Assembly: GCA_017467845.1 (NCBI GenBank)
Contig: JAFUKH010000075.1
Location: forward strand, 1-55,644
Direction of reading: 5' to 3'
From: Lachnospiraceae bacterium
Lineage (GTDB): Bacteria > Bacillota > Clostridia > Lachnospirales > Lachnospiraceae
DNA length: 55,644 bases
The notes under the pieces are model-generated. The model did not search any database and was not told the origin of the DNA. It was given only the letters and a program-made list of their open reading frames with translations. Made by a program: the position numbers and the translations under genes. Below are positions 1 to 55,644 of the stretch, piece by piece (the first letter of the stretch is position 1; each line of letters opens with the position of its first letter).

Positions 1-1126
1 TGCAGTGAGTGGTATCTTAGTGCTGCGTTCCTTTGGTATAGAGGAGGTATTCCGTAATAGGATGCATGTAGCTGCACAGGAATTGGTGGAAAATGAAGAA
101 AAAAGAACGCAGATTTCTAATACAGCAATTGTAATTAGAAAGGTTGTGCAATGGCTTCCGAATATTATGAGTGCAGTTTATGCAGTGTATCTGGTAAGCC
201 GTGGAGAAATTAGTCTTGGCGGGTTGGTTGCATTTATTTTAATACTTAACAAGTTTGTTGATGCATTTATCGGATTACCATTCTGTATGGTAGATGCATC
301 TGCAGGTGTAGTAAGTGTCAAACGTGTGGAAGAGATTTTGAATGCCGACGAAGAGAAGAATGGAGCAGAGAATACTTCTTTGGATACAGATGTTGCAATT
401 TATTTTGACAAGGTGGATTTCGGGTATACGGAAGAAAAGCAAGTATTGCATAAATTGTCTTTTGAAGTAAAGCAAGGTGAAAATGTTGCTTTTGTAGGTG
501 AATCCGGTGGAGGAAAGAGTACTATCTTTCATGTTTTGTGCGGCTTCTATCCAAAGACAAGCGGACAATATCAGTTGCTGGGAAGAAATATTGAAGACTG
601 GAATATGGAATCATTAAGAGAACAGATTTCATTAGTTTCACAAAATGTATTTTTATTTCCAACAACTATCGAGGAAAATGTTGGGTATGGTAAATCCGAT
701 GCAACGCATGAAGAGATTGTAGAGGCTTGTAAGAAAGCTGAGATACATGAATTCATTATGACGCTGCCGCAAGGCTATCAAACTTTAGTTGGCGAAAGAG
801 GTGCAATTCTTTCCGGAGGGCAGAAGCAAAGGATTTCTATTGCAAGAGCAATTTTGAAAGATGCTCCCATTTTGCTTTTGGATGAGCCTACATCTGCATT
901 GGATGTAGAAACGGAGAGTAATATACAGGATGCCATTAATGCGGTGATGGAGGGTAGAACGTGTATTACTATTGCGCATCGCTTATCTACAGTAGTGAAT
1001 GCTGATAAAATTATGGTGTTAAAGCAGGGACGAGTTGTGGAAAGTGGTACGCATGAACAATTGATGGAACTTGGACAGGAATATGCAAAAATGTACGGGG
1101 AGGGAACTGTTGATGGAAAATTATAA
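1..1126 (+). CDS. ABC exporter half-transporter, 5' end outside window
   Basis: C-terminal part of an ABC exporter subunit. The frame is open from the first bases, so the true start lies upstream. What is left is the end of the membrane domain (hydrophobic stretches in about the first 100 visible residues) and a complete nucleotide-binding domain with Walker A GESGGGKST, signature LSGGQKQR, Walker B ILLLDEPTSALD and H-loop IAHRLST. Its 3' end overlaps the next half-transporter by 14 bases, which suggests translational coupling and a heterodimeric exporter in the cytoplasmic membrane. The substrate cannot be told from what is visible; peptide, lipid and drug exporters share this build. Confidence 0.93.
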   Translation, partial: AVSGILVLRSFGIEEVFRNRMHVAAQELVENEEKRTQISNTAIVIRKVVQWLPNIMSAVYAVYLVSRGEISLGGLVAFILILNKFVDAFIGLPFCMVDASAGVVSVKRVEEILNADEEKNGAENTSLDTDVAIYFDKVDFGYTEEKQVLHKLSFEVKQGENVAFVGESGGGKSTIFHVLCGFYPKTSGQYQLLGRNIEDWNMESLREQISLVSQNVFLFPTTIEENVGYGKSDATHEEIVEACKKAEIHEFIMTLPQGYQTLVGERGAILSGGQKQRISIARAILKDAPILLLDEPTSALDVETESNIQDAINAVMEGRTCITIAHRLSTVVNADKIMVLKQGRVVESGTHEQLMELGQEYAKMYGEGTVDGKL

Positions 1127-2765
1127 GCTTTTTGTACGATCCATGAAAGTAATGGGAAACAAAATGTACATATACCTTGGTGCAATTTTTGTTATGAGTA
1201 TATCCTTTGCCATGTTTGGAATTATGAGTTCTTTCTTGATGAAATCTGTTGTAGATATTGCGCAGACCGGAGAATATCAGAAATTAGCAGGAACAATTGT
1301 AGTAATTGTTGTAATCGGAGTGATTTCGCTACTGATATATCGAGTAGCTACGATTCGTTATAATGTAGAGGCAAAAAGAGTCTATGGTGCGCTTTCAGAA
1401 GCTGTTTTAGATGTTGAGATGAGTTTACCTTACAGCTATTATGAAAAGCATCATAGTGGAGAGATTGTATCCAAGGTATCTTATGATTTGACCCAGATGG
1501 GTAATATTTATGGTTCCAGACTCAGACGAGTTGTGATGCCTTTTCTTCAAGTGGTAGCATTTTTAGTGCCCATGCTTTGTCTTAGCTGGCAGTTGACTTT
1601 ATGCCTTATAGCTGCCAATGCAGTGATGATGGGGGTAGAGATGACACTTCTTAACCCAATGCATAGGGTTAGTAAGAGTTTGTCCGGTATCAATACAAGA
1701 ATGACAAGCCGTTTATCTGATTTGTTGCAGGGGATGGAACAGGTAAGAATGTATGAAAGCGGTCACCAAACAATAAATGAGTTTAAAAGGCAGAATCATG
1801 AATATGCAAAAGAATCCAATAAGAAGATATTATACACTGCATGCTTAGAATGTAGCGGTAAAGGATTTGAACTTTTATGTTCCCTGGTATTTTTGGTGAT
1901 AGGAATCTTTTTTGTAAATAAAGGGTATACAACATTAGGAGCGTTGACTGCTATCTATACTATGTATGGAGCATTTTCATTTCAGTTTTTGCAGATGGGA
2001 AAGTATATTCCGGAGTTGGTAGGATGTCTTGCAAATGCAAAGAATATTTTCGATTTTTTGGATGAGGCAAGAGAGCCAAAGAACTGGTACGTAGAGGATG
2101 TATTAGAAGCGGCTAACATAGATGCAGATATGTCTGTTAGTATTGAAACAATTACATTTTCTTATGATGGGAATGGAGATGTGCTTAAGGATTTCTCCTT
2201 GGATGTGAAACAAGGAGAATGTATAGCGATTACAGGAGCATCCGGATGTGGCAAAACCACACTGTCAAAACTTTTATTAGGATTATATCCATTGAATGGT
2301 GGAACTATTAAAGTTAATGGAATAGATTTCAGAGATTGCTGTTTGGGGGATATGAGAAAACAGATTGCCTATGTTCCGCAGGAGCCCTACCTTTTCAATG
2401 GGTCCATATTGGATAATATACGTATGGGAAGACCGCAGGCGACTGAAGATGAGATTATGCAAGCGGCTAAGCTGGCCAATGCGCATGAGTTTATTGTTGA
2501 TTTTGCGGAAGGATATGAGACAAATGTTGGCGAAAGAGGTAATAATCTTTCTGGAGGCCAGCGTCAGAGAATTGCAATTGCTCGTGCTATTTTAAAGGAC
2601 GCACCGATCATTCTGATGGATGAGGCAACTTCGGCTTTGGATAATGAGTCGGAACAGTTGGTAAATGATGCTTTAAAAAATCTGCATGGTAAGAGAACAA
2701 TTGTGATGATTGCACATAGACCATCGACGGTTCAATTAGCGGATAGAGTATGTTGCATGGGATGA
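1113..2765 (+). CDS. ABC exporter half-transporter with shortened C-terminus
   Basis: Membrane domain of about six helices (residues about 15-320) followed by an ATPase domain: Walker A GASGCGKTT, signature LSGGQRQR, Walker B IILMDEATSALD, H-loop IAHRPST. I chose the ATG at 1113, which lies behind a GGGAGGG motif and inside the end of the upstream gene; the frame is open further upstream but that part matches no family start. The protein stops a few residues after the H-loop (DRVCCMG then stop), about 40 residues short of the usual end. The DNA behind the stop belongs to other, decayed genes, so the 3' end was probably lost by a deletion. All catalytic ATPase motifs survive; whether the pair still works is unclear. 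Confidence 0.88.
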   Translation: MENYKLFVRSMKVMGNKMYIYLGAIFVMSISFAMFGIMSSFLMKSVVDIAQTGEYQKLAGTIVVIVVIGVISLLIYRVATIRYNVEAKRVYGALSEAVLDVEMSLPYSYYEKHHSGEIVSKVSYDLTQMGNIYGSRLRRVVMPFLQVVAFLVPMLCLSWQLTLCLIAANAVMMGVEMTLLNPMHRVSKSLSGINTRMTSRLSDLLQGMEQVRMYESGHQTINEFKRQNHEYAKESNKKILYTACLECSGKGFELLCSLVFLVIGIFFVNKGYTTLGALTAIYTMYGAFSFQFLQMGKYIPELVGCLANAKNIFDFLDEAREPKNWYVEDVLEAANIDADMSVSIETITFSYDGNGDVLKDFSLDVKQGECIAITGASGCGKTTLSKLLLGLYPLNGGTIKVNGIDFRDCCLGDMRKQIAYVPQEPYLFNGSILDNIRMGRPQATEDEIMQAAKLANAHEFIVDFAEGYETNVGERGNNLSGGQRQRIAIARAILKDAPIILMDEATSALDNESEQLVNDALKNLHGKRTIVMIAHRPSTVQLADRVCCMG

Positions 2766-2768
2766 TGA

Positions 2769-2999
2769 GAAGAATCCAAGAGATATAGAAGTTGCTATTA
2801 TACCAAAAAGCGATTAGGGAAATTATTAGTTGATAAAGAAATGAGTAAATCGGATTTGCGAAAGAAGGCAGATATAGCGCCTAATACTATGACAAAATTG
2901 CGCCGTGATATTGAATATGAAGGAATGACTCTTTTATGGGTGTATGTTTCGCCAACGTCTACTGTAGAAAAGTGTGCAAACAGGATCTATGCTGGATGA
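2769..2999 (+). pseudogene. Remnant of a Cro/C1-type HTH regulator
   Basis: No start codon with a ribosome binding site is visible, but this frame reads KLLVDKEMSKSDLRKK and then ADIAPNTMTKLRRD. That is the helix-turn-helix core of the small Xre-like regulators common in Clostridia. Behind it the usual tail (VSMEVLLKIC-type) is replaced by unrelated sequence, so the gene is broken. In another frame just downstream of 2745 a short stretch reads AWDDEKNPRDIEVAIIP up to a stop, the end of a different, unidentified gene. The following 3000-3172 contains many stops in all frames and I see no gene in it. Confidence 0.65.
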
Positions 3000-3172
3000 G
3001 ACGAGATAATGCTGTACTGAAGGATATGAATATCTGCATGAGGTTGATGAATAATGTGAGAAGTTCAGCAGAGGAAATCGTATTAATAGAACTGATATAT
3101 GTGCAAAAATGCTAAAATTGACATAGAAACACAGTGGTAAAAGTGATGAAATGCACAAAAAACAACCATTTT

Positions 3173-3204
3173 TTGCTTACGAAATAAATTTTTTCAGTTA
3201 TAAT
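3173..3204 (+). promoter_or_regulatory. Probable promoter of the 3252 gene
   Basis: A perfect -10 box TATAAT lies at 3199-3204. TTGCTT at 3173 is 20 bases upstream, longer than usual; TTACGA at 3177 would give 16. The element follows a stretch without genes and sits about 45 bases before the next start codon, with GGTAGGTAGAG as ribosome binding site. Confidence 0.45.
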
Positions 3205-3251
3205 ATTCTATGTAAACTTGGTCAACCAACAAATAAAGGTAGGTAGAGATA

Positions 3252-3491
3252 ATGAAAAGAGTAAAAGCAGCGTGCATTACACAAACATTACATTTCTTAC
3301 TGAAGGAGGATGTACCTCGTGATTATGCTAAAAAACTTGTTACCGAGGAAGTAAAGAAGTACAAGGAACAGCTTGATAAGAATAAGACACAGTACAAGAT
3401 TCTTTCAGAGGAAACACAGGATGATGGTTCTGTTATTATTGAGATTAAGAAACAATATAATACATCTCCGGTAGGACACTACTTGGATTAG
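3252..3491 (+). CDS. Small conserved-looking protein of unknown function
   Basis: 79-residue soluble protein without signal peptide or membrane segment. It starts MKRVKAACITQTLHFLLKED, has a lysine-rich helical middle (residues about 20-50) and a clean C-terminal motif (DGSVIIEIKKQYN, then SPVGHYLD) that looks conserved rather than random. Codon use and ribosome binding site are those of a real gene. It has its own promoter (TATAAT at 3199) and its own terminator (3512-3548), so it is a single-gene unit inside a patch of decayed genes. I do not recognise a named function. Confidence 0.75.
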   Translation: MKRVKAACITQTLHFLLKEDVPRDYAKKLVTEEVKKYKEQLDKNKTQYKILSEETQDDGSVIIEIKKQYNTSPVGHYLD

Positions 3492-3511
3492 TCGTATGTT
3501 TGAAGCTAAAG

Positions 3512-3548
3512 CGTGCAGTTATCTCATAAAGGTGATTGCACGTTTTTT
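3512..3548 (+). terminator. Rho-independent terminator
   Basis: The arms CGTGCAGTTATCT (3512-3524) and AGGTGATTGCACG (3530-3542) pair over 13 positions with three G-T wobbles, loop cataa, followed by six T. It ends the transcript of the 3252 gene. Confidence 0.85.
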
Positions 3549-3574
3549 AGGTATAAAAAGAGAGGTAAACAGTT

Positions 3575-3958
3575 GTGGATTTAGAGAAATTAGTAAATCA
3601 GACAGTTATACATAAATCCTTTGGAAAAGGTATCATCCGAAGTGTGGATGAAAAATATCTGGAAGTGGATTTTATGGAAAAGGGAAAAGTAAGTAAGTTT
3701 CCTTATCCGTCCTGTTTTAATGGTTTTCTGATTATGGAAGATTGTGAATTGCAGCCGGAAATAACTTCTGTGGTTGAAGTCTGGAAGGTGGAAAGTGGTG
3801 CTGTACAGAAAGAAGAATTAAGGCATCAGTATGAGAAAACCATGCAAGGAATTGAATCAAGAAGGCTGGCAGCGGAAGATAAGAAATTGAAAGCGGCACA
3901 AAGAGCAATGGAGCACCGTTCCACATACAGTAGTACAAATTTTAACAAGAAAAAATAG
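3575..3958 (+). CDS. Small protein with SH3-like N-terminus and charged tail
   Basis: 127 residues from a GTG start at 3575, behind AGAGG. Residues 1-60 read like the small beta-barrel domain often seen in Lachnospiraceae proteins (QTVIHKSFGKGIIRSV, YLEVDFMEKGKVSKFPYPS, FNGFLI), which resembles CarD/SH3-type folds. Residues 75-127 are a highly charged helix rich in Lys, Glu and Arg. No catalytic motif, signal peptide or membrane segment. A nucleic-acid or protein contact role is possible but not shown. It lies between a terminator and a recA remnant. Confidence 0.7.
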   Translation: MDLEKLVNQTVIHKSFGKGIIRSVDEKYLEVDFMEKGKVSKFPYPSCFNGFLIMEDCELQPEITSVVEVWKVESGAVQKEELRHQYEKTMQGIESRRLAAEDKKLKAAQRAMEHRSTYSSTNFNKKK

Positions 3959-3974
3959 TATGGAGTGATATAGG

Positions 3975-4482
3975 ATGTATGGCAAAAATGAAGTAATGCA
4001 ATGGGGAATGTGGAAGTAGTACCAACCGGGGCATTAAGCCTTGATATAGCACTTGGATTTGGTGGAATCCCAAAGTGTATCGTAATATTTATTAATCAGC
4101 TTTGTGAGAAAATAGGTATTATGTTTGGAAAGCCAGAGGTTACAACTGGTCGCAGGGCATTGAAATTTTATTCTTCTGTCAGACTTGATGTAAGAAGAAT
4201 TGACCAGATAAAATCCGGTGGAGAGTGTGTCGGAAACAGAACTAGAGTAAAAGTTGTAAAAAACAAGATTGCGCCACCATTTAAAGAGGCTGAATTTGAT
4301 ATTATGTATGGCACCGGTATTTCCAGAGAGGGAGATATTCTTGATTTGGCTGCGGAAATCAATGTCATAAATAAAAGCGGTTCATGGTATTCCTATGAGG
4401 GAATGAAGTTGGCACAGGGCAGCATCCAAAGAGTATTTAAAGGAGCATCCTGATTCTATGGAAGAGGTGCCTTATATCCAGA
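3975..4482 (+). pseudogene. recA: Decayed recA copy with internal deletion and frameshifts
   Basis: The pieces are clearly RecA but in three frames. At 3975 one frame reads MYGKNEVMQ. From 4001 a second frame reads [17 protein letters not shown] and GGIP. The sequence then jumps straight to [20 protein letters not shown], so about 150 residues are missing, including Walker A, the catalytic region and DNA loop L1. The RecA C-terminal half follows ([35 protein letters not shown]) until a stop at 4451. Near 4420 the normal continuation [14 protein letters not shown] is found one frame over. The product cannot bind ATP. The functional recA must lie elsewhere, so this is a second copy or a degraded mobile-element gene. 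Confidence 0.85.
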
Positions 4483-4744
4483 CAATACAAGCTCCAAACG
4501 GAAAAGTACGAAAAGAGCTGTATGAGCTTTCCATGAAAAAAATGATGATGTGGAATGGGTTAAGGTTATTAAAAGTGTTTACTTACGGATGGAAGACAGA
4601 CGATATGAGGATTTTGAACCGGGGTATATGGAAAAGGCAAAAGAAAATCTTTATGGGGAAATCGCAGTATGTTTTGAACTTCCGGCTGATGAGGTAGAAC
4701 AGTTTGTGAATGAAACCATCAGAAAGCATTTAGAGGAATTTTAA
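4458..4744 (+). pseudogene. Unidentified gene split by a frameshift in an A7 run
   Basis: Two overlapping frames appear to form one protein. The first reads VPYIQTIQAPNGKVRKELYE up to a run of seven A at 4536-4542. The second continues NDDVEWVKVIKSVYLRMEDR and ends ADEVEQFVNETIRKHLEEF. The second part on its own (ATG at 4550) has no good ribosome binding site. The most likely reading is a one-base slip in the A run, either a real mutation or a sequencing error; programmed slippage is less likely. The stop at 4742-4744 lies one base before the next start, so the two genes were once coupled. I do not recognise the family. Confidence 0.5.
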
Positions 4745-4745
4745 C

Positions 4746-4982
4746 ATGAAAGAAATACACATCCGGAACTTAACAGCAAAAAATGACAGAGGCAGTATTA
4801 TTTCTGTGGTTTGTGGTTATGAAAGTGAAGTAACCGCAGTAGTAAACGGACAGAAATTTAATGCGAAAAGTATTATGAATACACCGGTAATAGACCATGC
4901 GGAAAATGTAGACTTTACTATTACAGGCGTAGATGAAGAAAAGGCTGAAATGGCAATTAAGAAACTATATGATTTGGATTAG
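4746..4982 (+). CDS. HPr-like protein lacking the phosphorylatable histidine
   Basis: 78 residues with the length and C-terminal half of HPr, the phosphocarrier of the sugar phosphotransferase system. SEVTAVVNGQKFNAKSIMN matches the HPr region around regulatory Ser46 (here Ser42), and VDFTITGVDEEKAEMAIKKL matches the last strand and helix. Counting back 31 residues from that serine, the His15 position is Ala11, and the GIHARPA motif is absent. It therefore cannot take phosphate from enzyme I, but could still be modified at the serine or bind partners, as Crh does in Bacillus. The start lies behind AGAGGA and directly after the stop of the frameshifted gene. Confidence 0.7.
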   Translation: MKEIHIRNLTAKNDRGSIISVVCGYESEVTAVVNGQKFNAKSIMNTPVIDHAENVDFTITGVDEEKAEMAIKKLYDLD

Positions 4983-5087
4983 AAAAGGACGGTAAGCTGC
5001 TTTGGCGAGTAAATCTGATTACGGTACACACAAAGATTTATTGCTCAGAAGTACTTGTGTTTTTTGCGTTTTAGGGAGGATGTTATT

Positions 5088-5704
5088 ATGCCAAGAACTC
5101 AATTACAGAAACTATTTTTTGCGTTTGTAACGGTTATTATTACCGTGCATGCGTATGTGTTTTACAGCCTGTATGTAATTCATGGGAGTACATTTATTGC
5201 TAACACTGGGGCATCCGGAGTATTGGAGACAATTAGCAAAATGGGTGGAGTGCCCGTATTAGGACACAATGTTCCAATCTGGGCAGTAGTATTGATTGAA
5301 TTTGTACTTGCTTACACATTAGAGATTTTTGTGGGAAGCCCACAGTCGTTTAAGATTGCGTGTCATTATTTTAATCCACAGAAAAATCATCCATTTATTT
5401 TCGAAACTATGATTATTTCGGCTACAGTACTGGTAATGTGTCCGATTATGAGTTTTATTGCAGCTATTTTGTATTATCCATATAACTTTATGGAGTTTAA
5501 TGTAATCCATTTTCTCGCGGAGTGGTTAAAATTGGTTTGCTTTAACTTCCGCGTAAGGAAGAGGCGGCTGAGAAGGAAAAGAAGGGTGAGAAGCTCATGC
5601 CCCAGAGTGAAAGTGATGCCATTGCCGATTTGTTAAAGCGTATGGAAGAAATCAAGGTGGAATTGAAACAGGAAATTGCAGAAAAAACTACTGCATCTAA
5701 GTAA
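5088..5704 (+). pseudogene. Frameshifted membrane protein, DUF2798-like
   Basis: From ATG 5088 (AGGGAGG 8 bases upstream) the protein starts MPRTQLQKLFFAF and shows four hydrophobic segments, resembling the short DUF2798-type membrane proteins. After FLAEWLKLVCFNF (about 5550) the frame turns into arginine-rich nonsense (RVRKRRLRRKRR) and stops at 5636. In another frame the same DNA reads KEEAAEKEKKGEKLMPQSES and ends in a charged helix at the stop 5702-5704, a sensible C-terminus. A deletion with frameshift near 5550 therefore probably broke the gene. The alternative is that the tail from about 5570 belonged to a second gene. Confidence 0.6.
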
Positions 5705-6161
5705 AATTTGTAAAGAAAGCGGATGTTTTATTTCTAAGGATTTTTCTGAACTGCTGATTGATTTAATTAGTATGATCGTGTTATAGCTCACTATATCAAT
5801 AATGTGTTGCATGATAAAGAATGTTTCTTTGCACGTGTAAGTGAGGTGCTGACCGATACAGGTATGTTTTCTTTTAATGGAGCTTATGTCAATGATTGGA
5901 ATGCTTGGTTAGCGTAGCAACTCAGCAGGGCTTTGATTTTCAGTAGTAAAAATGCTGGAAGTTAAGAAATTATTATGAAAGGATAGAAAAAATCCAGAAT
6001 ATGCATAGGGGTATATAAATATCTGAAAAAGGACGACGTGGAATCCAAACTGATATATCTAGAAACATATATTAATTATTGATAAAATATATGGCGACTT
6101 TCAGGATGAATGTGCTAAAATATACGATGTATATATAATTTTATATGAAGAGGTCGAGTAT
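5705..6161. other. Gene-poor stretch with an unidentified remnant
   Basis: About 450 bases without an intact gene. One plus-strand frame near 5784-5918 is open for about 44 codons (for example KECFFARVSEVLTDTG and FSFNGAYVNDWNAW) but has no start or ribosome binding site and looks like a gene fragment. The rest is AT-rich. The last 60 bases should hold the promoter of the LysR gene, but I see no convincing -35/-10 pair. Confidence 0.4.
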
Positions 6162-7091
6162 ATGAATACAATATATTTGAAGTATGTACTTGAAGTAGAG
6201 CAATCGGGTTCTATATCCCAGGCAGCACAGAACCTATTTATGGCACAGCCTAATTTAAGTAAGGCTATTAAAGATTTAGAAGGGGAACTGGGGTATAGCA
6301 TTTTTAATAGAACCACTAGTGGAGTCACAGTGACAGAAAAGGGCGCGGTGTTTCTTTATCATGCCAGAAAAATGATGGAACAGATTGCGGAGATAGAAAA
6401 GCTTTCTAAGAGGATGGATGTGCAGAGTAAGCAGTTCAAAATCTCTATCCCGAGAGGAAGCTACATTGCCAATGGTGTGACAGCCTTTGTGACAGATTTA
6501 CAGATTACACAAGGTATTGATATTACTATTAATGAGACTAATGCTATGCAGACTATAAACAATGTGGCAGAACGTGGATATAATATGGGGATTATCCGAT
6601 ATCCACTGCCTGATGAGGAAGTTTTCAAAAGTCGTTTAAAAAATAATAAACTGGAGATGGAAACCATCTGGGAGTTTGAATATGTTTTAGTAATGTCAAA
6701 GAATCATCCTTTGGCATCAAAGGAGAAAATCTGTGTAGAAGATTTACAAGACTATATGAAGATAACTCATGGAGACATAGAAATTCCCCATGCCCAGATG
6801 GAGGAAGAGGAAGGTGAAGAACATTCACGAAAGACTATCTATGTCTATGAAAGAGGCAGCCAGTTTGACCTGTTAGCTAATGTACCGAGTACTTATATGT
6901 GGGTTTCACCTATTCCAAATTCCTATTTGGAAAAAAACGGTTTAGTACAGAGAGCATGTAAGATAAAAAATAACAGATACAAGGATGTACTGATTTACAG
7001 GCAGGACTATAAATTTGGTGAATATGATAAATTGTTTCAAAAAAAGATATATGAATCGAAGGTAGAAGTTGCTTCTGCAAAATGCATATGA
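6162..7091 (+). CDS. LysR-family transcriptional regulator
   Basis: 309 residues. The N-terminal winged helix-turn-helix is typical of the family (SGSISQAAQNLFMAQPNLSK, then LEGELGYSIFNRT), followed by a linker helix and a two-lobed effector-binding domain from about residue 90. Start at 6162 behind GAAGAGG. The gene is followed by a perfect terminator and then, on the same strand, by the formate-type channel and ATP synthase genes, so it could regulate that operon. No divergent target gene is present, which is less usual for LysR proteins. The C-terminal part contains an acidic insert (MEEEEGEE). The effector is unknown. Confidence 0.9.
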   Translation: MNTIYLKYVLEVEQSGSISQAAQNLFMAQPNLSKAIKDLEGELGYSIFNRTTSGVTVTEKGAVFLYHARKMMEQIAEIEKLSKRMDVQSKQFKISIPRGSYIANGVTAFVTDLQITQGIDITINETNAMQTINNVAERGYNMGIIRYPLPDEEVFKSRLKNNKLEMETIWEFEYVLVMSKNHPLASKEKICVEDLQDYMKITHGDIEIPHAQMEEEEGEEHSRKTIYVYERGSQFDLLANVPSTYMWVSPIPNSYLEKNGLVQRACKIKNNRYKDVLIYRQDYKFGEYDKLFQKKIYESKVEVASAKCI

Positions 7092-7093
7092 TC

Positions 7094-7139
7094 AGAAGAG
7101 TCGTTATATGAAATGAGATATAACGACTCTTCTTTTTTT
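7094..7139 (+). terminator. Strong rho-independent terminator
   Basis: A perfect 16-base-pair stem (arms 7094-7109 and 7118-7133, containing GAAGAGTCGTTATAT) with an 8-base loop and a run of seven T. It separates the LysR gene from the channel/ATP synthase operon. Confidence 0.92.
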
Positions 7140-7200
7140 GTATTTCCGAATTGGCAGGAATTTTGCTATGATGACGGAACAATAGAAAGGGAGCAACAAG

Positions 7201-8115
7201 TTGGAAGGATATTTATCAGCAAAGGAAGTTGTAGAAAAATACATAGAAGGATGCCAAACGAAAAGTCAGATGTTATCAAACTGCTTGTTCGCAAAGGCTG
7301 TTATGGCAGGCGTTATGATAGGCATGGGAGCAGCAGCAGGTAATGTGGCAGCGCATACGATTCAGGATGTGGGATTGGCACGGTTGGCAGCAGCAGTGGT
7401 ATTCCCTGTCGGACTTATGATGGTGATATTACTGGGCGCAGAATTGTTTACCGGGGATTGTTTGTTTGCAATGAGTGTCTTTGATGGAAAAGACAATGTT
7501 AAAAGTTTTTTGCGGGTATTGCTCACTGTATATTTAGGAAACTATGTGGGAGCCACTTTGCTGGCGATACTGATTTCCATGAGTGGGCAGCTGAACTATT
7601 CAGGCGGAATGTTAGGGGCTTATACAATTAAAGTAGCACTTGGGAAAACCGGTATTTCTTTCACAGAAGGTATTGCATCGGGCATTTTATGCAATATTCT
7701 GGTTTGCATAGCTGTATTGATGGCTATGTGTGCAAAAGATGTGACTGGAAAACTGCTTGCCAGCTTCTTTACCATTATGTTGTTTGTGACGGCAGGGTTT
7801 GAGCACTGTGTTGCAAATATGTATTATATAACAGCCGGTATTTTGGCATTGCAGAATCCTGAATACATGGAATTGGCAATGAGTGCATATGGGTATAGTG
7901 TGGAGCAGATGGGACAGTTAAATTTGACAAATTATTTTATTGCTAATTTGTTGCCTGTAACGCTTGGTAATCTGGTAGGCGGTATCCTTTTTGTAGGAGC
8001 ACCTATGTTTTATCTTAATACAAATAAAGCATTGCTTCCAAAGAATGCTCTGAAGAGGGAGGCGAAAAAACATGTTATTAATCGTTCAGAATTTCTTATT
8101 GACTCTGTTCATTGA
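7201..8115 (+). CDS. Formate/nitrite transporter (FNT) family channel
   Basis: 304 residues with six membrane helices. Family signatures are visible: GAELFTGDCLF in the first half (the omega loop with its threonine) and GFEHCVANMYY around the central pore histidine. In a fermentative anaerobe such FocA-like channels mostly move formate across the membrane, with protons. The start is TTG at 7201, seven bases behind AAAGGGAG; no ATG fits better. The 3' end overlaps a 38-codon ORF and the ATP synthase genes follow on the same strand with no terminator in between, so channel and ATP synthase are probably co-transcribed. Nitrite or hydrosulfide as substrate cannot be excluded. Confidence 0.9.
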   Translation: MEGYLSAKEVVEKYIEGCQTKSQMLSNCLFAKAVMAGVMIGMGAAAGNVAAHTIQDVGLARLAAAVVFPVGLMMVILLGAELFTGDCLFAMSVFDGKDNVKSFLRVLLTVYLGNYVGATLLAILISMSGQLNYSGGMLGAYTIKVALGKTGISFTEGIASGILCNILVCIAVLMAMCAKDVTGKLLASFFTIMLFVTAGFEHCVANMYYITAGILALQNPEYMELAMSAYGYSVEQMGQLNLTNYFIANLLPVTLGNLVGGILFVGAPMFYLNTNKALLPKNALKREAKKHVINRSEFLIDSVH

Positions 8116-8188
8116 GCTGCTAGGAGTTGTTTGTACTGCAGGCATTCTTTACTTATATTGGACAGCTATGGCCCAAAAGCAAAAATAA
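8072..8188 (+). CDS. 38-residue single-span membrane peptide
   Basis: A small ORF that begins inside the end of the channel gene, nine bases behind AGGGAGG. The peptide MLLIVQNFLLTLFIELLGVV is followed by CTAGILYLYWTAMAQKQK. It has one long hydrophobic segment with a glutamate near the middle and a short positively charged tail, so it probably spans the membrane once. The ribosome binding site is as good as those of the large genes nearby. Position suggests an accessory to the channel or the ATP synthase (atpI often occupies this place in other bacteria), but it shows no similarity to AtpI that I can see. Confidence 0.55.
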   Translation: MLLIVQNFLLTLFIELLGVVCTAGILYLYWTAMAQKQK

Positions 8189-8221
8189 AAGAGCTCGTTA
8201 ATAGGCAAAAGAAGGAGTGGC

Positions 8222-8314
8222 ATGACACAAGATAAATTTTTTAGGGGTGTTGATGTCACTTTTTCTTTACAAAACTTTGGTAGAAGATTAAGAGTTACAA
8301 ATGCATTACTATAA
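8222..8314 (+). CDS. Possible 30-residue leader peptide before the ATP synthase
   Basis: ATG at 8222 preceded by GAAGGAG four bases away. The peptide is MTQDKFFRGVDVTFSLQNFG plus RRLRVTNALL: basic, amphipathic, without a membrane segment. It ends 45 bases before the atpB start. It may be a leader peptide, a small accessory subunit or a remnant of an atpI-like gene. Evidence is only the ribosome binding site and position. Confidence 0.3.
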   Translation: MTQDKFFRGVDVTFSLQNFGRRLRVTNALL

Positions 8315-8359
8315 TGTAGGTTGCATGAAGACATATTAAATGAAAAGGAGATGTTGTTT

Positions 8360-9181
8360 ATGAGCATAAAGGGGCGAAGGTCATACCTTATGGGGTGTGG
8401 ATTTATTTTAGCCGCTTTGCTTGTGGGGATTGTATTAACAAATACTTCCGAGGGAAAGAGCGAAACTGTAAAAGAAGCCATAAAGGATGCCGTTTTACAT
8501 GAAACAAACAAAGTCAGTTTTTGGGGAATAAAAGATGTCAATCCTGCTTTTATTTCAGCCATAATGGTTACGATTGTACTGCTGTTCGTTGCAGCATTGA
8601 TTCGAATTTTTGTCATTCCCAGATTTACATATGTTCCTGGAAAATTTCAGTTATTACTGGAACAATTAGTCGGCATGTTTGATGGTTTGGCAAAATCCAA
8701 TAGCCCCCATAGGAACGGTTTCCTCGGAGCCTACATCTTTGGGGCTGGGATATATATATTTGTAGGTACTATATTTGAGTTATTCGGAATACAGTGGATT
8801 ACAACGGAGGATATGTCCATTGCATTACCGGCACCTCTGTCGGATATCAATGCAGCGATAGCGTTGGGATGTTTGTCTTACCTGATTATTTTATCGGGAG
8901 GCATTGCCGGAAATGGTTTGCGCGGTGTAGGAAATACATTGAAGGATTTTTCACTGCCGGTTTCAATGAGCTTTCGTCTGTTCGGCTCATTGCTTAGTGG
9001 ACTTCTGGTGACAGAGCTGGTTTATTATTACATTAGTTTGAGTTTTGTTTTACCTGTCATTGTGGGGATTATGTTTACATTGTTGCATGCATTGATACAG
9101 GCTTATGTTCTAACGATGCTGACAGCTCTGTTTTATGGGGAAGTATCTGAACCACACGAAAAGAAAAATGGAGGAAATTGA
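8360..9181 (+). CDS. atpB: ATP synthase subunit a
   Basis: Membrane stator channel of the F-type ATP synthase. It has an N-terminal hydrophobic segment, a loop and the conserved C-terminal helices. The essential arginine is in MSFRLFGSLLSG (about residue 206), and the last conserved helix contains HALIQAYVLTMLTALFYGE. I chose ATG 8360, nine bases behind AAGGAG; an upstream TTG at 8321 is in frame but has no ribosome binding site. The stop at 9181 is one base before the c-subunit ATG. The N-terminal 65 residues contain a charged extracytoplasmic loop (EGKSETVKEAIKDAV) as in many Firmicutes. Confidence 0.93.
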   Translation: MSIKGRRSYLMGCGFILAALLVGIVLTNTSEGKSETVKEAIKDAVLHETNKVSFWGIKDVNPAFISAIMVTIVLLFVAALIRIFVIPRFTYVPGKFQLLLEQLVGMFDGLAKSNSPHRNGFLGAYIFGAGIYIFVGTIFELFGIQWITTEDMSIALPAPLSDINAAIALGCLSYLIILSGGIAGNGLRGVGNTLKDFSLPVSMSFRLFGSLLSGLLVTELVYYYISLSFVLPVIVGIMFTLLHALIQAYVLTMLTALFYGEVSEPHEKKNGGN

Positions 9182-9182
9182 G

Positions 9183-9551
9183 ATGAAGAAAATAATTAGA
9201 AAGTTATTCGGATTTGTAATGATGATGTTGTTGGTGGCGATGGTATCCATACCGGCCTATGCTGCCGGTGAGGCAGATGTACCGATTGATGAGGTAACTG
9301 TAAGTGAAGATGATGACACGGATAATGTAACCGGAGATAAGGCATTGGCGGCTGGTTTAGGAATTGGTTTAGCAGCTCTCGGAGGAGCTGTTGGTATGGG
9401 TATGGCAATTGCTAAATCAGTAGAAGGAATTGCACGACAACCGGAAGCAGAAAATAAAATCAGAACCGCACTGATGCTTGGTCTGGTATTTGTGGAAACG
9501 GCCATTATCTATGCGTTGATTGTTGTAATTCTGATTATATTCGTTTTGTAA
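9183..9551 (+). CDS. atpE: ATP synthase subunit c with signal peptide and acidic linker
   Basis: 122 residues, longer than the usual 70-90. Residues 1-27 look like a cleavable signal peptide (KK start, hydrophobic core, SIPAYA then AG). Residues 28-50 are acidic (EVTVSEDDDTDN), and the normal two-helix hairpin begins near residue 50. The polar loop reads SVEGIARQPEAENK. The ion-binding carboxylate is Glu105 in FVETAIIYAL. Na+-binding rings have a glutamine in helix 1 (Ilyobacter Gln32); here that place is Met72, while Thr106 and Tyr110 match the Na+ type. Specificity is therefore uncertain, with protons slightly favoured. The ATG at 9183 lies behind GGAGG. Confidence 0.9.
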   Translation: MKKIIRKLFGFVMMMLLVAMVSIPAYAAGEADVPIDEVTVSEDDDTDNVTGDKALAAGLGIGLAALGGAVGMGMAIAKSVEGIARQPEAENKIRTALMLGLVFVETAIIYALIVVILIIFVL

Positions 9552-9565
9552 GTGAGGGTGTAAAT

Positions 9566-10045
9566 ATGAATATTCCTTTGAATATTGACTGGCAGCAGAT
9601 TTTGTTACATCTATTCAATTTTATTATTCTGGCAGGTGGATTATATTTACTGCTATACAAACCGGTTAAAGACTATATGGAAAAAAGGGTCGCATATTAT
9701 CAGGATTTGGAGGACAAGGCCCAGGAGAAGCTGAAGTCAGCAGAGGACATAGAAGCAGAATATCGGATTAAAATAACAGAAGTGGAAACAGAAATCAGTG
9801 AAAAACGTCTGAAAGCTGCCCGGAAAGCGGAAGAAGCAGCACAACAGACAATTGATGAAGCGAAAAAGCAGGCAGAGAAAATTGTTGCAGATGCAAAAAA
9901 GCATGCTGTGGATGAGCGTCAGAAGATGATATCATCTGCGGAGAAGGAAATCGCAGAACTGGCTTCCTCAGCAGCCCAAAAGCTTATGCAGGAATCCATG
10001 GACAGTACCTATGAGCAGTTTTTTGAATCGGCTAAAAGGAGGTAG
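9566..10045 (+). CDS. atpF: ATP synthase subunit b
   Basis: 159 residues. A single N-terminal membrane helix (about residues 10-30, LLHLFNFIILAGGLYLLLY) is followed by a long charged coiled coil rich in Ala, Glu and Lys, as expected for the peripheral stalk dimer. It lies 14 bases after atpE and six before the delta-alpha fusion gene. The partner of its C-terminus is normally the delta C-terminal domain, which in this operon is found only as part of the alpha subunit. Confidence 0.92.
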   Translation: MNIPLNIDWQQILLHLFNFIILAGGLYLLLYKPVKDYMEKRVAYYQDLEDKAQEKLKSAEDIEAEYRIKITEVETEISEKRLKAARKAEEAAQQTIDEAKKQAEKIVADAKKHAVDERQKMISSAEKEIAELASSAAQKLMQESMDSTYEQFFESAKRR

Positions 10046-10050
10046 ACTGT

Positions 10051-11792
10051 ATGGAAAAACAGTTACTGAAGGCGGTTTTATATAGTGCAATAAAGCCTGA
10101 TGAGAGCAGATTAGAACAGTTTTCTTCTTTTATAAAGGAAAAATATCAGACGGAAGCTGTGATGGAGTGGAAACAGGAGGATGCCTTACGGGGAGGATTC
10201 AGACTGGAGGTGGGCTCCGATATTTATGATTGGAGTGCAGAGAGTCGTTTTAGACAGCTTCAGACACACTGGAAACATATTGCAGAGCATAGCGAAGGAA
10301 ATGTAATTCCTCTCTTGCAGGAGAGCGTGAAGCAGTGGTTACCAACGGCAGAACCTACGGAAATCGGAACGGTTTTGACAGTAGGAGATGGAATCGCAAC
10401 GGTAAGCGGACTTCCCGGTGCAACATATGGAGAGATTTTGCTGTTTTCTCTTGGAATACGTGGAATGGTTATGGATTTAAAAAAGGATTATATAGGTTGC
10501 ATCCTTTTTGGAGATGACCAGGAAATCATAGAGGGAAGTGAGGTCAGGAGAACTGGTCGAGTAGCAGGCGTACCTGTCGGGGACGCTTTCCTTGGTAGAG
10601 TAATTGATTCGCTGGGGACACCAATTGATGGTAAGGGGGTTATTGCAGCTCAGGAATATTGTCCAATTGAAAGACCGGCACCGAGTATTATCGATCGTCA
10701 ACCGGTAAATAAACCTATGGAAACGGGAATTTTAGCCGTTGATTCAATGTTTCCCATCGGCAGAGGGCAGAGAGAGTTAATCATTGGAGACAGGCAGACG
10801 GGGAAAACTGCCATTGCGCTGGATACAATTTTGAACCAAAAGGGTAAGAATGTTATCTGTATTTATGTAGCCATAGGACAGAAGGCAAGCTCTGTGGCAG
10901 GTTTGGTGGAAACCTTAAAAAAGCATGATGCACTTTCTTACTCTATTGTAGTAAGTGCATTGGCTAGTGATGCTGCACCACTTCAGTATATTGCTCCTTA
11001 TGTAGGTTGCGCATTGGGAGAATATTTTATGAATCGAGGGCAAGATGTTCTGATTGTGTATGATGATTTGTCAAAGCATGCCATTGCCTATCGTGCCTTA
11101 AGTCTTCTGTTGGAACGTTCACCGGGAAGAGAAGCTTATCCGGGAGATGTTTTTTACCTTCATTCCAGATTATTGGAGCGTTCTGCCAATTTATCTGAAG
11201 AAAAGGGCGGTGGCAGCATGACTGCGCTACCGATTGTAGAGACACAGGCAGGTGATGTGTCTGCTTATATACCGACGAATATTATTTCGATTACCGACGG
11301 ACAGATTTTCTTGGAGAGTGAGTTGTTCTTTGCGGGACAACGACCGGCAGTAAATGTGGGGCTTTCCGTGTCACGTGTGGGTGGGGATGCGCAGACAAAA
11401 GCCATGAAAAAAGCAGCGGGAACTATTCGATTGGATTTGGCACAGTATCATGAAATGGAAGTATTTACACAGTTTGCCAGTGACCTGGATATCACAACAA
11501 AGCGGCAGCTGGTTTATGGACAGGGCTTGATGCGGCTGCTTCGCCAGGCGCAATATCATCCCCTGAAGCAATACGAGCAGGTCATTTTACTGGTTGTTGC
11601 CTTAAATCATGTGATGGAAGATATTCCCGTGGCTGATATCAGTTGTTTTGCAAAGAAATTGATCTGTTTTATGGAAGAGAATGCATCTTCTCTCTGCCAT
11701 GATATTGAAAAGAAGGGGCAGTTATCGGAAGAAATGGAACAGGATATTCTGCGTTTGTCTCAGGAATTCCGAAAAAAATGGAGTGATGGTAC

Positions 11793-11805
<13 letters not shown>
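10051..11805 (+). CDS. atpA: ATP synthase alpha subunit with fused delta C-terminal domain
   Basis: 584 residues, about 80 more than a normal alpha subunit. Residues about 8-77 match the C-terminal domain of delta/OSCP: AVLYSAIKPDESRLEQF, then ALRGGFRLEVGSDIYDWSAE and RFRQLQ, the equivalent of GGFxxRxGDxxIDGSVRxRLxxL. From about residue 84 a complete alpha subunit follows: EIGTVLTVGDGIATVSGL, P-loop GDRQTGKTA, YVAIGQKAS, VYDDLSKHA, SRLLERSANLS, SVSRVGG. The order a-c-b-(delta-alpha)-gamma-beta-epsilon is canonical except that no separate delta gene exists; the delta N-terminal domain, which normally docks on alpha, is missing altogether. The fusion is a clean single frame with its own AGGAGG site. 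Confidence 0.93.
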
Positions 11806-14100
<2,295 letters not shown>

Positions 14101-14101
<1 letters not shown>

Positions 14102-14523
14102 TGAATACCTTTGTGGTTCATATTCTTTCCGCGGATGCGCCATGCTATGAAGGACCTTGTGAATCTTTGATTGTTCCCACTTCACAAGGGAAATATGGCA
14201 TTTTGAAGAATCACTGTAATATGATTGCTGCAGTAGTTCCGGGTTCTCTGTCTTATAAAGTACCGGGACGCGAGGAAGAAATTCTTTCGGTTTCGGAAGG
14301 AATGGTTAAGATAGAAAATAATGATGTCATGGTATTGGTTGATGTCTTGGAAACCTTGGATGAGATTGATGTAAACCGGGCAAGGCGAGAGGCGGATGAA
14401 GCAAAAGAAATGATGCTGCAAAAGAGGAGCCGGCGAGAATATCGTATAGCGCAGGCGACTTTGGCAAGAGCAGCTAACCGACTGCGAGTGAAGCAGCATT
14501 ACGATAAAGAATTTATGGTGTAA
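14101..14523 (+). CDS. atpC: ATP synthase epsilon subunit
   Basis: 140 residues. An N-terminal beta sandwich (TFVVHILSADAPCYEG, then SLIVPTSQGKYGILKNH and EGMVKIENNDVMVLVD) is followed by two C-terminal helices rich in Arg and Glu. I chose the ATG at 14101, whose A is the last base of the beta stop codon. An ATG 12 bases upstream lies within the beta gene and is less likely. Last gene of the operon. No strong terminator is visible before the next gene; 14524-14675 holds only short fragments. Confidence 0.93.
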
Positions 14524-14675
14524 AAGTTATGGAAGAATTTGGATGGGAGGTATGCTATACTGAATTCAGAGCAACGCATCACCGGAACTTGGAAAAGAAA
14601 AGGTGGAAAAGTTCTTAGAAGAGGCACCGTACATATATGGGCTTTCGTATGATAAGAACGGATTAGGAGGTATTT

Positions 14676-15938
14676 ATGAGCACTGTGACAGAATTTTTCC
14701 CGGATGGGACTCCCATCTACAGCTGGTTTTATGATACACACATCCCTGCATTGGATGATATGGGAAAGCAGTATGTGCTGACGGATTATAATATTCTGTC
14801 AGATGGCAAAATCTATACAAAAGAGATTCAGACATTAATAGATACTGCCCATGAAAACGGCGGTGGCGTGATTGTGGTTCCGGCGGGAACCTATATGACA
14901 GGTTCTCTCTATTTTAAGCAGGGGGTACATCTCTATGTTGCAGAGGGCGGAGTGCTGAAGGGCAGCAGCGATATCTGTGACTATGATGTTAAAACGACTC
15001 GTATTGAAGGAGAAACATGTAAGTATTTTACCGCGCTGATTAATGCGGATGGTGTGGATGGATTTACCATGTTCGGTCCCGGTACCATTGACGGTAATGG
15101 CTTGAAATCATGGAAAGCCTTCTGGCTGAGAAGAAGCTGGAATCCTAAGTGTACCAACAAGGATGAACAGCGTCCCAGACTTGTTTACATTTCTGGTAGC
15201 TCCAATGTGTTAATTGCAGATTTACGTTTGATTAATTCACATTTTTGGACTACGCATATTTATAAATGTGATCATGTGAAATACTTGAATTGCTATATTT
15301 ACTCGCCTGCCGGTCCGGTGAGAGCACCCAGTACGGATGCCATTGATATTGATGTATGTTGCGATGTGCTTGTGAAGAATTGCTATATGGAAGTAAACGA
15401 CGATTCCGTGGTGTTAAAGGGTGGAAAAGGTCCTTGGGCGGATGAGCAGGCGGAGAATGGTTCTAACCAGCGAATCATCGTGGAAGACTGCGAATATGGA
15501 TTCTGTCATGGCTGTCTTACCTGCGGTTCGGAATCCGTACATAATAAAAATATCATCGTTCGCAGAATCAAGGTTGGCTCAGGGCATAATCTTCTGTGGC
15601 TGAAGATGAGACCGGATACCCCCCAGCATTATGAATATATCTTCGTGGAGGCTGTGGAAGGTAAGGTTACTAATTTTATTAATATCAATCCATGGACGCA
15701 GTTCTTTGACTTAAAGGGGAGAGCGGATATTCCGTTATCCTATGCAGACCACATCGTGATGAAGAATTGTAGATGTGAGTGTATCAATTATTTCAATGTG
15801 AAAAATGATGATACCCAGTATCACCTGTCTGACTTTACCTTTGAAAATCTGGAGATTAAGGCAAAGAATGATGGATTTAGTCCGGAAGCAGTTGAAAATA
15901 TTATAGTGAAAGATGTCAACGTTTGTTTGGACGCGTAA
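14676..15938 (+). CDS. GH28-family pectin/galacturonan hydrolase, cytoplasmic
   Basis: 420 residues, a right-handed beta-helix glycosidase. The GH28 catalytic motifs are present in order in slightly modified form: STDAIDID (usual NTD), NDDSVVLKGGKG (catalytic Asp pair), CHGCLTCGSES (usual GHG) and RIKVGSGHN (usual RIK). The start MSTVTEFFPDG with no signal peptide indicates action in the cytoplasm on imported oligogalacturonides or rhamnogalacturonan fragments rather than on polymer. ATG behind TTAGGAGG. Single gene ended by a strong terminator. Exact linkage specificity cannot be read from sequence. Confidence 0.85.
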   Translation: MSTVTEFFPDGTPIYSWFYDTHIPALDDMGKQYVLTDYNILSDGKIYTKEIQTLIDTAHENGGGVIVVPAGTYMTGSLYFKQGVHLYVAEGGVLKGSSDICDYDVKTTRIEGETCKYFTALINADGVDGFTMFGPGTIDGNGLKSWKAFWLRRSWNPKCTNKDEQRPRLVYISGSSNVLIADLRLINSHFWTTHIYKCDHVKYLNCYIYSPAGPVRAPSTDAIDIDVCCDVLVKNCYMEVNDDSVVLKGGKGPWADEQAENGSNQRIIVEDCEYGFCHGCLTCGSESVHNKNIIVRRIKVGSGHNLLWLKMRPDTPQHYEYIFVEAVEGKVTNFININPWTQFFDLKGRADIPLSYADHIVMKNCRCECINYFNVKNDDTQYHLSDFTFENLEIKAKNDGFSPEAVENIIVKDVNVCLDA

Positions 15939-15949
15939 AGGTGTAATAG

Positions 15950-15988
15950 AGCCCTCATCCCCGCATTCATTGGGGATGAGGGCTTTTT
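15950..15988 (+). terminator. Rho-independent terminator of the GH28 gene
   Basis: The 13-base arms AGCCCTCATCCCC (15950-15962) and GGGGATGAGGGCT (15972-15984) pair perfectly, with a 9-base loop and a T run. Confidence 0.95.
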
Positions 15989-16160
15989 CTATAGGATAAT
16001 ATGTGGAATCTCAGCAAAGTTCTTCAGGATATCATAGCAGATTTCGTGGGGATTATTTCAAAGCAATAATTTATAAATAATTAATATACTATTCCGCAAG
16101 TGTGTGGTACAATAGTCCTAGTTGCTGGAAAATACTGTCAATGATAAGGAGAATAGAACA

Positions 16161-17462
16161 ATGGACGTAAAAAAGAAAAAGAAGTTGCGAAACAAACTGA
16201 TACTTGCAATGAGTGTGGGATTTATTCTGGCACTTGTCTGGATTGTTTTCATGTTTAAGCTTGTAGATAGCGACACAATTAATTCTGGTGTAGCAGCGAC
16301 TTCGATTATTGGTATGCTGTTGGCGACGTTGGTTGGAATTTTTACAGTGGTAAGATTTTTCCTTGGTAAGATTATGACCATATTCGGCGGCTTGAAGGAT
16401 ATGACGGATGAGACCATGGATTTAGGTCTGAATAAGATAGCGGAGAGAAATGATGAAATTGGTGAGATGGCTCGTTCCGTGCAGGAGACTTTTGATTCGA
16501 TTGGAAAAGTTGTTGGTGGAATTCGTAAGGCATCCGCGGAACTTGGTGAGGTATCTGAGGATTTCAAAAATATTTTTGATAGTATGACAAAGGCTGTAGA
16601 ACAGACCGAGGGGGAAGTGGGAACCATCGCTAATAACACTGTGGAGCAGGCACATCAGATTGCGGATATGAAGATGAAAATTGATGCAATCAACGATGCC
16701 ATCGAGAAAATCGCAGACAATATTGAAAGTCTGGCAGACAGTGCTGAGCTGATGAAGAACTATGATGCATCCGTAGAAAAGATTCTGAAAGAGCTGGTGG
16801 CTATCAGTCAGAAGAGTAGCGAATCTATGGAAAATGTAAGACAGCAGACGGAGCTTACCAATCAGTCTGCACATCAGATTCGTTCTGCAACAGAGATTAT
16901 TGCAGGTATTTCTTCACAGACCAACTTACTTGCTTTGAATGCAAGTATTGAAGCAGCAAGAGCAGGAGAGCATGGTAAAGGCTTTGCTGTTGTTGCAGAA
17001 GAAATCAGAGCCTTGGCAGATCAGTCAAGAGAGTCTACCGAGCAGATTGAGAAGGTGGTATCTGCCCTTTTGGACAATGCTGATATCAGTGTAGAAATCA
17101 CTAAGGAAGTATCAGAAGCCTTTGTAAAGCAGAATGAGAAGATTCAGGACACGGAGACCATATTCGGTTCTTTAAATAAAGAAATCGGTAAGGTAAGTGA
17201 TTCCATTAAGGAAATCGCAGGTGAGGTAGAAGGCCTGAATTCCAATAAAGAAGTAATAGCAACAGGAATTGGTTCCTTAACAGAATCTGCACAGCAGAAT
17301 GCGAACAGTGCAGAGATTACGACCGAGAATGTTGAGGAGTTCCGCCAGATTGTAGATGAGTGTAATAAGGCTACAAATACAGTGGTAAATGTTTCTGCGG
17401 AATTGATTGGTTATATTGGAGAATTCGGGGAAGAATCCATAAAAGAAAAAGTAGTATTGTAA
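16161..17462 (+). CDS. Methyl-accepting chemotaxis protein without sensory domain
   Basis: 433 residues. After a lysine-rich start come two membrane helices (about residues 12-36 and 45-70) separated by only about ten residues, so there is no extracytoplasmic ligand domain. A HAMP-like region and the cytoplasmic signalling coiled coil follow, with the invariant hairpin tip [20 protein letters not shown] and [21 protein letters not shown] 16161 lies nine bases behind AAGGAG; upstream codons in frame have no ribosome binding site. It must sense something within the membrane, inside the cell or through a partner. No che or flagellar genes are nearby. Confidence 0.9.
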
Positions 17463-17473
17463 GGTACATCAAG

Positions 17474-17505
17474 CGCCATTGGCAGGAAACTGCTGATGGC
17501 GTTTT
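17474..17505 (+). terminator. Rho-independent terminator
   Basis: CGCCATTGGCAG (17474-17485) and CTGCTGATGGCG (17490-17501) pair over 12 positions with two wobbles around a gaaa tetraloop, followed by four T. It ends the chemoreceptor transcript. Confidence 0.85.
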
Positions 17506-17511
17506 ATAACT

Positions 17512-17540
17512 TTGGCACATTTGTGAAATAGTGCTATAAT
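17512..17540 (+). promoter_or_regulatory. Promoter of the glycosyltransferase gene
   Basis: TTGGCA (17512-17517) and TATAAT (17535-17540) with a 17-base spacer, a near-consensus vegetative promoter directly behind the preceding terminator. Confidence 0.8.
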
Positions 17541-17587
17541 ACTTTTGTTTGATTCCAGGTATGAGAAGAAATAATGTGGAGGTAATG

Positions 17588-18919
17588 ATGACACCATTAG
17601 TAAGTATTATTGTGCCCATTTATAATGCAGAGAAGAATCTGGAAAGATGTGTTGAAAGCATCTTAAACCAGACATACAGAGAGTTTGAATTACTTTTACT
17701 TGATGACGGAAGTACGGATTCATCCGGAGCAATTTGTGATGCGTATGGGGCTAAGGATGAGCGTATCCGGGTAATTCATAAGGAAAATACCGGCGTTTCG
17801 AATACCCGTAATCAAGGAATAGCGTTGGCAAAGGGAGAATATTTACAGTTTTTGGACAGTGATGACTGGATTACGTCCGATGCCACAGCACTTTTTGTAA
17901 GAGCTGCGACAGAGAGTCAGTGTGACATGGTAATTGCGGATTTCTACCGGGTAATCGGGGAACGTGTGGCGCAGAAGGGGGCTATTGAGGAAGAGGGACG
18001 GATGGACCGCAGAACCTATGCGGAGAATATGATGCAGAATCCGGCGGACTTCTATTATGGCGTTCTGTGGAATAAGTTTTATAAACGTTCCATTATTGAA
18101 CAGTATCAGCTTAAGATGGACAGTGAAGTCAGCTGGTGTGAAGACTTTATGTTCAATCTGGAATATATCCGTCATATCGAAAACGTGTATGCGATGAATG
18201 TGCCGGTATATTATTATGTGAAGACCAAGGGGTCACTGGTATCCCAAGGGGCAAGCATGAAGAATACTATCCGGATGAAACGAAGTGTTTTCACTTATTA
18301 CAATAATTTCTATAAAGATGTCTTTGATGAAGTGGATTATGAAAAGAGGCGTTTGCAGGTATACAGATTCCTTTTTGATATTGCCGGTGATGGGGAGGTA
18401 CTGCCCTTTATTGTGCCCGGTAACTATAAGCTGGGGCAGGAACGTACCAATGTCAGTGAAGGTGTTCAGGAGGGAGAGGGCGTTTTCTTTGAGTTATATA
18501 GAGAACGCAAGCTTCAGGAGAAGATGCTGGATGCGGTAGTACTTAGACACGAGCTTACCGTTAATGAAGTAAAGCTTCTTTACTACTTAAGTCAGCCTCA
18601 TGAAAATTGTACGTTTAAGGAAATGGCGAATATCTTGAATATTACTAGAGGGGGATTGTCCTTAGCGATACAAAAGCTCCTAACCAAGGAGTTAATTGAG
18701 GCGAAGGAAAAAGCAAAGGATAAGGAGAAAACAAAAGGAAGAGCAAGTTCGGAAAAATATGTGGTGACAGCTGCCGCAGGTGAAATCTTGTCCGAGGTAT
18801 TGTTTGTGCTGGGCGATTTTGACCAGATACAGTATGAAGGTTTTTCTCAGGAAGAGATTCAGTTGTATGAAAAACTGAAAGAAAAGCGTGATCAAAATAT
18901 CCGGAAAGCGCTTAGATAG
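17588..18919 (+). CDS. Family 2 glycosyltransferase fused to a winged-helix domain
   Basis: 443 residues. Residues 1 to about 230 are a GT-A fold family 2 glycosyltransferase: PLVSIIVPIYNAEKNLERCV, LLLLDDGSTDSSG, NTGVSNTRNQGI and the metal-binding FLDSDDW. About residues 300-443 are unlike any glycosyltransferase: LTVNEVKLLYYLS, FKEMANILNITRGGLSLAIQ and KLLTKELIEAKEK form a MarR-like winged helix, a lysine-rich wing follows, and the C-terminus (GFSQEEIQLYEKLKEK) is the usual MarR dimer helix. Both parts lie in one uninterrupted frame. I chose ATG 17588, five bases behind GGAGG. A CmpB-like membrane protein follows after 32 bases, probably in the same operon. Confidence 0.85.
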   Translation: MTPLVSIIVPIYNAEKNLERCVESILNQTYREFELLLLDDGSTDSSGAICDAYGAKDERIRVIHKENTGVSNTRNQGIALAKGEYLQFLDSDDWITSDATALFVRAATESQCDMVIADFYRVIGERVAQKGAIEEEGRMDRRTYAENMMQNPADFYYGVLWNKFYKRSIIEQYQLKMDSEVSWCEDFMFNLEYIRHIENVYAMNVPVYYYVKTKGSLVSQGASMKNTIRMKRSVFTYYNNFYKDVFDEVDYEKRRLQVYRFLFDIAGDGEVLPFIVPGNYKLGQERTNVSEGVQEGEGVFFELYRERKLQEKMLDAVVLRHELTVNEVKLLYYLSQPHENCTFKEMANILNITRGGLSLAIQKLLTKELIEAKEKAKDKEKTKGRASSEKYVVTAAAGEILSEVLFVLGDFDQIQYEGFSQEEIQLYEKLKEKRDQNIRKALR

Positions 18920-18951
18920 TTATTTTTGCTATACAAGAGGAGGAAGTATAA

Positions 18952-20244
18952 ATGTTTTCGGTGTATGAGTTTTTATGGCTGTTTTTTATGTATTCCTTAT
19001 TGGGATGGTTATTTGAAACCGTCTTCGCCGCCATAAAGCAGAGGAGATTTGTAAATAAAGGTCTGGTGAATCTGCCATTCTGCGTACTTTATGGTATGGT
19101 TGCAGTGTTTGTCACAATCTTTGGCAAGGATCTGCAAGGTATCTGGCTATATGTGGGCGGCGTGATTATGATTACGGTATTCAAGTGGTCCGCAGGCCGC
19201 ATCATAGAGCGGATTTTCCACGAAAAGTGGTGGGATTGTTCCGGCAGACCACTGAATATTGAGGGATATGTGTCCATTCTTGATTCAGCGTTGTGGGGTT
19301 TTGTTGTAGTAGGAATGATGAAGTGGGGAAATTCCCTGCTTAGCAAAGCTTTTCGCTTGATGCCGGATTTGTTGGCGGTAATTCTGATTTGGGTATTGGT
19401 ACTTGCTCTTTTGGTTGATATCATTGCAACCTTGGCAGTTTCTTACGGAAATGGGAAAGATGCTGCCCGCTGGGCCGAGGTGGATCAATCTTTTTCGGAG
19501 ATTACGGATTCCTTTGGCCGTAGGATTTATGGTCGTATCGAAAAGAGAATTCAGAGAGCATATCCTCAGATTCAGAAGATAAAGCAGGCAAGGGAGGCGG
19601 AGAAGGTCTTTGCCTGTGGTTGTGGTTTTCATAAGCTGGTATGGCTTTTTATGATTGGGTGCTTTCTCGGAGATATTACGGAGACAATTTATTGTCGGCT
19701 TACAGCCGGTATCTGGATGAGCCGCAGCAGTGTGGTTTGGGGGCCGTTTAGTATTGTCTGGGGTCTGGCGATTGCCATATTTACTGCACTTTTATATCGC
19801 TATAAGGATAAGCCTGACCGCACCATTTTCTTCGCGGGAACGGTACTGGGCGGCGCATATGAATATGTGTGTAGCGTGTTTACGGAGATTGTGTTTGGTA
19901 AGGTGTTCTGGGATTACAGCCATATCCGTTTTAATCTGGGTGGACGTATCAATTTGCTGTATTGCTTCTTTTGGGGAATTGCGGCGGTAGTGTGGATAAA
20001 GTTTCTCTATCCCGGAATCTCTGCATGGATTGAGAAAGTGCCTATAAAGCCGGGTAGAGTGATTACCTGGGTGATGGTGGTATTTATGTGTTGCAATATA
20101 GTGGTATCGTGTATGGCACTGGTGAGAAGCACCCAGAGAGCGGAAGGAATCCCTGCTACTGCAGGTTGGCAGCAGGTGATGGATGAACGTTTTGATGACG
20201 AGAGGATGGAGAGAATTTATCCCAATGCAAAAGATAGATTTTAG
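18952..20244 (+). CDS. CmpB-like membrane protein with duplicated domain
   Basis: 430 residues, about ten membrane helices. It belongs to the 'putative ABC transporter permease' family (CmpB, PF06541 as I recognise it) but carries two copies. The first copy reads YSLLGWLFETVFAAIKQRRF, VNKGLVNLPFCVLYG and PLNIEGYVSILDSALWG. The second reads CFLGDITETIYCRL, RSSVVWGPFSIVWG and WDYSHIRFNLGGRI with LLYCFFWG. A cytoplasmic charged loop (residues about 175-215) joins them. Function is unproven; no ATPase gene is nearby, so transporter is only the family label. The start is behind AGAGGAGG and shares the promoter of the preceding fusion gene. Confidence 0.75.
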   Translation: MFSVYEFLWLFFMYSLLGWLFETVFAAIKQRRFVNKGLVNLPFCVLYGMVAVFVTIFGKDLQGIWLYVGGVIMITVFKWSAGRIIERIFHEKWWDCSGRPLNIEGYVSILDSALWGFVVVGMMKWGNSLLSKAFRLMPDLLAVILIWVLVLALLVDIIATLAVSYGNGKDAARWAEVDQSFSEITDSFGRRIYGRIEKRIQRAYPQIQKIKQAREAEKVFACGCGFHKLVWLFMIGCFLGDITETIYCRLTAGIWMSRSSVVWGPFSIVWGLAIAIFTALLYRYKDKPDRTIFFAGTVLGGAYEYVCSVFTEIVFGKVFWDYSHIRFNLGGRINLLYCFFWGIAAVVWIKFLYPGISAWIEKVPIKPGRVITWVMVVFMCCNIVVSCMALVRSTQRAEGIPATAGWQQVMDERFDDERMERIYPNAKDRF

Positions 20245-20330
20245 GGTAACAGTGGAAAAGTATACCACTTGCTAAGTGTCAGATTACTCAGTATTATTAA
20301 GAAAAGAGAAAACGGAAAGAGAGTGATATT

Positions 20331-20939
20331 ATGAAGAAACTTTTGCTTGTATTACTGGGATGTTTATTGCTCTGCGGTTGTGGTAATCAGAATGTACCGG
20401 AGGCTACCGTGAGAGAGGATTTAGTAGCGCAGCCAGTGGACGAGGAGGTAGCTACGGAAGCTCCTGCAGAGACCCATGCGCCGGAAGAAGAGAAGTACTA
20501 TTTAACCTTCACTGCAAAGGATGTGAATGGTACAGAGGTAACCAGCGATGTTCTTGCCGATTCTAAGCTGACCATGCTGAATATCTGGGCGACTTATTGC
20601 AATCCATGTTTGGAGGAAATGCCCTACTTGGGAGAGATTGCATTGGAGTATGATTCATCTGAGTTTCAGATTATTGGGATTGTCAGTGATGTTTCAGAGC
20701 AGTCCGAGCAGGAAGATATAGATTATGCCAAAGAACTGATAGCGCAGACACAGGCGAATTACCCGCATCTTCTTCTGGGGCAGGATTTATATAATACTCT
20801 GGTGGGCGGAGTAACTGCGGTACCCACCACCTTCTTTGTAAAGCAGGACGGAGAGGTGTTGGGATATGTGACGGGTGCAGCGGATAAGGCAACATGGAAG
20901 GAGTTAATCGATGAGCTTCTTGCGGAAGTGGAAGGATAA
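20331..20939 (+). CDS. TlpA/ResA-like thioredoxin-fold lipoprotein
   Basis: 202 residues. A lipoprotein signal peptide with lipobox LCGC (residues about 14-20) anchors it outside the membrane. A Glu/Ala-rich linker follows, then a thioredoxin fold: LNIWATYCNPCLEEMPYLG holds the redox CNPC (about residue 90), and GVTAVPTTFFV holds the cis-proline loop. Likely a thiol-disulfide or peroxide-type reductase at the outer membrane face. The next gene, a small CXXC membrane peptide, overlaps its 3' end by 29 bases, and an Fe-S membrane protein follows. The trio probably carries electrons across the membrane to this protein. Confidence 0.88.
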   Translation: MKKLLLVLLGCLLLCGCGNQNVPEATVREDLVAQPVDEEVATEAPAETHAPEEEKYYLTFTAKDVNGTEVTSDVLADSKLTMLNIWATYCNPCLEEMPYLGEIALEYDSSEFQIIGIVSDVSEQSEQEDIDYAKELIAQTQANYPHLLLGQDLYNTLVGGVTAVPTTFFVKQDGEVLGYVTGAADKATWKELIDELLAEVEG

Positions 20940-21063
20940 GTTGTGGATTGTGGGAGTAGTATCAGGTGTACTATTTCTTGGAATCGGAGCCCTTAATGGA
21001 CAGCTGGAGGATATGTACCGTAAGGCTGTTATGATATGTTTGGAATGTATCGGAATCGGATAA
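20911..21063 (+). CDS. CD1871A-type CXXC membrane peptide
   Basis: 50-residue ORF overlapping the end of the thioredoxin gene, ATG seven bases behind AAGGAG. It has a basic N-terminus (MSFLRKWKDK), one membrane helix (WIVGVVSGVLFLGIGAL) and a conserved C-terminus (NGQLEDMYRKAVMICLECIG). I recognise this as the family known as CD1871A CXXC motif-containing proteins, which sit beside thioredoxin-like and 4Fe-4S proteins. The CLEC pair on the outer side could pass disulfides between the membrane Fe-S protein and the lipoprotein. Function of the family is not established as far as I know. Confidence 0.8.
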   Translation: MSFLRKWKDKLWIVGVVSGVLFLGIGALNGQLEDMYRKAVMICLECIGIG

Positions 21064-21077
21064 CGGAGGTGTAAGTG

Positions 21078-21965
21078 ATGAACAGAATTTTAGGCTTGAC
21101 CTTCGGCAAAATCCGTTTGCCCTTCCAGATTATATATACGATTATCACCAACGGATATGTATTCGGTTTTATGAATGGAAAGATATATAAGGGGCCGCTG
21201 AAATATGCCTGTGTACCGGGATTGAACTGTTATTCCTGTCCGGGGGCGGTGGGCTCCTGTCCGCTGGGAGCATTGCAGGCGGCGTTAAATCAAAGGAATA
21301 TCACAGTGCCCTTTGCAGTGCTGGGATTTTTCTTTATTTTTGGAAGTGTGTTTGGAAAATTCGTATGCGGCTGGCTGTGCCCCTTTGGATTAGTGCAGGA
21401 TTTGCTACATAAGATACCGCTGTTTCGGAAGAAGAAGCACCTGCCCTTTCATAATCGGTTAAAGCATTTTAAATATGTGGTGTTGGTGGGATTGGTTATC
21501 GTTGGTTCTGCGTTCTTGTTTACCGGATTTGCCAAGGTTCCGGCCTTCTGCAAATATTTGTGCCCTTCGGGAACTCTGTTCGGGGCGATTCCTTTAATTG
21601 GTATGAACGGAGATTTGCAGACTCAGGTGGGAGGACTTTTCTACTGGAAATTTGGTATATTAATTTTTGTTCTGCTGATATCGATTAAGATAAATCGCCC
21701 ATTTTGTCAGTATCTGTGTCCGCTTGGAGCAATTTATGGCCTATTCAACCGCTTCAGTCTGGTACAGGTGAAATGGGAGCAGGATAAATGTACCTTCTGC
21801 ATGGCATGTAAAAGGGCCTGTCCGGTGGACTTGTCACCGGAAGAGATATCAGTGTCGGCAGAGTGCATCCGTTGTGGAAAGTGTGTGGACGCGTGCCCGC
21901 ATGAATGTATTCATTTTGGAAGGAAGGGAGCAGGGAATGAAGATACCAAAGATGATATTGTTTGA
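21078..21965 (+). CDS. NapH/CcdA-context 4Fe-4S membrane protein
   Basis: Membrane protein of about 295 residues with several helices and many cysteines: GLNCYSCPGAVGSCPLGALQ near residue 50, CGWLCPFGLVQD near 100, FCKYLCPSG near 155, FCQYLCPLGAIYG near 210. Two ferredoxin-type clusters end it (CTFCMACKRACPVD and CIRCGKCVDACPHECI). This is the NapH/PceC-like family of membrane electron carriers. ATG 21078, eight bases behind GGAGG; a GTG one codon earlier is possible. It overlaps the following HAD gene and is 14 bases behind the CXXC peptide, so all are one operon. It probably feeds electrons to the outer thioredoxin-like lipoprotein. Confidence 0.85.
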   Translation: MNRILGLTFGKIRLPFQIIYTIITNGYVFGFMNGKIYKGPLKYACVPGLNCYSCPGAVGSCPLGALQAALNQRNITVPFAVLGFFFIFGSVFGKFVCGWLCPFGLVQDLLHKIPLFRKKKHLPFHNRLKHFKYVVLVGLVIVGSAFLFTGFAKVPAFCKYLCPSGTLFGAIPLIGMNGDLQTQVGGLFYWKFGILIFVLLISIKINRPFCQYLCPLGAIYGLFNRFSLVQVKWEQDKCTFCMACKRACPVDLSPEEISVSAECIRCGKCVDACPHECIHFGRKGAGNEDTKDDIV

Positions 21966-22659
21966 TTATGGACAGACTTTGCTCGATGAAGAGCGTTTTG
22001 ATGGTGTAAAAGGTACGGAGGCTGTACTAAAATACGCAACTAAGAATAAGTATAATCTGACAGCACAGCAGGTTCAGGAGGCAGCCAATGAGATTAATAA
22101 TGAACTGGGAAGGTACAATCCGAAGACTCGTCACTTGTATCAGGTAGAGGTACCCAACTCTATGTTCTGCCCTTATCTATATGAATCTCAGGGAATTGAG
22201 TTGTCGTTAAAGCAAACGGAAATCGACAGGGTGTTTTGGGATGCTTCATCACCGGGAAAGCCTACGGAGGGAATTGAGGAGTTTCTGGAGTTTTTAAAGG
22301 AAAAGGGGATACGAACCGGCGTTATCAGTAACATAACTTATGCCGGAGAAGTAGTAGCAGAGCGGATTAATAGAGAACTTCCGAAGAATAATTTCGAGTT
22401 CATTATTGCTACCAGCGAGTATCTGTTTCGTAAGCCTAATAAGCGGATTTTTGAGCTTGCTTTAGAAAAGGCAGATTTGTCAGCAGATGAGGTGTGGTAT
22501 ATCGGCGATAATTACAATTGTGATGTGATTGGGGCCAGAAATGCAGGAATCTTCCCTGTGTGGTATGTGGGGGCCTTAGAGACTCCCTATGAAGAACAGG
22601 ATGATGTGCTGATTGTTAAGAAGTGGAAGAAGTTAGAAGGCTTGATGTGGGATCTGTAG
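21937..22659 (+). CDS. HAD-superfamily hydrolase
   Basis: 240 residues. Motif I is LFDYGQTLLD, with the nucleophile Asp and Gly at the +2 place, as in several HAD subgroups; motif II is GVISNI; motif III is the lysine in FRKPNKRIFE; motif IV is YIGDNYNCDVIGARNAG. A helical cap lies between residues about 20 and 100. A soluble phosphatase of small metabolites is likely; the substrate is unknown. ATG 21937 lies behind AGGAAGGGAG, 29 bases inside the preceding gene. It is the last gene of this operon. Confidence 0.85.
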   Translation: MKIPKMILFDYGQTLLDEERFDGVKGTEAVLKYATKNKYNLTAQQVQEAANEINNELGRYNPKTRHLYQVEVPNSMFCPYLYESQGIELSLKQTEIDRVFWDASSPGKPTEGIEEFLEFLKEKGIRTGVISNITYAGEVVAERINRELPKNNFEFIIATSEYLFRKPNKRIFELALEKADLSADEVWYIGDNYNCDVIGARNAGIFPVWYVGALETPYEEQDDVLIVKKWKKLEGLMWDL

Positions 22660-22895
22660 TATCTACGACGGGGAAAAACTGTCATAGATACCAATTCTAG
22701 ATTTAAATCTCAAAAAGTAAGGGGAAAAAGTATCTCAGCAAAGTAAATATGATGGGGATACCGAATTTTCTGGTTTTGGGTATCTGGATGAGAATTTACT
22801 TCTGTGAGGTACTTTCAAAGTCATTTTTAAGTTATAAAAGCCAATTTTGTAAGGTATTGAGTATCTTTCTGATAGAAAAATCTTTAAAGATACTT
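22659..22895. repeat. Array of inverted GTATCT / AGATAC motifs
   Basis: In the gap between convergent genes GTATCT occurs at 22659, 22730, 22780 and 22861, and its complement (AGATAC or GGATAC) at 22686, 22756 and 22888. Three pairs form potential hairpins of almost equal size: 22659-22691 (GTATCTA with TAGATAC), 22730-22761 (GTATCTC with GGGATAC) and 22861-22893 (GTATCTTT with AAAGATAC). The seventh position changes in step on both arms (A-T, C-G, T-A). No open frame covers the region. It could be an RNA with repeated hairpins or a cluster of protein binding sites. Confidence 0.6.
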
Positions 22896-22943
22896 TGGCA
22901 ATAGTTTTTCGCAGAAAGTGTTAATAAAATATTGTAAATATTC

Positions 22944-22980
22944 AAAAAAGATGTTCTTCTGAAAGAAGAACATCTTTTTT
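22944..22980. terminator. Bidirectional rho-independent terminator
   Basis: A perfect 17-base-pair stem (22944-22960 with 22964-22980, core GATGTTCTTCT) closed by a 3-base loop, with A on the left and T on the right flank. It serves both the plus-strand genes to the left and the minus-strand transporter to the right. Confidence 0.92.
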
Positions 22981-22988
22981 ATGTAGAA

Positions 22989-24308
22989 TTATTTATTCTC
23001 TTTGTTAGGCTTTACGAATACCATACTTAATACAAGTGCGATAATGTAAAGTACGATGGTTACGTAAAGTACTGTCTGGTAACCGGTAGGGTTAACCATG
23101 TAGCCATCGATTTCAACGGTTTCGCCGAAGTTGTTTACAATCCAAGTTGCAAGCTGGTTACCGGTAAGACCTGCAAAGCCCCATGCGGATAAGGTAATAC
23201 CGTGAAGAGCACTGATACTACCCATACCATACTGATCGGAAAGTAAGGTTGGTACGTTAGAGAAACCACCGCCGTAGCCTGCGTTTACCATCATGATTAA
23301 TACAATAACAAGAGCGGTTAATACCATGTTGCCTGCACCGTTTGCAATACCGCCGGTTACGATAGTAAGACCGGTAAGAACGATGGAGATGATGAAGATA
23401 ATCTTGTAGATGGTATTTCTATCCTTCATAGTATCAGCCCATGCAGAGAAACCTAAACGTCCACCTGCATTGAAGATTGCAGATACAGTAGAAATGATAC
23501 CTACAGAAGCAGCAAGACCAAGACACTTAACGATTGCCTTCTCCTGAGATAAAAGTGCAAGACCACAGGTAATGTTGATATAGAACATTAACCAGATACC
23601 AATGTAGTTGGTAATAGGCTTAGTCTTAATAACCTGGATGATGCTTGGCTTTTCCTCGTTGCCGGAAGGCTCGTGCCATCCATCAGGCTTCTTTAATAAT
23701 AAATGACCGGTAAACATCATAATGAAGTAAACTACTGCAAGAATCCAGAACATCTTGTAGATACCGGTTTCGCCCATGCTGGAAAGCATACCCTGCATGA
23801 TAGGGCTTGCGATTGCCTTAGCTGCACCGAAACCTGCAACAGCAAGACCGGTTGCAAGACCTTTTCTGTCAGCGAACCAAAGCATTAAGGTCTTTACAGG
23901 AGAAAGATAACCGGTACCAAGACCGATACCCATGATAAAACCATAGCAAATGTAGATACCGATAAGTGCTACAAGGCTACCCTTGTGCTGACCACCATAA
24001 AAAATGAATGCGCCGGTACCTGCCATACCAACTGCAAAGCAGATTGCTGCGATTAAAGATGATTTGTGAATGTCCTTCTCAACTACATTACCTAAGAATG
24101 CTGCTGACATTCCAAGGAAGAAAATTGCAAAACTGAATGCCCACTCAGTTGCGCTCTTGGAGAATCCGATGTAATCAGCGATTTCCTGACTAAAGATTGA
24201 CCAGCAGTATACAGTACCGATACTGCAATGTAACAATAATGCTGGGATTGCTGCTCTGACCCACTTGTTAGTACGCCAGCCGCCTTTTTTCTGTTCGTTA
24301 TTACTCAT
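22989..24308 (-). CDS. OFA-family major facilitator (oxalate/formate antiporter type)
   Basis: 439 residues, twelve membrane helices. The start (WRTNKWVRAAIPALLLHCSI then GTVYCWSIFSQEI) and the loop PVKTLMLWFADRKGLATGLA are typical of the OFA family of MFS carriers, which includes oxalate:formate and pyruvate or lactate carriers. In this organism a monocarboxylate is likely; the substrate cannot be fixed from sequence. Alone on the minus strand with its own promoter and the shared terminator. The ribosome binding site AAAGGAC is moderate. The following 24309-24671 contains only the two divergent promoters. Confidence 0.88.
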   Translation of the reverse strand: MSNNEQKKGGWRTNKWVRAAIPALLLHCSIGTVYCWSIFSQEIADYIGFSKSATEWAFSFAIFFLGMSAAFLGNVVEKDIHKSSLIAAICFAVGMAGTGAFIFYGGQHKGSLVALIGIYICYGFIMGIGLGTGYLSPVKTLMLWFADRKGLATGLAVAGFGAAKAIASPIMQGMLSSMGETGIYKMFWILAVVYFIMMFTGHLLLKKPDGWHEPSGNEEKPSIIQVIKTKPITNYIGIWLMFYINITCGLALLSQEKAIVKCLGLAASVGIISTVSAIFNAGGRLGFSAWADTMKDRNTIYKIIFIISIVLTGLTIVTGGIANGAGNMVLTALVIVLIMMVNAGYGGGFSNVPTLLSDQYGMGSISALHGITLSAWGFAGLTGNQLATWIVNNFGETVEIDGYMVNPTGYQTVLYVTIVLYIIALVLSMVFVKPNKENK

Positions 24309-24377
24309 AACTTTCGTGTCCTTTCTTGAAAACTTTCATTTTTATAAAATTTTTATAAAATGTCTATAACCTTATAT

Positions 24378-24406
24378 ATATTATCATATATCATTTTTGA
24401 ATGCAA
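24378..24406 (-). promoter_or_regulatory. Probable promoter of the OFA carrier gene
   Basis: On the minus strand TTGCAT (24406-24401) and TAATAT (24383-24378) stand 17 bases apart, giving a leader of about 65 bases. The surrounding DNA is very AT-rich, so other -10 choices exist. Confidence 0.45.
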
Positions 24407-24607
24407 TCTACAAATAATCACAAAATATCAGCGATTTTGTGGTTATATATTGCATAATTACTGTTTTACGGATGTAAGTAAGAAGGTATAATTTGCAATT
24501 ATCATACACATATATGGGAGTCCGATAAAAAATGTAGAGATTGGAAGAAATTGGCAAAATAAATTATTAAATTTTTCGAAAGACTCTTTAAGGTTTTCAA
24601 AAAGTGC

Positions 24608-24635
24608 TTGCAATGCTTTAAAGGATGACTATACT
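24608..24635 (+). promoter_or_regulatory. Promoter of the PAP2-like gene
   Basis: TTGCAA (24608-24613) and TATACT (24630-24635), 16-base spacer. The start codon follows 36 bases later. Confidence 0.6.
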
Positions 24636-24671
24636 AAAGTGGTAAGTCTGTTTTAAAAATGAGGATTGATT

Positions 24672-25331
24672 ATGAAAAGAAAATTATTTTATGAAAAATA
24701 TAAGCATGGAATACCGTTATTAATATATGCGGTTGTTTATTTGACTTGGTTTTATCTTATTGAAAACCATCTGGAAGGACCATATACCATTATTCATACA
24801 CCTTTGGATGACTTGATTCCGTTCTGTGAACTGTTTATCGTTCCCTATCTTCTGTGGTTTGGTTATATGGCTGTAGTTGTAGGATATCTGTTTCTGAAGG
24901 ATAAGGAAGAATATTTTAAATGCTGTTCTTTCTTATTTATTGGGATGACAGTGTTTTTGGTGATTTCTACCATGTCGCCAAATGGGCAGCTGCTCCGCCC
25001 CATGATTATGGTGAGGGACAACATTTTCACGGATTTGGTGAGAAACCTGTATCATACAGACACGCCTACCAACTTGTGGCCCAGTATCCACGTGTTTAAC
25101 TCTATCGGTTGCCATATTGCAGTAACAAAGTCAGAGAAGCTTCGGAATAATGGGTTAATTCGCAGAGGCTCTTTCGTACTTTGTGTACTAATTATCTTAT
25201 CCACTATGTTTATTAAACAGCATTCTGTATTTGATGTAGTGACTGCATTTCTTATGGCGGGAATTTTGTATCACGTAGTATATCTGCAGGAGAGAGTTAT
25301 TGTAAAAGCGGTTCTTCGTCCCAAATTTTAA
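24672..25331 (+). CDS. PAP2-like membrane phosphatase/transferase
   Basis: 219 residues, six membrane helices. The PAP2 active-site motifs appear as TPTNLWPSIHVFNSIG (the PSxH motif) and STMFIKQHSVFDVVTAF (SxxxxxHxxxD). The first motif (KxxxxxxRP) is replaced by NGQLLRPMIM, as in the inositolphosphorylceramide-synthase-like branch. It probably handles a lipid phosphate in the cytoplasmic membrane. I took ATG 24672, seven bases behind GAGG, over the TTG two codons earlier. Single gene; the DUF1538 gene follows after 90 bases. Confidence 0.8.
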   Translation: MKRKLFYEKYKHGIPLLIYAVVYLTWFYLIENHLEGPYTIIHTPLDDLIPFCELFIVPYLLWFGYMAVVVGYLFLKDKEEYFKCCSFLFIGMTVFLVISTMSPNGQLLRPMIMVRDNIFTDLVRNLYHTDTPTNLWPSIHVFNSIGCHIAVTKSEKLRNNGLIRRGSFVLCVLIILSTMFIKQHSVFDVVTAFLMAGILYHVVYLQERVIVKAVLRPKF

Positions 25332-25421
25332 CCAAAATTTTACTCTAAATTTATTTTCATTATGACGAATCGTATGTTATTATAAAATAGAAGAAATTTT
25401 GGATAGAAAGGCGACAGGACA

Positions 25422-26963
25422 TTGCAGTTAATACCAGCGAAGATTAAAGAAAAATTTATAGAGAAATTTGCAGAAACTTTAAAGGCGGTCTTTCCGATTC
25501 TGGGGATCGTCTTATTGTTGTGTTTTACTATAGCCCCCATACCGCCAAGTATTTTGATGACCTTTCTGGTAGGTGCGGTACTTTTGATTGTGGGAATGTT
25601 GTTTTTTAACGTGGGTGTGGAGATTTCCATGACTCCCATGGGTGAACGTGTGGGTACCATCACTACCAAGTCGAAAAACATTTTGGTTATGGTCTTGATA
25701 AGCTTTATCATGGGATTTGTCATTACGGTGTCCGAACCGGACTTGCAGGTGCTTGCACAGCAGGTTCCTTCCGTACCCAACCTTGTGCTTATATTGGCAG
25801 TGGCTTTGGGTGTAGGTGTATTTCTTGTGATTGCCCTGCTTCGTATGTTAATCGGAATTTCTTTGGCAAAACTTCTGGTAGTCTTTTATGCTATTATTTT
25901 TATATTGACCATATTTGTACCGCAGGACTTCCTTGCAATCGCCTTTGATTCCGGCGGTGTTACCACAGGCCCTATGACAGTACCTTTCATTATGGCGTTT
26001 GGTATCGGTATTGCTGCAATCCGAAGTGATAAGCATGCGGCAGACGACTCCTTTGGTCTGGTAGCACTTTGTTCTATCGGTCCTATTCTGGCAGTTCTGA
26101 TTCTGGGAATGATTTTCAAGCCCGGACAGGCAGAGGCTGTATCGGAGGCGATTCCGGATATTGCAGATACGGTGGAGTTATGGGGACTTTTCTCTGAGGG
26201 CTTCCCTACTTATATCGAAGAGATGGCAGTTGCGCTTCTTCCCATTGTATTTTTCTTTGGCCTGTTTCAATTGATTTCACGAGATATCAATAAGAAAGCG
26301 TTAATTCGTATTGGAGTAGGTTTGATTTATACTTATGTAGGTCTGGTGCTTTTCCTGACCGGTGTAAATGTTGGTTTTATGCCTGCAGGTAATTATCTGG
26401 GACAGACGATTGCAGGACTTCCTTATTCATGGATAATCGTACCAATCGGCATGATTATCGGTTATTTCATTGTACAGGCGGAGCCGGCGGTATTTGTACT
26501 TACCAAGCAGGTTGAAGATTTGACGGCAGGTGCTATCAGTGCAGGAGCTATGGGAACGGCTCTTTCCCTTGGTGTAGCTGCGTCTGTAGGTCTTGCTATG
26601 ATTCGTGTTTTAACCGGAATCTCTATTATGTGGTTCCTTGTACCGGGGTATTTGATTGCTTTGGTACTTACCTTCTTTGTACCAAAGATTTTTACTGCGA
26701 TTGCATTTGACTCCGGTGGAGTGGCATCCGGTCCGATGACAGCTACGTTCCTTCTTCCTTTTGCTATGGGAGCATGTCAGGCAGTGGGCGGTAACATTAT
26801 TACGGATGCATTCGGCATTGTTGCCATGGTAGCCATGACTCCTCTGATTACCATTCAGATTATGGGTGTAGTATTCAGAGTGAAGGAAAGAGAACTTCAG
26901 AAAAATGCAGTTCCTGTGCCTGTGCAGCATACCTTTGGTGACATGGAAATTATCGAACTCTAA
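25422..26963 (+). CDS. DUF1538 membrane protein, tandem copy
   Basis: 513 residues with about twelve membrane helices in two homologous halves. The signature is found twice: AFDSGGVTTGPMTVPFIMAF (about residue 180) and AFDSGGVASGPMTATFLLPF (about 430), each following a helix ending in FVP. This is the DUF1538 family, a predicted transporter of unknown substrate. The gene behind it, after 17 bases, encodes two PII-type domains, and such PII proteins regulate membrane carriers directly (GlnK with AmtB). The start is TTG at 25422; no ATG or strong ribosome binding site fits better, so it is uncertain by a few codons. Confidence 0.85.
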   Translation: MQLIPAKIKEKFIEKFAETLKAVFPILGIVLLLCFTIAPIPPSILMTFLVGAVLLIVGMLFFNVGVEISMTPMGERVGTITTKSKNILVMVLISFIMGFVITVSEPDLQVLAQQVPSVPNLVLILAVALGVGVFLVIALLRMLIGISLAKLLVVFYAIIFILTIFVPQDFLAIAFDSGGVTTGPMTVPFIMAFGIGIAAIRSDKHAADDSFGLVALCSIGPILAVLILGMIFKPGQAEAVSEAIPDIADTVELWGLFSEGFPTYIEEMAVALLPIVFFFGLFQLISRDINKKALIRIGVGLIYTYVGLVLFLTGVNVGFMPAGNYLGQTIAGLPYSWIIVPIGMIIGYFIVQAEPAVFVLTKQVEDLTAGAISAGAMGTALSLGVAASVGLAMIRVLTGISIMWFLVPGYLIALVLTFFVPKIFTAIAFDSGGVASGPMTATFLLPFAMGACQAVGGNIITDAFGIVAMVAMTPLITIQIMGVVFRVKERELQKNAVPVPVQHTFGDMEIIEL

Positions 26964-26980
26964 TTTGAGCGAGGTGTTAT

Positions 26981-27658
26981 ATGGGACATTTATATATGAT
27001 GACAACGATTGTGGATCGAAAGATTGCAAAGCGTTATGTAGAGTTGTATGAGGAAAATGACAATCATGTTATGTTTATAACCTATGGAGTTGGTACAGCG
27101 ACCAGTGATGTTCTGGATTATCTGGGACTGGATCACACGGAGAAGGTCATTATTTTTTCCGTGCAGGAAGAAAGCTCCTGGACCAATTTGAAGAAGCAGC
27201 TGGAAAAGAAGCTGAAGATTGATGCACCGGGTAATGGTATTGCGTTTACCATTCCTCTAAGCAGTATCGGAGGGAATAAGGCACTTCAGTTTTTGACAGA
27301 GAATCGTCCATTTCAGAAAGAGGAGGAATCAACTTTGAAGGATACATCACATGAGCTTATTATTGTTATTGCAGAGCAGGGAAATATTGATTTAGTTATG
27401 GACTCTGCCAGAGCGGCCGGAGCCTATGGTGGAACGGTTATTCATGCCAAGGGAACCGGAACCCAGGAGGCAAGCAAATTCATGGGCGTGTCTATTGCGG
27501 CGGAGAAGGAAATGATATTCATCGTTACCCAGAAAGCCCAGAAGAACAGTATTATGAAAGCCATTATGGAGAATGCAGGTCTGGATTCTAAGGCAAAATC
27601 CGTGGTATTTTCTCTTCCTGTAACAGATACGGCGGGACTTCGCTTGATTGAAGATTAA
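26981..27658 (+). CDS. Tandem PII-like signalling protein
   Basis: 225 residues made of two PII/ferredoxin-like halves (about 1-110 and 118-225). Each half has the PII strand-turn pattern: FITYGVGTATSDVLDYLGL in the first, SARAAGAYGGTVIHAKGTGT in the second. The second keeps the glycine-rich ligand loop typical of P-II family nitrogen regulators. The tyrosine of the classic uridylylation loop is not recognisable. It is co-transcribed with the DUF1538 carrier and probably gates it in response to nucleotide or metabolite. The start lies behind GCGAGG. Confidence 0.82.
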   Translation: MGHLYMMTTIVDRKIAKRYVELYEENDNHVMFITYGVGTATSDVLDYLGLDHTEKVIIFSVQEESSWTNLKKQLEKKLKIDAPGNGIAFTIPLSSIGGNKALQFLTENRPFQKEEESTLKDTSHELIIVIAEQGNIDLVMDSARAAGAYGGTVIHAKGTGTQEASKFMGVSIAAEKEMIFIVTQKAQKNSIMKAIMENAGLDSKAKSVVFSLPVTDTAGLRLIED

Positions 27659-27718
27659 GGAATATTTCGTGAAAAAACGCATACTCTATCAGTAATAGGA
27701 TGTACTGGGGGTATGAGG

Positions 27719-28186
27719 ATGAGATCTGATACAAAAACATTAATAAAATGTATCGCTATACCACTGATTGTGGGGGGCTTGGCAGCTTTTCTTACAAGAG
27801 ACGGGATGAAATACTACATAGAGGAGATTACAAAGCCGGCATTGACGCCGCCACCTTGGGTTTTCTCAGTAGTGTGGACGATTCTCTATGTAATGATGGG
27901 ATATGCCAGCTTTCTGGTGGTTGAGGAAGGAACCGGAGACCAAAAAACTGCACGAATGATATATTTCGCGCAGCTTTTCTTTAACTTTTTCTGGTCTATT
28001 ATCTTTTTCAATCTCAGATGGTATTTGTTTGCGTTTGCCTGGTTACTTATACTGTGGTTCTTGGTTCTTGCCACAATAAAGGCATTTGCGGAAATCGAAC
28101 CAAAGGCAGGGAAAGTATTGATACCATATCTGATTTGGTTAACCTTTGCAGCATACTTAAACTTTGGGGTATATTTGCTGAATTAA
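27719..28186 (+). CDS. tspO: TspO/MBR family protein
   Basis: 155 residues, five membrane helices. The family motif PALTPPPWVFSVVWTILYVM (residues about 38-57) with the following MGYASFLV is clear, as is the Trp/Asn-rich helix FFNFFWSIIFFNLRW. TspO proteins bind porphyrins or lipids; in an anaerobic Firmicute the role is unknown. ATG 27719 lies seven bases behind GGGGG; ATG 27713, two codons earlier, is too close to it. The last four bases overlap the end of the GH43 gene on the other strand, so the two genes converge without a separate terminator. Confidence 0.88.
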   Translation: MRSDTKTLIKCIAIPLIVGGLAAFLTRDGMKYYIEEITKPALTPPPWVFSVVWTILYVMMGYASFLVVEEGTGDQKTARMIYFAQLFFNFFWSIIFFNLRWYLFAFAWLLILWFLVLATIKAFAEIEPKAGKVLIPYLIWLTFAAYLNFGVYLLN

Positions 28187-29508
28187 TACTTTTTGCCCCA
28201 GATACAAATATGTTTATCATCTGTGCCGGTTAGGATTAATGTAGGCTTCCAAGCCTCGTGATCCCAAGCCGGCATTACTTTTAATTTCTCGGTGGTTGCA
28301 GCATAGGTAATCTGGATGGTGATGTCGTCCAGTTGCTGCCATTTGAAGCGAACAGAGTCTGCCAGCATACCGGTACCGTTTGCGCGGAGTGTCATCTTGA
28401 CGCTTGTCAGCATCCCTTGAGGAACCATGGGCTGCAGGCGGATACGTTCATAATCACCAACCAACTGCTTGGCGGTCACAGCCTGCACATACTCTCCGGC
28501 ATATTCTTCCGGAGAAACCACCGGCCAACCATCGTCTGTCCAGAGCATTTTTCGGATATGCATGGTGGAGGGCTGTCCTTCTTTATAATTCTTAGGTCGG
28601 ATATGGCTTGCCAGATACCACTGCCCATCGAAATCCTCCAAGACGGAATTGTGTCCCGGTCCCATCCAACCGATTGCATCATCATCAAACTTGTAACCGC
28701 AGCAAATCATATAACCTAAGGTATTATCCACGTCACTTAAATCCGTCATATCCCTTCCATTATGATCCAAGTAAGGTCCCATAACAGATTTGCTTCGACC
28801 TACACGGATGTTATAATCGCTTTTTAAAGAAGCGTAGGATACAAAGAGATAGTAATATTCAGTTTCTTTATTGTAAACAATGTATGGACCTTCGATGGCG
28901 CCATCCGCCCAAAGAGGTCTGCGGGCAAGGCATTTGCCGTAATCGTCCGGCCCATTTAAGGCAAGTCCTGTAACCGGATCCAGTTCAATAATATGACAGC
29001 CGCCCCAGAAGGAGCCGTATACCATATACATCTGCCCTGTGATATGATCTGTAACCAGACCGGCATCAATGGCATTTACCGGAATCTGATCAGAGGAACG
29101 AAAGACAATGCCTCTGGGAGTAAAGGGGCCTTCCGGTTTGTCAGAAACAGCAAGGAAGATGCAGGACTGGCGAACTCCCCAGGAGGAGTTAGAGCAGTAA
29201 AGACGGTATTCCTCACCGACTTTTACAATATCCGGTGCCCAGATAGCATCGCTGTTTGTCCATTCCTTTGCATCAGAAGGAGGGCATTCTACCACTTTTC
29301 CCAGCTTTTCCCAAGTAATCATATCCTTGGAACGTCTGGCCTTCGCTTCAGTACAATATACAAAATAATCTCCGCTTATCGGGTCACGGAAAAGAGCCGG
29401 GTCATGAGCGAACCAGAGACTGGTTGTGGGTGGGGTAAAGGGCTGACCCTTTTCCGGTTTCGGGTCCCGCTTTGGTGGCTGTGAGGGATAAATAATCTGT
29501 GTTGTCAT
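28183..29508 (-). CDS. GH43-family arabinanase/xylosidase-like hydrolase
   Basis: 441 residues, five-bladed propeller glycosidase. The acidic triad is visible: FAHDPALFRDP (general base), WAPDIVKV (pKa modulator) and GAIEGPYIV (general acid). Overall it resembles endo-arabinanase-type GH43 proteins, with a C-terminal beta domain of about 100 residues. There is no signal peptide, so it works on imported oligosaccharides in the cytoplasm. Start behind GGGAGG (minus strand). It stands alone, divergent from the NSS symporter. Precise substrate (arabinan, arabinoxylan) is not readable from the sequence. Confidence 0.86.
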   Translation of the reverse strand: MTTQIIYPSQPPKRDPKPEKGQPFTPPTTSLWFAHDPALFRDPISGDYFVYCTEAKARRSKDMITWEKLGKVVECPPSDAKEWTNSDAIWAPDIVKVGEEYRLYCSNSSWGVRQSCIFLAVSDKPEGPFTPRGIVFRSSDQIPVNAIDAGLVTDHITGQMYMVYGSFWGGCHIIELDPVTGLALNGPDDYGKCLARRPLWADGAIEGPYIVYNKETEYYYLFVSYASLKSDYNIRVGRSKSVMGPYLDHNGRDMTDLSDVDNTLGYMICCGYKFDDDAIGWMGPGHNSVLEDFDGQWYLASHIRPKNYKEGQPSTMHIRKMLWTDDGWPVVSPEEYAGEYVQAVTAKQLVGDYERIRLQPMVPQGMLTSVKMTLRANGTGMLADSVRFKWQQLDDITIQITYAATTEKLKVMPAWDHEAWKPTLILTGTDDKHICIWGKKY

Positions 29509-29658
29509 AAAAGCCTCCCTAATGAAAAAATACTAAAATAACTATACCACATATTGGAAGGCTTTGTGGGATTTATTTTTAGATTATAATGCTAAAAGCA
29601 CTAGCTAATAGGAGCGGTTCATGTTATGATGTGCTGAGTGAAAATAAGGAGTTAAAAT

Positions 29659-31128
29659 ATGAAGGAAAGAGAGAAATTCGGATCCAGATTAGGTTTTATT
29701 CTGGTATCCGCAGGCTGCGCCATTGGGCTAGGCAATGTATGGAAATTTCCCTACATGTGTGGTCAGTATGGTGGAGCAGCATTTATTTTGATTTATTTAG
29801 TGTTTCTGGCAATTATGGGTTTTCCCATTATGGTGTGCGAATTCTCCGTAGGGCGTGCCAGTCAGAAGAGCTGTGCCACTTCCTTTAAGGTGCTGGAAAA
29901 GGAAGGGACCAATTGGCATAAGTACGGTTATCTTGGCATGGCAGGCAATTATTTGCTGATGATGTTCTATACTACGGTAGCCGGCTGGACTATGTATTAT
30001 TGTTATCGCTGTTTAACCGGCGAGTTTACAGAAAAGGCTTTGACAGTAGCGGAGGTAGAGGCCAAGTATGCACAGATGACAGATTCACCGCAGATACTGC
30101 TTCTGTGGATGATTTTGGCAGTGCTGCTTTCCTTTGGAATTTGCTCCTTAGGTATGCAGAAAGGGGTAGAGAAGATTACTAAGGTGATGATGCTCTGCCT
30201 GCTGGCCTTGATTGTTGTTCTTGCCATTAATTCCCTTATGTTACCGGGGGCAGCGGAGGGCGTGAGGTTTTATCTGATTCCGGATTTTCAGGGAATGGTG
30301 GATAAAGGAATCGGTAATGTAGTATTCGGTGCTATGTCCCAGTCCTTCTTTACATTGAGTATCGGAATAGGTTCCATGGCAATATTCGGAAGCTATCTGG
30401 ATAAAAAACGTTCTCTGGCGGGAGAAACGATTAGTATCACCGTGCTGGATACTTTTGTTGCTACAATGTCAGGATTAATCATTATTCCGGCGTGCTTTGC
30501 CTTTGGTATTGAACCGGGTTCGGGTCCTTCCCTTATCTTCATTACGTTACCCAATATTTTTAATCAGATGGCAGGAGGTAGAATCTGGGGAAGCCTGTTC
30601 TTTTTATTTTTGGCCTTTGCTGCATTATCAACGGTTATAGCAGTGTTTGAGAATATTGTGTCCTTCGGTATGGATTTGTGGAACTGGAGCAGAAAGAAAT
30701 CGGTTGCCATCAATATTGTTGCAATTATCATTTTGTCATTACCCTGTGTGCTGGGCTTTAATGTACTTTCCGGAATCGAGCCTCTTGGTCCGGGAACCAA
30801 TATCATGGATTTGGAGGATTTCTTGGTATCTAATAATCTTCTGCCTCTGGGTTCGTTGGTTTATTTAAGCTTCTGTACCAGTAAGAACGGCTGGGGCTGG
30901 GAGAATTTCCAGAAAGAAGCAAACACAGGAAACGGATTAAAATTTCCAAGATTCCTGCGTGGTTATATGACATATGTGCTTCCGTTGATTGTTGTTGTGA
31001 TTTATCTGAAGGGATATTATGATATGTTTTATCCGAAGGGAATGAACTATTTCATTCCTTGGATGTGTGTAGCAATAGCTTTCCTTGCATTAATTGGATA
31101 TTTCCGTTTCTTTAAGAAGAAAGGTTAA
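29659..31128 (+). CDS. Sodium-dependent NSS-family symporter
   Basis: 489 residues, eleven or twelve membrane helices. The first helix carries the family signature SAGCAIGLGNVWKFPYMCG, which forms the Na+ and substrate site in LeuT-type carriers; helix 6 (VVFGAMSQSFFTLSIGIG) is also well conserved. It imports an amino acid or related amine with Na+. ATG 29659 lies behind AAGGAG. Single gene; an imperfect hairpin (31134-31178) covers the convergent ends of this gene and the next. The Na+ dependence fits with the two NhaC antiporters in the window. Confidence 0.9.
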   Translation: MKEREKFGSRLGFILVSAGCAIGLGNVWKFPYMCGQYGGAAFILIYLVFLAIMGFPIMVCEFSVGRASQKSCATSFKVLEKEGTNWHKYGYLGMAGNYLLMMFYTTVAGWTMYYCYRCLTGEFTEKALTVAEVEAKYAQMTDSPQILLLWMILAVLLSFGICSLGMQKGVEKITKVMMLCLLALIVVLAINSLMLPGAAEGVRFYLIPDFQGMVDKGIGNVVFGAMSQSFFTLSIGIGSMAIFGSYLDKKRSLAGETISITVLDTFVATMSGLIIIPACFAFGIEPGSGPSLIFITLPNIFNQMAGGRIWGSLFFLFLAFAALSTVIAVFENIVSFGMDLWNWSRKKSVAINIVAIIILSLPCVLGFNVLSGIEPLGPGTNIMDLEDFLVSNNLLPLGSLVYLSFCTSKNGWGWENFQKEANTGNGLKFPRFLRGYMTYVLPLIVVVIYLKGYYDMFYPKGMNYFIPWMCVAIAFLALIGYFRFFKKKG

Positions 31129-31148
31129 CCATTCAGGGCTTGAGCAGA

Positions 31149-31877
31149 CTATTTTTCAATCTGCAATGCTCTGAATAGTAGCAGACAGATACCGTAGCAG
31201 AGAGGTTGATGGATTAAATAAATCCATATACTTTTTCTTCCGATGATGTCAAGTACAGGGATTTTTACGTCAGATATGCGTAAGAATCCCTTTTTATTTT
31301 CTAACATTCTGCCCAGATAGTAGCCTGTTACGTAAAAGAAAAACCAGGGAAGAATGGAAAAATAATCGCTGGAAAAAAATCCCCTTGTAGGAAAGCCTAT
31401 GGGAATAAGCAGGATACTTTCGATGCCGATGCTCCAGGTATTGCAGTAATAGAAGATAATAAACAATGCAAAAAAGGCGATAAGCCCAAGCATGGAAGGA
31501 AGCTTTTTCAAAAGCTTCTCCAAAGGAATCACGAGTAGTACAGCACATCCCAGAAAGTTCAAAACACCGAAAATTACAATTTGGCTTGGCATGGCGATAG
31601 CAGTAACGGCAGTGATGATGAGACCACAGAAGTTTAAGAAAATGCCTCGCTTGAGAGCCTTGGAGGCACCATAGGGCCACACCCAGCCGGAAAGTAGGAT
31701 AAAGGACCAGCAGATAAACTGCTGCCAGATGCGGTTAACGGGCTGAAAATACCAGGTTCTGTCTATGCCAAAGGCCATGAAAACATCGTATAGGAAGTGA
31801 AACGCAATCATATTAATAATTACGAAGCCGCGATATGTATCTAATATAGCAAATCTTTTGTCAGCCTGGTGTGTCAT
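31149..31877 (-). CDS. HGSNAT/DUF1624-like membrane acyltransferase
   Basis: 242 residues, about seven membrane helices. It starts RFAILDTYRGFVIINMIAFH, the conserved N-terminus of DUF1624 and heparan-alpha-glucosaminide N-acetyltransferase-like proteins, with the active-site histidine in the HFLYD segment. It ends with IIGRKSIWIYLIHQPLCYG, also typical. The family is thought to transfer acyl groups across the membrane to sugars; the substrate here is unknown. Divergent from NhaC, convergent with the NSS gene. Confidence 0.82.
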   Translation of the reverse strand: MTHQADKRFAILDTYRGFVIINMIAFHFLYDVFMAFGIDRTWYFQPVNRIWQQFICWSFILLSGWVWPYGASKALKRGIFLNFCGLIITAVTAIAMPSQIVIFGVLNFLGCAVLLVIPLEKLLKKLPSMLGLIAFFALFIIFYYCNTWSIGIESILLIPIGFPTRGFFSSDYFSILPWFFFYVTGYYLGRMLENKKGFLRISDVKIPVLDIIGRKSIWIYLIHQPLCYGICLLLFRALQIEK

Positions 31878-31891
31878 AAATAACCTCTCCG

Positions 31892-31921
31892 TTTACATTT
31901 TACTGTTTCTTGTAGTATAAT
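31892..31921 (+). promoter_or_regulatory. Promoter of the NhaC-MFS-GDPD genes
   Basis: TTTACA (31892-31897) and TATAAT (31916-31921) with an 18-base spacer, about 20 bases before the ribosome binding site of the NhaC gene. Confidence 0.7.
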
Positions 31922-31949
31922 ACTTTCAAATGTGTTTTTGGAGGGAAAA

Positions 31950-33263
31950 ATGAAAAAAGGTAATTTTAAAGCACTTCTTCCCATCGTAGTGTTTATTATT
32001 TTGTATTTGGGACTGGGTATTTTATTTGAGTATATACTAAAGATTTCCATGGGATTTTATAGTATTCCTATTGTTGTTATTTTTCTGGTGGCACTTTTGG
32101 TTGCGTGTCTGCAGAATCCGAAACTTAGCTTTGATGAGAAGCTGGATATTATGTCTAAGGGTGTAGGTGACAAGAATATTGTAACCATGATTTTGATTTT
32201 CATGGCAGCGGGTATCTTTGTGGGCGTAGTAGGAAGAAGTAGTGCTGAAAGTGTGGCGTATTTCTTGCTTTCTGCTATTCCGGCACAGTTTTCCGTATTG
32301 GTATTATTTGTGGTAAGCTGCTTTGTTTCTGTGGCAATGGGTACTTCTGTAGGAACCATTACTTTGATTACTCCCATCGCAGTAGCTGTTTCTGCAGGCT
32401 CCGGATTTGGCCTTCCCTTGTGCATCGGTTCCGTAATGGGTGGTGCAATGTTTGGTGATAATCTTTCCTTTATTTCGGATACTACCATTGCCGCATGTAA
32501 CGGACAGGGCTGCGAAATGAAGGACAAGTTCCGGGAGAACTTCGGTATCGCCCTTCCCGCAGCGATTGCTACAGCAGTGCTTATTCTGGTGACTTCTCTA
32601 GGCGCAGATGTGGGCGAGGGAGTTATGAAGGATTATAATCTTGTACAGGTTATTCCTTACGTGCTGGTACTGGTGGGCGGTATCATTGGAATTAATGTAT
32701 TTGTAGTTCTTTTAATCGGTATTGTGTCCGGTTCTGTGATTATGCTTCTTACCGGAGCTACGGAAGCTACCGCACTTTTAGGAAATATGGGGACCGGTGC
32801 AGCCGGTATGTTTGAGACCACCATGGTAGCTATTTTAGTATCTGCCATCTGTGCACTTATCCGTGAAAATGGTGGTTTCATCGCCCTTCTTGAGTGGATT
32901 AAGAAAAGCTTTAAGGGGCGTAAGGCTGGACAGCTTGGTATGGGTCTCCTGGTAGGTGCTATGGACATTTCCACTGCTAACAATACTGTTGCCATTGTAA
33001 TGGCGAATCCTATTGCGAAGGAGATGTCGGAGGAGTACGGTATTTCCCCCAGAAAGGCAGCATCTATTCTGGATACCTTCTCTTGTATCTTCCAGGGAGT
33101 GATTCCTTATGGTGCACAGATGCTGGTAGCGATTTCTGCTGCAGCAGAGCTTGGCTATGAAGTATCTGCATTCCAGATTATGCCGAATCTTTTCTACCCA
33201 TATATGTTGTTAATCAGTTCATTGATTTTTATCTTTGTCGTTCCTGATAAGAAGCACAAATAA
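31950..33263 (+). CDS. NhaC-type Na+/H+ antiporter family protein
   Basis: 437 residues, about eleven membrane helices. GGAMFGDNLSFISDTTIAAC is the conserved ion-site region of the family, and MDISTANNTVAIVMA the second conserved stretch. It exchanges Na+ (or a solute, since some relatives carry malate/lactate) for H+. I chose ATG 31950 behind GGAGGG; an in-frame ATG at 31932 lies before that site. First gene of a likely operon with the following MFS and GDPD genes (gaps of 12 and 9 bases). Confidence 0.85.
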   Translation: MKKGNFKALLPIVVFIILYLGLGILFEYILKISMGFYSIPIVVIFLVALLVACLQNPKLSFDEKLDIMSKGVGDKNIVTMILIFMAAGIFVGVVGRSSAESVAYFLLSAIPAQFSVLVLFVVSCFVSVAMGTSVGTITLITPIAVAVSAGSGFGLPLCIGSVMGGAMFGDNLSFISDTTIAACNGQGCEMKDKFRENFGIALPAAIATAVLILVTSLGADVGEGVMKDYNLVQVIPYVLVLVGGIIGINVFVVLLIGIVSGSVIMLLTGATEATALLGNMGTGAAGMFETTMVAILVSAICALIRENGGFIALLEWIKKSFKGRKAGQLGMGLLVGAMDISTANNTVAIVMANPIAKEMSEEYGISPRKAASILDTFSCIFQGVIPYGAQMLVAISAAAELGYEVSAFQIMPNLFYPYMLLISSLIFIFVVPDKKHK

Positions 33264-33275
33264 AGGAGAGTTTGC

Positions 33276-34544
33276 ATGAAATTAAACTACAAGAGAACCA
33301 TATTAATCGGTCTTGCGTTTCTTTCTATCAGTTCCTTCTGGCAGATGTACGATAACGTAGTACCTCTTATATTGAAGAATACCTTTGGACTTGGAGAAAC
33401 ACTTACCGGTACCGTAATGGCCATGGACAATGTATTGGCATTATTTTTATTGCCGTTTTTTGGAACCCTTTCTGATAAGATTGACTCACCCATTGGTAAG
33501 CGTATGCCTTTTATCATTGGAGGTACGACACTTGCAGTGATTCTGTTGAATGTACTGGGATATGCCAATGCAGCACAGAAGCTTCCACTGTTTGTTGTAG
33601 TTTTGTTTTTCTTGCTTTTATCCATGGGGCTGTATCGATCTCCGGCGGTGGCGTTGATGCCGGATTTGACACCAAAGGCTCTTCGAAGTAAGGGGAATGC
33701 AATTATTAATCTGATGGGTGCTGTAGGCGGTATGCTTACTCTGGTGATGATTAAAGTATTGGTAGGCAGCGGAGATACACCGGATTACAGACCTCTCTTT
33801 ACAGCAGTTTGTCTGATTATGGTAATTAGTATTGTGGTACTCTTTGTAACGATTAAGGAGAAACCTCTTCGTGAAGCTATGCCTTTTGAGGATGAGGATC
33901 GCAAGGATGAGCCTCAGTCCACAGCGCAGCTTCCTAAGGAAGTGAAGAGAAGCTTGATTTTCATTCTTTGCTCGGTTGCATTATGGTTCACAGCATATAA
34001 TGCAGTAACCACGGCATTCTCCAGATATGCTACTCATGTATGGGGCTTGGAAAACGGTGGTTATGCAAATTGTCTGATGATGGCCACTGTGGCAGCAATT
34101 ATCAGTTATATCCCTATTGGAGCCATTTCCGGCAAAATCGGAAGAAAGAAGACCATTTTGTTGGGAATCATTCTGATAACAACCTGTTATTTCGTAGCAG
34201 GATTATTTAACAGCTATCATGGGATTATGGTGGTATTCTTTGCTATTATCGGTTTTGCGTGGGCGGCAATCAACGTGAATTCTCTGCCTATGGTGGTAGA
34301 AATCAGTGCTGCAGGGGATGTAGGAAAGTATACCGGTTATTACTATACTTTCTCTATGGCGGCGCAGGTAATTACACCAATTTTATCCGGATTTTTATTA
34401 GAGAATATCTCTTATAGAACCTTGTTCCCCTATGCAGTAATTTTTAGTATTGCTTCCTTCTGTACCATGAGTATGGTAAAGCATGGCGATGTGAAGCCAC
34501 AGAAAAAGGGAAGTGTTTTAGAGAGTTTTGATGTGGAGGATTAA
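33276..34544 (+). CDS. MFS carrier of the SLC45/sugar transporter type
   Basis: 422 residues, twelve membrane helices with a charged central loop (EDEDRKDEPQSTAQLPKEVK). The start (SFWQMYDNVVPLILKNTFGL) and the DKIDSPIGKRMPFIIGG loop resemble SLC45-like and glycoside-pentoside-type MFS carriers of Firmicutes, usually for sugars. The direction is not readable. Located 12 bases behind the NhaC gene with AAAGGAGAG as ribosome binding site. Confidence 0.82.
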   Translation: MKLNYKRTILIGLAFLSISSFWQMYDNVVPLILKNTFGLGETLTGTVMAMDNVLALFLLPFFGTLSDKIDSPIGKRMPFIIGGTTLAVILLNVLGYANAAQKLPLFVVVLFFLLLSMGLYRSPAVALMPDLTPKALRSKGNAIINLMGAVGGMLTLVMIKVLVGSGDTPDYRPLFTAVCLIMVISIVVLFVTIKEKPLREAMPFEDEDRKDEPQSTAQLPKEVKRSLIFILCSVALWFTAYNAVTTAFSRYATHVWGLENGGYANCLMMATVAAIISYIPIGAISGKIGRKKTILLGIILITTCYFVAGLFNSYHGIMVVFFAIIGFAWAAINVNSLPMVVEISAAGDVGKYTGYYYTFSMAAQVITPILSGFLLENISYRTLFPYAVIFSIASFCTMSMVKHGDVKPQKKGSVLESFDVED

Positions 34545-34553
34545 GTAATCCTG

Positions 34554-35366
34554 ATGGACATGTTAATTTTATGGATTTTGATATTGCTGATTGTTTATGT
34601 GGTGCTTGTTGCCCCACGTATGATTGGCAGACCGGCCAGGGCTTTGTTTCTTGGAAGAGATTATGCTCATAGAGGCTTATTTGACAATGCATCGGTAGCT
34701 CCCGAGAATTCTCTTGCTGCTTTTGCTAAGGCTGTGAAAGCCGGGTATGGCATTGAGTGGGATGTGCAATTGAGTAAGGACGATATCCCTGTAATATTCC
34801 ATGACGCCTCACTGGAGCGTATGTGCGGTGTAAAGGGAAATGTGTGGGATTATACGCTGAAGGAACTGAAGGAGTTTCGCTTAGGGAATTCTGAAGAAAA
34901 GATTCCCACGTTGGAAGAGGCACTTGCTTTGGTGAATGGCAGGGTTCCTCTTATTATTGAGTACAAGCTGGATCGTGTACAGACCCGTGTCTGCGCTCTG
35001 GCGAATGAGCAGTTAAAGAATTATAAAGGGGCCTATTGTATCGAAAGCTTTCATCCATTGGCGCTCCTTTGGTACAAAAAGAACAGGCCGGATGTGATGC
35101 GGGGACAGCTTTCTGAGGAATTCTGGAAGGAAGATAAAAAATATACTCATTTTCAGTACTATGCACTTGCGTATCTGATTTCCAATGTAGCTACCAGACC
35201 AGATTTTGTGGCTTACAATCATAAATATCATAAAAATTTGTCCAGAAGACTTCACGCACTTCTGGGTGGAGTGCCGGTATGCTATACTGTAAAGAACCAG
35301 ACGGATTATGAGGAAGCTAAGAAGCATTTTCAGATGATTATATTTGATAGTTTTATACCGAGGTAA
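34554..35366 (+). CDS. Glycerophosphodiester phosphodiesterase
   Basis: 270 residues. An N-terminal membrane anchor (LILWILILLIVYVVLVA) precedes a TIM-barrel GDPD domain with AHRGLFD, APENSLAAF, GIEWDVQLSKD and IFHDASLERM. These provide the two catalytic histidines and the metal-binding acidic residues. It hydrolyses glycerophosphodiesters from lipids or teichoic acid. The ribosome binding site (GGAGG at 34535) is 14 bases from the ATG, longer than usual, so expression may depend on translation of the preceding gene. Confidence 0.88.
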   Translation: MDMLILWILILLIVYVVLVAPRMIGRPARALFLGRDYAHRGLFDNASVAPENSLAAFAKAVKAGYGIEWDVQLSKDDIPVIFHDASLERMCGVKGNVWDYTLKELKEFRLGNSEEKIPTLEEALALVNGRVPLIIEYKLDRVQTRVCALANEQLKNYKGAYCIESFHPLALLWYKKNRPDVMRGQLSEEFWKEDKKYTHFQYYALAYLISNVATRPDFVAYNHKYHKNLSRRLHALLGGVPVCYTVKNQTDYEEAKKHFQMIIFDSFIPR

Positions 35367-35369
35367 TGG

Positions 35370-35408
35370 GAAGCCGTTTGGGAAGTGTTCTTCCCAAGCG
35401 GCTTCTTT
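35370..35408 (+). terminator. Rho-independent terminator
   Basis: Sixteen-base arms 35370-35385 (GAAGCCGTTTGGGAAG) and 35390-35405 pair with one wobble and a 4-base loop, followed by a short T run. End of the NhaC-MFS-GDPD operon. Confidence 0.88.
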
Positions 35409-35450
35409 GCTGAAAAAATGCCGAAAATAGCCGAAGAAGGGAAAATAGTA

Positions 35451-35479
35451 TTGCAATATGTGATAAAGAATGATATATT
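35451..35479 (+). promoter_or_regulatory. Promoter of the hydrogenase operon
   Basis: TTGCAA (35451-35456) and TATATT (35474-35479), 17-base spacer, about 30 bases before the start codon with CGGAGG as ribosome binding site. Confidence 0.6.
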
Positions 35480-35508
35480 TTTAACAAGCATATTTCGGAG
35501 GAAATTAC

Positions 35509-37020
35509 ATGAGAGGAATATATTCAAATAAGACAAAAGTAAGACATGATGTATTTAAAGAAGTAGCACGTATGGCTTTTGAGGGTGGAGACTTTTCCAG
35601 AATTGATGAGTTACCTTATAAATTAGTTCCCGGAGAAGTGGGGAAAAATTATGACAATATTTTCTTGGAGAGAGCGATTATCGGTGAACGTCTTCGTGCA
35701 ACTATCGGTCTCCCCATCCGTAATATTACAGAGCATTCCATGCTTTCTGATGGGATTGATCAGAGTGCCATTGAAGAGAAATACTATAATCCTCCATTGA
35801 TTAATATTATTAAGTTTGCATGCCACGCTTGTCCGGAGAAGAGGACCTTTGTGACCAATGCCTGCCAGGGCTGTATCGAGCATCCCTGCCGTGAGGTATG
35901 TCCTAGAGGGGCCATTAGTATGGTGAATGGTAAGTCCGTGATTGATGAAGAAAAGTGTATTAACTGCGGTAAGTGTATCAATGCCTGTCCATATAATGCC
36001 ATTGTCAGACAGGAGAGACCTTGTGCAAAGGCTTGTGGTATGAATGCGATTAAGTCTGATGAGTTTGGTCGTGCAGATATTGATTACAGTCAGTGTGTAT
36101 CCTGTGGTATGTGCCTGGTAAGCTGCCCGTTCTCTGCAATTGTGGACAAGAGTCAGATTTTCCAGACCTGTCTTGCACTGAAGAGTGATGTGCCCATCTA
36201 TGCGGCAGTAGCACCTTCCTTTATCAGCCAGTTCGGTGCAGCAGGTGATGAAGAGCACTTGAGAGGTGCGCTGAAGGCTGTGGGATTTGAAGATATGGTC
36301 GAGGTTGCTATCGGTGCTGACCTTTGTGCCATTCAGGAGGCGGAAGACTTCTTAAAAGAGGTGCCTGAAAATTTACCTTTCATGGGTACTTCTTGTTGCC
36401 CAGCCTGGTCTGTTATGGCGAAGACGCAGTTCCCGGAATATGCGAATTGTATATCCATGACTTTGACGCCGATGGTTCTGACTGCACGTATGATAAAGGA
36501 ACAGCATCCGGATGCCAAAGTGGTATTTATCGGACCCTGTGCAGCAAAGAAGCTGGAAGCGTCCAGAAGAACGGTTCGTAGTGCAGTGGATTTTGTGCTT
36601 ACCTTTGAGGAAATGTCAGGAATCTTTGATGCCAAGGGTATTAAGTTTGATGAGGTGGAGTCCGGCGGTAAGCTACAAGCTTCCAGCGCAGATGCCAAGG
36701 GCTTTGCGGTAAGCGGCGGTGTTGCCAAGGCGGTTACCAATGTGATAAAGCAGATGGATCCCGATAGGGAAGTAAAGGTCGTTAGCGCGGAAGGCCTTGC
36801 AGAGTGTAAGAAGATGATGATGCTTGCCAAGGCAGGCAAATATAATGGTTATCTTTTAGAGGGTATGGCTTGTCCCGGTGGCTGTGTAGGTGGAGCGGGG
36901 GTGCTTAGCGATGTGAAGAAAGCTTCTACAGAGCTGGAAAAGGCAAAGGAAGCATCTTCACTCAAATCTTCTACAGAGACCAACTTTAGCTCATATCTTA
37001 AATTTATTACAGAAGAATAG
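35509..37020 (+). CDS. Monomeric [FeFe] hydrogenase, group B type
   Basis: 503 residues. The N-terminal half binds Fe-S clusters: a cysteine-rich segment (CHACPEKRTFVTNACQGC, about residues 105-125) and ferredoxin motifs CINCGKCINACPYNAI and CVSCGMCLVSCPFSAI. The H-cluster motifs are complete: L1 GTSCCPAW (about residue 292), L2 FIGPCAAKK (about 340) and L3 EGMACPGGC (about 450). L2 reads GPCAAKK rather than MPCTSKK, and the domain order and tail are those of the group B enzymes. It reduces protons with ferredoxin electrons or the reverse. An ECF S component and an NhaC antiporter follow. Confidence 0.9.
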   Translation: MRGIYSNKTKVRHDVFKEVARMAFEGGDFSRIDELPYKLVPGEVGKNYDNIFLERAIIGERLRATIGLPIRNITEHSMLSDGIDQSAIEEKYYNPPLINIIKFACHACPEKRTFVTNACQGCIEHPCREVCPRGAISMVNGKSVIDEEKCINCGKCINACPYNAIVRQERPCAKACGMNAIKSDEFGRADIDYSQCVSCGMCLVSCPFSAIVDKSQIFQTCLALKSDVPIYAAVAPSFISQFGAAGDEEHLRGALKAVGFEDMVEVAIGADLCAIQEAEDFLKEVPENLPFMGTSCCPAWSVMAKTQFPEYANCISMTLTPMVLTARMIKEQHPDAKVVFIGPCAAKKLEASRRTVRSAVDFVLTFEEMSGIFDAKGIKFDEVESGGKLQASSADAKGFAVSGGVAKAVTNVIKQMDPDREVKVVSAEGLAECKKMMMLAKAGKYNGYLLEGMACPGGCVGGAGVLSDVKKASTELEKAKEASSLKSSTETNFSSYLKFITEE

Positions 37021-37030
37021 GAGAAAAATC

Positions 37031-37558
37031 ATGAAAATTTCAACAAACAAAATTGCACTTACAGCAGTACTATTGGCATTAGCTATCGCAAGCCAGTTTT
37101 TAAAAAACATGTCGGTATATGTTACCGGTTCCATCATTAACCTGATTCTGGTTATGGCGGTGCTTTTTGTGGGAGTTGGTTGTGCAAGCATAATCGCCAT
37201 CGTAACACCAATTACCTCCTTTATTATTACCGGCTCACCCATTATGGCTGCAATGCCTTTGGTAATACCGGCAGTAATGATCGGAAACGAAGTGCTGGTA
37301 TTGGTAGTAGGTCTTCTGAAGAAGATGCCTCTTCCTGTGAAGGTGGTGGCAGCAGCAGTAGTGAAGGCAGCGGTGATGGGACTTTTGATTTCTCTTATCA
37401 TCATTCCGGTATTCGGACCGGCAAGCGGTCTTCCGGAGAAGGCACTTACTGCAGCAAAGGTTACATTTTCTCTGACACAGCTTATTACCGCACTGATTGG
37501 CGGAGCTTTGGCATGTATAATATTTCCTCTTGTAAAGAAGGGGGTCAATACTTTATAA
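37031..37558 (+). CDS. ECF transporter S component-like protein
   Basis: 175 residues, five or six membrane helices, with the N-terminal pattern of substrate-binding S components (KISTNKIALTAVLLALAIAS). It should bind a vitamin, metal or other small compound and dock on a shared energising module encoded elsewhere. It lies 10 bases behind the hydrogenase gene, suggesting a link to that enzyme (for example cofactor or precursor uptake), but the ligand is unknown. No riboswitch is visible upstream. Confidence 0.75.
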   Translation: MKISTNKIALTAVLLALAIASQFLKNMSVYVTGSIINLILVMAVLFVGVGCASIIAIVTPITSFIITGSPIMAAMPLVIPAVMIGNEVLVLVVGLLKKMPLPVKVVAAAVVKAAVMGLLISLIIIPVFGPASGLPEKALTAAKVTFSLTQLITALIGGALACIIFPLVKKGVNTL

Positions 37559-37597
37559 TGGTAAAGTGTTAATCCAAAAAACTAAGGAGGAAGTTGT

Positions 37598-39094
37598 ATG
37601 TATGCAACAGTATGGTCTTTGGTACCACCACTTGTAGCAATCATTCTGGCGTTGATTACCAAAGAAGTGTATAGCTCTTTGTTCATCGGAATTGTTACAG
37701 CGGCTTTATTTTATTGTAACTTTAATGTGGTAACTGCATATACCACTATGTTTGAGGAAGGATTTATTGCATCTTTAGCAGATAGCTGGAATGTAGGTAT
37801 TATTATCTTCCTGGTAATCTTAGGAACCATTGTGGTTCTGATGAACCGTGCAGGCGGTTCGGCAGCTTATGGTAAGTGGGCACAGGAGAAGATCAAGACC
37901 CGTAAAGGTTCTCTTCTTGCAACCTTTGGTTTGGGATGCCTAATCTTTGTGGATGATTATTTCAACTGCCTTACCGTTGGTAGTGTAATGCGTCCCGTAA
38001 CGGACAAGCACAATGTATCCCGTGCAAAGTTATCCTACCTTATTGATGCTACTGCAGCACCTATTTGTATGATTGCACCTATTTCATCCTGGGCAGCAGC
38101 GGTTGCAGGTGTAGTCGAAGGCTATGATGGATTAGAACTTTTTATCAAAGCAATTCCTTATAATTTATATTCTTTATTGACGATTGCAACGATTATTATT
38201 ATCTCCTGCTTTGACATTGACTTTGGTCTGATGAAGAAGCATGAGGACAACGCAAAGAATGGTGATATTTTTACTTCAGGTAAAAGAATAGAGGAGAACC
38301 AAGCATTGGATGCAAAAGGTAAAAATGGCAAGGTTATGGATTTATTCTTACCGGTTGCTATTTTAATCGTATGCTGTGTTATCGGCATGATTTATACCGG
38401 CGGATTCTTTGATGGCGAGAGTTTCATCAATGCATTTGCAAACTGCGATGCGTCCTTAGGTTTATCCATGGGTTCCGTAGCGGCACTGTTACTCATTATT
38501 ATTTATTATTTACTTCGCAGACTTCTGACCTTTAAGGAATGTATGGAAGCATTCCCGGAAGGCTTCAGTGCTATGGTTGGGCCGATTTTGATTTTAACCT
38601 TTGCATGGACCCTATCCGGACTTACCAAGGCTCTTGGTGCGCCGGAGTTCGTAAGCGGAATCTTCCAAGGAAGTGCATCTAACCTTGCGGCGTTCCTTCC
38701 TGCAATTGTATTTATAGTATCCATTTTCCTTTCATTCTCAACCGGTACTTCCTGGGGAACCTTCGGTATCTTACTCCCAATCGTAGTAGGAATCGGTTTG
38801 AACGAGGAATTCCTGATTATTACCATTGCAGCATGTTTGGCTGGTTCGGTTTGTGGCGACCACTGCTCACCGATTTCTGATACTACTATCATGGCATCTG
38901 CGGGAGCACAGTGTGACCATATGAATCATGTATCCACACAGCTTCCTTATGCGGTTTTAGTTGCAGCGGTATCCTTTGTGGGCTATGTTTTGGCCGGTTT
39001 TGTACAGAACGCGGTGGTGATTTTAGCAGTATCGTTGATTGCTCTGGGAGTGGCAATATATGTGGTTCATTGGATGACCAAAAGAAAAGCGTAA
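37598..39094 (+). CDS. NhaC-type Na+/H+ antiporter family protein (second)
   Basis: 498 residues, about twelve membrane helices. Conserved ion-site regions are FVDDYFNCLTVGSVMRPVTD and AGSVCGDHCSPISDTTIMAS. A charged cytoplasmic loop lies near residue 220. It is only distantly similar to the NhaC protein at 31950, so the two probably differ in substrate or setting. The start is behind AAGGAGG, 39 bases after the S component, probably the same transcript. The SPISDTT and histidine-rich end place it in the NhaC/arginine-ornithine-like IT group. Confidence 0.86.
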   Translation: MYATVWSLVPPLVAIILALITKEVYSSLFIGIVTAALFYCNFNVVTAYTTMFEEGFIASLADSWNVGIIIFLVILGTIVVLMNRAGGSAAYGKWAQEKIKTRKGSLLATFGLGCLIFVDDYFNCLTVGSVMRPVTDKHNVSRAKLSYLIDATAAPICMIAPISSWAAAVAGVVEGYDGLELFIKAIPYNLYSLLTIATIIIISCFDIDFGLMKKHEDNAKNGDIFTSGKRIEENQALDAKGKNGKVMDLFLPVAILIVCCVIGMIYTGGFFDGESFINAFANCDASLGLSMGSVAALLLIIIYYLLRRLLTFKECMEAFPEGFSAMVGPILILTFAWTLSGLTKALGAPEFVSGIFQGSASNLAAFLPAIVFIVSIFLSFSTGTSWGTFGILLPIVVGIGLNEEFLIITIAACLAGSVCGDHCSPISDTTIMASAGAQCDHMNHVSTQLPYAVLVAAVSFVGYVLAGFVQNAVVILAVSLIALGVAIYVVHWMTKRKA

Positions 39095-39113
39095 CTTTGA
39101 AAATAGAGTGTAA

Positions 39114-39144
39114 GAGGGGCAGGTTTTAGGAACCTGCTTCTTTT
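39114..39144 (+). terminator. Terminator between NhaC and beta-galactosidase genes
   Basis: GCAGGTT (39119-39125) pairs with AACCTGC (39131-39137), extended by weaker GAGG/TTCT pairs, followed by TTCTTTT. It ends only seven bases before the ribosome binding site of the next gene, so it may also act as an attenuator. Confidence 0.7.
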
Positions 39145-39160
39145 GCGATTGGAGGTATGG

Positions 39161-40906
39161 ATGGGGATATTTGAAATCAAAGACAATTTTTATTTAAATG
39201 GGGAGCCTTTTCAGGTGATTTCCGGAAGTATTCATTATTTCAGGACAGTGCCGGAGTATTGGCAGGATCGTCTGGAAAAGTTAAAGGCTATGGGCTGTAA
39301 CACGGTGGAGACTTACATTCCTTGGAATGCCCATGAAGGGAAAAAAGGACAATTCTGCTTTGAGGGCAGGCTGGATGTGGTAAAGTTCGTAAAGCTGGCA
39401 CAGGAGCTGGGATTATATGTGATTTTGCGTCCGTCTCCTTATATCTGTGCAGAGTGGGAATTTGGTGGACTTCCGGGATGGCTTTTGAAAGAAGACGGTA
39501 TGCACCTAAGAGCCTGCTATGAACCATTTCTTAAGCATATCAGAGAGTATTATGATGTACTGTTTCCGCTGATTACACCGCTGCAGATTACTCAGGGCGG
39601 ACCTGTGATTATGATGCAGGTGGAGAATGAGTACGGCTATTATGGAGATGACCATAAATACATGGAGACCATGCGGGATATTATGCTGGAGCGTGGCGTA
39701 GAGGTACCTATGATTACTTCTGACGGTCCTTTTGAGGGTTCGTTAAAGGGCGGCTGCGTGGAAGGCGCTCTTCCTACCGGTAATTTTGGTTCCAGAACAG
39801 AGGAACGCTTTGCGGTGCTGGACAAGTATACCAAGGGCGGTCCCCTCATGTGTGCAGAGTTCTGGGTGGGCTGGTTTGACCACTGGGGCAATGGCGGTCA
39901 TATGACCGGCAATTTGGAAGAGAGTACCAGGGATTTGGATAAAATGCTGGAGCTGGGGCATGTGAATATTTATATGTTTGAGGGTGGTACCAACTTTGGC
40001 TTTATGAATGGCTCTAACTATTATGATGCACTGACTCCGGATGTGACATCCTATGACTATGACGGTGTGCTTACGGAAGCCGGAGATATTACGCAGAAAT
40101 ATCTGGAATATCAGAAGGTTATCAGCAAATATACGGAGCATCCTCAGGTGGAGCTTTCTACAAAGATTGAAAAGAGGGCTTATGGTGAAGTACAGTGCGT
40201 GGAAAAAGTGGGATTATTTGAAGCGCTGGAGGACATTTCAGCACCCATTCAAAGTAACTTCCCTATGTGTATGGAAAAGTGTGACCAGGAGTATGGTTAT
40301 ATCTTATACACAACCACTCTGGAGAAGGAAAATGAGTTAAGTAAAATCCGCCTCTGGGGAGCCAATGACAGAGCCAATATCTTTGCTGATCGAAAGCCTG
40401 TGGTGACCTTATACGACAGAGAGCTTTTGTCGGAAGCAGAAGCGTCCGCAAAACTTCCGGATAACGCCAGGATGGATATTTTGGTAGAAAATATGGGACG
40501 AGTAAACTTTGGTCCGCTGATGGAGAGACAGCGCAAGGGAATCGCAGAATGTGTACAGGTGAATGGACATATCCACTATGGCTGGGAGATGTATCCACTT
40601 CCACTGGACAATGTGGAGAAGCTGAATTTCTCTAAGGGTTATACCGAAGAGCTTCCTGCGTTCTTTAAGTTTGAACTGGATGTTGAGGAGACCGGAGATA
40701 CCTTCCTTGAGCTGGATGGCTGGGGTAAGGGCTGCGTGTTCTTAAACGGCTTCAATCTGGGCAGATTCTGGGAAATTGGCCCCCAGAAGCGTCTGTATAT
40801 ACCTGCACCACTTTTAAAGACCGGAAAGAATGAGATTATTGTATTTGAGACTGAGGGAAAACGTACCGGTAGAATCTGCTTTAAGAATGAACCGGATATC
40901 GGATAA
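39161..40906 (+). CDS. GH35 beta-galactosidase
   Basis: 582 residues. A TIM-barrel catalytic domain starts QVISGSIHYFRTVPEYWQDR. The acid/base glutamate lies in MQVENEYGYYG (about residue 155) and the nucleophile in MCAEFWVGWFDHWG (about 235). C-terminal beta-sandwich domains include GWGKGCVFLNGFNLGRFWEI, typical of GH35. There is no signal peptide, so it cleaves imported beta-galactosides in the cytoplasm. I took ATG 39161, five bases behind GGAGG, instead of the in-frame TTG at 39143. The CapA-like gene follows after 10 bases. Confidence 0.93.
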   Translation: MGIFEIKDNFYLNGEPFQVISGSIHYFRTVPEYWQDRLEKLKAMGCNTVETYIPWNAHEGKKGQFCFEGRLDVVKFVKLAQELGLYVILRPSPYICAEWEFGGLPGWLLKEDGMHLRACYEPFLKHIREYYDVLFPLITPLQITQGGPVIMMQVENEYGYYGDDHKYMETMRDIMLERGVEVPMITSDGPFEGSLKGGCVEGALPTGNFGSRTEERFAVLDKYTKGGPLMCAEFWVGWFDHWGNGGHMTGNLEESTRDLDKMLELGHVNIYMFEGGTNFGFMNGSNYYDALTPDVTSYDYDGVLTEAGDITQKYLEYQKVISKYTEHPQVELSTKIEKRAYGEVQCVEKVGLFEALEDISAPIQSNFPMCMEKCDQEYGYILYTTTLEKENELSKIRLWGANDRANIFADRKPVVTLYDRELLSEAEASAKLPDNARMDILVENMGRVNFGPLMERQRKGIAECVQVNGHIHYGWEMYPLPLDNVEKLNFSKGYTEELPAFFKFELDVEETGDTFLELDGWGKGCVFLNGFNLGRFWEIGPQKRLYIPAPLLKTGKNEIIVFETEGKRTGRICFKNEPDIG

Positions 40907-40916
40907 GGTTAGATGA

Positions 40917-42140
40917 ATGAAGAGAATGTTTGTTATTGCAGCACTGCTTTGTCTGCTATGTGGCTGCGGAGGTGCGGATGCCTATAGTGTGGCGGTGGTA
41001 GAAGGTGGGGAAGAGGTATCTGAGCCGGTGGAGTTAACATCGGAACCTATTGTAACGGAAAGTCCCACAGAGGCACCCACACCGGAGCCAACTCCTAGTC
41101 CTACGCCGGAACCATCGGAATTGCAGATTGTAATGGTCGGTGATATGCTGATGCATGAGCGTGTGGTGGAGTCGGGACTTCAGGAGGATGGCAGCTACAA
41201 TTTTGATCATATTTTTGCTAATGTGAAGGACACTATTCAGGGAGCAGACTTGGCACTGGTAAATCAGGAAACGATTCTGGGAGGCACAGAGTTGGGAATC
41301 TGTGGATATCCCTGCTTTAACTCTCCCTTTGAGCTGGGAGATGCGGAAGTGGAAGCCGGTTTTGACGTTATTTTACATGCCACAAACCACACCTTGGATA
41401 AGAATAAAAAGGGTGCGGTAAACTGTATGGAATTCTGGGAAACGAATTATCCGGAGATTGCCTATCTGGGAATGAACCCTTCCCGGGAGCATCAGGAGGA
41501 GTACATATATTTGTATGAGCAGGATGGGATAACAGTTGCTATTTTAAACTACACTTATGGCACCAACGGGATTAACCCACCAAGCGATATGCCCTATATT
41601 GTGAATTATCTGGAAGAAGATAAGGTGATTAGTGATATTCAGAAAGCAGAGGAGCTGGCTGACTTCACCATTGTCTGTCCACATTGGGGCACGGAATATG
41701 TGCTGGAGGAAACCCAAAGTCAGAGGAAGTGGGCAGAGGTTTTTTTAGAGAATGGAGTAGATCTTGTAATTGGTACACATCCACATGTGATAGAGCCTGT
41801 GGAATGGCTTACGGATGAGGCAGGAAACGAGATGCTGGTGTACTATTCTCTTGGGAATTATATTAATGGTACTTCCGGTAAGGGCGATGGCGTCATGAAC
41901 CGCATGGTAGGTGGTATTGCGGATGTGACTATTTCCAAGGATGAGGATGGGAAAGTGTATATTAAGGAGTATGATGCAATTCCTATTGTATGTCACATCG
42001 GAGAGGGAGATGGGTACACGGTATATTATCTGAATGACTATACTCAGGAGCTGGCAGAAGAGAATAAAATTGTCAGTCAGGCTACTGATTTTAGTTTGGA
42101 AAATTGTAAAAAGCTTGTAGAAGAGGTTTGGAATTGGTGA
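40917..42140 (+). CDS. CapA/PgsA-like lipoprotein
   Basis: 407 residues. It has a lipoprotein signal with lipobox LCGC, a Thr/Pro/Glu linker (TEAPTPEPTPSPTPEP), then a metallophosphatase-like domain: VMVGDMLMHERVV, ALVNQETILGG, LHATNHTLDKNKKG, VCPHWGTEY, IGTHPHVIEP and YYSLGNYI. This is the CapA family, named for poly-gamma-glutamate capsule synthesis, whose members are probably metal-dependent phosphoesterases on the cell surface. No capsule genes accompany it here, so the substrate is open. AAGG lies eight bases before the ATG. Confidence 0.88.
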   Translation: MKRMFVIAALLCLLCGCGGADAYSVAVVEGGEEVSEPVELTSEPIVTESPTEAPTPEPTPSPTPEPSELQIVMVGDMLMHERVVESGLQEDGSYNFDHIFANVKDTIQGADLALVNQETILGGTELGICGYPCFNSPFELGDAEVEAGFDVILHATNHTLDKNKKGAVNCMEFWETNYPEIAYLGMNPSREHQEEYIYLYEQDGITVAILNYTYGTNGINPPSDMPYIVNYLEEDKVISDIQKAEELADFTIVCPHWGTEYVLEETQSQRKWAEVFLENGVDLVIGTHPHVIEPVEWLTDEAGNEMLVYYSLGNYINGTSGKGDGVMNRMVGGIADVTISKDEDGKVYIKEYDAIPIVCHIGEGDGYTVYYLNDYTQELAEENKIVSQATDFSLENCKKLVEEVWNW

Positions 42141-42192
42141 AAGTGACTAATTCCAAACCTTAAATTTTGTCAAAAATATAAGAAATCACGAA

Positions 42193-42268
42193 GAAAAACG
42201 TTTTCCCTATTGAAACGTTTCCAAAATAATGTTATAGTTTGATTGTCAGATTTGGAAACGTTTCCAAA
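42193..42268 (+). promoter_or_regulatory. Maltooligosaccharide operon promoter with three LacI-type operators
   Basis: Promoter TTGAAA (42210-42215) and TATAGT (42233-42238), 17-base spacer. Three palindromes share the core AACGTT: a first (42193-42206, GAAAAACGTTTTCC), a second overlapping the -35 box (42211-42223, TGAAACGTTTCCA) and a third, a perfect 18-base palindrome just behind the -10 box (42251-42268, TTTGGAAACGTTTCCAAA). Centres are 17 and 43 bases apart. They are probably bound by the LacI-family regulator encoded in the same operon, and might also serve CcpA. Confidence 0.85.
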
Positions 42269-42305
42269 TATTAACAAGCAATTATTTCATGTGGGAGGAC
42301 AAAAA

Positions 42306-43586
42306 ATGAAAAAGAAAATTGCGTTATTATTAACCATGGCAATGTCATTATCTTTACTTGCAGGTTGTGGAGGTAAGGAAGACAAAGGATCTGTATATTA
42401 TTTAAACTTCAAGCCCGAAGCTGATGCAGCATGGCAGGAGCTTGCAAAGACTTATACAGAGCAGACAGGAGTAGAGGTTAAGGTTGTTACCGCTGCTTCC
42501 GGTACATATACCGAGACACTTACCGCAGAAATGGGTAAGAGCTCAGCACCTACACTGTTCCAGTGTGGTAATGCACAGGGTCTTGAGACCTGGGGAGATT
42601 ATTGCTTAGATTTAAGAAATACTCCTTTCTATAACGAGATGACTACAGATGAGTTCAATCTTAAGGGTGAGAACGGTGAAGTATTGGCTGTTGGCTACTG
42701 CTACGAAGCATTCGGTCTTATTACCAACACCGAACTTCTTGCAAAGGCAGGATACACACTTGCTGATATTACCGACTTTGCATCTCTGAAGGCTGTTGTA
42801 GAAGATATTACTGCAAGAAGTGCAGAGCTTGGTTTCTCAGCATTTACTTCAGCAGGTCTTGATGGTTCTTCCAGCTGGAGATTCTCAGGTCATTTAGCTA
42901 ATATGCCTTTATACTATGAGTTCAGAGATGACAATGTAACTTCTCAGCCGGCTACTATTACCGGAGCTTATCTTGATTACTACAAGAACATCTGGGATTT
43001 ATATATCAACAATGCAACTTGTGCACCTTCTGAGCTTGCAGCAAAAACCGGTGATGAAGCAGAAGCTGAATTTGGTAACGGTCAGGCAGTATTCTATCAG
43101 AACGGTACATGGGAATATACCAACTTAACTACAACCTTTGGTATGAATCCGGACAATCTTGCTATGATTCCTATCTACTGTGGTGTTGATGGTGAAGCAG
43201 CTTCCGCACTTTGCTGTGGTACCGAGAACTGCTGGGCAGTTAATAAGAAGGCTTCTGAAGCTGATGTTCAGGCAACCTTAGACTTCATGAAGTGGGTAGT
43301 AAGCTCTGATGAAGGTACAACTATGATGGCAGAGCAGTTCGGACCGATTCCTTTCAACAGCGCTAAGGAATCTGAGAATGTATTCTTCACCGATGCTAAC
43401 CAGTATATTGCAGACGGTAATTATGTTGTAACATGGGCATTTAATCATACCCCTAATGTAGATGCTTGGAGAGCAACTGTTGTATCTGCATTATTACAGT
43501 ATTCTGCAAACGGTGGTTCTTGGGATGATGTTGAAACTGCATTTGTAAAGGGCTGGGAAAGCCAGTATGCAGCTGAGCATAACTAA
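42306..43586 (+). CDS. Sugar ABC transporter binding lipoprotein
   Basis: 426 residues, family 1 extracellular solute-binding protein. A signal peptide ends in lipobox LLAGCGG, and the mature part has the two-lobe fold (TYTEQTGVEVKVVTAASGTY, LGFSAFTSAGL, FGNGQAVFYQNGTWEY). Together with the following MalF/MalG-type permeases and the glucanotransferase it should bind maltose or maltooligosaccharides outside the membrane. ATG 42306 lies behind GTGGGAGG. First gene behind the operator-rich promoter. The gene has noticeably more favoured codons than its neighbours, consistent with high expression. Confidence 0.9.
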   Translation: MKKKIALLLTMAMSLSLLAGCGGKEDKGSVYYLNFKPEADAAWQELAKTYTEQTGVEVKVVTAASGTYTETLTAEMGKSSAPTLFQCGNAQGLETWGDYCLDLRNTPFYNEMTTDEFNLKGENGEVLAVGYCYEAFGLITNTELLAKAGYTLADITDFASLKAVVEDITARSAELGFSAFTSAGLDGSSSWRFSGHLANMPLYYEFRDDNVTSQPATITGAYLDYYKNIWDLYINNATCAPSELAAKTGDEAEAEFGNGQAVFYQNGTWEYTNLTTTFGMNPDNLAMIPIYCGVDGEAASALCCGTENCWAVNKKASEADVQATLDFMKWVVSSDEGTTMMAEQFGPIPFNSAKESENVFFTDANQYIADGNYVVTWAFNHTPNVDAWRATVVSALLQYSANGGSWDDVETAFVKGWESQYAAEHN

Positions 43587-43605
43587 ATTATTGCTTACAC
43601 TTAAC

Positions 43606-43628
43606 GGGGTGGGTATCTTACCCGCCCC
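43606..43628 (+). promoter_or_regulatory. GC-rich hairpin between binding protein and permease genes
   Basis: GGGGTGGGT (43606-43614) pairs with ACCCGCCCC (43620-43628), one wobble, 5-base loop. Only a weak T stretch follows. Such intercistronic hairpins commonly protect the binding-protein mRNA or partly terminate, so that binding protein exceeds permease. Confidence 0.65.
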
Positions 43629-43651
43629 CTCTTAATTAAAGGGAGGATATT

Positions 43652-44572
43652 ATGAAAAAGACAAAGAAAAAACCGGATGCAGCAGCTTTGAACAGTGTTT
43701 TAGTGCGCAGACCGATTCAGCGTATGGCTCCTATTTTTGTTTTACCTACTTTTTTTGCATTCATTATCGGTTTTTTGTATCCGTTTGTTAAAGGAATATA
43801 TTTATCTTTCTGTACCTTCACAACACCAAGAGATGCAGAGTTTATCGGATTTGGTAATTATATAAAGGCATTTCAGGATGCATCTTTTTTACATGCCTTC
43901 TGGTATACGGCTTTATTCGCAATTGTGTCCATTGTTACAATTAATGTATTAGCCTTTTTTATCGCTTATATTCTGACGCAGGAGATTTTCGGAGCAAACT
44001 TATTCAGAACTGTATTCTTCATGCCGAATTTAATTGGTGGTATTGTATTGGGCTACATTTGGTCAATGATTTTTGATGGTATTCTGAGATATTACGATAC
44101 ATATTTGTTGGCAAAAACCAGTTACGGCTTCTGGGGATTATTGATTTTAATGTGCTGGCAACAGATCGGATATATGATGATTATCTATATTGCAGGTATA
44201 CAGGGCATACCAGAGGATATGTTAGAGGCGGCTAAGATTGACGGTGCTACCAAATGGCAGACTTTGTGGAAGGTAACGATTCCTAACTTAATGCCTTCTA
44301 TTACGATTTGTGTTTTCCTGACACTGACCAATTCATTTAAGCTTTTTGATCAGAATCTTGCGCTTACAGGTGGCATGCCGGTGGCATTCCAGCCTGATGG
44401 AACAATCATTAATACAACGGAGATGCTTGCGCTGAATATCTATAAGACCTTCTACACCGGTGCAGGTACCAGAGGTATTGCTCAGGCTAAAACAGTGCTA
44501 TTTTTTATTTTGGTTGCAATCCTGGCATTGGCGCAGCTTCGTGCTACCAGAAGTAAGGAGGTACAGCAGTAA
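43652..44572 (+). CDS. Sugar ABC transporter permease, MalF type
   Basis: 306 residues, six membrane helices. The EAA loop that contacts the ATPase reads MLEAAKIDGATKWQTLWKV (about residue 195). The N-terminus is lysine-rich. It overlaps the next permease gene by one base (TAATG). The operon encodes no ATPase; such carbohydrate importers in Firmicutes usually borrow a shared MsmX-like ATPase from elsewhere in the genome. Confidence 0.9.
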   Translation: MKKTKKKPDAAALNSVLVRRPIQRMAPIFVLPTFFAFIIGFLYPFVKGIYLSFCTFTTPRDAEFIGFGNYIKAFQDASFLHAFWYTALFAIVSIVTINVLAFFIAYILTQEIFGANLFRTVFFMPNLIGGIVLGYIWSMIFDGILRYYDTYLLAKTSYGFWGLLILMCWQQIGYMMIIYIAGIQGIPEDMLEAAKIDGATKWQTLWKVTIPNLMPSITICVFLTLTNSFKLFDQNLALTGGMPVAFQPDGTIINTTEMLALNIYKTFYTGAGTRGIAQAKTVLFFILVAILALAQLRATRSKEVQQ

Positions 44573-45417
44573 TGAAGAAAAAGAGAAGTATTGGCTCCTG
44601 GATATTAACCTGTGTATTTGCGGTAGTATGTATTATTTATGTGATGCCGATTATTGAGGTGGCAATCAATTCGTTTAAATCAAATGCTTATGTAAATACA
44701 GATACTTTCGCACTTCCTAATGAAGAGTCTTTTGTGGGTTGGGCCAATTATGTAAAGGGTATGACCTTCGGAAATTATCCATTTTTGAAATCTGTATTTT
44801 ACAGCTTGTATATTACTATTATTTCTACAGTTTTGATTTTACTTTGTACGTCCATGTCTGCTTGGTATATTGCCAGAGTAAACAGTACCTTTGCGCAGAT
44901 ATTTTATTATTTATGTGTGTTTTCCATGATTGTTCCGTTCCAGATGGTGATGTACACTTTATCCGGAACAGCGGATTCGCTGAGACTTAATACCCCATGG
45001 ACTATTCCGATTGTGTATTTGGGATTTGGTGCCGGTCTGGCGATTTTCATGTTTGTAGGATTTATTAAGGGACTTCCATTAGAAATTGAAGAAGCTGCAG
45101 CCATTGATGGATGTGGCCCCCTTACAACCTTCTTTCAGGTGGTTCTGGCAATGCTGAAGCCTACTATGGTATCTGTGGGAATTTTGGAAGTGATGTGGAT
45201 ATGGAATGATTATCTTCTTCCTTATTTGGTACTGGATCGTACGGAATATATGACCATTCCCATCCATATTCAGTATCTGAAGGGAAGCTACGGCTCTGTG
45301 GATCTTGGTGCTACAATGGCAATAATTATGCTTAGCATTTTTCCGATAATTGTATTATACTTATTCTGTCAAAAATACATTATAAAAGGTGTAGCGGCAG
45401 GTGCTGTAAAGGGATAA
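44572..45417 (+). CDS. Sugar ABC transporter permease, MalG type
   Basis: 281 residues, six membrane helices, second membrane subunit of the importer. The EAA loop reads IEEAAAIDGCGPLTTFFQV (about residue 180). The middle residues after EAA are typical of MalG-type partners. The LacI gene begins four bases after its stop. No frameshift or truncation. Confidence 0.9.
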   Translation: MKKKRSIGSWILTCVFAVVCIIYVMPIIEVAINSFKSNAYVNTDTFALPNEESFVGWANYVKGMTFGNYPFLKSVFYSLYITIISTVLILLCTSMSAWYIARVNSTFAQIFYYLCVFSMIVPFQMVMYTLSGTADSLRLNTPWTIPIVYLGFGAGLAIFMFVGFIKGLPLEIEEAAAIDGCGPLTTFFQVVLAMLKPTMVSVGILEVMWIWNDYLLPYLVLDRTEYMTIPIHIQYLKGSYGSVDLGATMAIIMLSIFPIIVLYLFCQKYIIKGVAAGAVKG

Positions 45418-45420
45418 GAT

Positions 45421-46434
45421 ATGACCATTAAAGACTTAGCCAGAGAAACAGGGTATTCTTTGGGAACTGTTTCCAGAGTATTGAATAATCATCCAAACGT
45501 AAGTGAAAAAGCAAGAAAGACCATTATGGAAGCCGTGGATCGGCATGGTTTTATGTTAAATACCAGTGCAAAAAATTTGAAACAGCAGCAAAGTGAGACT
45601 ATCTGCTGTATTGTGAAGGGTAATTCCAATGAGCTTTTTGCAAAGATGTTGGAGTATATGCAGGCTTTGTTTTTAAATACGAAATATACTTTGATTACAG
45701 ATTTTATTGACGAAGATGACAACGAGGTGTTGCGTGCCAGACAGATATGTCTGGATAAAAAGCCAAAAGGTTTGTTATTCTTTGGCGGAAATCAGAAGAA
45801 CTTTCAGGAGGGCTTTGATAAGATTAAGCTCCCCAGTGTCCTGGTTACCAGTGATGCCAAGGAGCTTTCCTTTGATAATTTGTCCAGTGTGACCACGGAT
45901 GACTGTGGTGGAGCGTGTTGCGCCGTAGATTATCTCTTGGCCAATGGTCATCAGAAAATTGCTGTTATCGGAGGTTCAGCTGCGTCAGATACCAGTCAGC
46001 TTCGTTTAAGAGGATATGCACTGGCGCATGAAAGGCGGGGAATTGAACCGAAGGATAGGGGACCTTATGTGGAAGGCCGCTATAGCTATAAAAGCGGATA
46101 CGATGCCATGTGGAAGCTTTTGAATGAAGAAGAAAAGCCTACAGCTGTGTTTGCCATGGCAGATGTAATGGCCATCGGGGCGATGAGGGCCATTAACGAT
46201 TATGGACTTCGGGTACCGGAAGACATTTCGGTAGTAGGCTTTGACGGAATTCAGATTGGAGAATATTTTTGCCCGAAATTGACTACCATCGTGCAGAGTG
46301 TAGAGATTCTCGCAAAGCGTAGTTTTGAGATGATTGTAGCGTGTATCGAGGAGGGAGCTCCTGCCGGACATGAAAAGATTGCGTTCGAGTTGAAACGGAA
46401 GCAAAGTGTGAAGACAATTATTTCTCCAAAATAA
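45421..46434 (+). CDS. LacI-family repressor of the maltooligosaccharide operon
   Basis: 337 residues. An N-terminal helix-turn-helix (MTIKDLARETGYSLGTVSRV) and hinge helix are followed by a periplasmic-binding-like effector domain (AVFAMADVMAIGAMRAINDY, VPEDISVVGFDGIQIGEYF). Its recognition helix and the palindromes with central CG at the promoter fit LacI-family operators, so it probably represses its own operon until a maltooligosaccharide binds. It sits between permease and malQ in the same transcript, which makes it autoregulated. Confidence 0.92.
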   Translation: MTIKDLARETGYSLGTVSRVLNNHPNVSEKARKTIMEAVDRHGFMLNTSAKNLKQQQSETICCIVKGNSNELFAKMLEYMQALFLNTKYTLITDFIDEDDNEVLRARQICLDKKPKGLLFFGGNQKNFQEGFDKIKLPSVLVTSDAKELSFDNLSSVTTDDCGGACCAVDYLLANGHQKIAVIGGSAASDTSQLRLRGYALAHERRGIEPKDRGPYVEGRYSYKSGYDAMWKLLNEEEKPTAVFAMADVMAIGAMRAINDYGLRVPEDISVVGFDGIQIGEYFCPKLTTIVQSVEILAKRSFEMIVACIEEGAPAGHEKIAFELKRKQSVKTIISPK

Positions 46435-46448
46435 ATTGGAGGCTATAT

Positions 46449-47918
46449 ATGAGAAAAAGTGGTATTTTAATGCATATATCTTCTTTACCTTCTCCCTATG
46501 GAGTGGGAAGTATGGGAAGGGCTGCATACGAATTTGTAGATTTTCTTACAAAAGCAGGACAGAAGGTATGGCAGATGTTGCCCATTCATCCTACCGGATA
46601 TGGTGACTCGCCTTATCAGGCGTTATCCACCTTTGCGGGGAATCACTATTTTATTGATTTGGATATTCTAAAGGAAGAGGGGCTTCTAAATGCGGAAGAT
46701 CTGGGCGTGTGCGAAGAGGTAGAGAATCCGCAAAGAGTAGATTACAGTGTTTTGTACGAGCAAAGACTGGAGCTTCTTGAAAAAGCATATTCCCGTTTTA
46801 AGAAAAATGCCGAGTATGAGAAATTTGTGGAAAAGCAAAGCTGGTGGCTTGAGGATTATGCCTTATTTATGGCTTTGAAGACGGAATTTGAGCAGAAGCC
46901 CTGGACAGAGTGGGATGAGGATATTAAATTCCGTAAGTCCAAGGCACTTACGAAATACAGAGAAAAGTTAAGAGAGACTATAGAGTTACATTATTTTATA
47001 CAATATGAGTTTTACAAGCAGTGGGATGCTTTGCACCGGTATGCTGCAAAGCAGGGAATTGATCTGATTGGTGATGTTCCCATATATGTCCCTATGGATT
47101 CCGCAGATGTATGGTCTGCACCGGATTTCTTCCAGTTGGATGAGGAGAGACAGCCGGTAGTGATTGCGGGATGTCCTCCCGATGCATTTTCTGCTACAGG
47201 GCAGAGATGGGGGAATCCAATCTATGATTGGAACAAGATGGAGCAGGATGGCTTTGCATGGTGGATACGGAGACTTCAGTGTGCCGGAAGCTTTTTTGAT
47301 ATTGTTCGGATTGATCATTTCAGAGGAATTGAGAGCTATTGGGCAATTCCTGCTCAGGAAGAAACGGCTATGAACGGACAATGGAGAAAGGGTCCGGGAA
47401 TGGCACTGATTAATACAATAAAAACAGCTCTTCCCAAGGTACACTTTATCGCAGAAGATTTGGGCTTTTTAACTCCGGAAGTAATACAGATGCAGAAAGA
47501 GTCCGGATTCCCGGGAATGAAGATACTGCAGTTTGCTTTTGACTCCAGAGAGTCCGGCAATTATATGCCTTATACTTATAGTAGCGGAAGTGTGTGCTAT
47601 ACCGGAACTCATGATAATGAGACGCTGGTACAGTGGCTGGAGACGATTAGTCCGGAAGATTTGGACAGTGCAAGAGAGTATCTGCAATGGAAAAAGGGTA
47701 TGTCCCTACCCAGAGAAATGATACGTCTTGGCATGTCCACAGTATGTGAATTGTTTGTGGCGCAGCTACAGGATTATCTGGAATTGGGGGCTTGGGCGCG
47801 TATGAACAAGCCCAGCAGTCTGGATGGTAAGAACTGGGTTTGGCGAGCAACTAAGGAACAATTGTCCGATGAGCTGGCTGATGAAATTTTAAAATTAACA
47901 ATTCTATATGGAAGATAA
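46449..47918 (+). CDS. malQ: 4-alpha-glucanotransferase (amylomaltase)
   Basis: 489 residues, GH77. Conserved stretches: SGILMHISSLPSPYGVGS at the start, FDIVRIDHFRGIESYW with the nucleophile Asp, FIAEDLGFLTPEV with the acid/base Glu, and YTGTHDNETLVQWLE with the transition-state Asp. It disproportionates imported maltooligosaccharides, releasing glucose and longer chains for phosphorylase. The start is 14 bases after the LacI gene. It ends the operon at a strong terminator. Signal peptide absent, so cytoplasmic. Confidence 0.95.
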   Translation: MRKSGILMHISSLPSPYGVGSMGRAAYEFVDFLTKAGQKVWQMLPIHPTGYGDSPYQALSTFAGNHYFIDLDILKEEGLLNAEDLGVCEEVENPQRVDYSVLYEQRLELLEKAYSRFKKNAEYEKFVEKQSWWLEDYALFMALKTEFEQKPWTEWDEDIKFRKSKALTKYREKLRETIELHYFIQYEFYKQWDALHRYAAKQGIDLIGDVPIYVPMDSADVWSAPDFFQLDEERQPVVIAGCPPDAFSATGQRWGNPIYDWNKMEQDGFAWWIRRLQCAGSFFDIVRIDHFRGIESYWAIPAQEETAMNGQWRKGPGMALINTIKTALPKVHFIAEDLGFLTPEVIQMQKESGFPGMKILQFAFDSRESGNYMPYTYSSGSVCYTGTHDNETLVQWLETISPEDLDSAREYLQWKKGMSLPREMIRLGMSTVCELFVAQLQDYLELGAWARMNKPSSLDGKNWVWRATKEQLSDELADEILKLTILYGR

Positions 47919-47924
47919 AAAAAT

Positions 47925-47948
47925 CGCATGGAGACATGCGTTTTTTTT
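47925..47948 (+). terminator. Rho-independent terminator of the maltooligosaccharide operon
   Basis: CGCATG gaga CATGCG (47925-47940) followed by eight T and preceded by a run of A that extends the stem. Confidence 0.92.
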
Positions 47949-47970
47949 ATATAATATATAGGAATTCTGT

Positions 47971-47999
47971 TTTACATTATTGGTCTAATGTGGTAAAGT
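47971..47999 (+). promoter_or_regulatory. Promoter of the cysteine synthase gene
   Basis: TTTACA (47971-47976) and TAAAGT (47994-47999), 17-base spacer. The leader is only about 25 bases, too short for a T-box or riboswitch. Confidence 0.6.
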
Positions 48000-48032
48000 G
48001 ATAAAGAATGTTGTTTGGAGAGGGATTAAAAT

Positions 48033-49037
48033 ATGATATATAAAAATGTTTTGGAAGCAATCGGATATACCCCCATTATTGAGTTACAGAAGATGGTAGG
48101 GGAAGACAGCGCCAGAGTATTGGTGAAGTACGAGGGGCTCAATGTAGGCGGTTCCATTAAAACAAGAACTGCGTTAAATATGATTCTAGCAGCGGAAGAG
48201 GCAGGAATCTTGAAGCCGGATTCCATTATCGTAGAGCCAACCAGCGGTAATCAGGGAATCGGTTTGGCGCTGGTAGGAGCTGTAAAAGGCTATGAAACCG
48301 TGATTATTATGCCGGATTCTGTCAGTGAAGAGAGAAGGCTTTTAGTGGAGCACTATGGTGCAAAGGTAGTACTGATTCATGATGCGGGAAATATCGGTGA
48401 CTGTATTGATGAATGTGTAAAGACTGCTCTTCGCATGAAGGAGGAGAACCCCAGAGTATACGTGCCGCAGCAGTTTGAAAATCAGGCCAATCCCATGGTG
48501 CATCGTCACCACACCGGATTGGAAATTTTAGAGCAGGTGGCAGGCCCAATTGACGGCTTTTGCTCCGGTATCGGAACCGGTGGAACCATTACGGGTATCG
48601 GTGAGACATTAAAGGCACTGAATCCGCAGATTACCATCTGGGCAGTGGAGCCGGAAAATGCAGCCATCTTAGCCGGTGGTACTGTAGGAAATCATATCCA
48701 GATGGGTATCGGCGACGGTGTAATTCCAACGGTACTGAACCAGTGTATTTATGAAGATATTGCCATTATTTCAGATGAGGAAGCTCTGCATACGGCGATG
48801 CCGCGACAACGAGCAGCTCCGCTGCGAGTCTGCCCGGCATGGCTCATAGCAATCTATTTACAAGCGTCTAAGTCTCTCCTGTACCTGTCTTACTTTAGTA
48901 ATCGCTTCTTCAATCCTCGCTTTTGCATCTCCGATTTTAGATTGTACATACCAATCAGAGAAGAAATCGTCAAAAATATAATCCGCAAAGGATGCAAAAG
49001 AGTCGACCTGAATCTCAATATCCATCATTTCATCTAA
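48033..49037 (+). pseudogene. cysK: Cysteine synthase with lost 3' end
   Basis: Up to about residue 255 this is a normal O-acetylserine sulfhydrylase. The PLP lysine is in NVGGSIKTRTAL; EPTSGNQGIGLALVG is the substrate loop; CSGIGTGGTITGIGE is the phosphate loop. After ISDEEALHTA (about 48797) the family sequence (normally an EEGILxGISSGA segment and about 45 more residues) is replaced by a GC-rich palindrome. The frame then runs antisense through the gene on the opposite strand to 49037. The serine that binds the PLP ring nitrogen is therefore missing. A deletion or insertion joined cysK to the flank of the next gene; the product is probably inactive. Confidence 0.82.
48798..48840. repeat. 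GC-rich palindromic element at the cysK break
   Basis: A 43-base element much richer in G and C than its surroundings. It is bounded by ATGCCG and CGGCAT (outer inverted pair) and has an inner stem GCAG/CTGC. It begins exactly where cysK stops matching its family and ends shortly before the convergent gene. It looks like a small extragenic palindromic repeat or junction scar; I cannot name a known family. Confidence 0.5.
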
Positions 49038-49277
49038 ATCATCCAGCTCGCGGCCCAGCTTCTGTAATGCTATTTTGGCATTGTCTACATCTCGCTGCGC
49101 ATTATCCATTTTGTCATGCTTTACAAAGGTACTGATTAGTCCACCACCGAACATATCAAAAAGTCCCCAATTCTTGGCACTATTCATGGAATCATCTGCT
49201 TTTTGTAAATAGAACAGCGCATCATCTGCGGCTGCTAATGCTTCTTCAATTTCAATACGGTATTGGTTGTCTGCCAT
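48858..49277 (-). CDS. Coiled-coil protein of unknown function
   Basis: 139 residues, almost entirely helical: an acidic first helix (EIEEALAAADDALFYLQKAD), a glycine-rich turn (WGLFDMFGGGLISTFVKHDK), a long heptad-like segment and a basic C-terminus (ARIEEAITKVRQVQERLRRL). There is no signal peptide or catalytic motif. The glycine-rich turn after a short helix is strongly patterned and suggests a real family. Ribosome binding site AGGGGGA on the minus strand. It overlaps the false tail of the cysK pseudogene; between the two, this is the real gene. Confidence 0.7.
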   Translation of the reverse strand: MADNQYRIEIEEALAAADDALFYLQKADDSMNSAKNWGLFDMFGGGLISTFVKHDKMDNAQRDVDNAKIALQKLGRELDDLDEMMDIEIQVDSFASFADYIFDDFFSDWYVQSKIGDAKARIEEAITKVRQVQERLRRL

Positions 49278-49373
49278 AAATATAATCCCCCTATATGTGT
49301 TGCAATTTTTGCACTGTGTTAGTTATGCATTTATCATAATATGATTTTTAGAGGAAAAATAGATTGAAATTCT

Positions 49374-49401
49374 GCACATTAAAAGCGGTTTCGTGCAGAG
49401 A
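49374..49401 (-). terminator. Possible weak terminator behind the DHHW gene
   Basis: CTGCAC and GTGCAG form a stem with a 16-base loop just behind the stop of the minus-strand DHHW gene. The T tract on that strand is poor, so this is tentative. Confidence 0.35.
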
Positions 49402-49405
49402 AAAT

Positions 49406-50512
49406 CTACTTAAACGCCGTACTGGCATTAAGCACCAGTGTACTATACAAAAACAACACATCTTGATTATCAAATTCTATAAAGTTTCCCAGCATTCCGG
49501 AATTGATATAACGAATATCCACCAAAGTAACCTTACGGTATCCCGTTGCCAGAAGAGGTGCAATGGAGCTGCCAAAGGAGTCGCGGAATATGATTAATTC
49601 CTTATCCGTGGAGGCGTTTGGGTTCTCAATAGTAACCAGCGCATCATTGCCGCAGACAAACATTTCATAAGGATCCTTGCTGTCAGCCTTGGATAAATCA
49701 TACATTTCTTTTTGGACGGGCATCCCTGTATTATAGCTGGTAACCATACATGCATCCAGTATATCGCTGGTCAGATATTGGATGGTATCCGGCGTTACCG
49801 GAAGAGATAATTGACCATAGTATACGCCGTAAAAGGGGCTTTCCAGCTCGTTTACGGTATAACTGGTTGCAATCTGGGCACCCATGTTTCCTGCAAGAGT
49901 AATTGCAACCGGAAGGAGGGTTTCCTGTCTCCAATGAGTATCTGTGTAATAGTAGTTGGATGCTTTCAGCAGGGAGAAGATATCGATATATTCCATATAA
50001 GCGGTCTTTTCTGTCATGGAAGATACTAAGGTATCATAGTTCATGGAAAGCTGTCCGGCCTCGGGAGCGAGATAATAGTTTTTATCCGGTATAATGGAGA
50101 AGTAGAGGTTGACATTAGTGTCAGCCATGTAGGTATCGTAGAGGTACCAGAATTTGTCTCCTGCAAAATCCAGCATGGTTTCGCTTAAGGGATACTCTGC
50201 TTTGGTAAGATATCCTTCGTGAATATACAAATCATTTACGCCGGACTGTTGAAAGAGATAAAGGGAAGCCAGACTCTTTATACTTCGGAAGGTATTGCGG
50301 ATGGGAAACTGATCCAGAGTATATGTTTCGAAGTCTTCCATAAAGTCCCCGGAAAGTACAGCTTCTGCGCTAAGCTCAGGAAAATCAGCAAGGAGCCTTC
50401 TTTCGCTTTGGGAGTAATCATTGGTAGGCTTTAACCATGCTAAAAAGCTGAATAATAAGAGGATTCCGGCCATAATAAGAACATATATTTTATTTTTTAT
50501 GGTATTCCACAT
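49406..50512 (-). CDS. DHHW/AlgX-like surface acyl-transfer protein
   Basis: 368 residues. An N-terminal membrane anchor (YVLIMAGILLLFSFLAWL) precedes an extracytoplasmic SGNH-like domain with YYYTDTHWRQETLLPVA (Asp-His pair) and IIFRDSFGSSIAPLLATGY (serine). These are the catalytic elements of AlgJ/AlgX-type O-acetyltransferases, and DHHW is the family name. I chose the ATG at 50512, six bases behind AGGAGG, leaving out an 18-residue upstream extension. It lies 10 bases behind the MBOAT gene and completes the usual pair: MBOAT brings acetyl across the membrane, this protein puts it on a glycan. Confidence 0.85.
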   Translation of the reverse strand: MWNTIKNKIYVLIMAGILLLFSFLAWLKPTNDYSQSERRLLADFPELSAEAVLSGDFMEDFETYTLDQFPIRNTFRSIKSLASLYLFQQSGVNDLYIHEGYLTKAEYPLSETMLDFAGDKFWYLYDTYMADTNVNLYFSIIPDKNYYLAPEAGQLSMNYDTLVSSMTEKTAYMEYIDIFSLLKASNYYYTDTHWRQETLLPVAITLAGNMGAQIATSYTVNELESPFYGVYYGQLSLPVTPDTIQYLTSDILDACMVTSYNTGMPVQKEMYDLSKADSKDPYEMFVCGNDALVTIENPNASTDKELIIFRDSFGSSIAPLLATGYRKVTLVDIRYINSGMLGNFIEFDNQDVLFLYSTLVLNASTAFK

Positions 50513-50522
50513 ATGACACCTC

Positions 50523-51929
50523 CTAGAATCTAAAATACAGGAATGGGTTGAAGGAACCATCCACAAGATATGCTGTTACAAGCAGTAGGAGACAAACCAT
50601 AAAAGCAATCTCCAGAATATCTATAATCTTTGCGGCTTTCTTAAAAGCTACGCCGGTAAGTTTTTCTACAGTCAGCTTAGGAAGCGGTGTACAGCCGATG
50701 ACAGCGAGAAGCAGGATAAAACCATAACTCTTTATATAATATAGGAATTCCCAGGAACGGAGAGGGATATTTCCTAAGCCGAACATGGCACCGATATAGT
50801 GTAGTGCTTCTGCAAGGTCTGTGGCATTAAAGAGTACGAAGCCCAGAATCACGATTAGCATCACATAAATATGTCGTATAACCAAGGATTTGTCCAAATA
50901 TTTGGCAAGCCACAACTTTTCTATGATAAGAAAAGCTGCGTACAAAAGTCCCCAAAGTATAAAATTCCAGGACGCACCATGCCAGAATCCGGTCAGCATC
51001 CACACAACCAGTATGTTAAGGAGCCAGCGGCTCTTGGATACCCGGTTGCCGCCCAGGGGAATGTATACGTAGTCACGAAACCAGGAGCCAAGGGAGATAT
51101 GCCAGCGGCGCCAAAACTCCGTCACGCTTTTAGAAATATAGGGATAGTTAAAGTTTTCCATGAAATCAAAACCGAAGATTTTACCAAGGCCGATGGCCAT
51201 GTCACTATATCCGGAAAAATCAAAGTATATATGCAAGGTAAAGCTTACCGCATAGAGCCAGTAAAACAGTATCGATTTATCATCGGATATGCGGAAGATA
51301 TCGCAAAGCTCACCAAGAGCGTTGGCAAGCAAAATCTTCTTGGATAGACCAATCATAAAACGGCGAATGCCGTAAGCACATTTTGCGAAGGAATGGGTAC
51401 GGTGCTCCAGCTGAGTGGCAATATCTGCATAGCGGACAATAGGGCCGGCAATCAGCTGGGGGAAGGATGCTACATAAGCACCGAAATTAATAATACTTTT
51501 CTGGGCGGGAACAGTTCCCAGATATACATCCACCGTATAGCTGAGAATCTGAAAAAGATAGAAGCTGATGCCAATGGGAAGTGCTATCTTAAGCAAAGGA
51601 AGGGAAAGTCCCGTAACAGTGTTTATATTGCCAATAAAAAAGTCTGTGTATTTAAAATATCCCAGCATACATATGCCGGAGACTATGGATAAAACTAAAA
51701 ACACCTTAGAAAGGCCTTTCCCGCGAAAGACCTCAATAAGGCGTCCAAATAGGTATCCAGCTGTGATGGCAATAACCATGGTCACAATATATTTAGGTTC
51801 TCCCCAGCCGTAGAAAAACAGGCTGGAGAGAAGAAGTACTAAGTTTTTCATTTTGAAGGGTACTGCAAAATAAATCAGCAGTACTACGGGTAAAAAGTAG
51901 TACAAAAAAGGAATGCTGGAAAATAACAT
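50523..51929 (-). CDS. MBOAT-family O-acyltransferase (AlgI type)
   Basis: 468 residues, about eleven membrane helices. AlgI/DltB-like signatures: PIGISFYLFQILSYTVDVYL, NYPYISKSVTEFWRRWHISL and GFWHGASWNFILWGLL with the putative catalytic histidine. It moves acyl groups from the cytoplasm to a surface polysaccharide or wall polymer, working with the DHHW protein encoded next. The start is behind GAGGTAG. It lies 21 bases behind the lipoprotein gene of the same minus-strand cluster. Confidence 0.92.
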   Translation of the reverse strand: MLFSSIPFLYYFLPVVLLIYFAVPFKMKNLVLLLSSLFFYGWGEPKYIVTMVIAITAGYLFGRLIEVFRGKGLSKVFLVLSIVSGICMLGYFKYTDFFIGNINTVTGLSLPLLKIALPIGISFYLFQILSYTVDVYLGTVPAQKSIINFGAYVASFPQLIAGPIVRYADIATQLEHRTHSFAKCAYGIRRFMIGLSKKILLANALGELCDIFRISDDKSILFYWLYAVSFTLHIYFDFSGYSDMAIGLGKIFGFDFMENFNYPYISKSVTEFWRRWHISLGSWFRDYVYIPLGGNRVSKSRWLLNILVVWMLTGFWHGASWNFILWGLLYAAFLIIEKLWLAKYLDKSLVIRHIYVMLIVILGFVLFNATDLAEALHYIGAMFGLGNIPLRSWEFLYYIKSYGFILLLAVIGCTPLPKLTVEKLTGVAFKKAAKIIDILEIAFMVCLLLLVTAYLVDGSFNPFLYFRF

Positions 51930-51950
51930 ATTAATCTACCTCAATAGGAA

Positions 51951-52559
51951 TTATTCCTCAAAGCTGCTAGGGCACATTAAGAAAAATACGGTGTTGCCGT
52001 TAGCCTCACAAATCATTTCATCTGCTTCTACACAAATCTGCCAACGAAGGTTTGCATTGTCCTTTAAACCGGTCATGAATGCGTCCACATCAGCGTCTTC
52101 GGGAAGGGTGAACACATATCCAACGAAAGGAATGGAACCAATCATGGGAGCAAACATTGCACCATGCTCAAATCCGGTTACTTCATAGTTGTCAAATCCG
52201 GATAAGAAGCCGGCTTCGATTTCCATAGCTCCGCCGGAGAATAAGATGCTTTCGTGGGTAACAAGCTTGTCCGCAATGGTAAGGGCATCATGACCTGCCG
52301 CCTCATCTGCCATTAATTCATTGAATACACCAAGTAAGGTAGAACCTACGGTTTCGCCGGTAGCTTCGCCCGGATTAGGCTCTGCTTCTACAGGAGCTTC
52401 AGTCTCTGCCGGAGCCTCGGTAGTGATGGGCGCGCTTTCTACAGATTCTACAATGGTAGGCTCGGGAGTAACGCTATTTTCCGGCTGTTCATCCTTTCCG
52501 CATGCAGTAATAGAGAATGCGAGAGTAAGTGCTAATGCTGATAATAATAATTTCTTCAT
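51951..52559 (-). CDS. Lipoprotein of unknown function
   Basis: 202 residues. Lipobox ITACGK after a short signal peptide, then a Pro/Thr/Glu-rich linker (about residues 25-70) and a compact C-terminal domain with helix and strands (LADKLVTHESILFSGGAMEI, EVTGFEHGAMFAPMIGSIPF, CVEADEMICEANGN). No enzyme motif is visible. It lies between the anti-sigma gene and the MBOAT gene, 21 bases from each, and may be the surface sensor or an assembly partner of this cluster. Confidence 0.72.
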   Translation of the reverse strand: MKKLLLSALALTLAFSITACGKDEQPENSVTPEPTIVESVESAPITTEAPAETEAPVEAEPNPGEATGETVGSTLLGVFNELMADEAAGHDALTIADKLVTHESILFSGGAMEIEAGFLSGFDNYEVTGFEHGAMFAPMIGSIPFVGYVFTLPEDADVDAFMTGLKDNANLRWQICVEADEMICEANGNTVFFLMCPSSFEE

Positions 52560-52580
52560 AATTTGTCTCCTTTTTTAAAA

Positions 52581-53117
52581 CTATTTTTCCTGACAGCAGA
52601 CAGAAAAGCTGCCGTCTTGAACATGATAGGTAAGAGGTACATAATAAATGGTATCTCCTGCCTGAAGGGTAAGGGTAAATACTGCGTCATCCTCCGGCAC
52701 CTGAATAGTCCATGTCAGATTGCCGTTTTCATCTAAGGTTGCTTCCCCATCTGCGGAAAGGATTTCTGCATCCGGAATCGTCTGCAGGTGTACCGTGTAG
52801 AGTGTGGGTTCCATAGAAATGGTGCGCACCAATGTGGCAGTTTCCTGCGCAAGTGGAGGAAGCTGCACGCTGTAGAAATCCACTTTCGTTTCACCTGACA
52901 TCAGATAAAAAGGTTGACTTTCACTTCGGAAGGCTGGTAAAAACAGTGTAAAACAAAGAGCCAGACAGGCAGCCAGCGGTGCCAGACGATAGATGGTTCT
53001 CGGGGAAACCCACGTTTTTACATCTTTTGTATTTTGGCAAGCAACAAAAATCCTCTCCTTGAGGCCAGCCGGAGCTGTGATATTTTGGTAGCTTTCGATT
53101 TGTGTCCGGTTAAACAA
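52581..53117 (-). CDS. Anti-sigma-like membrane protein
   Basis: 178 residues. A short cytoplasmic N-terminus (FNRTQIESYQNITAPAGLKE) of about 45 residues is followed by one membrane helix (LAPLAACLALCFTLFLPAF) and an extracytoplasmic beta-rich domain (ILSADGEATLDENGNLTWTI). This is the build of anti-sigma factors partnered with ECF sigma factors, although no zinc-binding HxxxCxxC motif is present. Its start overlaps the end of the sigma gene by eight bases, a strong sign of partnership. Confidence 0.72.
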   Translation of the reverse strand: MFNRTQIESYQNITAPAGLKERIFVACQNTKDVKTWVSPRTIYRLAPLAACLALCFTLFLPAFRSESQPFYLMSGETKVDFYSVQLPPLAQETATLVRTISMEPTLYTVHLQTIPDAEILSADGEATLDENGNLTWTIQVPEDDAVFTLTLQAGDTIYYVPLTYHVQDGSFSVCCQEK

Positions 53118-53616
53118 GGCTGTCCTCCTTTCTGAGCTGTTTTTGTAATTGTTCCCGCGCTCGGGAAAGACGCATTTTGACTGCTGATTTGCCGATACCC
53201 AGAGCCATAGCGATTTCTTCTATGGATAACCCCTCCAGATAATGAAGGATTACTACGCTTCGGTATTTTTCCGGCAGGTAAGAAAGCAGCTGCATCACAT
53301 CCAGCGCATTCTCATCGGTGATACCCGTCTGTCCGGCAATATCGCCAATCTCATGAAGCGGAGTATGGGTGCGCAGCTTCCTGCGGCGAAGATGGTCACG
53401 GCACTGATTTATGGTTACACGTATAAACCAGGCTTTCTCGTGAGCAGAATCTGCGAAGGTGGGCATCTTGGAATAGTATTTGCAAAATACCTCCTGTATT
53501 ACATCCTCTGCATCCTCCCGGTTTTGCATATGCGACAGGGATAGGTGATAGAGCATGTCCGCGTATTTATCATAAGCATCATTCAGTTGTCTTTCCTTTG
53601 AAGTGATAATAGTCAA
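53110..53616 (-). CDS. ECF-type RNA polymerase sigma factor
   Basis: 168 residues. Region 2 reads NREDAEDVIQEVFCKYY with KAWFIRVTINQCRDHLRR, and region 4 has a helix-turn-helix (SIEEIAMALGIGKSAVKMR). It directs RNA polymerase to promoters for an envelope response and is probably held by the membrane protein encoded just behind it. First gene of the minus-strand cluster; it may activate its own operon. Divergent from the dihydrofolate reductase gene. Confidence 0.92.
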   Translation of the reverse strand: MTIITSKERQLNDAYDKYADMLYHLSLSHMQNREDAEDVIQEVFCKYYSKMPTFADSAHEKAWFIRVTINQCRDHLRRRKLRTHTPLHEIGDIAGQTGITDENALDVMQLLSYLPEKYRSVVILHYLEGLSIEEIAMALGIGKSAVKMRLSRAREQLQKQLRKEDSLV

Positions 53617-53708
53617 TTTACTTCCCTTCTGATACTAAAACGAATGAAAAACGAATTTGGTCACATTTTTACGAAAAAAATAAAAAAATTTTCGTAGATG
53701 TGATTTAT

Positions 53709-53739
53709 TTTACACTACCTCTTATTTTTATGCTACAAT
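53709..53739 (+). promoter_or_regulatory. Probable promoter of the folA operon
   Basis: TTTACA (53709-53714) and TACAAT (53734-53739), with a 19-base spacer (slightly long). The leader of about 35 bases leaves no room for a folate riboswitch. Confidence 0.5.
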
Positions 53740-53781
53740 TGAGCGAGGATTTTAGGAAATCTTAAAGATTGGAGGAGTCGT

Positions 53782-54249
53782 ATGTTAGGATTGATTGTCG
53801 CTTATGCGGAGAATAGAGTGATAGGGAAAGATGGAATGATTCCATGGAGAATAAAAGGGGAGCAGCTCAGATTCAAGGAGCTGACTACCGGCAATGTGGT
53901 AATTATGGGCAGAAGGTCGTATGAAGAGATTGGAAGGCCGCTTCCGAATCGTACTACCATCGTGATTTCAAGTACCAAGAATTTTGACCAAGAGAACTGC
54001 TTCACTGTAAAGTCTGTAAAGGAAGCTATTGAGCTGGCCGGCGACAGAGATGCATATATTTCCGGGGGAGCAGGGGTGTATGCGGAAGCACTTCCTTATG
54101 TAGATAAGATGTTTGTTACCGAGGTTCATAAGGTGGTAGAGGGAGATACCTACTTCCCGGAATTCAATAAGGATGAGTGGACCCGCGAGGTGGAAAAGGA
54201 AGTGGACGGTGAGATTCCTTATACCTATGTGACTTATACAAGAAAGTAG
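53782..54249 (+). CDS. folA: Dihydrofolate reductase
   Basis: 155 residues. Conserved DHFR elements: LIVAYAENRVIGKDGMIPW, FKELTTGNVVIMGRRSYEEI, GRPLPNRTTIVISST, ISGGAGVYAEALPYVDKMFV and EGDTYFPEF. It reduces dihydrofolate with NADPH. The catalytic acid (Asp27 in E. coli) is Glu at the same place in WRIKGEQLRF, and the usual proline-leucine context is altered. Ribosome binding site TTGGAGG. First of three plus-strand genes ending near the window edge. Confidence 0.93.
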   Translation: MLGLIVAYAENRVIGKDGMIPWRIKGEQLRFKELTTGNVVIMGRRSYEEIGRPLPNRTTIVISSTKNFDQENCFTVKSVKEAIELAGDRDAYISGGAGVYAEALPYVDKMFVTEVHKVVEGDTYFPEFNKDEWTREVEKEVDGEIPYTYVTYTRK

Positions 54250-54258
54250 AATGTTATT

Positions 54259-54774
54259 ATGAAGAAGAACGGTAAAGTTAACATAAAACAAGTTATTATG
54301 CTTGTGGTGGTAGTTCTGTTTATTGGTTTTGAATTACTATCCGGCGGTAATGACAGTGTGGAGGAGACCGCGGCTAGCAGCGCAGAGCAGAGCCAGGAGC
54401 AAAGCGAAGAATTAAGTTCTGAAAGCAAAGAACTGCTTTATTCAGAAGAAAGTCGGGAAGAAGAATCTTTAGAGGAGGCAGAAGCTTCCACACCGTCTCT
54501 CCAGGAATATCTGTCTTTCAGAAATGAGAGCCTCTGGGAGAGCCACTACGAAAAGCACGGTATTGACATGGGATTTGCGTCCATGGAGGAGTATCTGGAG
54601 GCAGCCAATCTGGTGCTGTATAATGAGGATACATTGCATAAGACAGAGGCTGAAGATGGAGATGACGTGTACTTTTTAGAAGAGACGGGAGAATTTGTGG
54701 TGGTATCCACAGATGGATATATCAGAACTTACTTTATCCCGGATGACGGCATTGATTATTTTAACAGACAATAG
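54259..54774 (+). CDS. Membrane-anchored protein with BECR-toxin-like domain
   Basis: 171 residues. One membrane helix near the start (IMLVVVVLFIGFELLSGG), a Ser/Glu-rich spacer (about residues 30-75), and a C-terminal domain with the order ESHYEKHGIDMGFASMEEYL, DDVYFLEETGEFVVVSTDGY, IRTYFIPDDGIDYFNRQ. This H...KHG...F...TGEFVVV...G.I.T.F pattern is that of small barnase/EndoU/colicin/RelE (BECR) type domains found at the ends of polymorphic toxins. Here it stands alone behind a membrane anchor, with no delivery domain and no obvious immunity gene. It lies 9 bases after folA; its ribosome binding site is weak. Confidence 0.68.
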   Translation: MKKNGKVNIKQVIMLVVVVLFIGFELLSGGNDSVEETAASSAEQSQEQSEELSSESKELLYSEESREEESLEEAEASTPSLQEYLSFRNESLWESHYEKHGIDMGFASMEEYLEAANLVLYNEDTLHKTEAEDGDDVYFLEETGEFVVVSTDGYIRTYFIPDDGIDYFNRQ

Positions 54775-54794
54775 GTTTGCAGGGAGGATTAGTA

Positions 54795-55475
54795 ATGTAT
54801 AAGTACGAAACCCATCTTCATACAAGTCAGGGAAGTGCCTGCGGCGCAAGCACCGGTGCTGAGATGGCACGGGCACATAAGGAAAAGGGATATACCGGTA
54901 TTTTTATTACAGATCATTTCTTTAATGGAAATTCTGCGGTGGACAGAAGTCTGCCATGGAAGGAAAAGATTGAGCTTTTCTGCAAAGGATATGAGGATGC
55001 TAAGGCGGAAGGGGACAAAATCGGTCTGGACGTATTCTTTGGCTTGGAGTATGGTGTAAAAGCTGCAGAATTTCTGATGTATAATATTGATAAGCAGTTT
55101 CTTCTGGATTGTGAAGACTTTGATAAATGGCATCCGAAGAAAGCCTTTGATGCAGTGCATGAAGCAGGAGGATTTATTATTCACGCCCATCCGTTTCGAG
55201 AGCGGGATTACATTGATCATATCAAGCTGTATCCTCGTCATGTGGATGGAGTGGAGGCGGTTAACGGTGCCCACTTTGACCATTTGGAGTTTAACGACAG
55301 GGCGAAGGTGTATGCGATGATGTATGAATTACCCATTACCGCAGGCTCTGATACCCATAGTGTGAATTGCATGTACGGAAGTGGTGTGGAAACGGAAGAA
55401 AAGATTTTAACACCGCTGGATTATCTGCGTCAGATTAAGGAAGGAAGACTGACGCTTCGGGAGTCCACAATGTAG
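54795..55475 (+). CDS. PHP-domain phosphoesterase
   Basis: 226 residues. The metal-binding motifs of the PHP family are present in order: YETHLHTSQGS, GIFITDHF, FFGLEYGV, IIHAHPFRERDYID and AGSDTHS. A soluble, probably Mn- or Zn-dependent phosphoesterase such as a histidinol-phosphatase-like or nucleotide phosphatase; the substrate is not identifiable. ATG 54795 lies behind AGGGAGG; an ATG at 54777 precedes that site. It closes the folA transcript. Confidence 0.86.
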   Translation: MYKYETHLHTSQGSACGASTGAEMARAHKEKGYTGIFITDHFFNGNSAVDRSLPWKEKIELFCKGYEDAKAEGDKIGLDVFFGLEYGVKAAEFLMYNIDKQFLLDCEDFDKWHPKKAFDAVHEAGGFIIHAHPFRERDYIDHIKLYPRHVDGVEAVNGAHFDHLEFNDRAKVYAMMYELPITAGSDTHSVNCMYGSGVETEEKILTPLDYLRQIKEGRLTLRESTM

Positions 55476-55552
55476 TTTTGTGGTGGTACCAAAGTACCTG
55501 GAAATGCAGTGCATACGGGAAAAAGTGAAATAATTTCATACTTTATGTGTAA

Positions 55553-55621
55553 AAAAAACGATATGTAAATTTACGGTATTTTGTTACAATTTTATTGCGT
55601 AAATTTTACATATCGTTTTTT
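55553..55621. repeat. Long inverted repeat at the window end
   Basis: The arms 55553-55575 (AAAAAACGATATGTAAA then TTTACG) and 55598-55621 (its complement with one extra A) pair over 23 positions around a 22-base loop that contains TACAAT. A, then T runs flank the arms. It could terminate transcription in both directions, or be an operator or small mobile-element relic. A ribosome binding site (AGGGAGG) follows at the very end, so a further gene starts outside. Confidence 0.7.
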
Positions 55622-55644
55622 GCGTATATATGTATAGGGAGGAA

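Follow-up and report, generated by a model that had tools for sequence, protein, structure and literature searches.

In an ordinary ATP synthase one delta subunit sits on top of the alpha3beta3 head through its N-terminal domain (NTD), and its C-terminal domain (CTD) holds the b2 side stalk. How, then, is the stalk held, and how many stalks are there, when delta is reduced to its CTD and joined to the front of alpha? This question is raised by a gene (10051–11805, + strand) in the window, by which we mean the whole 55,644-nucleotide stretch analysed here (Lachnospiraceae bacterium, GCA_017467845.1, contig JAFUKH010000075.1). An earlier note, made from the DNA alone, had asked what three b-binding domains per complex would imply, and the question was rightly raised. 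Our reading, to which we give a probability of roughly 0.55, is that the gene belongs to a second, H+-type F1Fo ATPase with a covalent stalk anchor, the complexes of which can carry more than one stalk.

The gene is a single open reading frame of 584 codons without an inner stop, and its product consists of a delta/OSCP CTD followed by a complete F-type alpha subunit, which confirms the arrangement proposed in the earlier note. The OSCP model PF00213 matches residues 3–72 (10057–10266, +) over profile positions 100–170 of 172 (E 5e-7); the search of the N-terminal residues alone that the note had suggested (here residues 1–92) gives E 1.6e-8, and the match exceeds the curated cut-off. TIGR00962 (atpA) covers residues 84–577, or profile positions 6–501 of 503, with 735 bits against a cut-off of 484, so that this part is a whole-length F-type alpha. 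The six-helix delta NTD is absent, as had also been claimed: the PF00213 match starts only at profile position 99–100 and, since the b gene ends 5 nt before the fusion begins, the NTD is cleanly missing. AlphaFold places the window CTD in the expected fold (beta-alpha-beta-beta-beta-alpha, pLDDT above 80 for residues 11–60) with a loose linker behind it, and a full-length relative (L205) with a six-helix NTD ahead of the CTD, although both models are of low overall confidence (mean pLDDT 66), with a largely poor alpha core that makes them uninformative on packing. The linker, variable in the alignment and of low predicted confidence, leads into the alpha N-terminal helix (NVIPLLQESVKQW, residues 84–96, 10300–10338, +), which was located by alignment and is relaxed in fused forms.

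The fusion stands in a complete operon on the + strand with the order a-c-b-[deltaCTD-alpha]-gamma-beta-epsilon, all seven genes of which are intact and which has, as usual, one a gene and one b gene. Subunit a (8321–9181, +; PF00119, E 3.9e-18) is a 286-residue reading frame with a TTG start as listed and an in-frame ATG at about 8360, and subunit c (9183–9551, +; PF00137, E 8.3e-16) starts at the ATG behind a GGAGG within a listed frame of 9135–9551. Subunit b (9566–10045, +) has 159 residues (PF00430, E 4.1e-17). Behind the fusion lie gamma (11793–12710, +; PF00231, E 1.2e-87), beta (12701–14101, +; TIGR01039, 793 bits, cut-off 463) and epsilon (14089–14523, +; PF02823 and PF00401). No other delta was found inside the operon by Pfam and reading-frame analysis.

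We take the helix-1 Na+ position of subunit c to be Q32 in Ilyobacter numbering. The complete Na+ motif was not found in the window subunit, where the helix-1 Q position is M; it is I in most of the other c rows (rows were obtained from 90 of 101 loci). Because the helix-1 glutamine is missing, the Na+-site glutamine rule given for subunit c (PMC11738941), applied at this assumed position, predicts c subunits of the H+ type.

The deltaCTD-alpha kind has been known since July 2025, and the earlier note's remark that no delta-alpha fusion had been described has been overtaken. Ueno et al. (2025; PMC12229609) describe a Bacillus PS3 FoF1 in which the delta NTD was deleted and the CTD (delta 105–178) joined to the alpha N terminus (PDB 9JC1). 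According to that paper, the F-type enzymes known so far have a single side stalk and a single a subunit, and the engineered enzyme has between one and three b2 stalks, every stalk with its own a subunit, with its a and b content about doubled and an H+/ATP ratio of 5.8 versus 3.0; it concludes that the NTD, sitting on the axis, limits stalks to one. Its authors thought a natural counterpart likely, and its Discussion lists as natural cases Acidaminococcus fermentans, UniProt G4Q3K6 and A0A1I2C5T3, which by the description given there are deltaCTD-alpha proteins without an NTD, like that of the window.

The window protein is itself an in-frame CTD-alpha fusion without an NTD, with its parts in the same order as in the engineered chain. 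Its residues 5–575 align end to end with residues 3–574 of 9JC1 chain I, the only chain covering the CTD among the 60 chains listed of 69 matched, and 47 residues separate the CTD motif from the alpha landmark in the window protein, compared with 49 in the engineered one. Foldseek ranked 9JC1 first for the window and L205 models alike, at an rmsd near 24 and with the window model poorly packed. Taken alone, the window CTD gives weak matches to solved deltas (PS3 delta, E 0.044; 9JC1, E 0.31). The window differs from the engineered case in being natural, in having its own linker and alpha N-helix, and in the presequence of its subunit c; moreover, the engineered enzyme is described as lacking the epsilon C-terminal domain (PMC12229609), whereas the window epsilon has PF00401.

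N-ATPases, in which delta is reported to be absent or fused with b in the order beta-epsilon-X-X-a-c-b-alpha-gamma (PMC11738941), were considered for the delta-like end of their b subunit, the model of which (TIGR03321, positions 178–243) matches window residues 7–72 with E 6.6e-5. We rejected this assignment: the window order is different, and its alpha and beta scores fall below the alt_F1F0 cut-offs (TIGR03324, 613 versus 750.5; TIGR03305, 581 versus 752). The window b, of 159 residues, is a further difference. The b-delta protein of mycobacteria and Gordonia (PMC5709465) is likewise a delta fusion in an F-type operon, with b as the partner there and alpha here. The same paper notes delta-less operons in Clostridia, some of which may be explained by fused genes; for annotation this is a trap, as operons seemingly without delta may have it on alpha.

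The survey of Lachnospiraceae that the earlier note had called for shows that the window is not an isolated case. Within the genus, this alpha type was found at E 1e-195 or better in four of 24 other genomes, all four of them fused. In a family sample of 397 genomes, 148 match at the same threshold and 73, the window genome included, have in-frame fusions, which is a lower bound, divergent fusions under the threshold being missed. From the other 75 matching genomes 24 were fetched, every one with a separate delta of ordinary length (167–187 codons). The 73 family cases and the four from the genus form a working set of 77 fusions; a stop or frameshift between the parts in relatives, one of the ways in which the note thought its claim could fail, is contradicted by the 76 further in-frame cases. 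Beyond the family, a junction profile run on 391 genomes sampled across the class picked out at least 25, in 14 family codes, that have an uninterrupted fused frame (reading frames of 583–679, judged by the match listing alone), and six further cases belong to a different family within the order. The pattern used gave no alpha frame in seven of the 30 loci L252–L281, and the gene-order survey covered best matches only, so that weak fused matches are invisible there. Among named genomes we found 140 relatives of a full-form query and kept the best 80; an alpha frame was obtained in 77, 70 of them of full-fusion length or more and seven of CTD-only length, a split biased by the query. Named strains with the full form, as judged by reading-frame length, include Pseudobutyrivibrio ruminis DSM 9787 and P. 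xylanivorans DSM 14809.

The fusions take more than one form. CTD-only proteins like that of the window account for 48 of the 77 (L126 being placed here after inspection), full delta-alpha proteins for 28, and a b-deltaCTD-alpha protein for one. The OSCP match of every one of the 28 full forms begins no later than profile position 27, and in three CTD-only genomes (G177, G375, G102) the match extends upstream past a stop, where the frames are those of the b gene. The triple fusion (L150, 2929–5289; G108, C33:102128–104488) is a 787-residue frame in which PF00430 (E 1e-17), PF00213 and PF00006 are all above cut-off, and no separate b was found within the fetched stretch; as neither 41 relatives of G108 nor 100 operons yielded a second example, it is a single case. 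In a delta-alpha protein at L207 (3901–6255) the delta NTD is doubled in tandem, giving two OSCP stretches. The CTD-alpha proteins of L277, L278, L280 and L281 (families f28 and f31) and of L276 (f40) have YDGS or IDGS, not YDWS, and a quick tree places L276–L281 apart from the main clade; their fusions are probably of separate origin. Full delta-alpha proteins, the doubled NTD and b-deltaCTD-alpha go unmentioned in the available portions of PMC12229609, and the literature covered (mostly open journals, preprints aside) gave no report of Lachnospiraceae fusions, full delta-alpha or b-delta-alpha. The Lachnospiraceae fusions thus seem to be new in their extent, in the repeated loss of the NTD and in their other forms. 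As side observations, the fused alphas of L120 and L251, two loci probably of one genome, have a charged C-terminal tail of about 80 residues, and the alpha matches at G164:C42:2924-4423 and G462:C1:751238-752959 are listed in frames of 803 and 955 codons; such lengths may be listing artefacts, given that frames listed at 910 and 880 in G605 and G043 were 611 and 525 on inspection.

Does the cell have another delta from which to build its stalk? The earlier note had seen none, which holds for the operon and fails for the genome. The source assembly (2,995,431 bases in 105 contigs) has on contig C32 a full-length delta (165–680; 168 bits, profile positions 1–172), behind which follow a separate alpha, gamma, beta and epsilon in a conventional F1 operon; the contig begins at this operon, with a, c and most of b beyond its edge. 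Given this conventional delta and alpha, the window enzyme is the second F-type ATPase of this gut bacterium. The draft assembly, which is 85.8% complete, gave no match to the V-type marker PF01813. A separate atpH elsewhere, which the note had held to be fatal to its proposal, is therefore present, yet the case stands because 26 of the 77 fusion genomes have no other delta or alpha detected. In these 26 (17 CTD-only, eight full and the triple fusion; 22 of them at least 90% complete) the fusion accounts for the sole alpha match and the sole OSCP match, and must therefore provide the anchor itself. V-type subunit D is present in 22 of the 26 and absent from four (G182, G268, G365, G149), where the fusion looks to be the only rotary ATPase; G182 and G149 are CTD-only, and a CTD-only enzyme may thus serve as a cell's sole rotary ATPase. 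Across the whole set, 73 of the 77 genomes have at least one of a second delta, a second alpha and V-type D, and 51, the window genome included, have a second delta or alpha. The search (PF00213 at E 0.001) failed to register even the fused CTD in three of the 77 (G084, G044, G224), so that a stray CTD could escape it, though a full-length delta hardly could. The view that delta is supplied from elsewhere was rejected, being possible in the 51 but with the source undetected in the 26.

The history of the fusion was read from a tree of 111 alpha cores (475 columns, LG+G4, long maximum-likelihood search, lnL -41475.6), with supports from a separate SH-aLRT run; first quick trees, in which the fused rows held together scored better than the free search, were set aside. 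On this tree the fused state changes twice and NTD presence 14 times. A single CTD-only clade is rejected (delta lnL 391, p-AU 2e-74), and holding all fused rows together costs 56 log units, with a single fusion origin in the main clade not rejected (p-AU 0.084), these constrained searches having run for 60 iterations and the free search for more than 230. Full and CTD-only rows occur together in each of seven disjoint clades that have an SH-aLRT of at least 90 and, as regain of an NTD within a fused gene is unlikely, we infer at least seven separate NTD losses. Within the main clade, then, fusion looks rare and NTD loss repeated. A fuller scenario, which we offer tentatively and at somewhat short of even odds, has delta and alpha fusing once or a few times and the NTD then being lost many times independently, with stalk number and H+/ATP evolving, and one lineage adding b to give one b per alpha and a stalk unlike b2.

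If alpha carries its own anchor, the parts that ordinarily dock delta might be expected to change. We compared pairwise identities within an equal bin of alpha-core identity (0.70–0.75); since the pairs are not independent, the values are descriptions rather than tests. The 13-residue alpha N-helix, which binds delta in ordinary enzymes (PMC6131620, PMC12229609), has an identity of 0.72 in conventional enzymes and 0.69 in clade members with a separate delta, falling to 0.45 in full fusions and 0.38 in CTD-only forms; control regions differ far less (beta-barrel, 0.64–0.75; C-terminal domain, 0.49–0.52). The delta CTD, by comparison, stands at 0.41 in full fusions, 0.39 in CTD-only forms and 0.32–0.33 in separate deltas, the gap being smaller in the 0.75–0.80 bin (fused, 0.43; separate deltas within the clade, 0.40; conventional deltas, 0.35). 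With helix identity down and CTD identity kept, tethering appears to free the docking helix and not the b-binding domain. A relaxed NTD in the full fusions, expected if the NTD were undocked, was not found, their NTD being as conserved as that of separate deltas (0.32 versus 0.30–0.31), and this speaks against a simple story.

We propose that each alpha would bring its own delta CTD as a covalent stalk anchor; with this tether in place of NTD docking, the NTD would no longer be needed and could be lost as redundant. The CTD would presumably hold b2 as that of an ordinary delta does. By analogy with the engineered precedent, a head without the NTD would offer three like anchor sites, and complexes could form with one, two or three b2 stalks and as many a subunits; more stalks would raise the H+ per ATP, so that ATP could be made at a low proton-motive force, or protons pumped strongly. 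The tether is very likely, as the sequence, the gene order, the absence and repeated loss of the NTD, the relaxed helix, the constrained CTD and the collinearity with 9JC1 all point to it. Several stalks per complex are, on the strength of the analogy, probable rather than established; among the options that the earlier note had set out (one CTD used, cleavage, or a differently built stalk), this is the one with a solved engineered precedent.

Several observations stand against more than one stalk. NTDs that look normally constrained are kept in 28 of the 77 fusions, which thus get by without the very change supposed to make room for many stalks; the window operon has only its one a and one b gene, with no sign of extras in fused loci; and the triple fusion, if there is no other b, would supply each head with three b, fewer than three b2 stalks need. 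All of this would suit an enzyme in which the CTD of one alpha holds the only b2 and the other two are idle or capped, fusion being an assembly convenience and the NTD lost since three of them cannot share one site. Such an enzyme is possible, but we consider it less likely: the engineered enzyme with the same chain is reported to have taken up extra stalks (PMC12229609), and the CTD is no less conserved in fused forms. The several-stalk reading has also to reckon with the weakness of the CTD alone against solved deltas, with the low confidence of the AlphaFold models, and with the conventional enzyme in the window genome, the subunits of which could mix with those of the fused one. Carried further, such mixing would assemble fused alpha with the conventional alpha and delta of the other operon, for which the means exist in the 51 genomes with a second delta or alpha; the 26 without one, mostly near complete, and the mere 58% identity of the two alphas in the window genome make this very improbable.

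Processing, by cleavage or internal initiation, could build in one delta-alpha and two plain alphas per head, and the variable linker with its low predicted confidence would leave room for it. However, internal starts proved not to be conserved: in 16 of the 77 fusions the linker has a start codon with a Shine-Dalgarno match of at least four, compared with 5–56 in fourteen control stretches and 71 at the true start, and a laxer rule (ATG plus a three-base match) gave 24 in the linker and 1–75 in the controls. Internal initiation of an unfused alpha was rejected for this want of conservation, and the CTD-to-alpha spacing, with medians of 48 residues in CTD-only and 50 in full forms (by a motif search that misplaced a few rows, at values of 10–39), likewise tells against processing, which we consider very improbable. 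That the window comes from a draft assembly might suggest an assembly error, or a lost stop in a dying operon; this is refuted for practical purposes by the 76 other in-frame fusions, of which those of G006 and G431 lie in single-contig genomes, by the seven intact operon genes and by the constraint on the CTD.

One stalk with one a subunit ties the H+ used per ATP to c-ring size, a rule that the engineered enzyme of 2025 is reported to have broken (PMC12229609). The window has the layout that was engineered to give more than one stalk and to make each ATP cost more protons, and a natural multi-stalk ATP synthase is now directly searchable, near relatives providing a testable natural series of separate delta, full delta-alpha and CTD-only forms. 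The losses also suggest why the NTD is dispensable, docking being redundant once the CTD is tethered. If stalk number differs between the forms, anaerobes living at low proton-motive force would gain a second control of coupling besides ring size.

A few minor features of the operon and its surroundings may be added. The window subunit c has a presequence of about 50 residues that, judged by eye, is signal-peptide-like with an acidic stretch; among the c rows, 21 from CTD-only loci have an ET motif in reading frames of 117–159 codons, and the remaining 69 shown (one ET row included) have frames of at most 99 codons. Directly upstream of the operon lies a formate/nitrite transporter gene (PF01226, 7201–8115), a neighbour found in two of 101 loci (the window and L153, with flanks of up to 3.5 kb), and between it and subunit a we noted by eye a possible membrane peptide of 38 residues (8069–8188).
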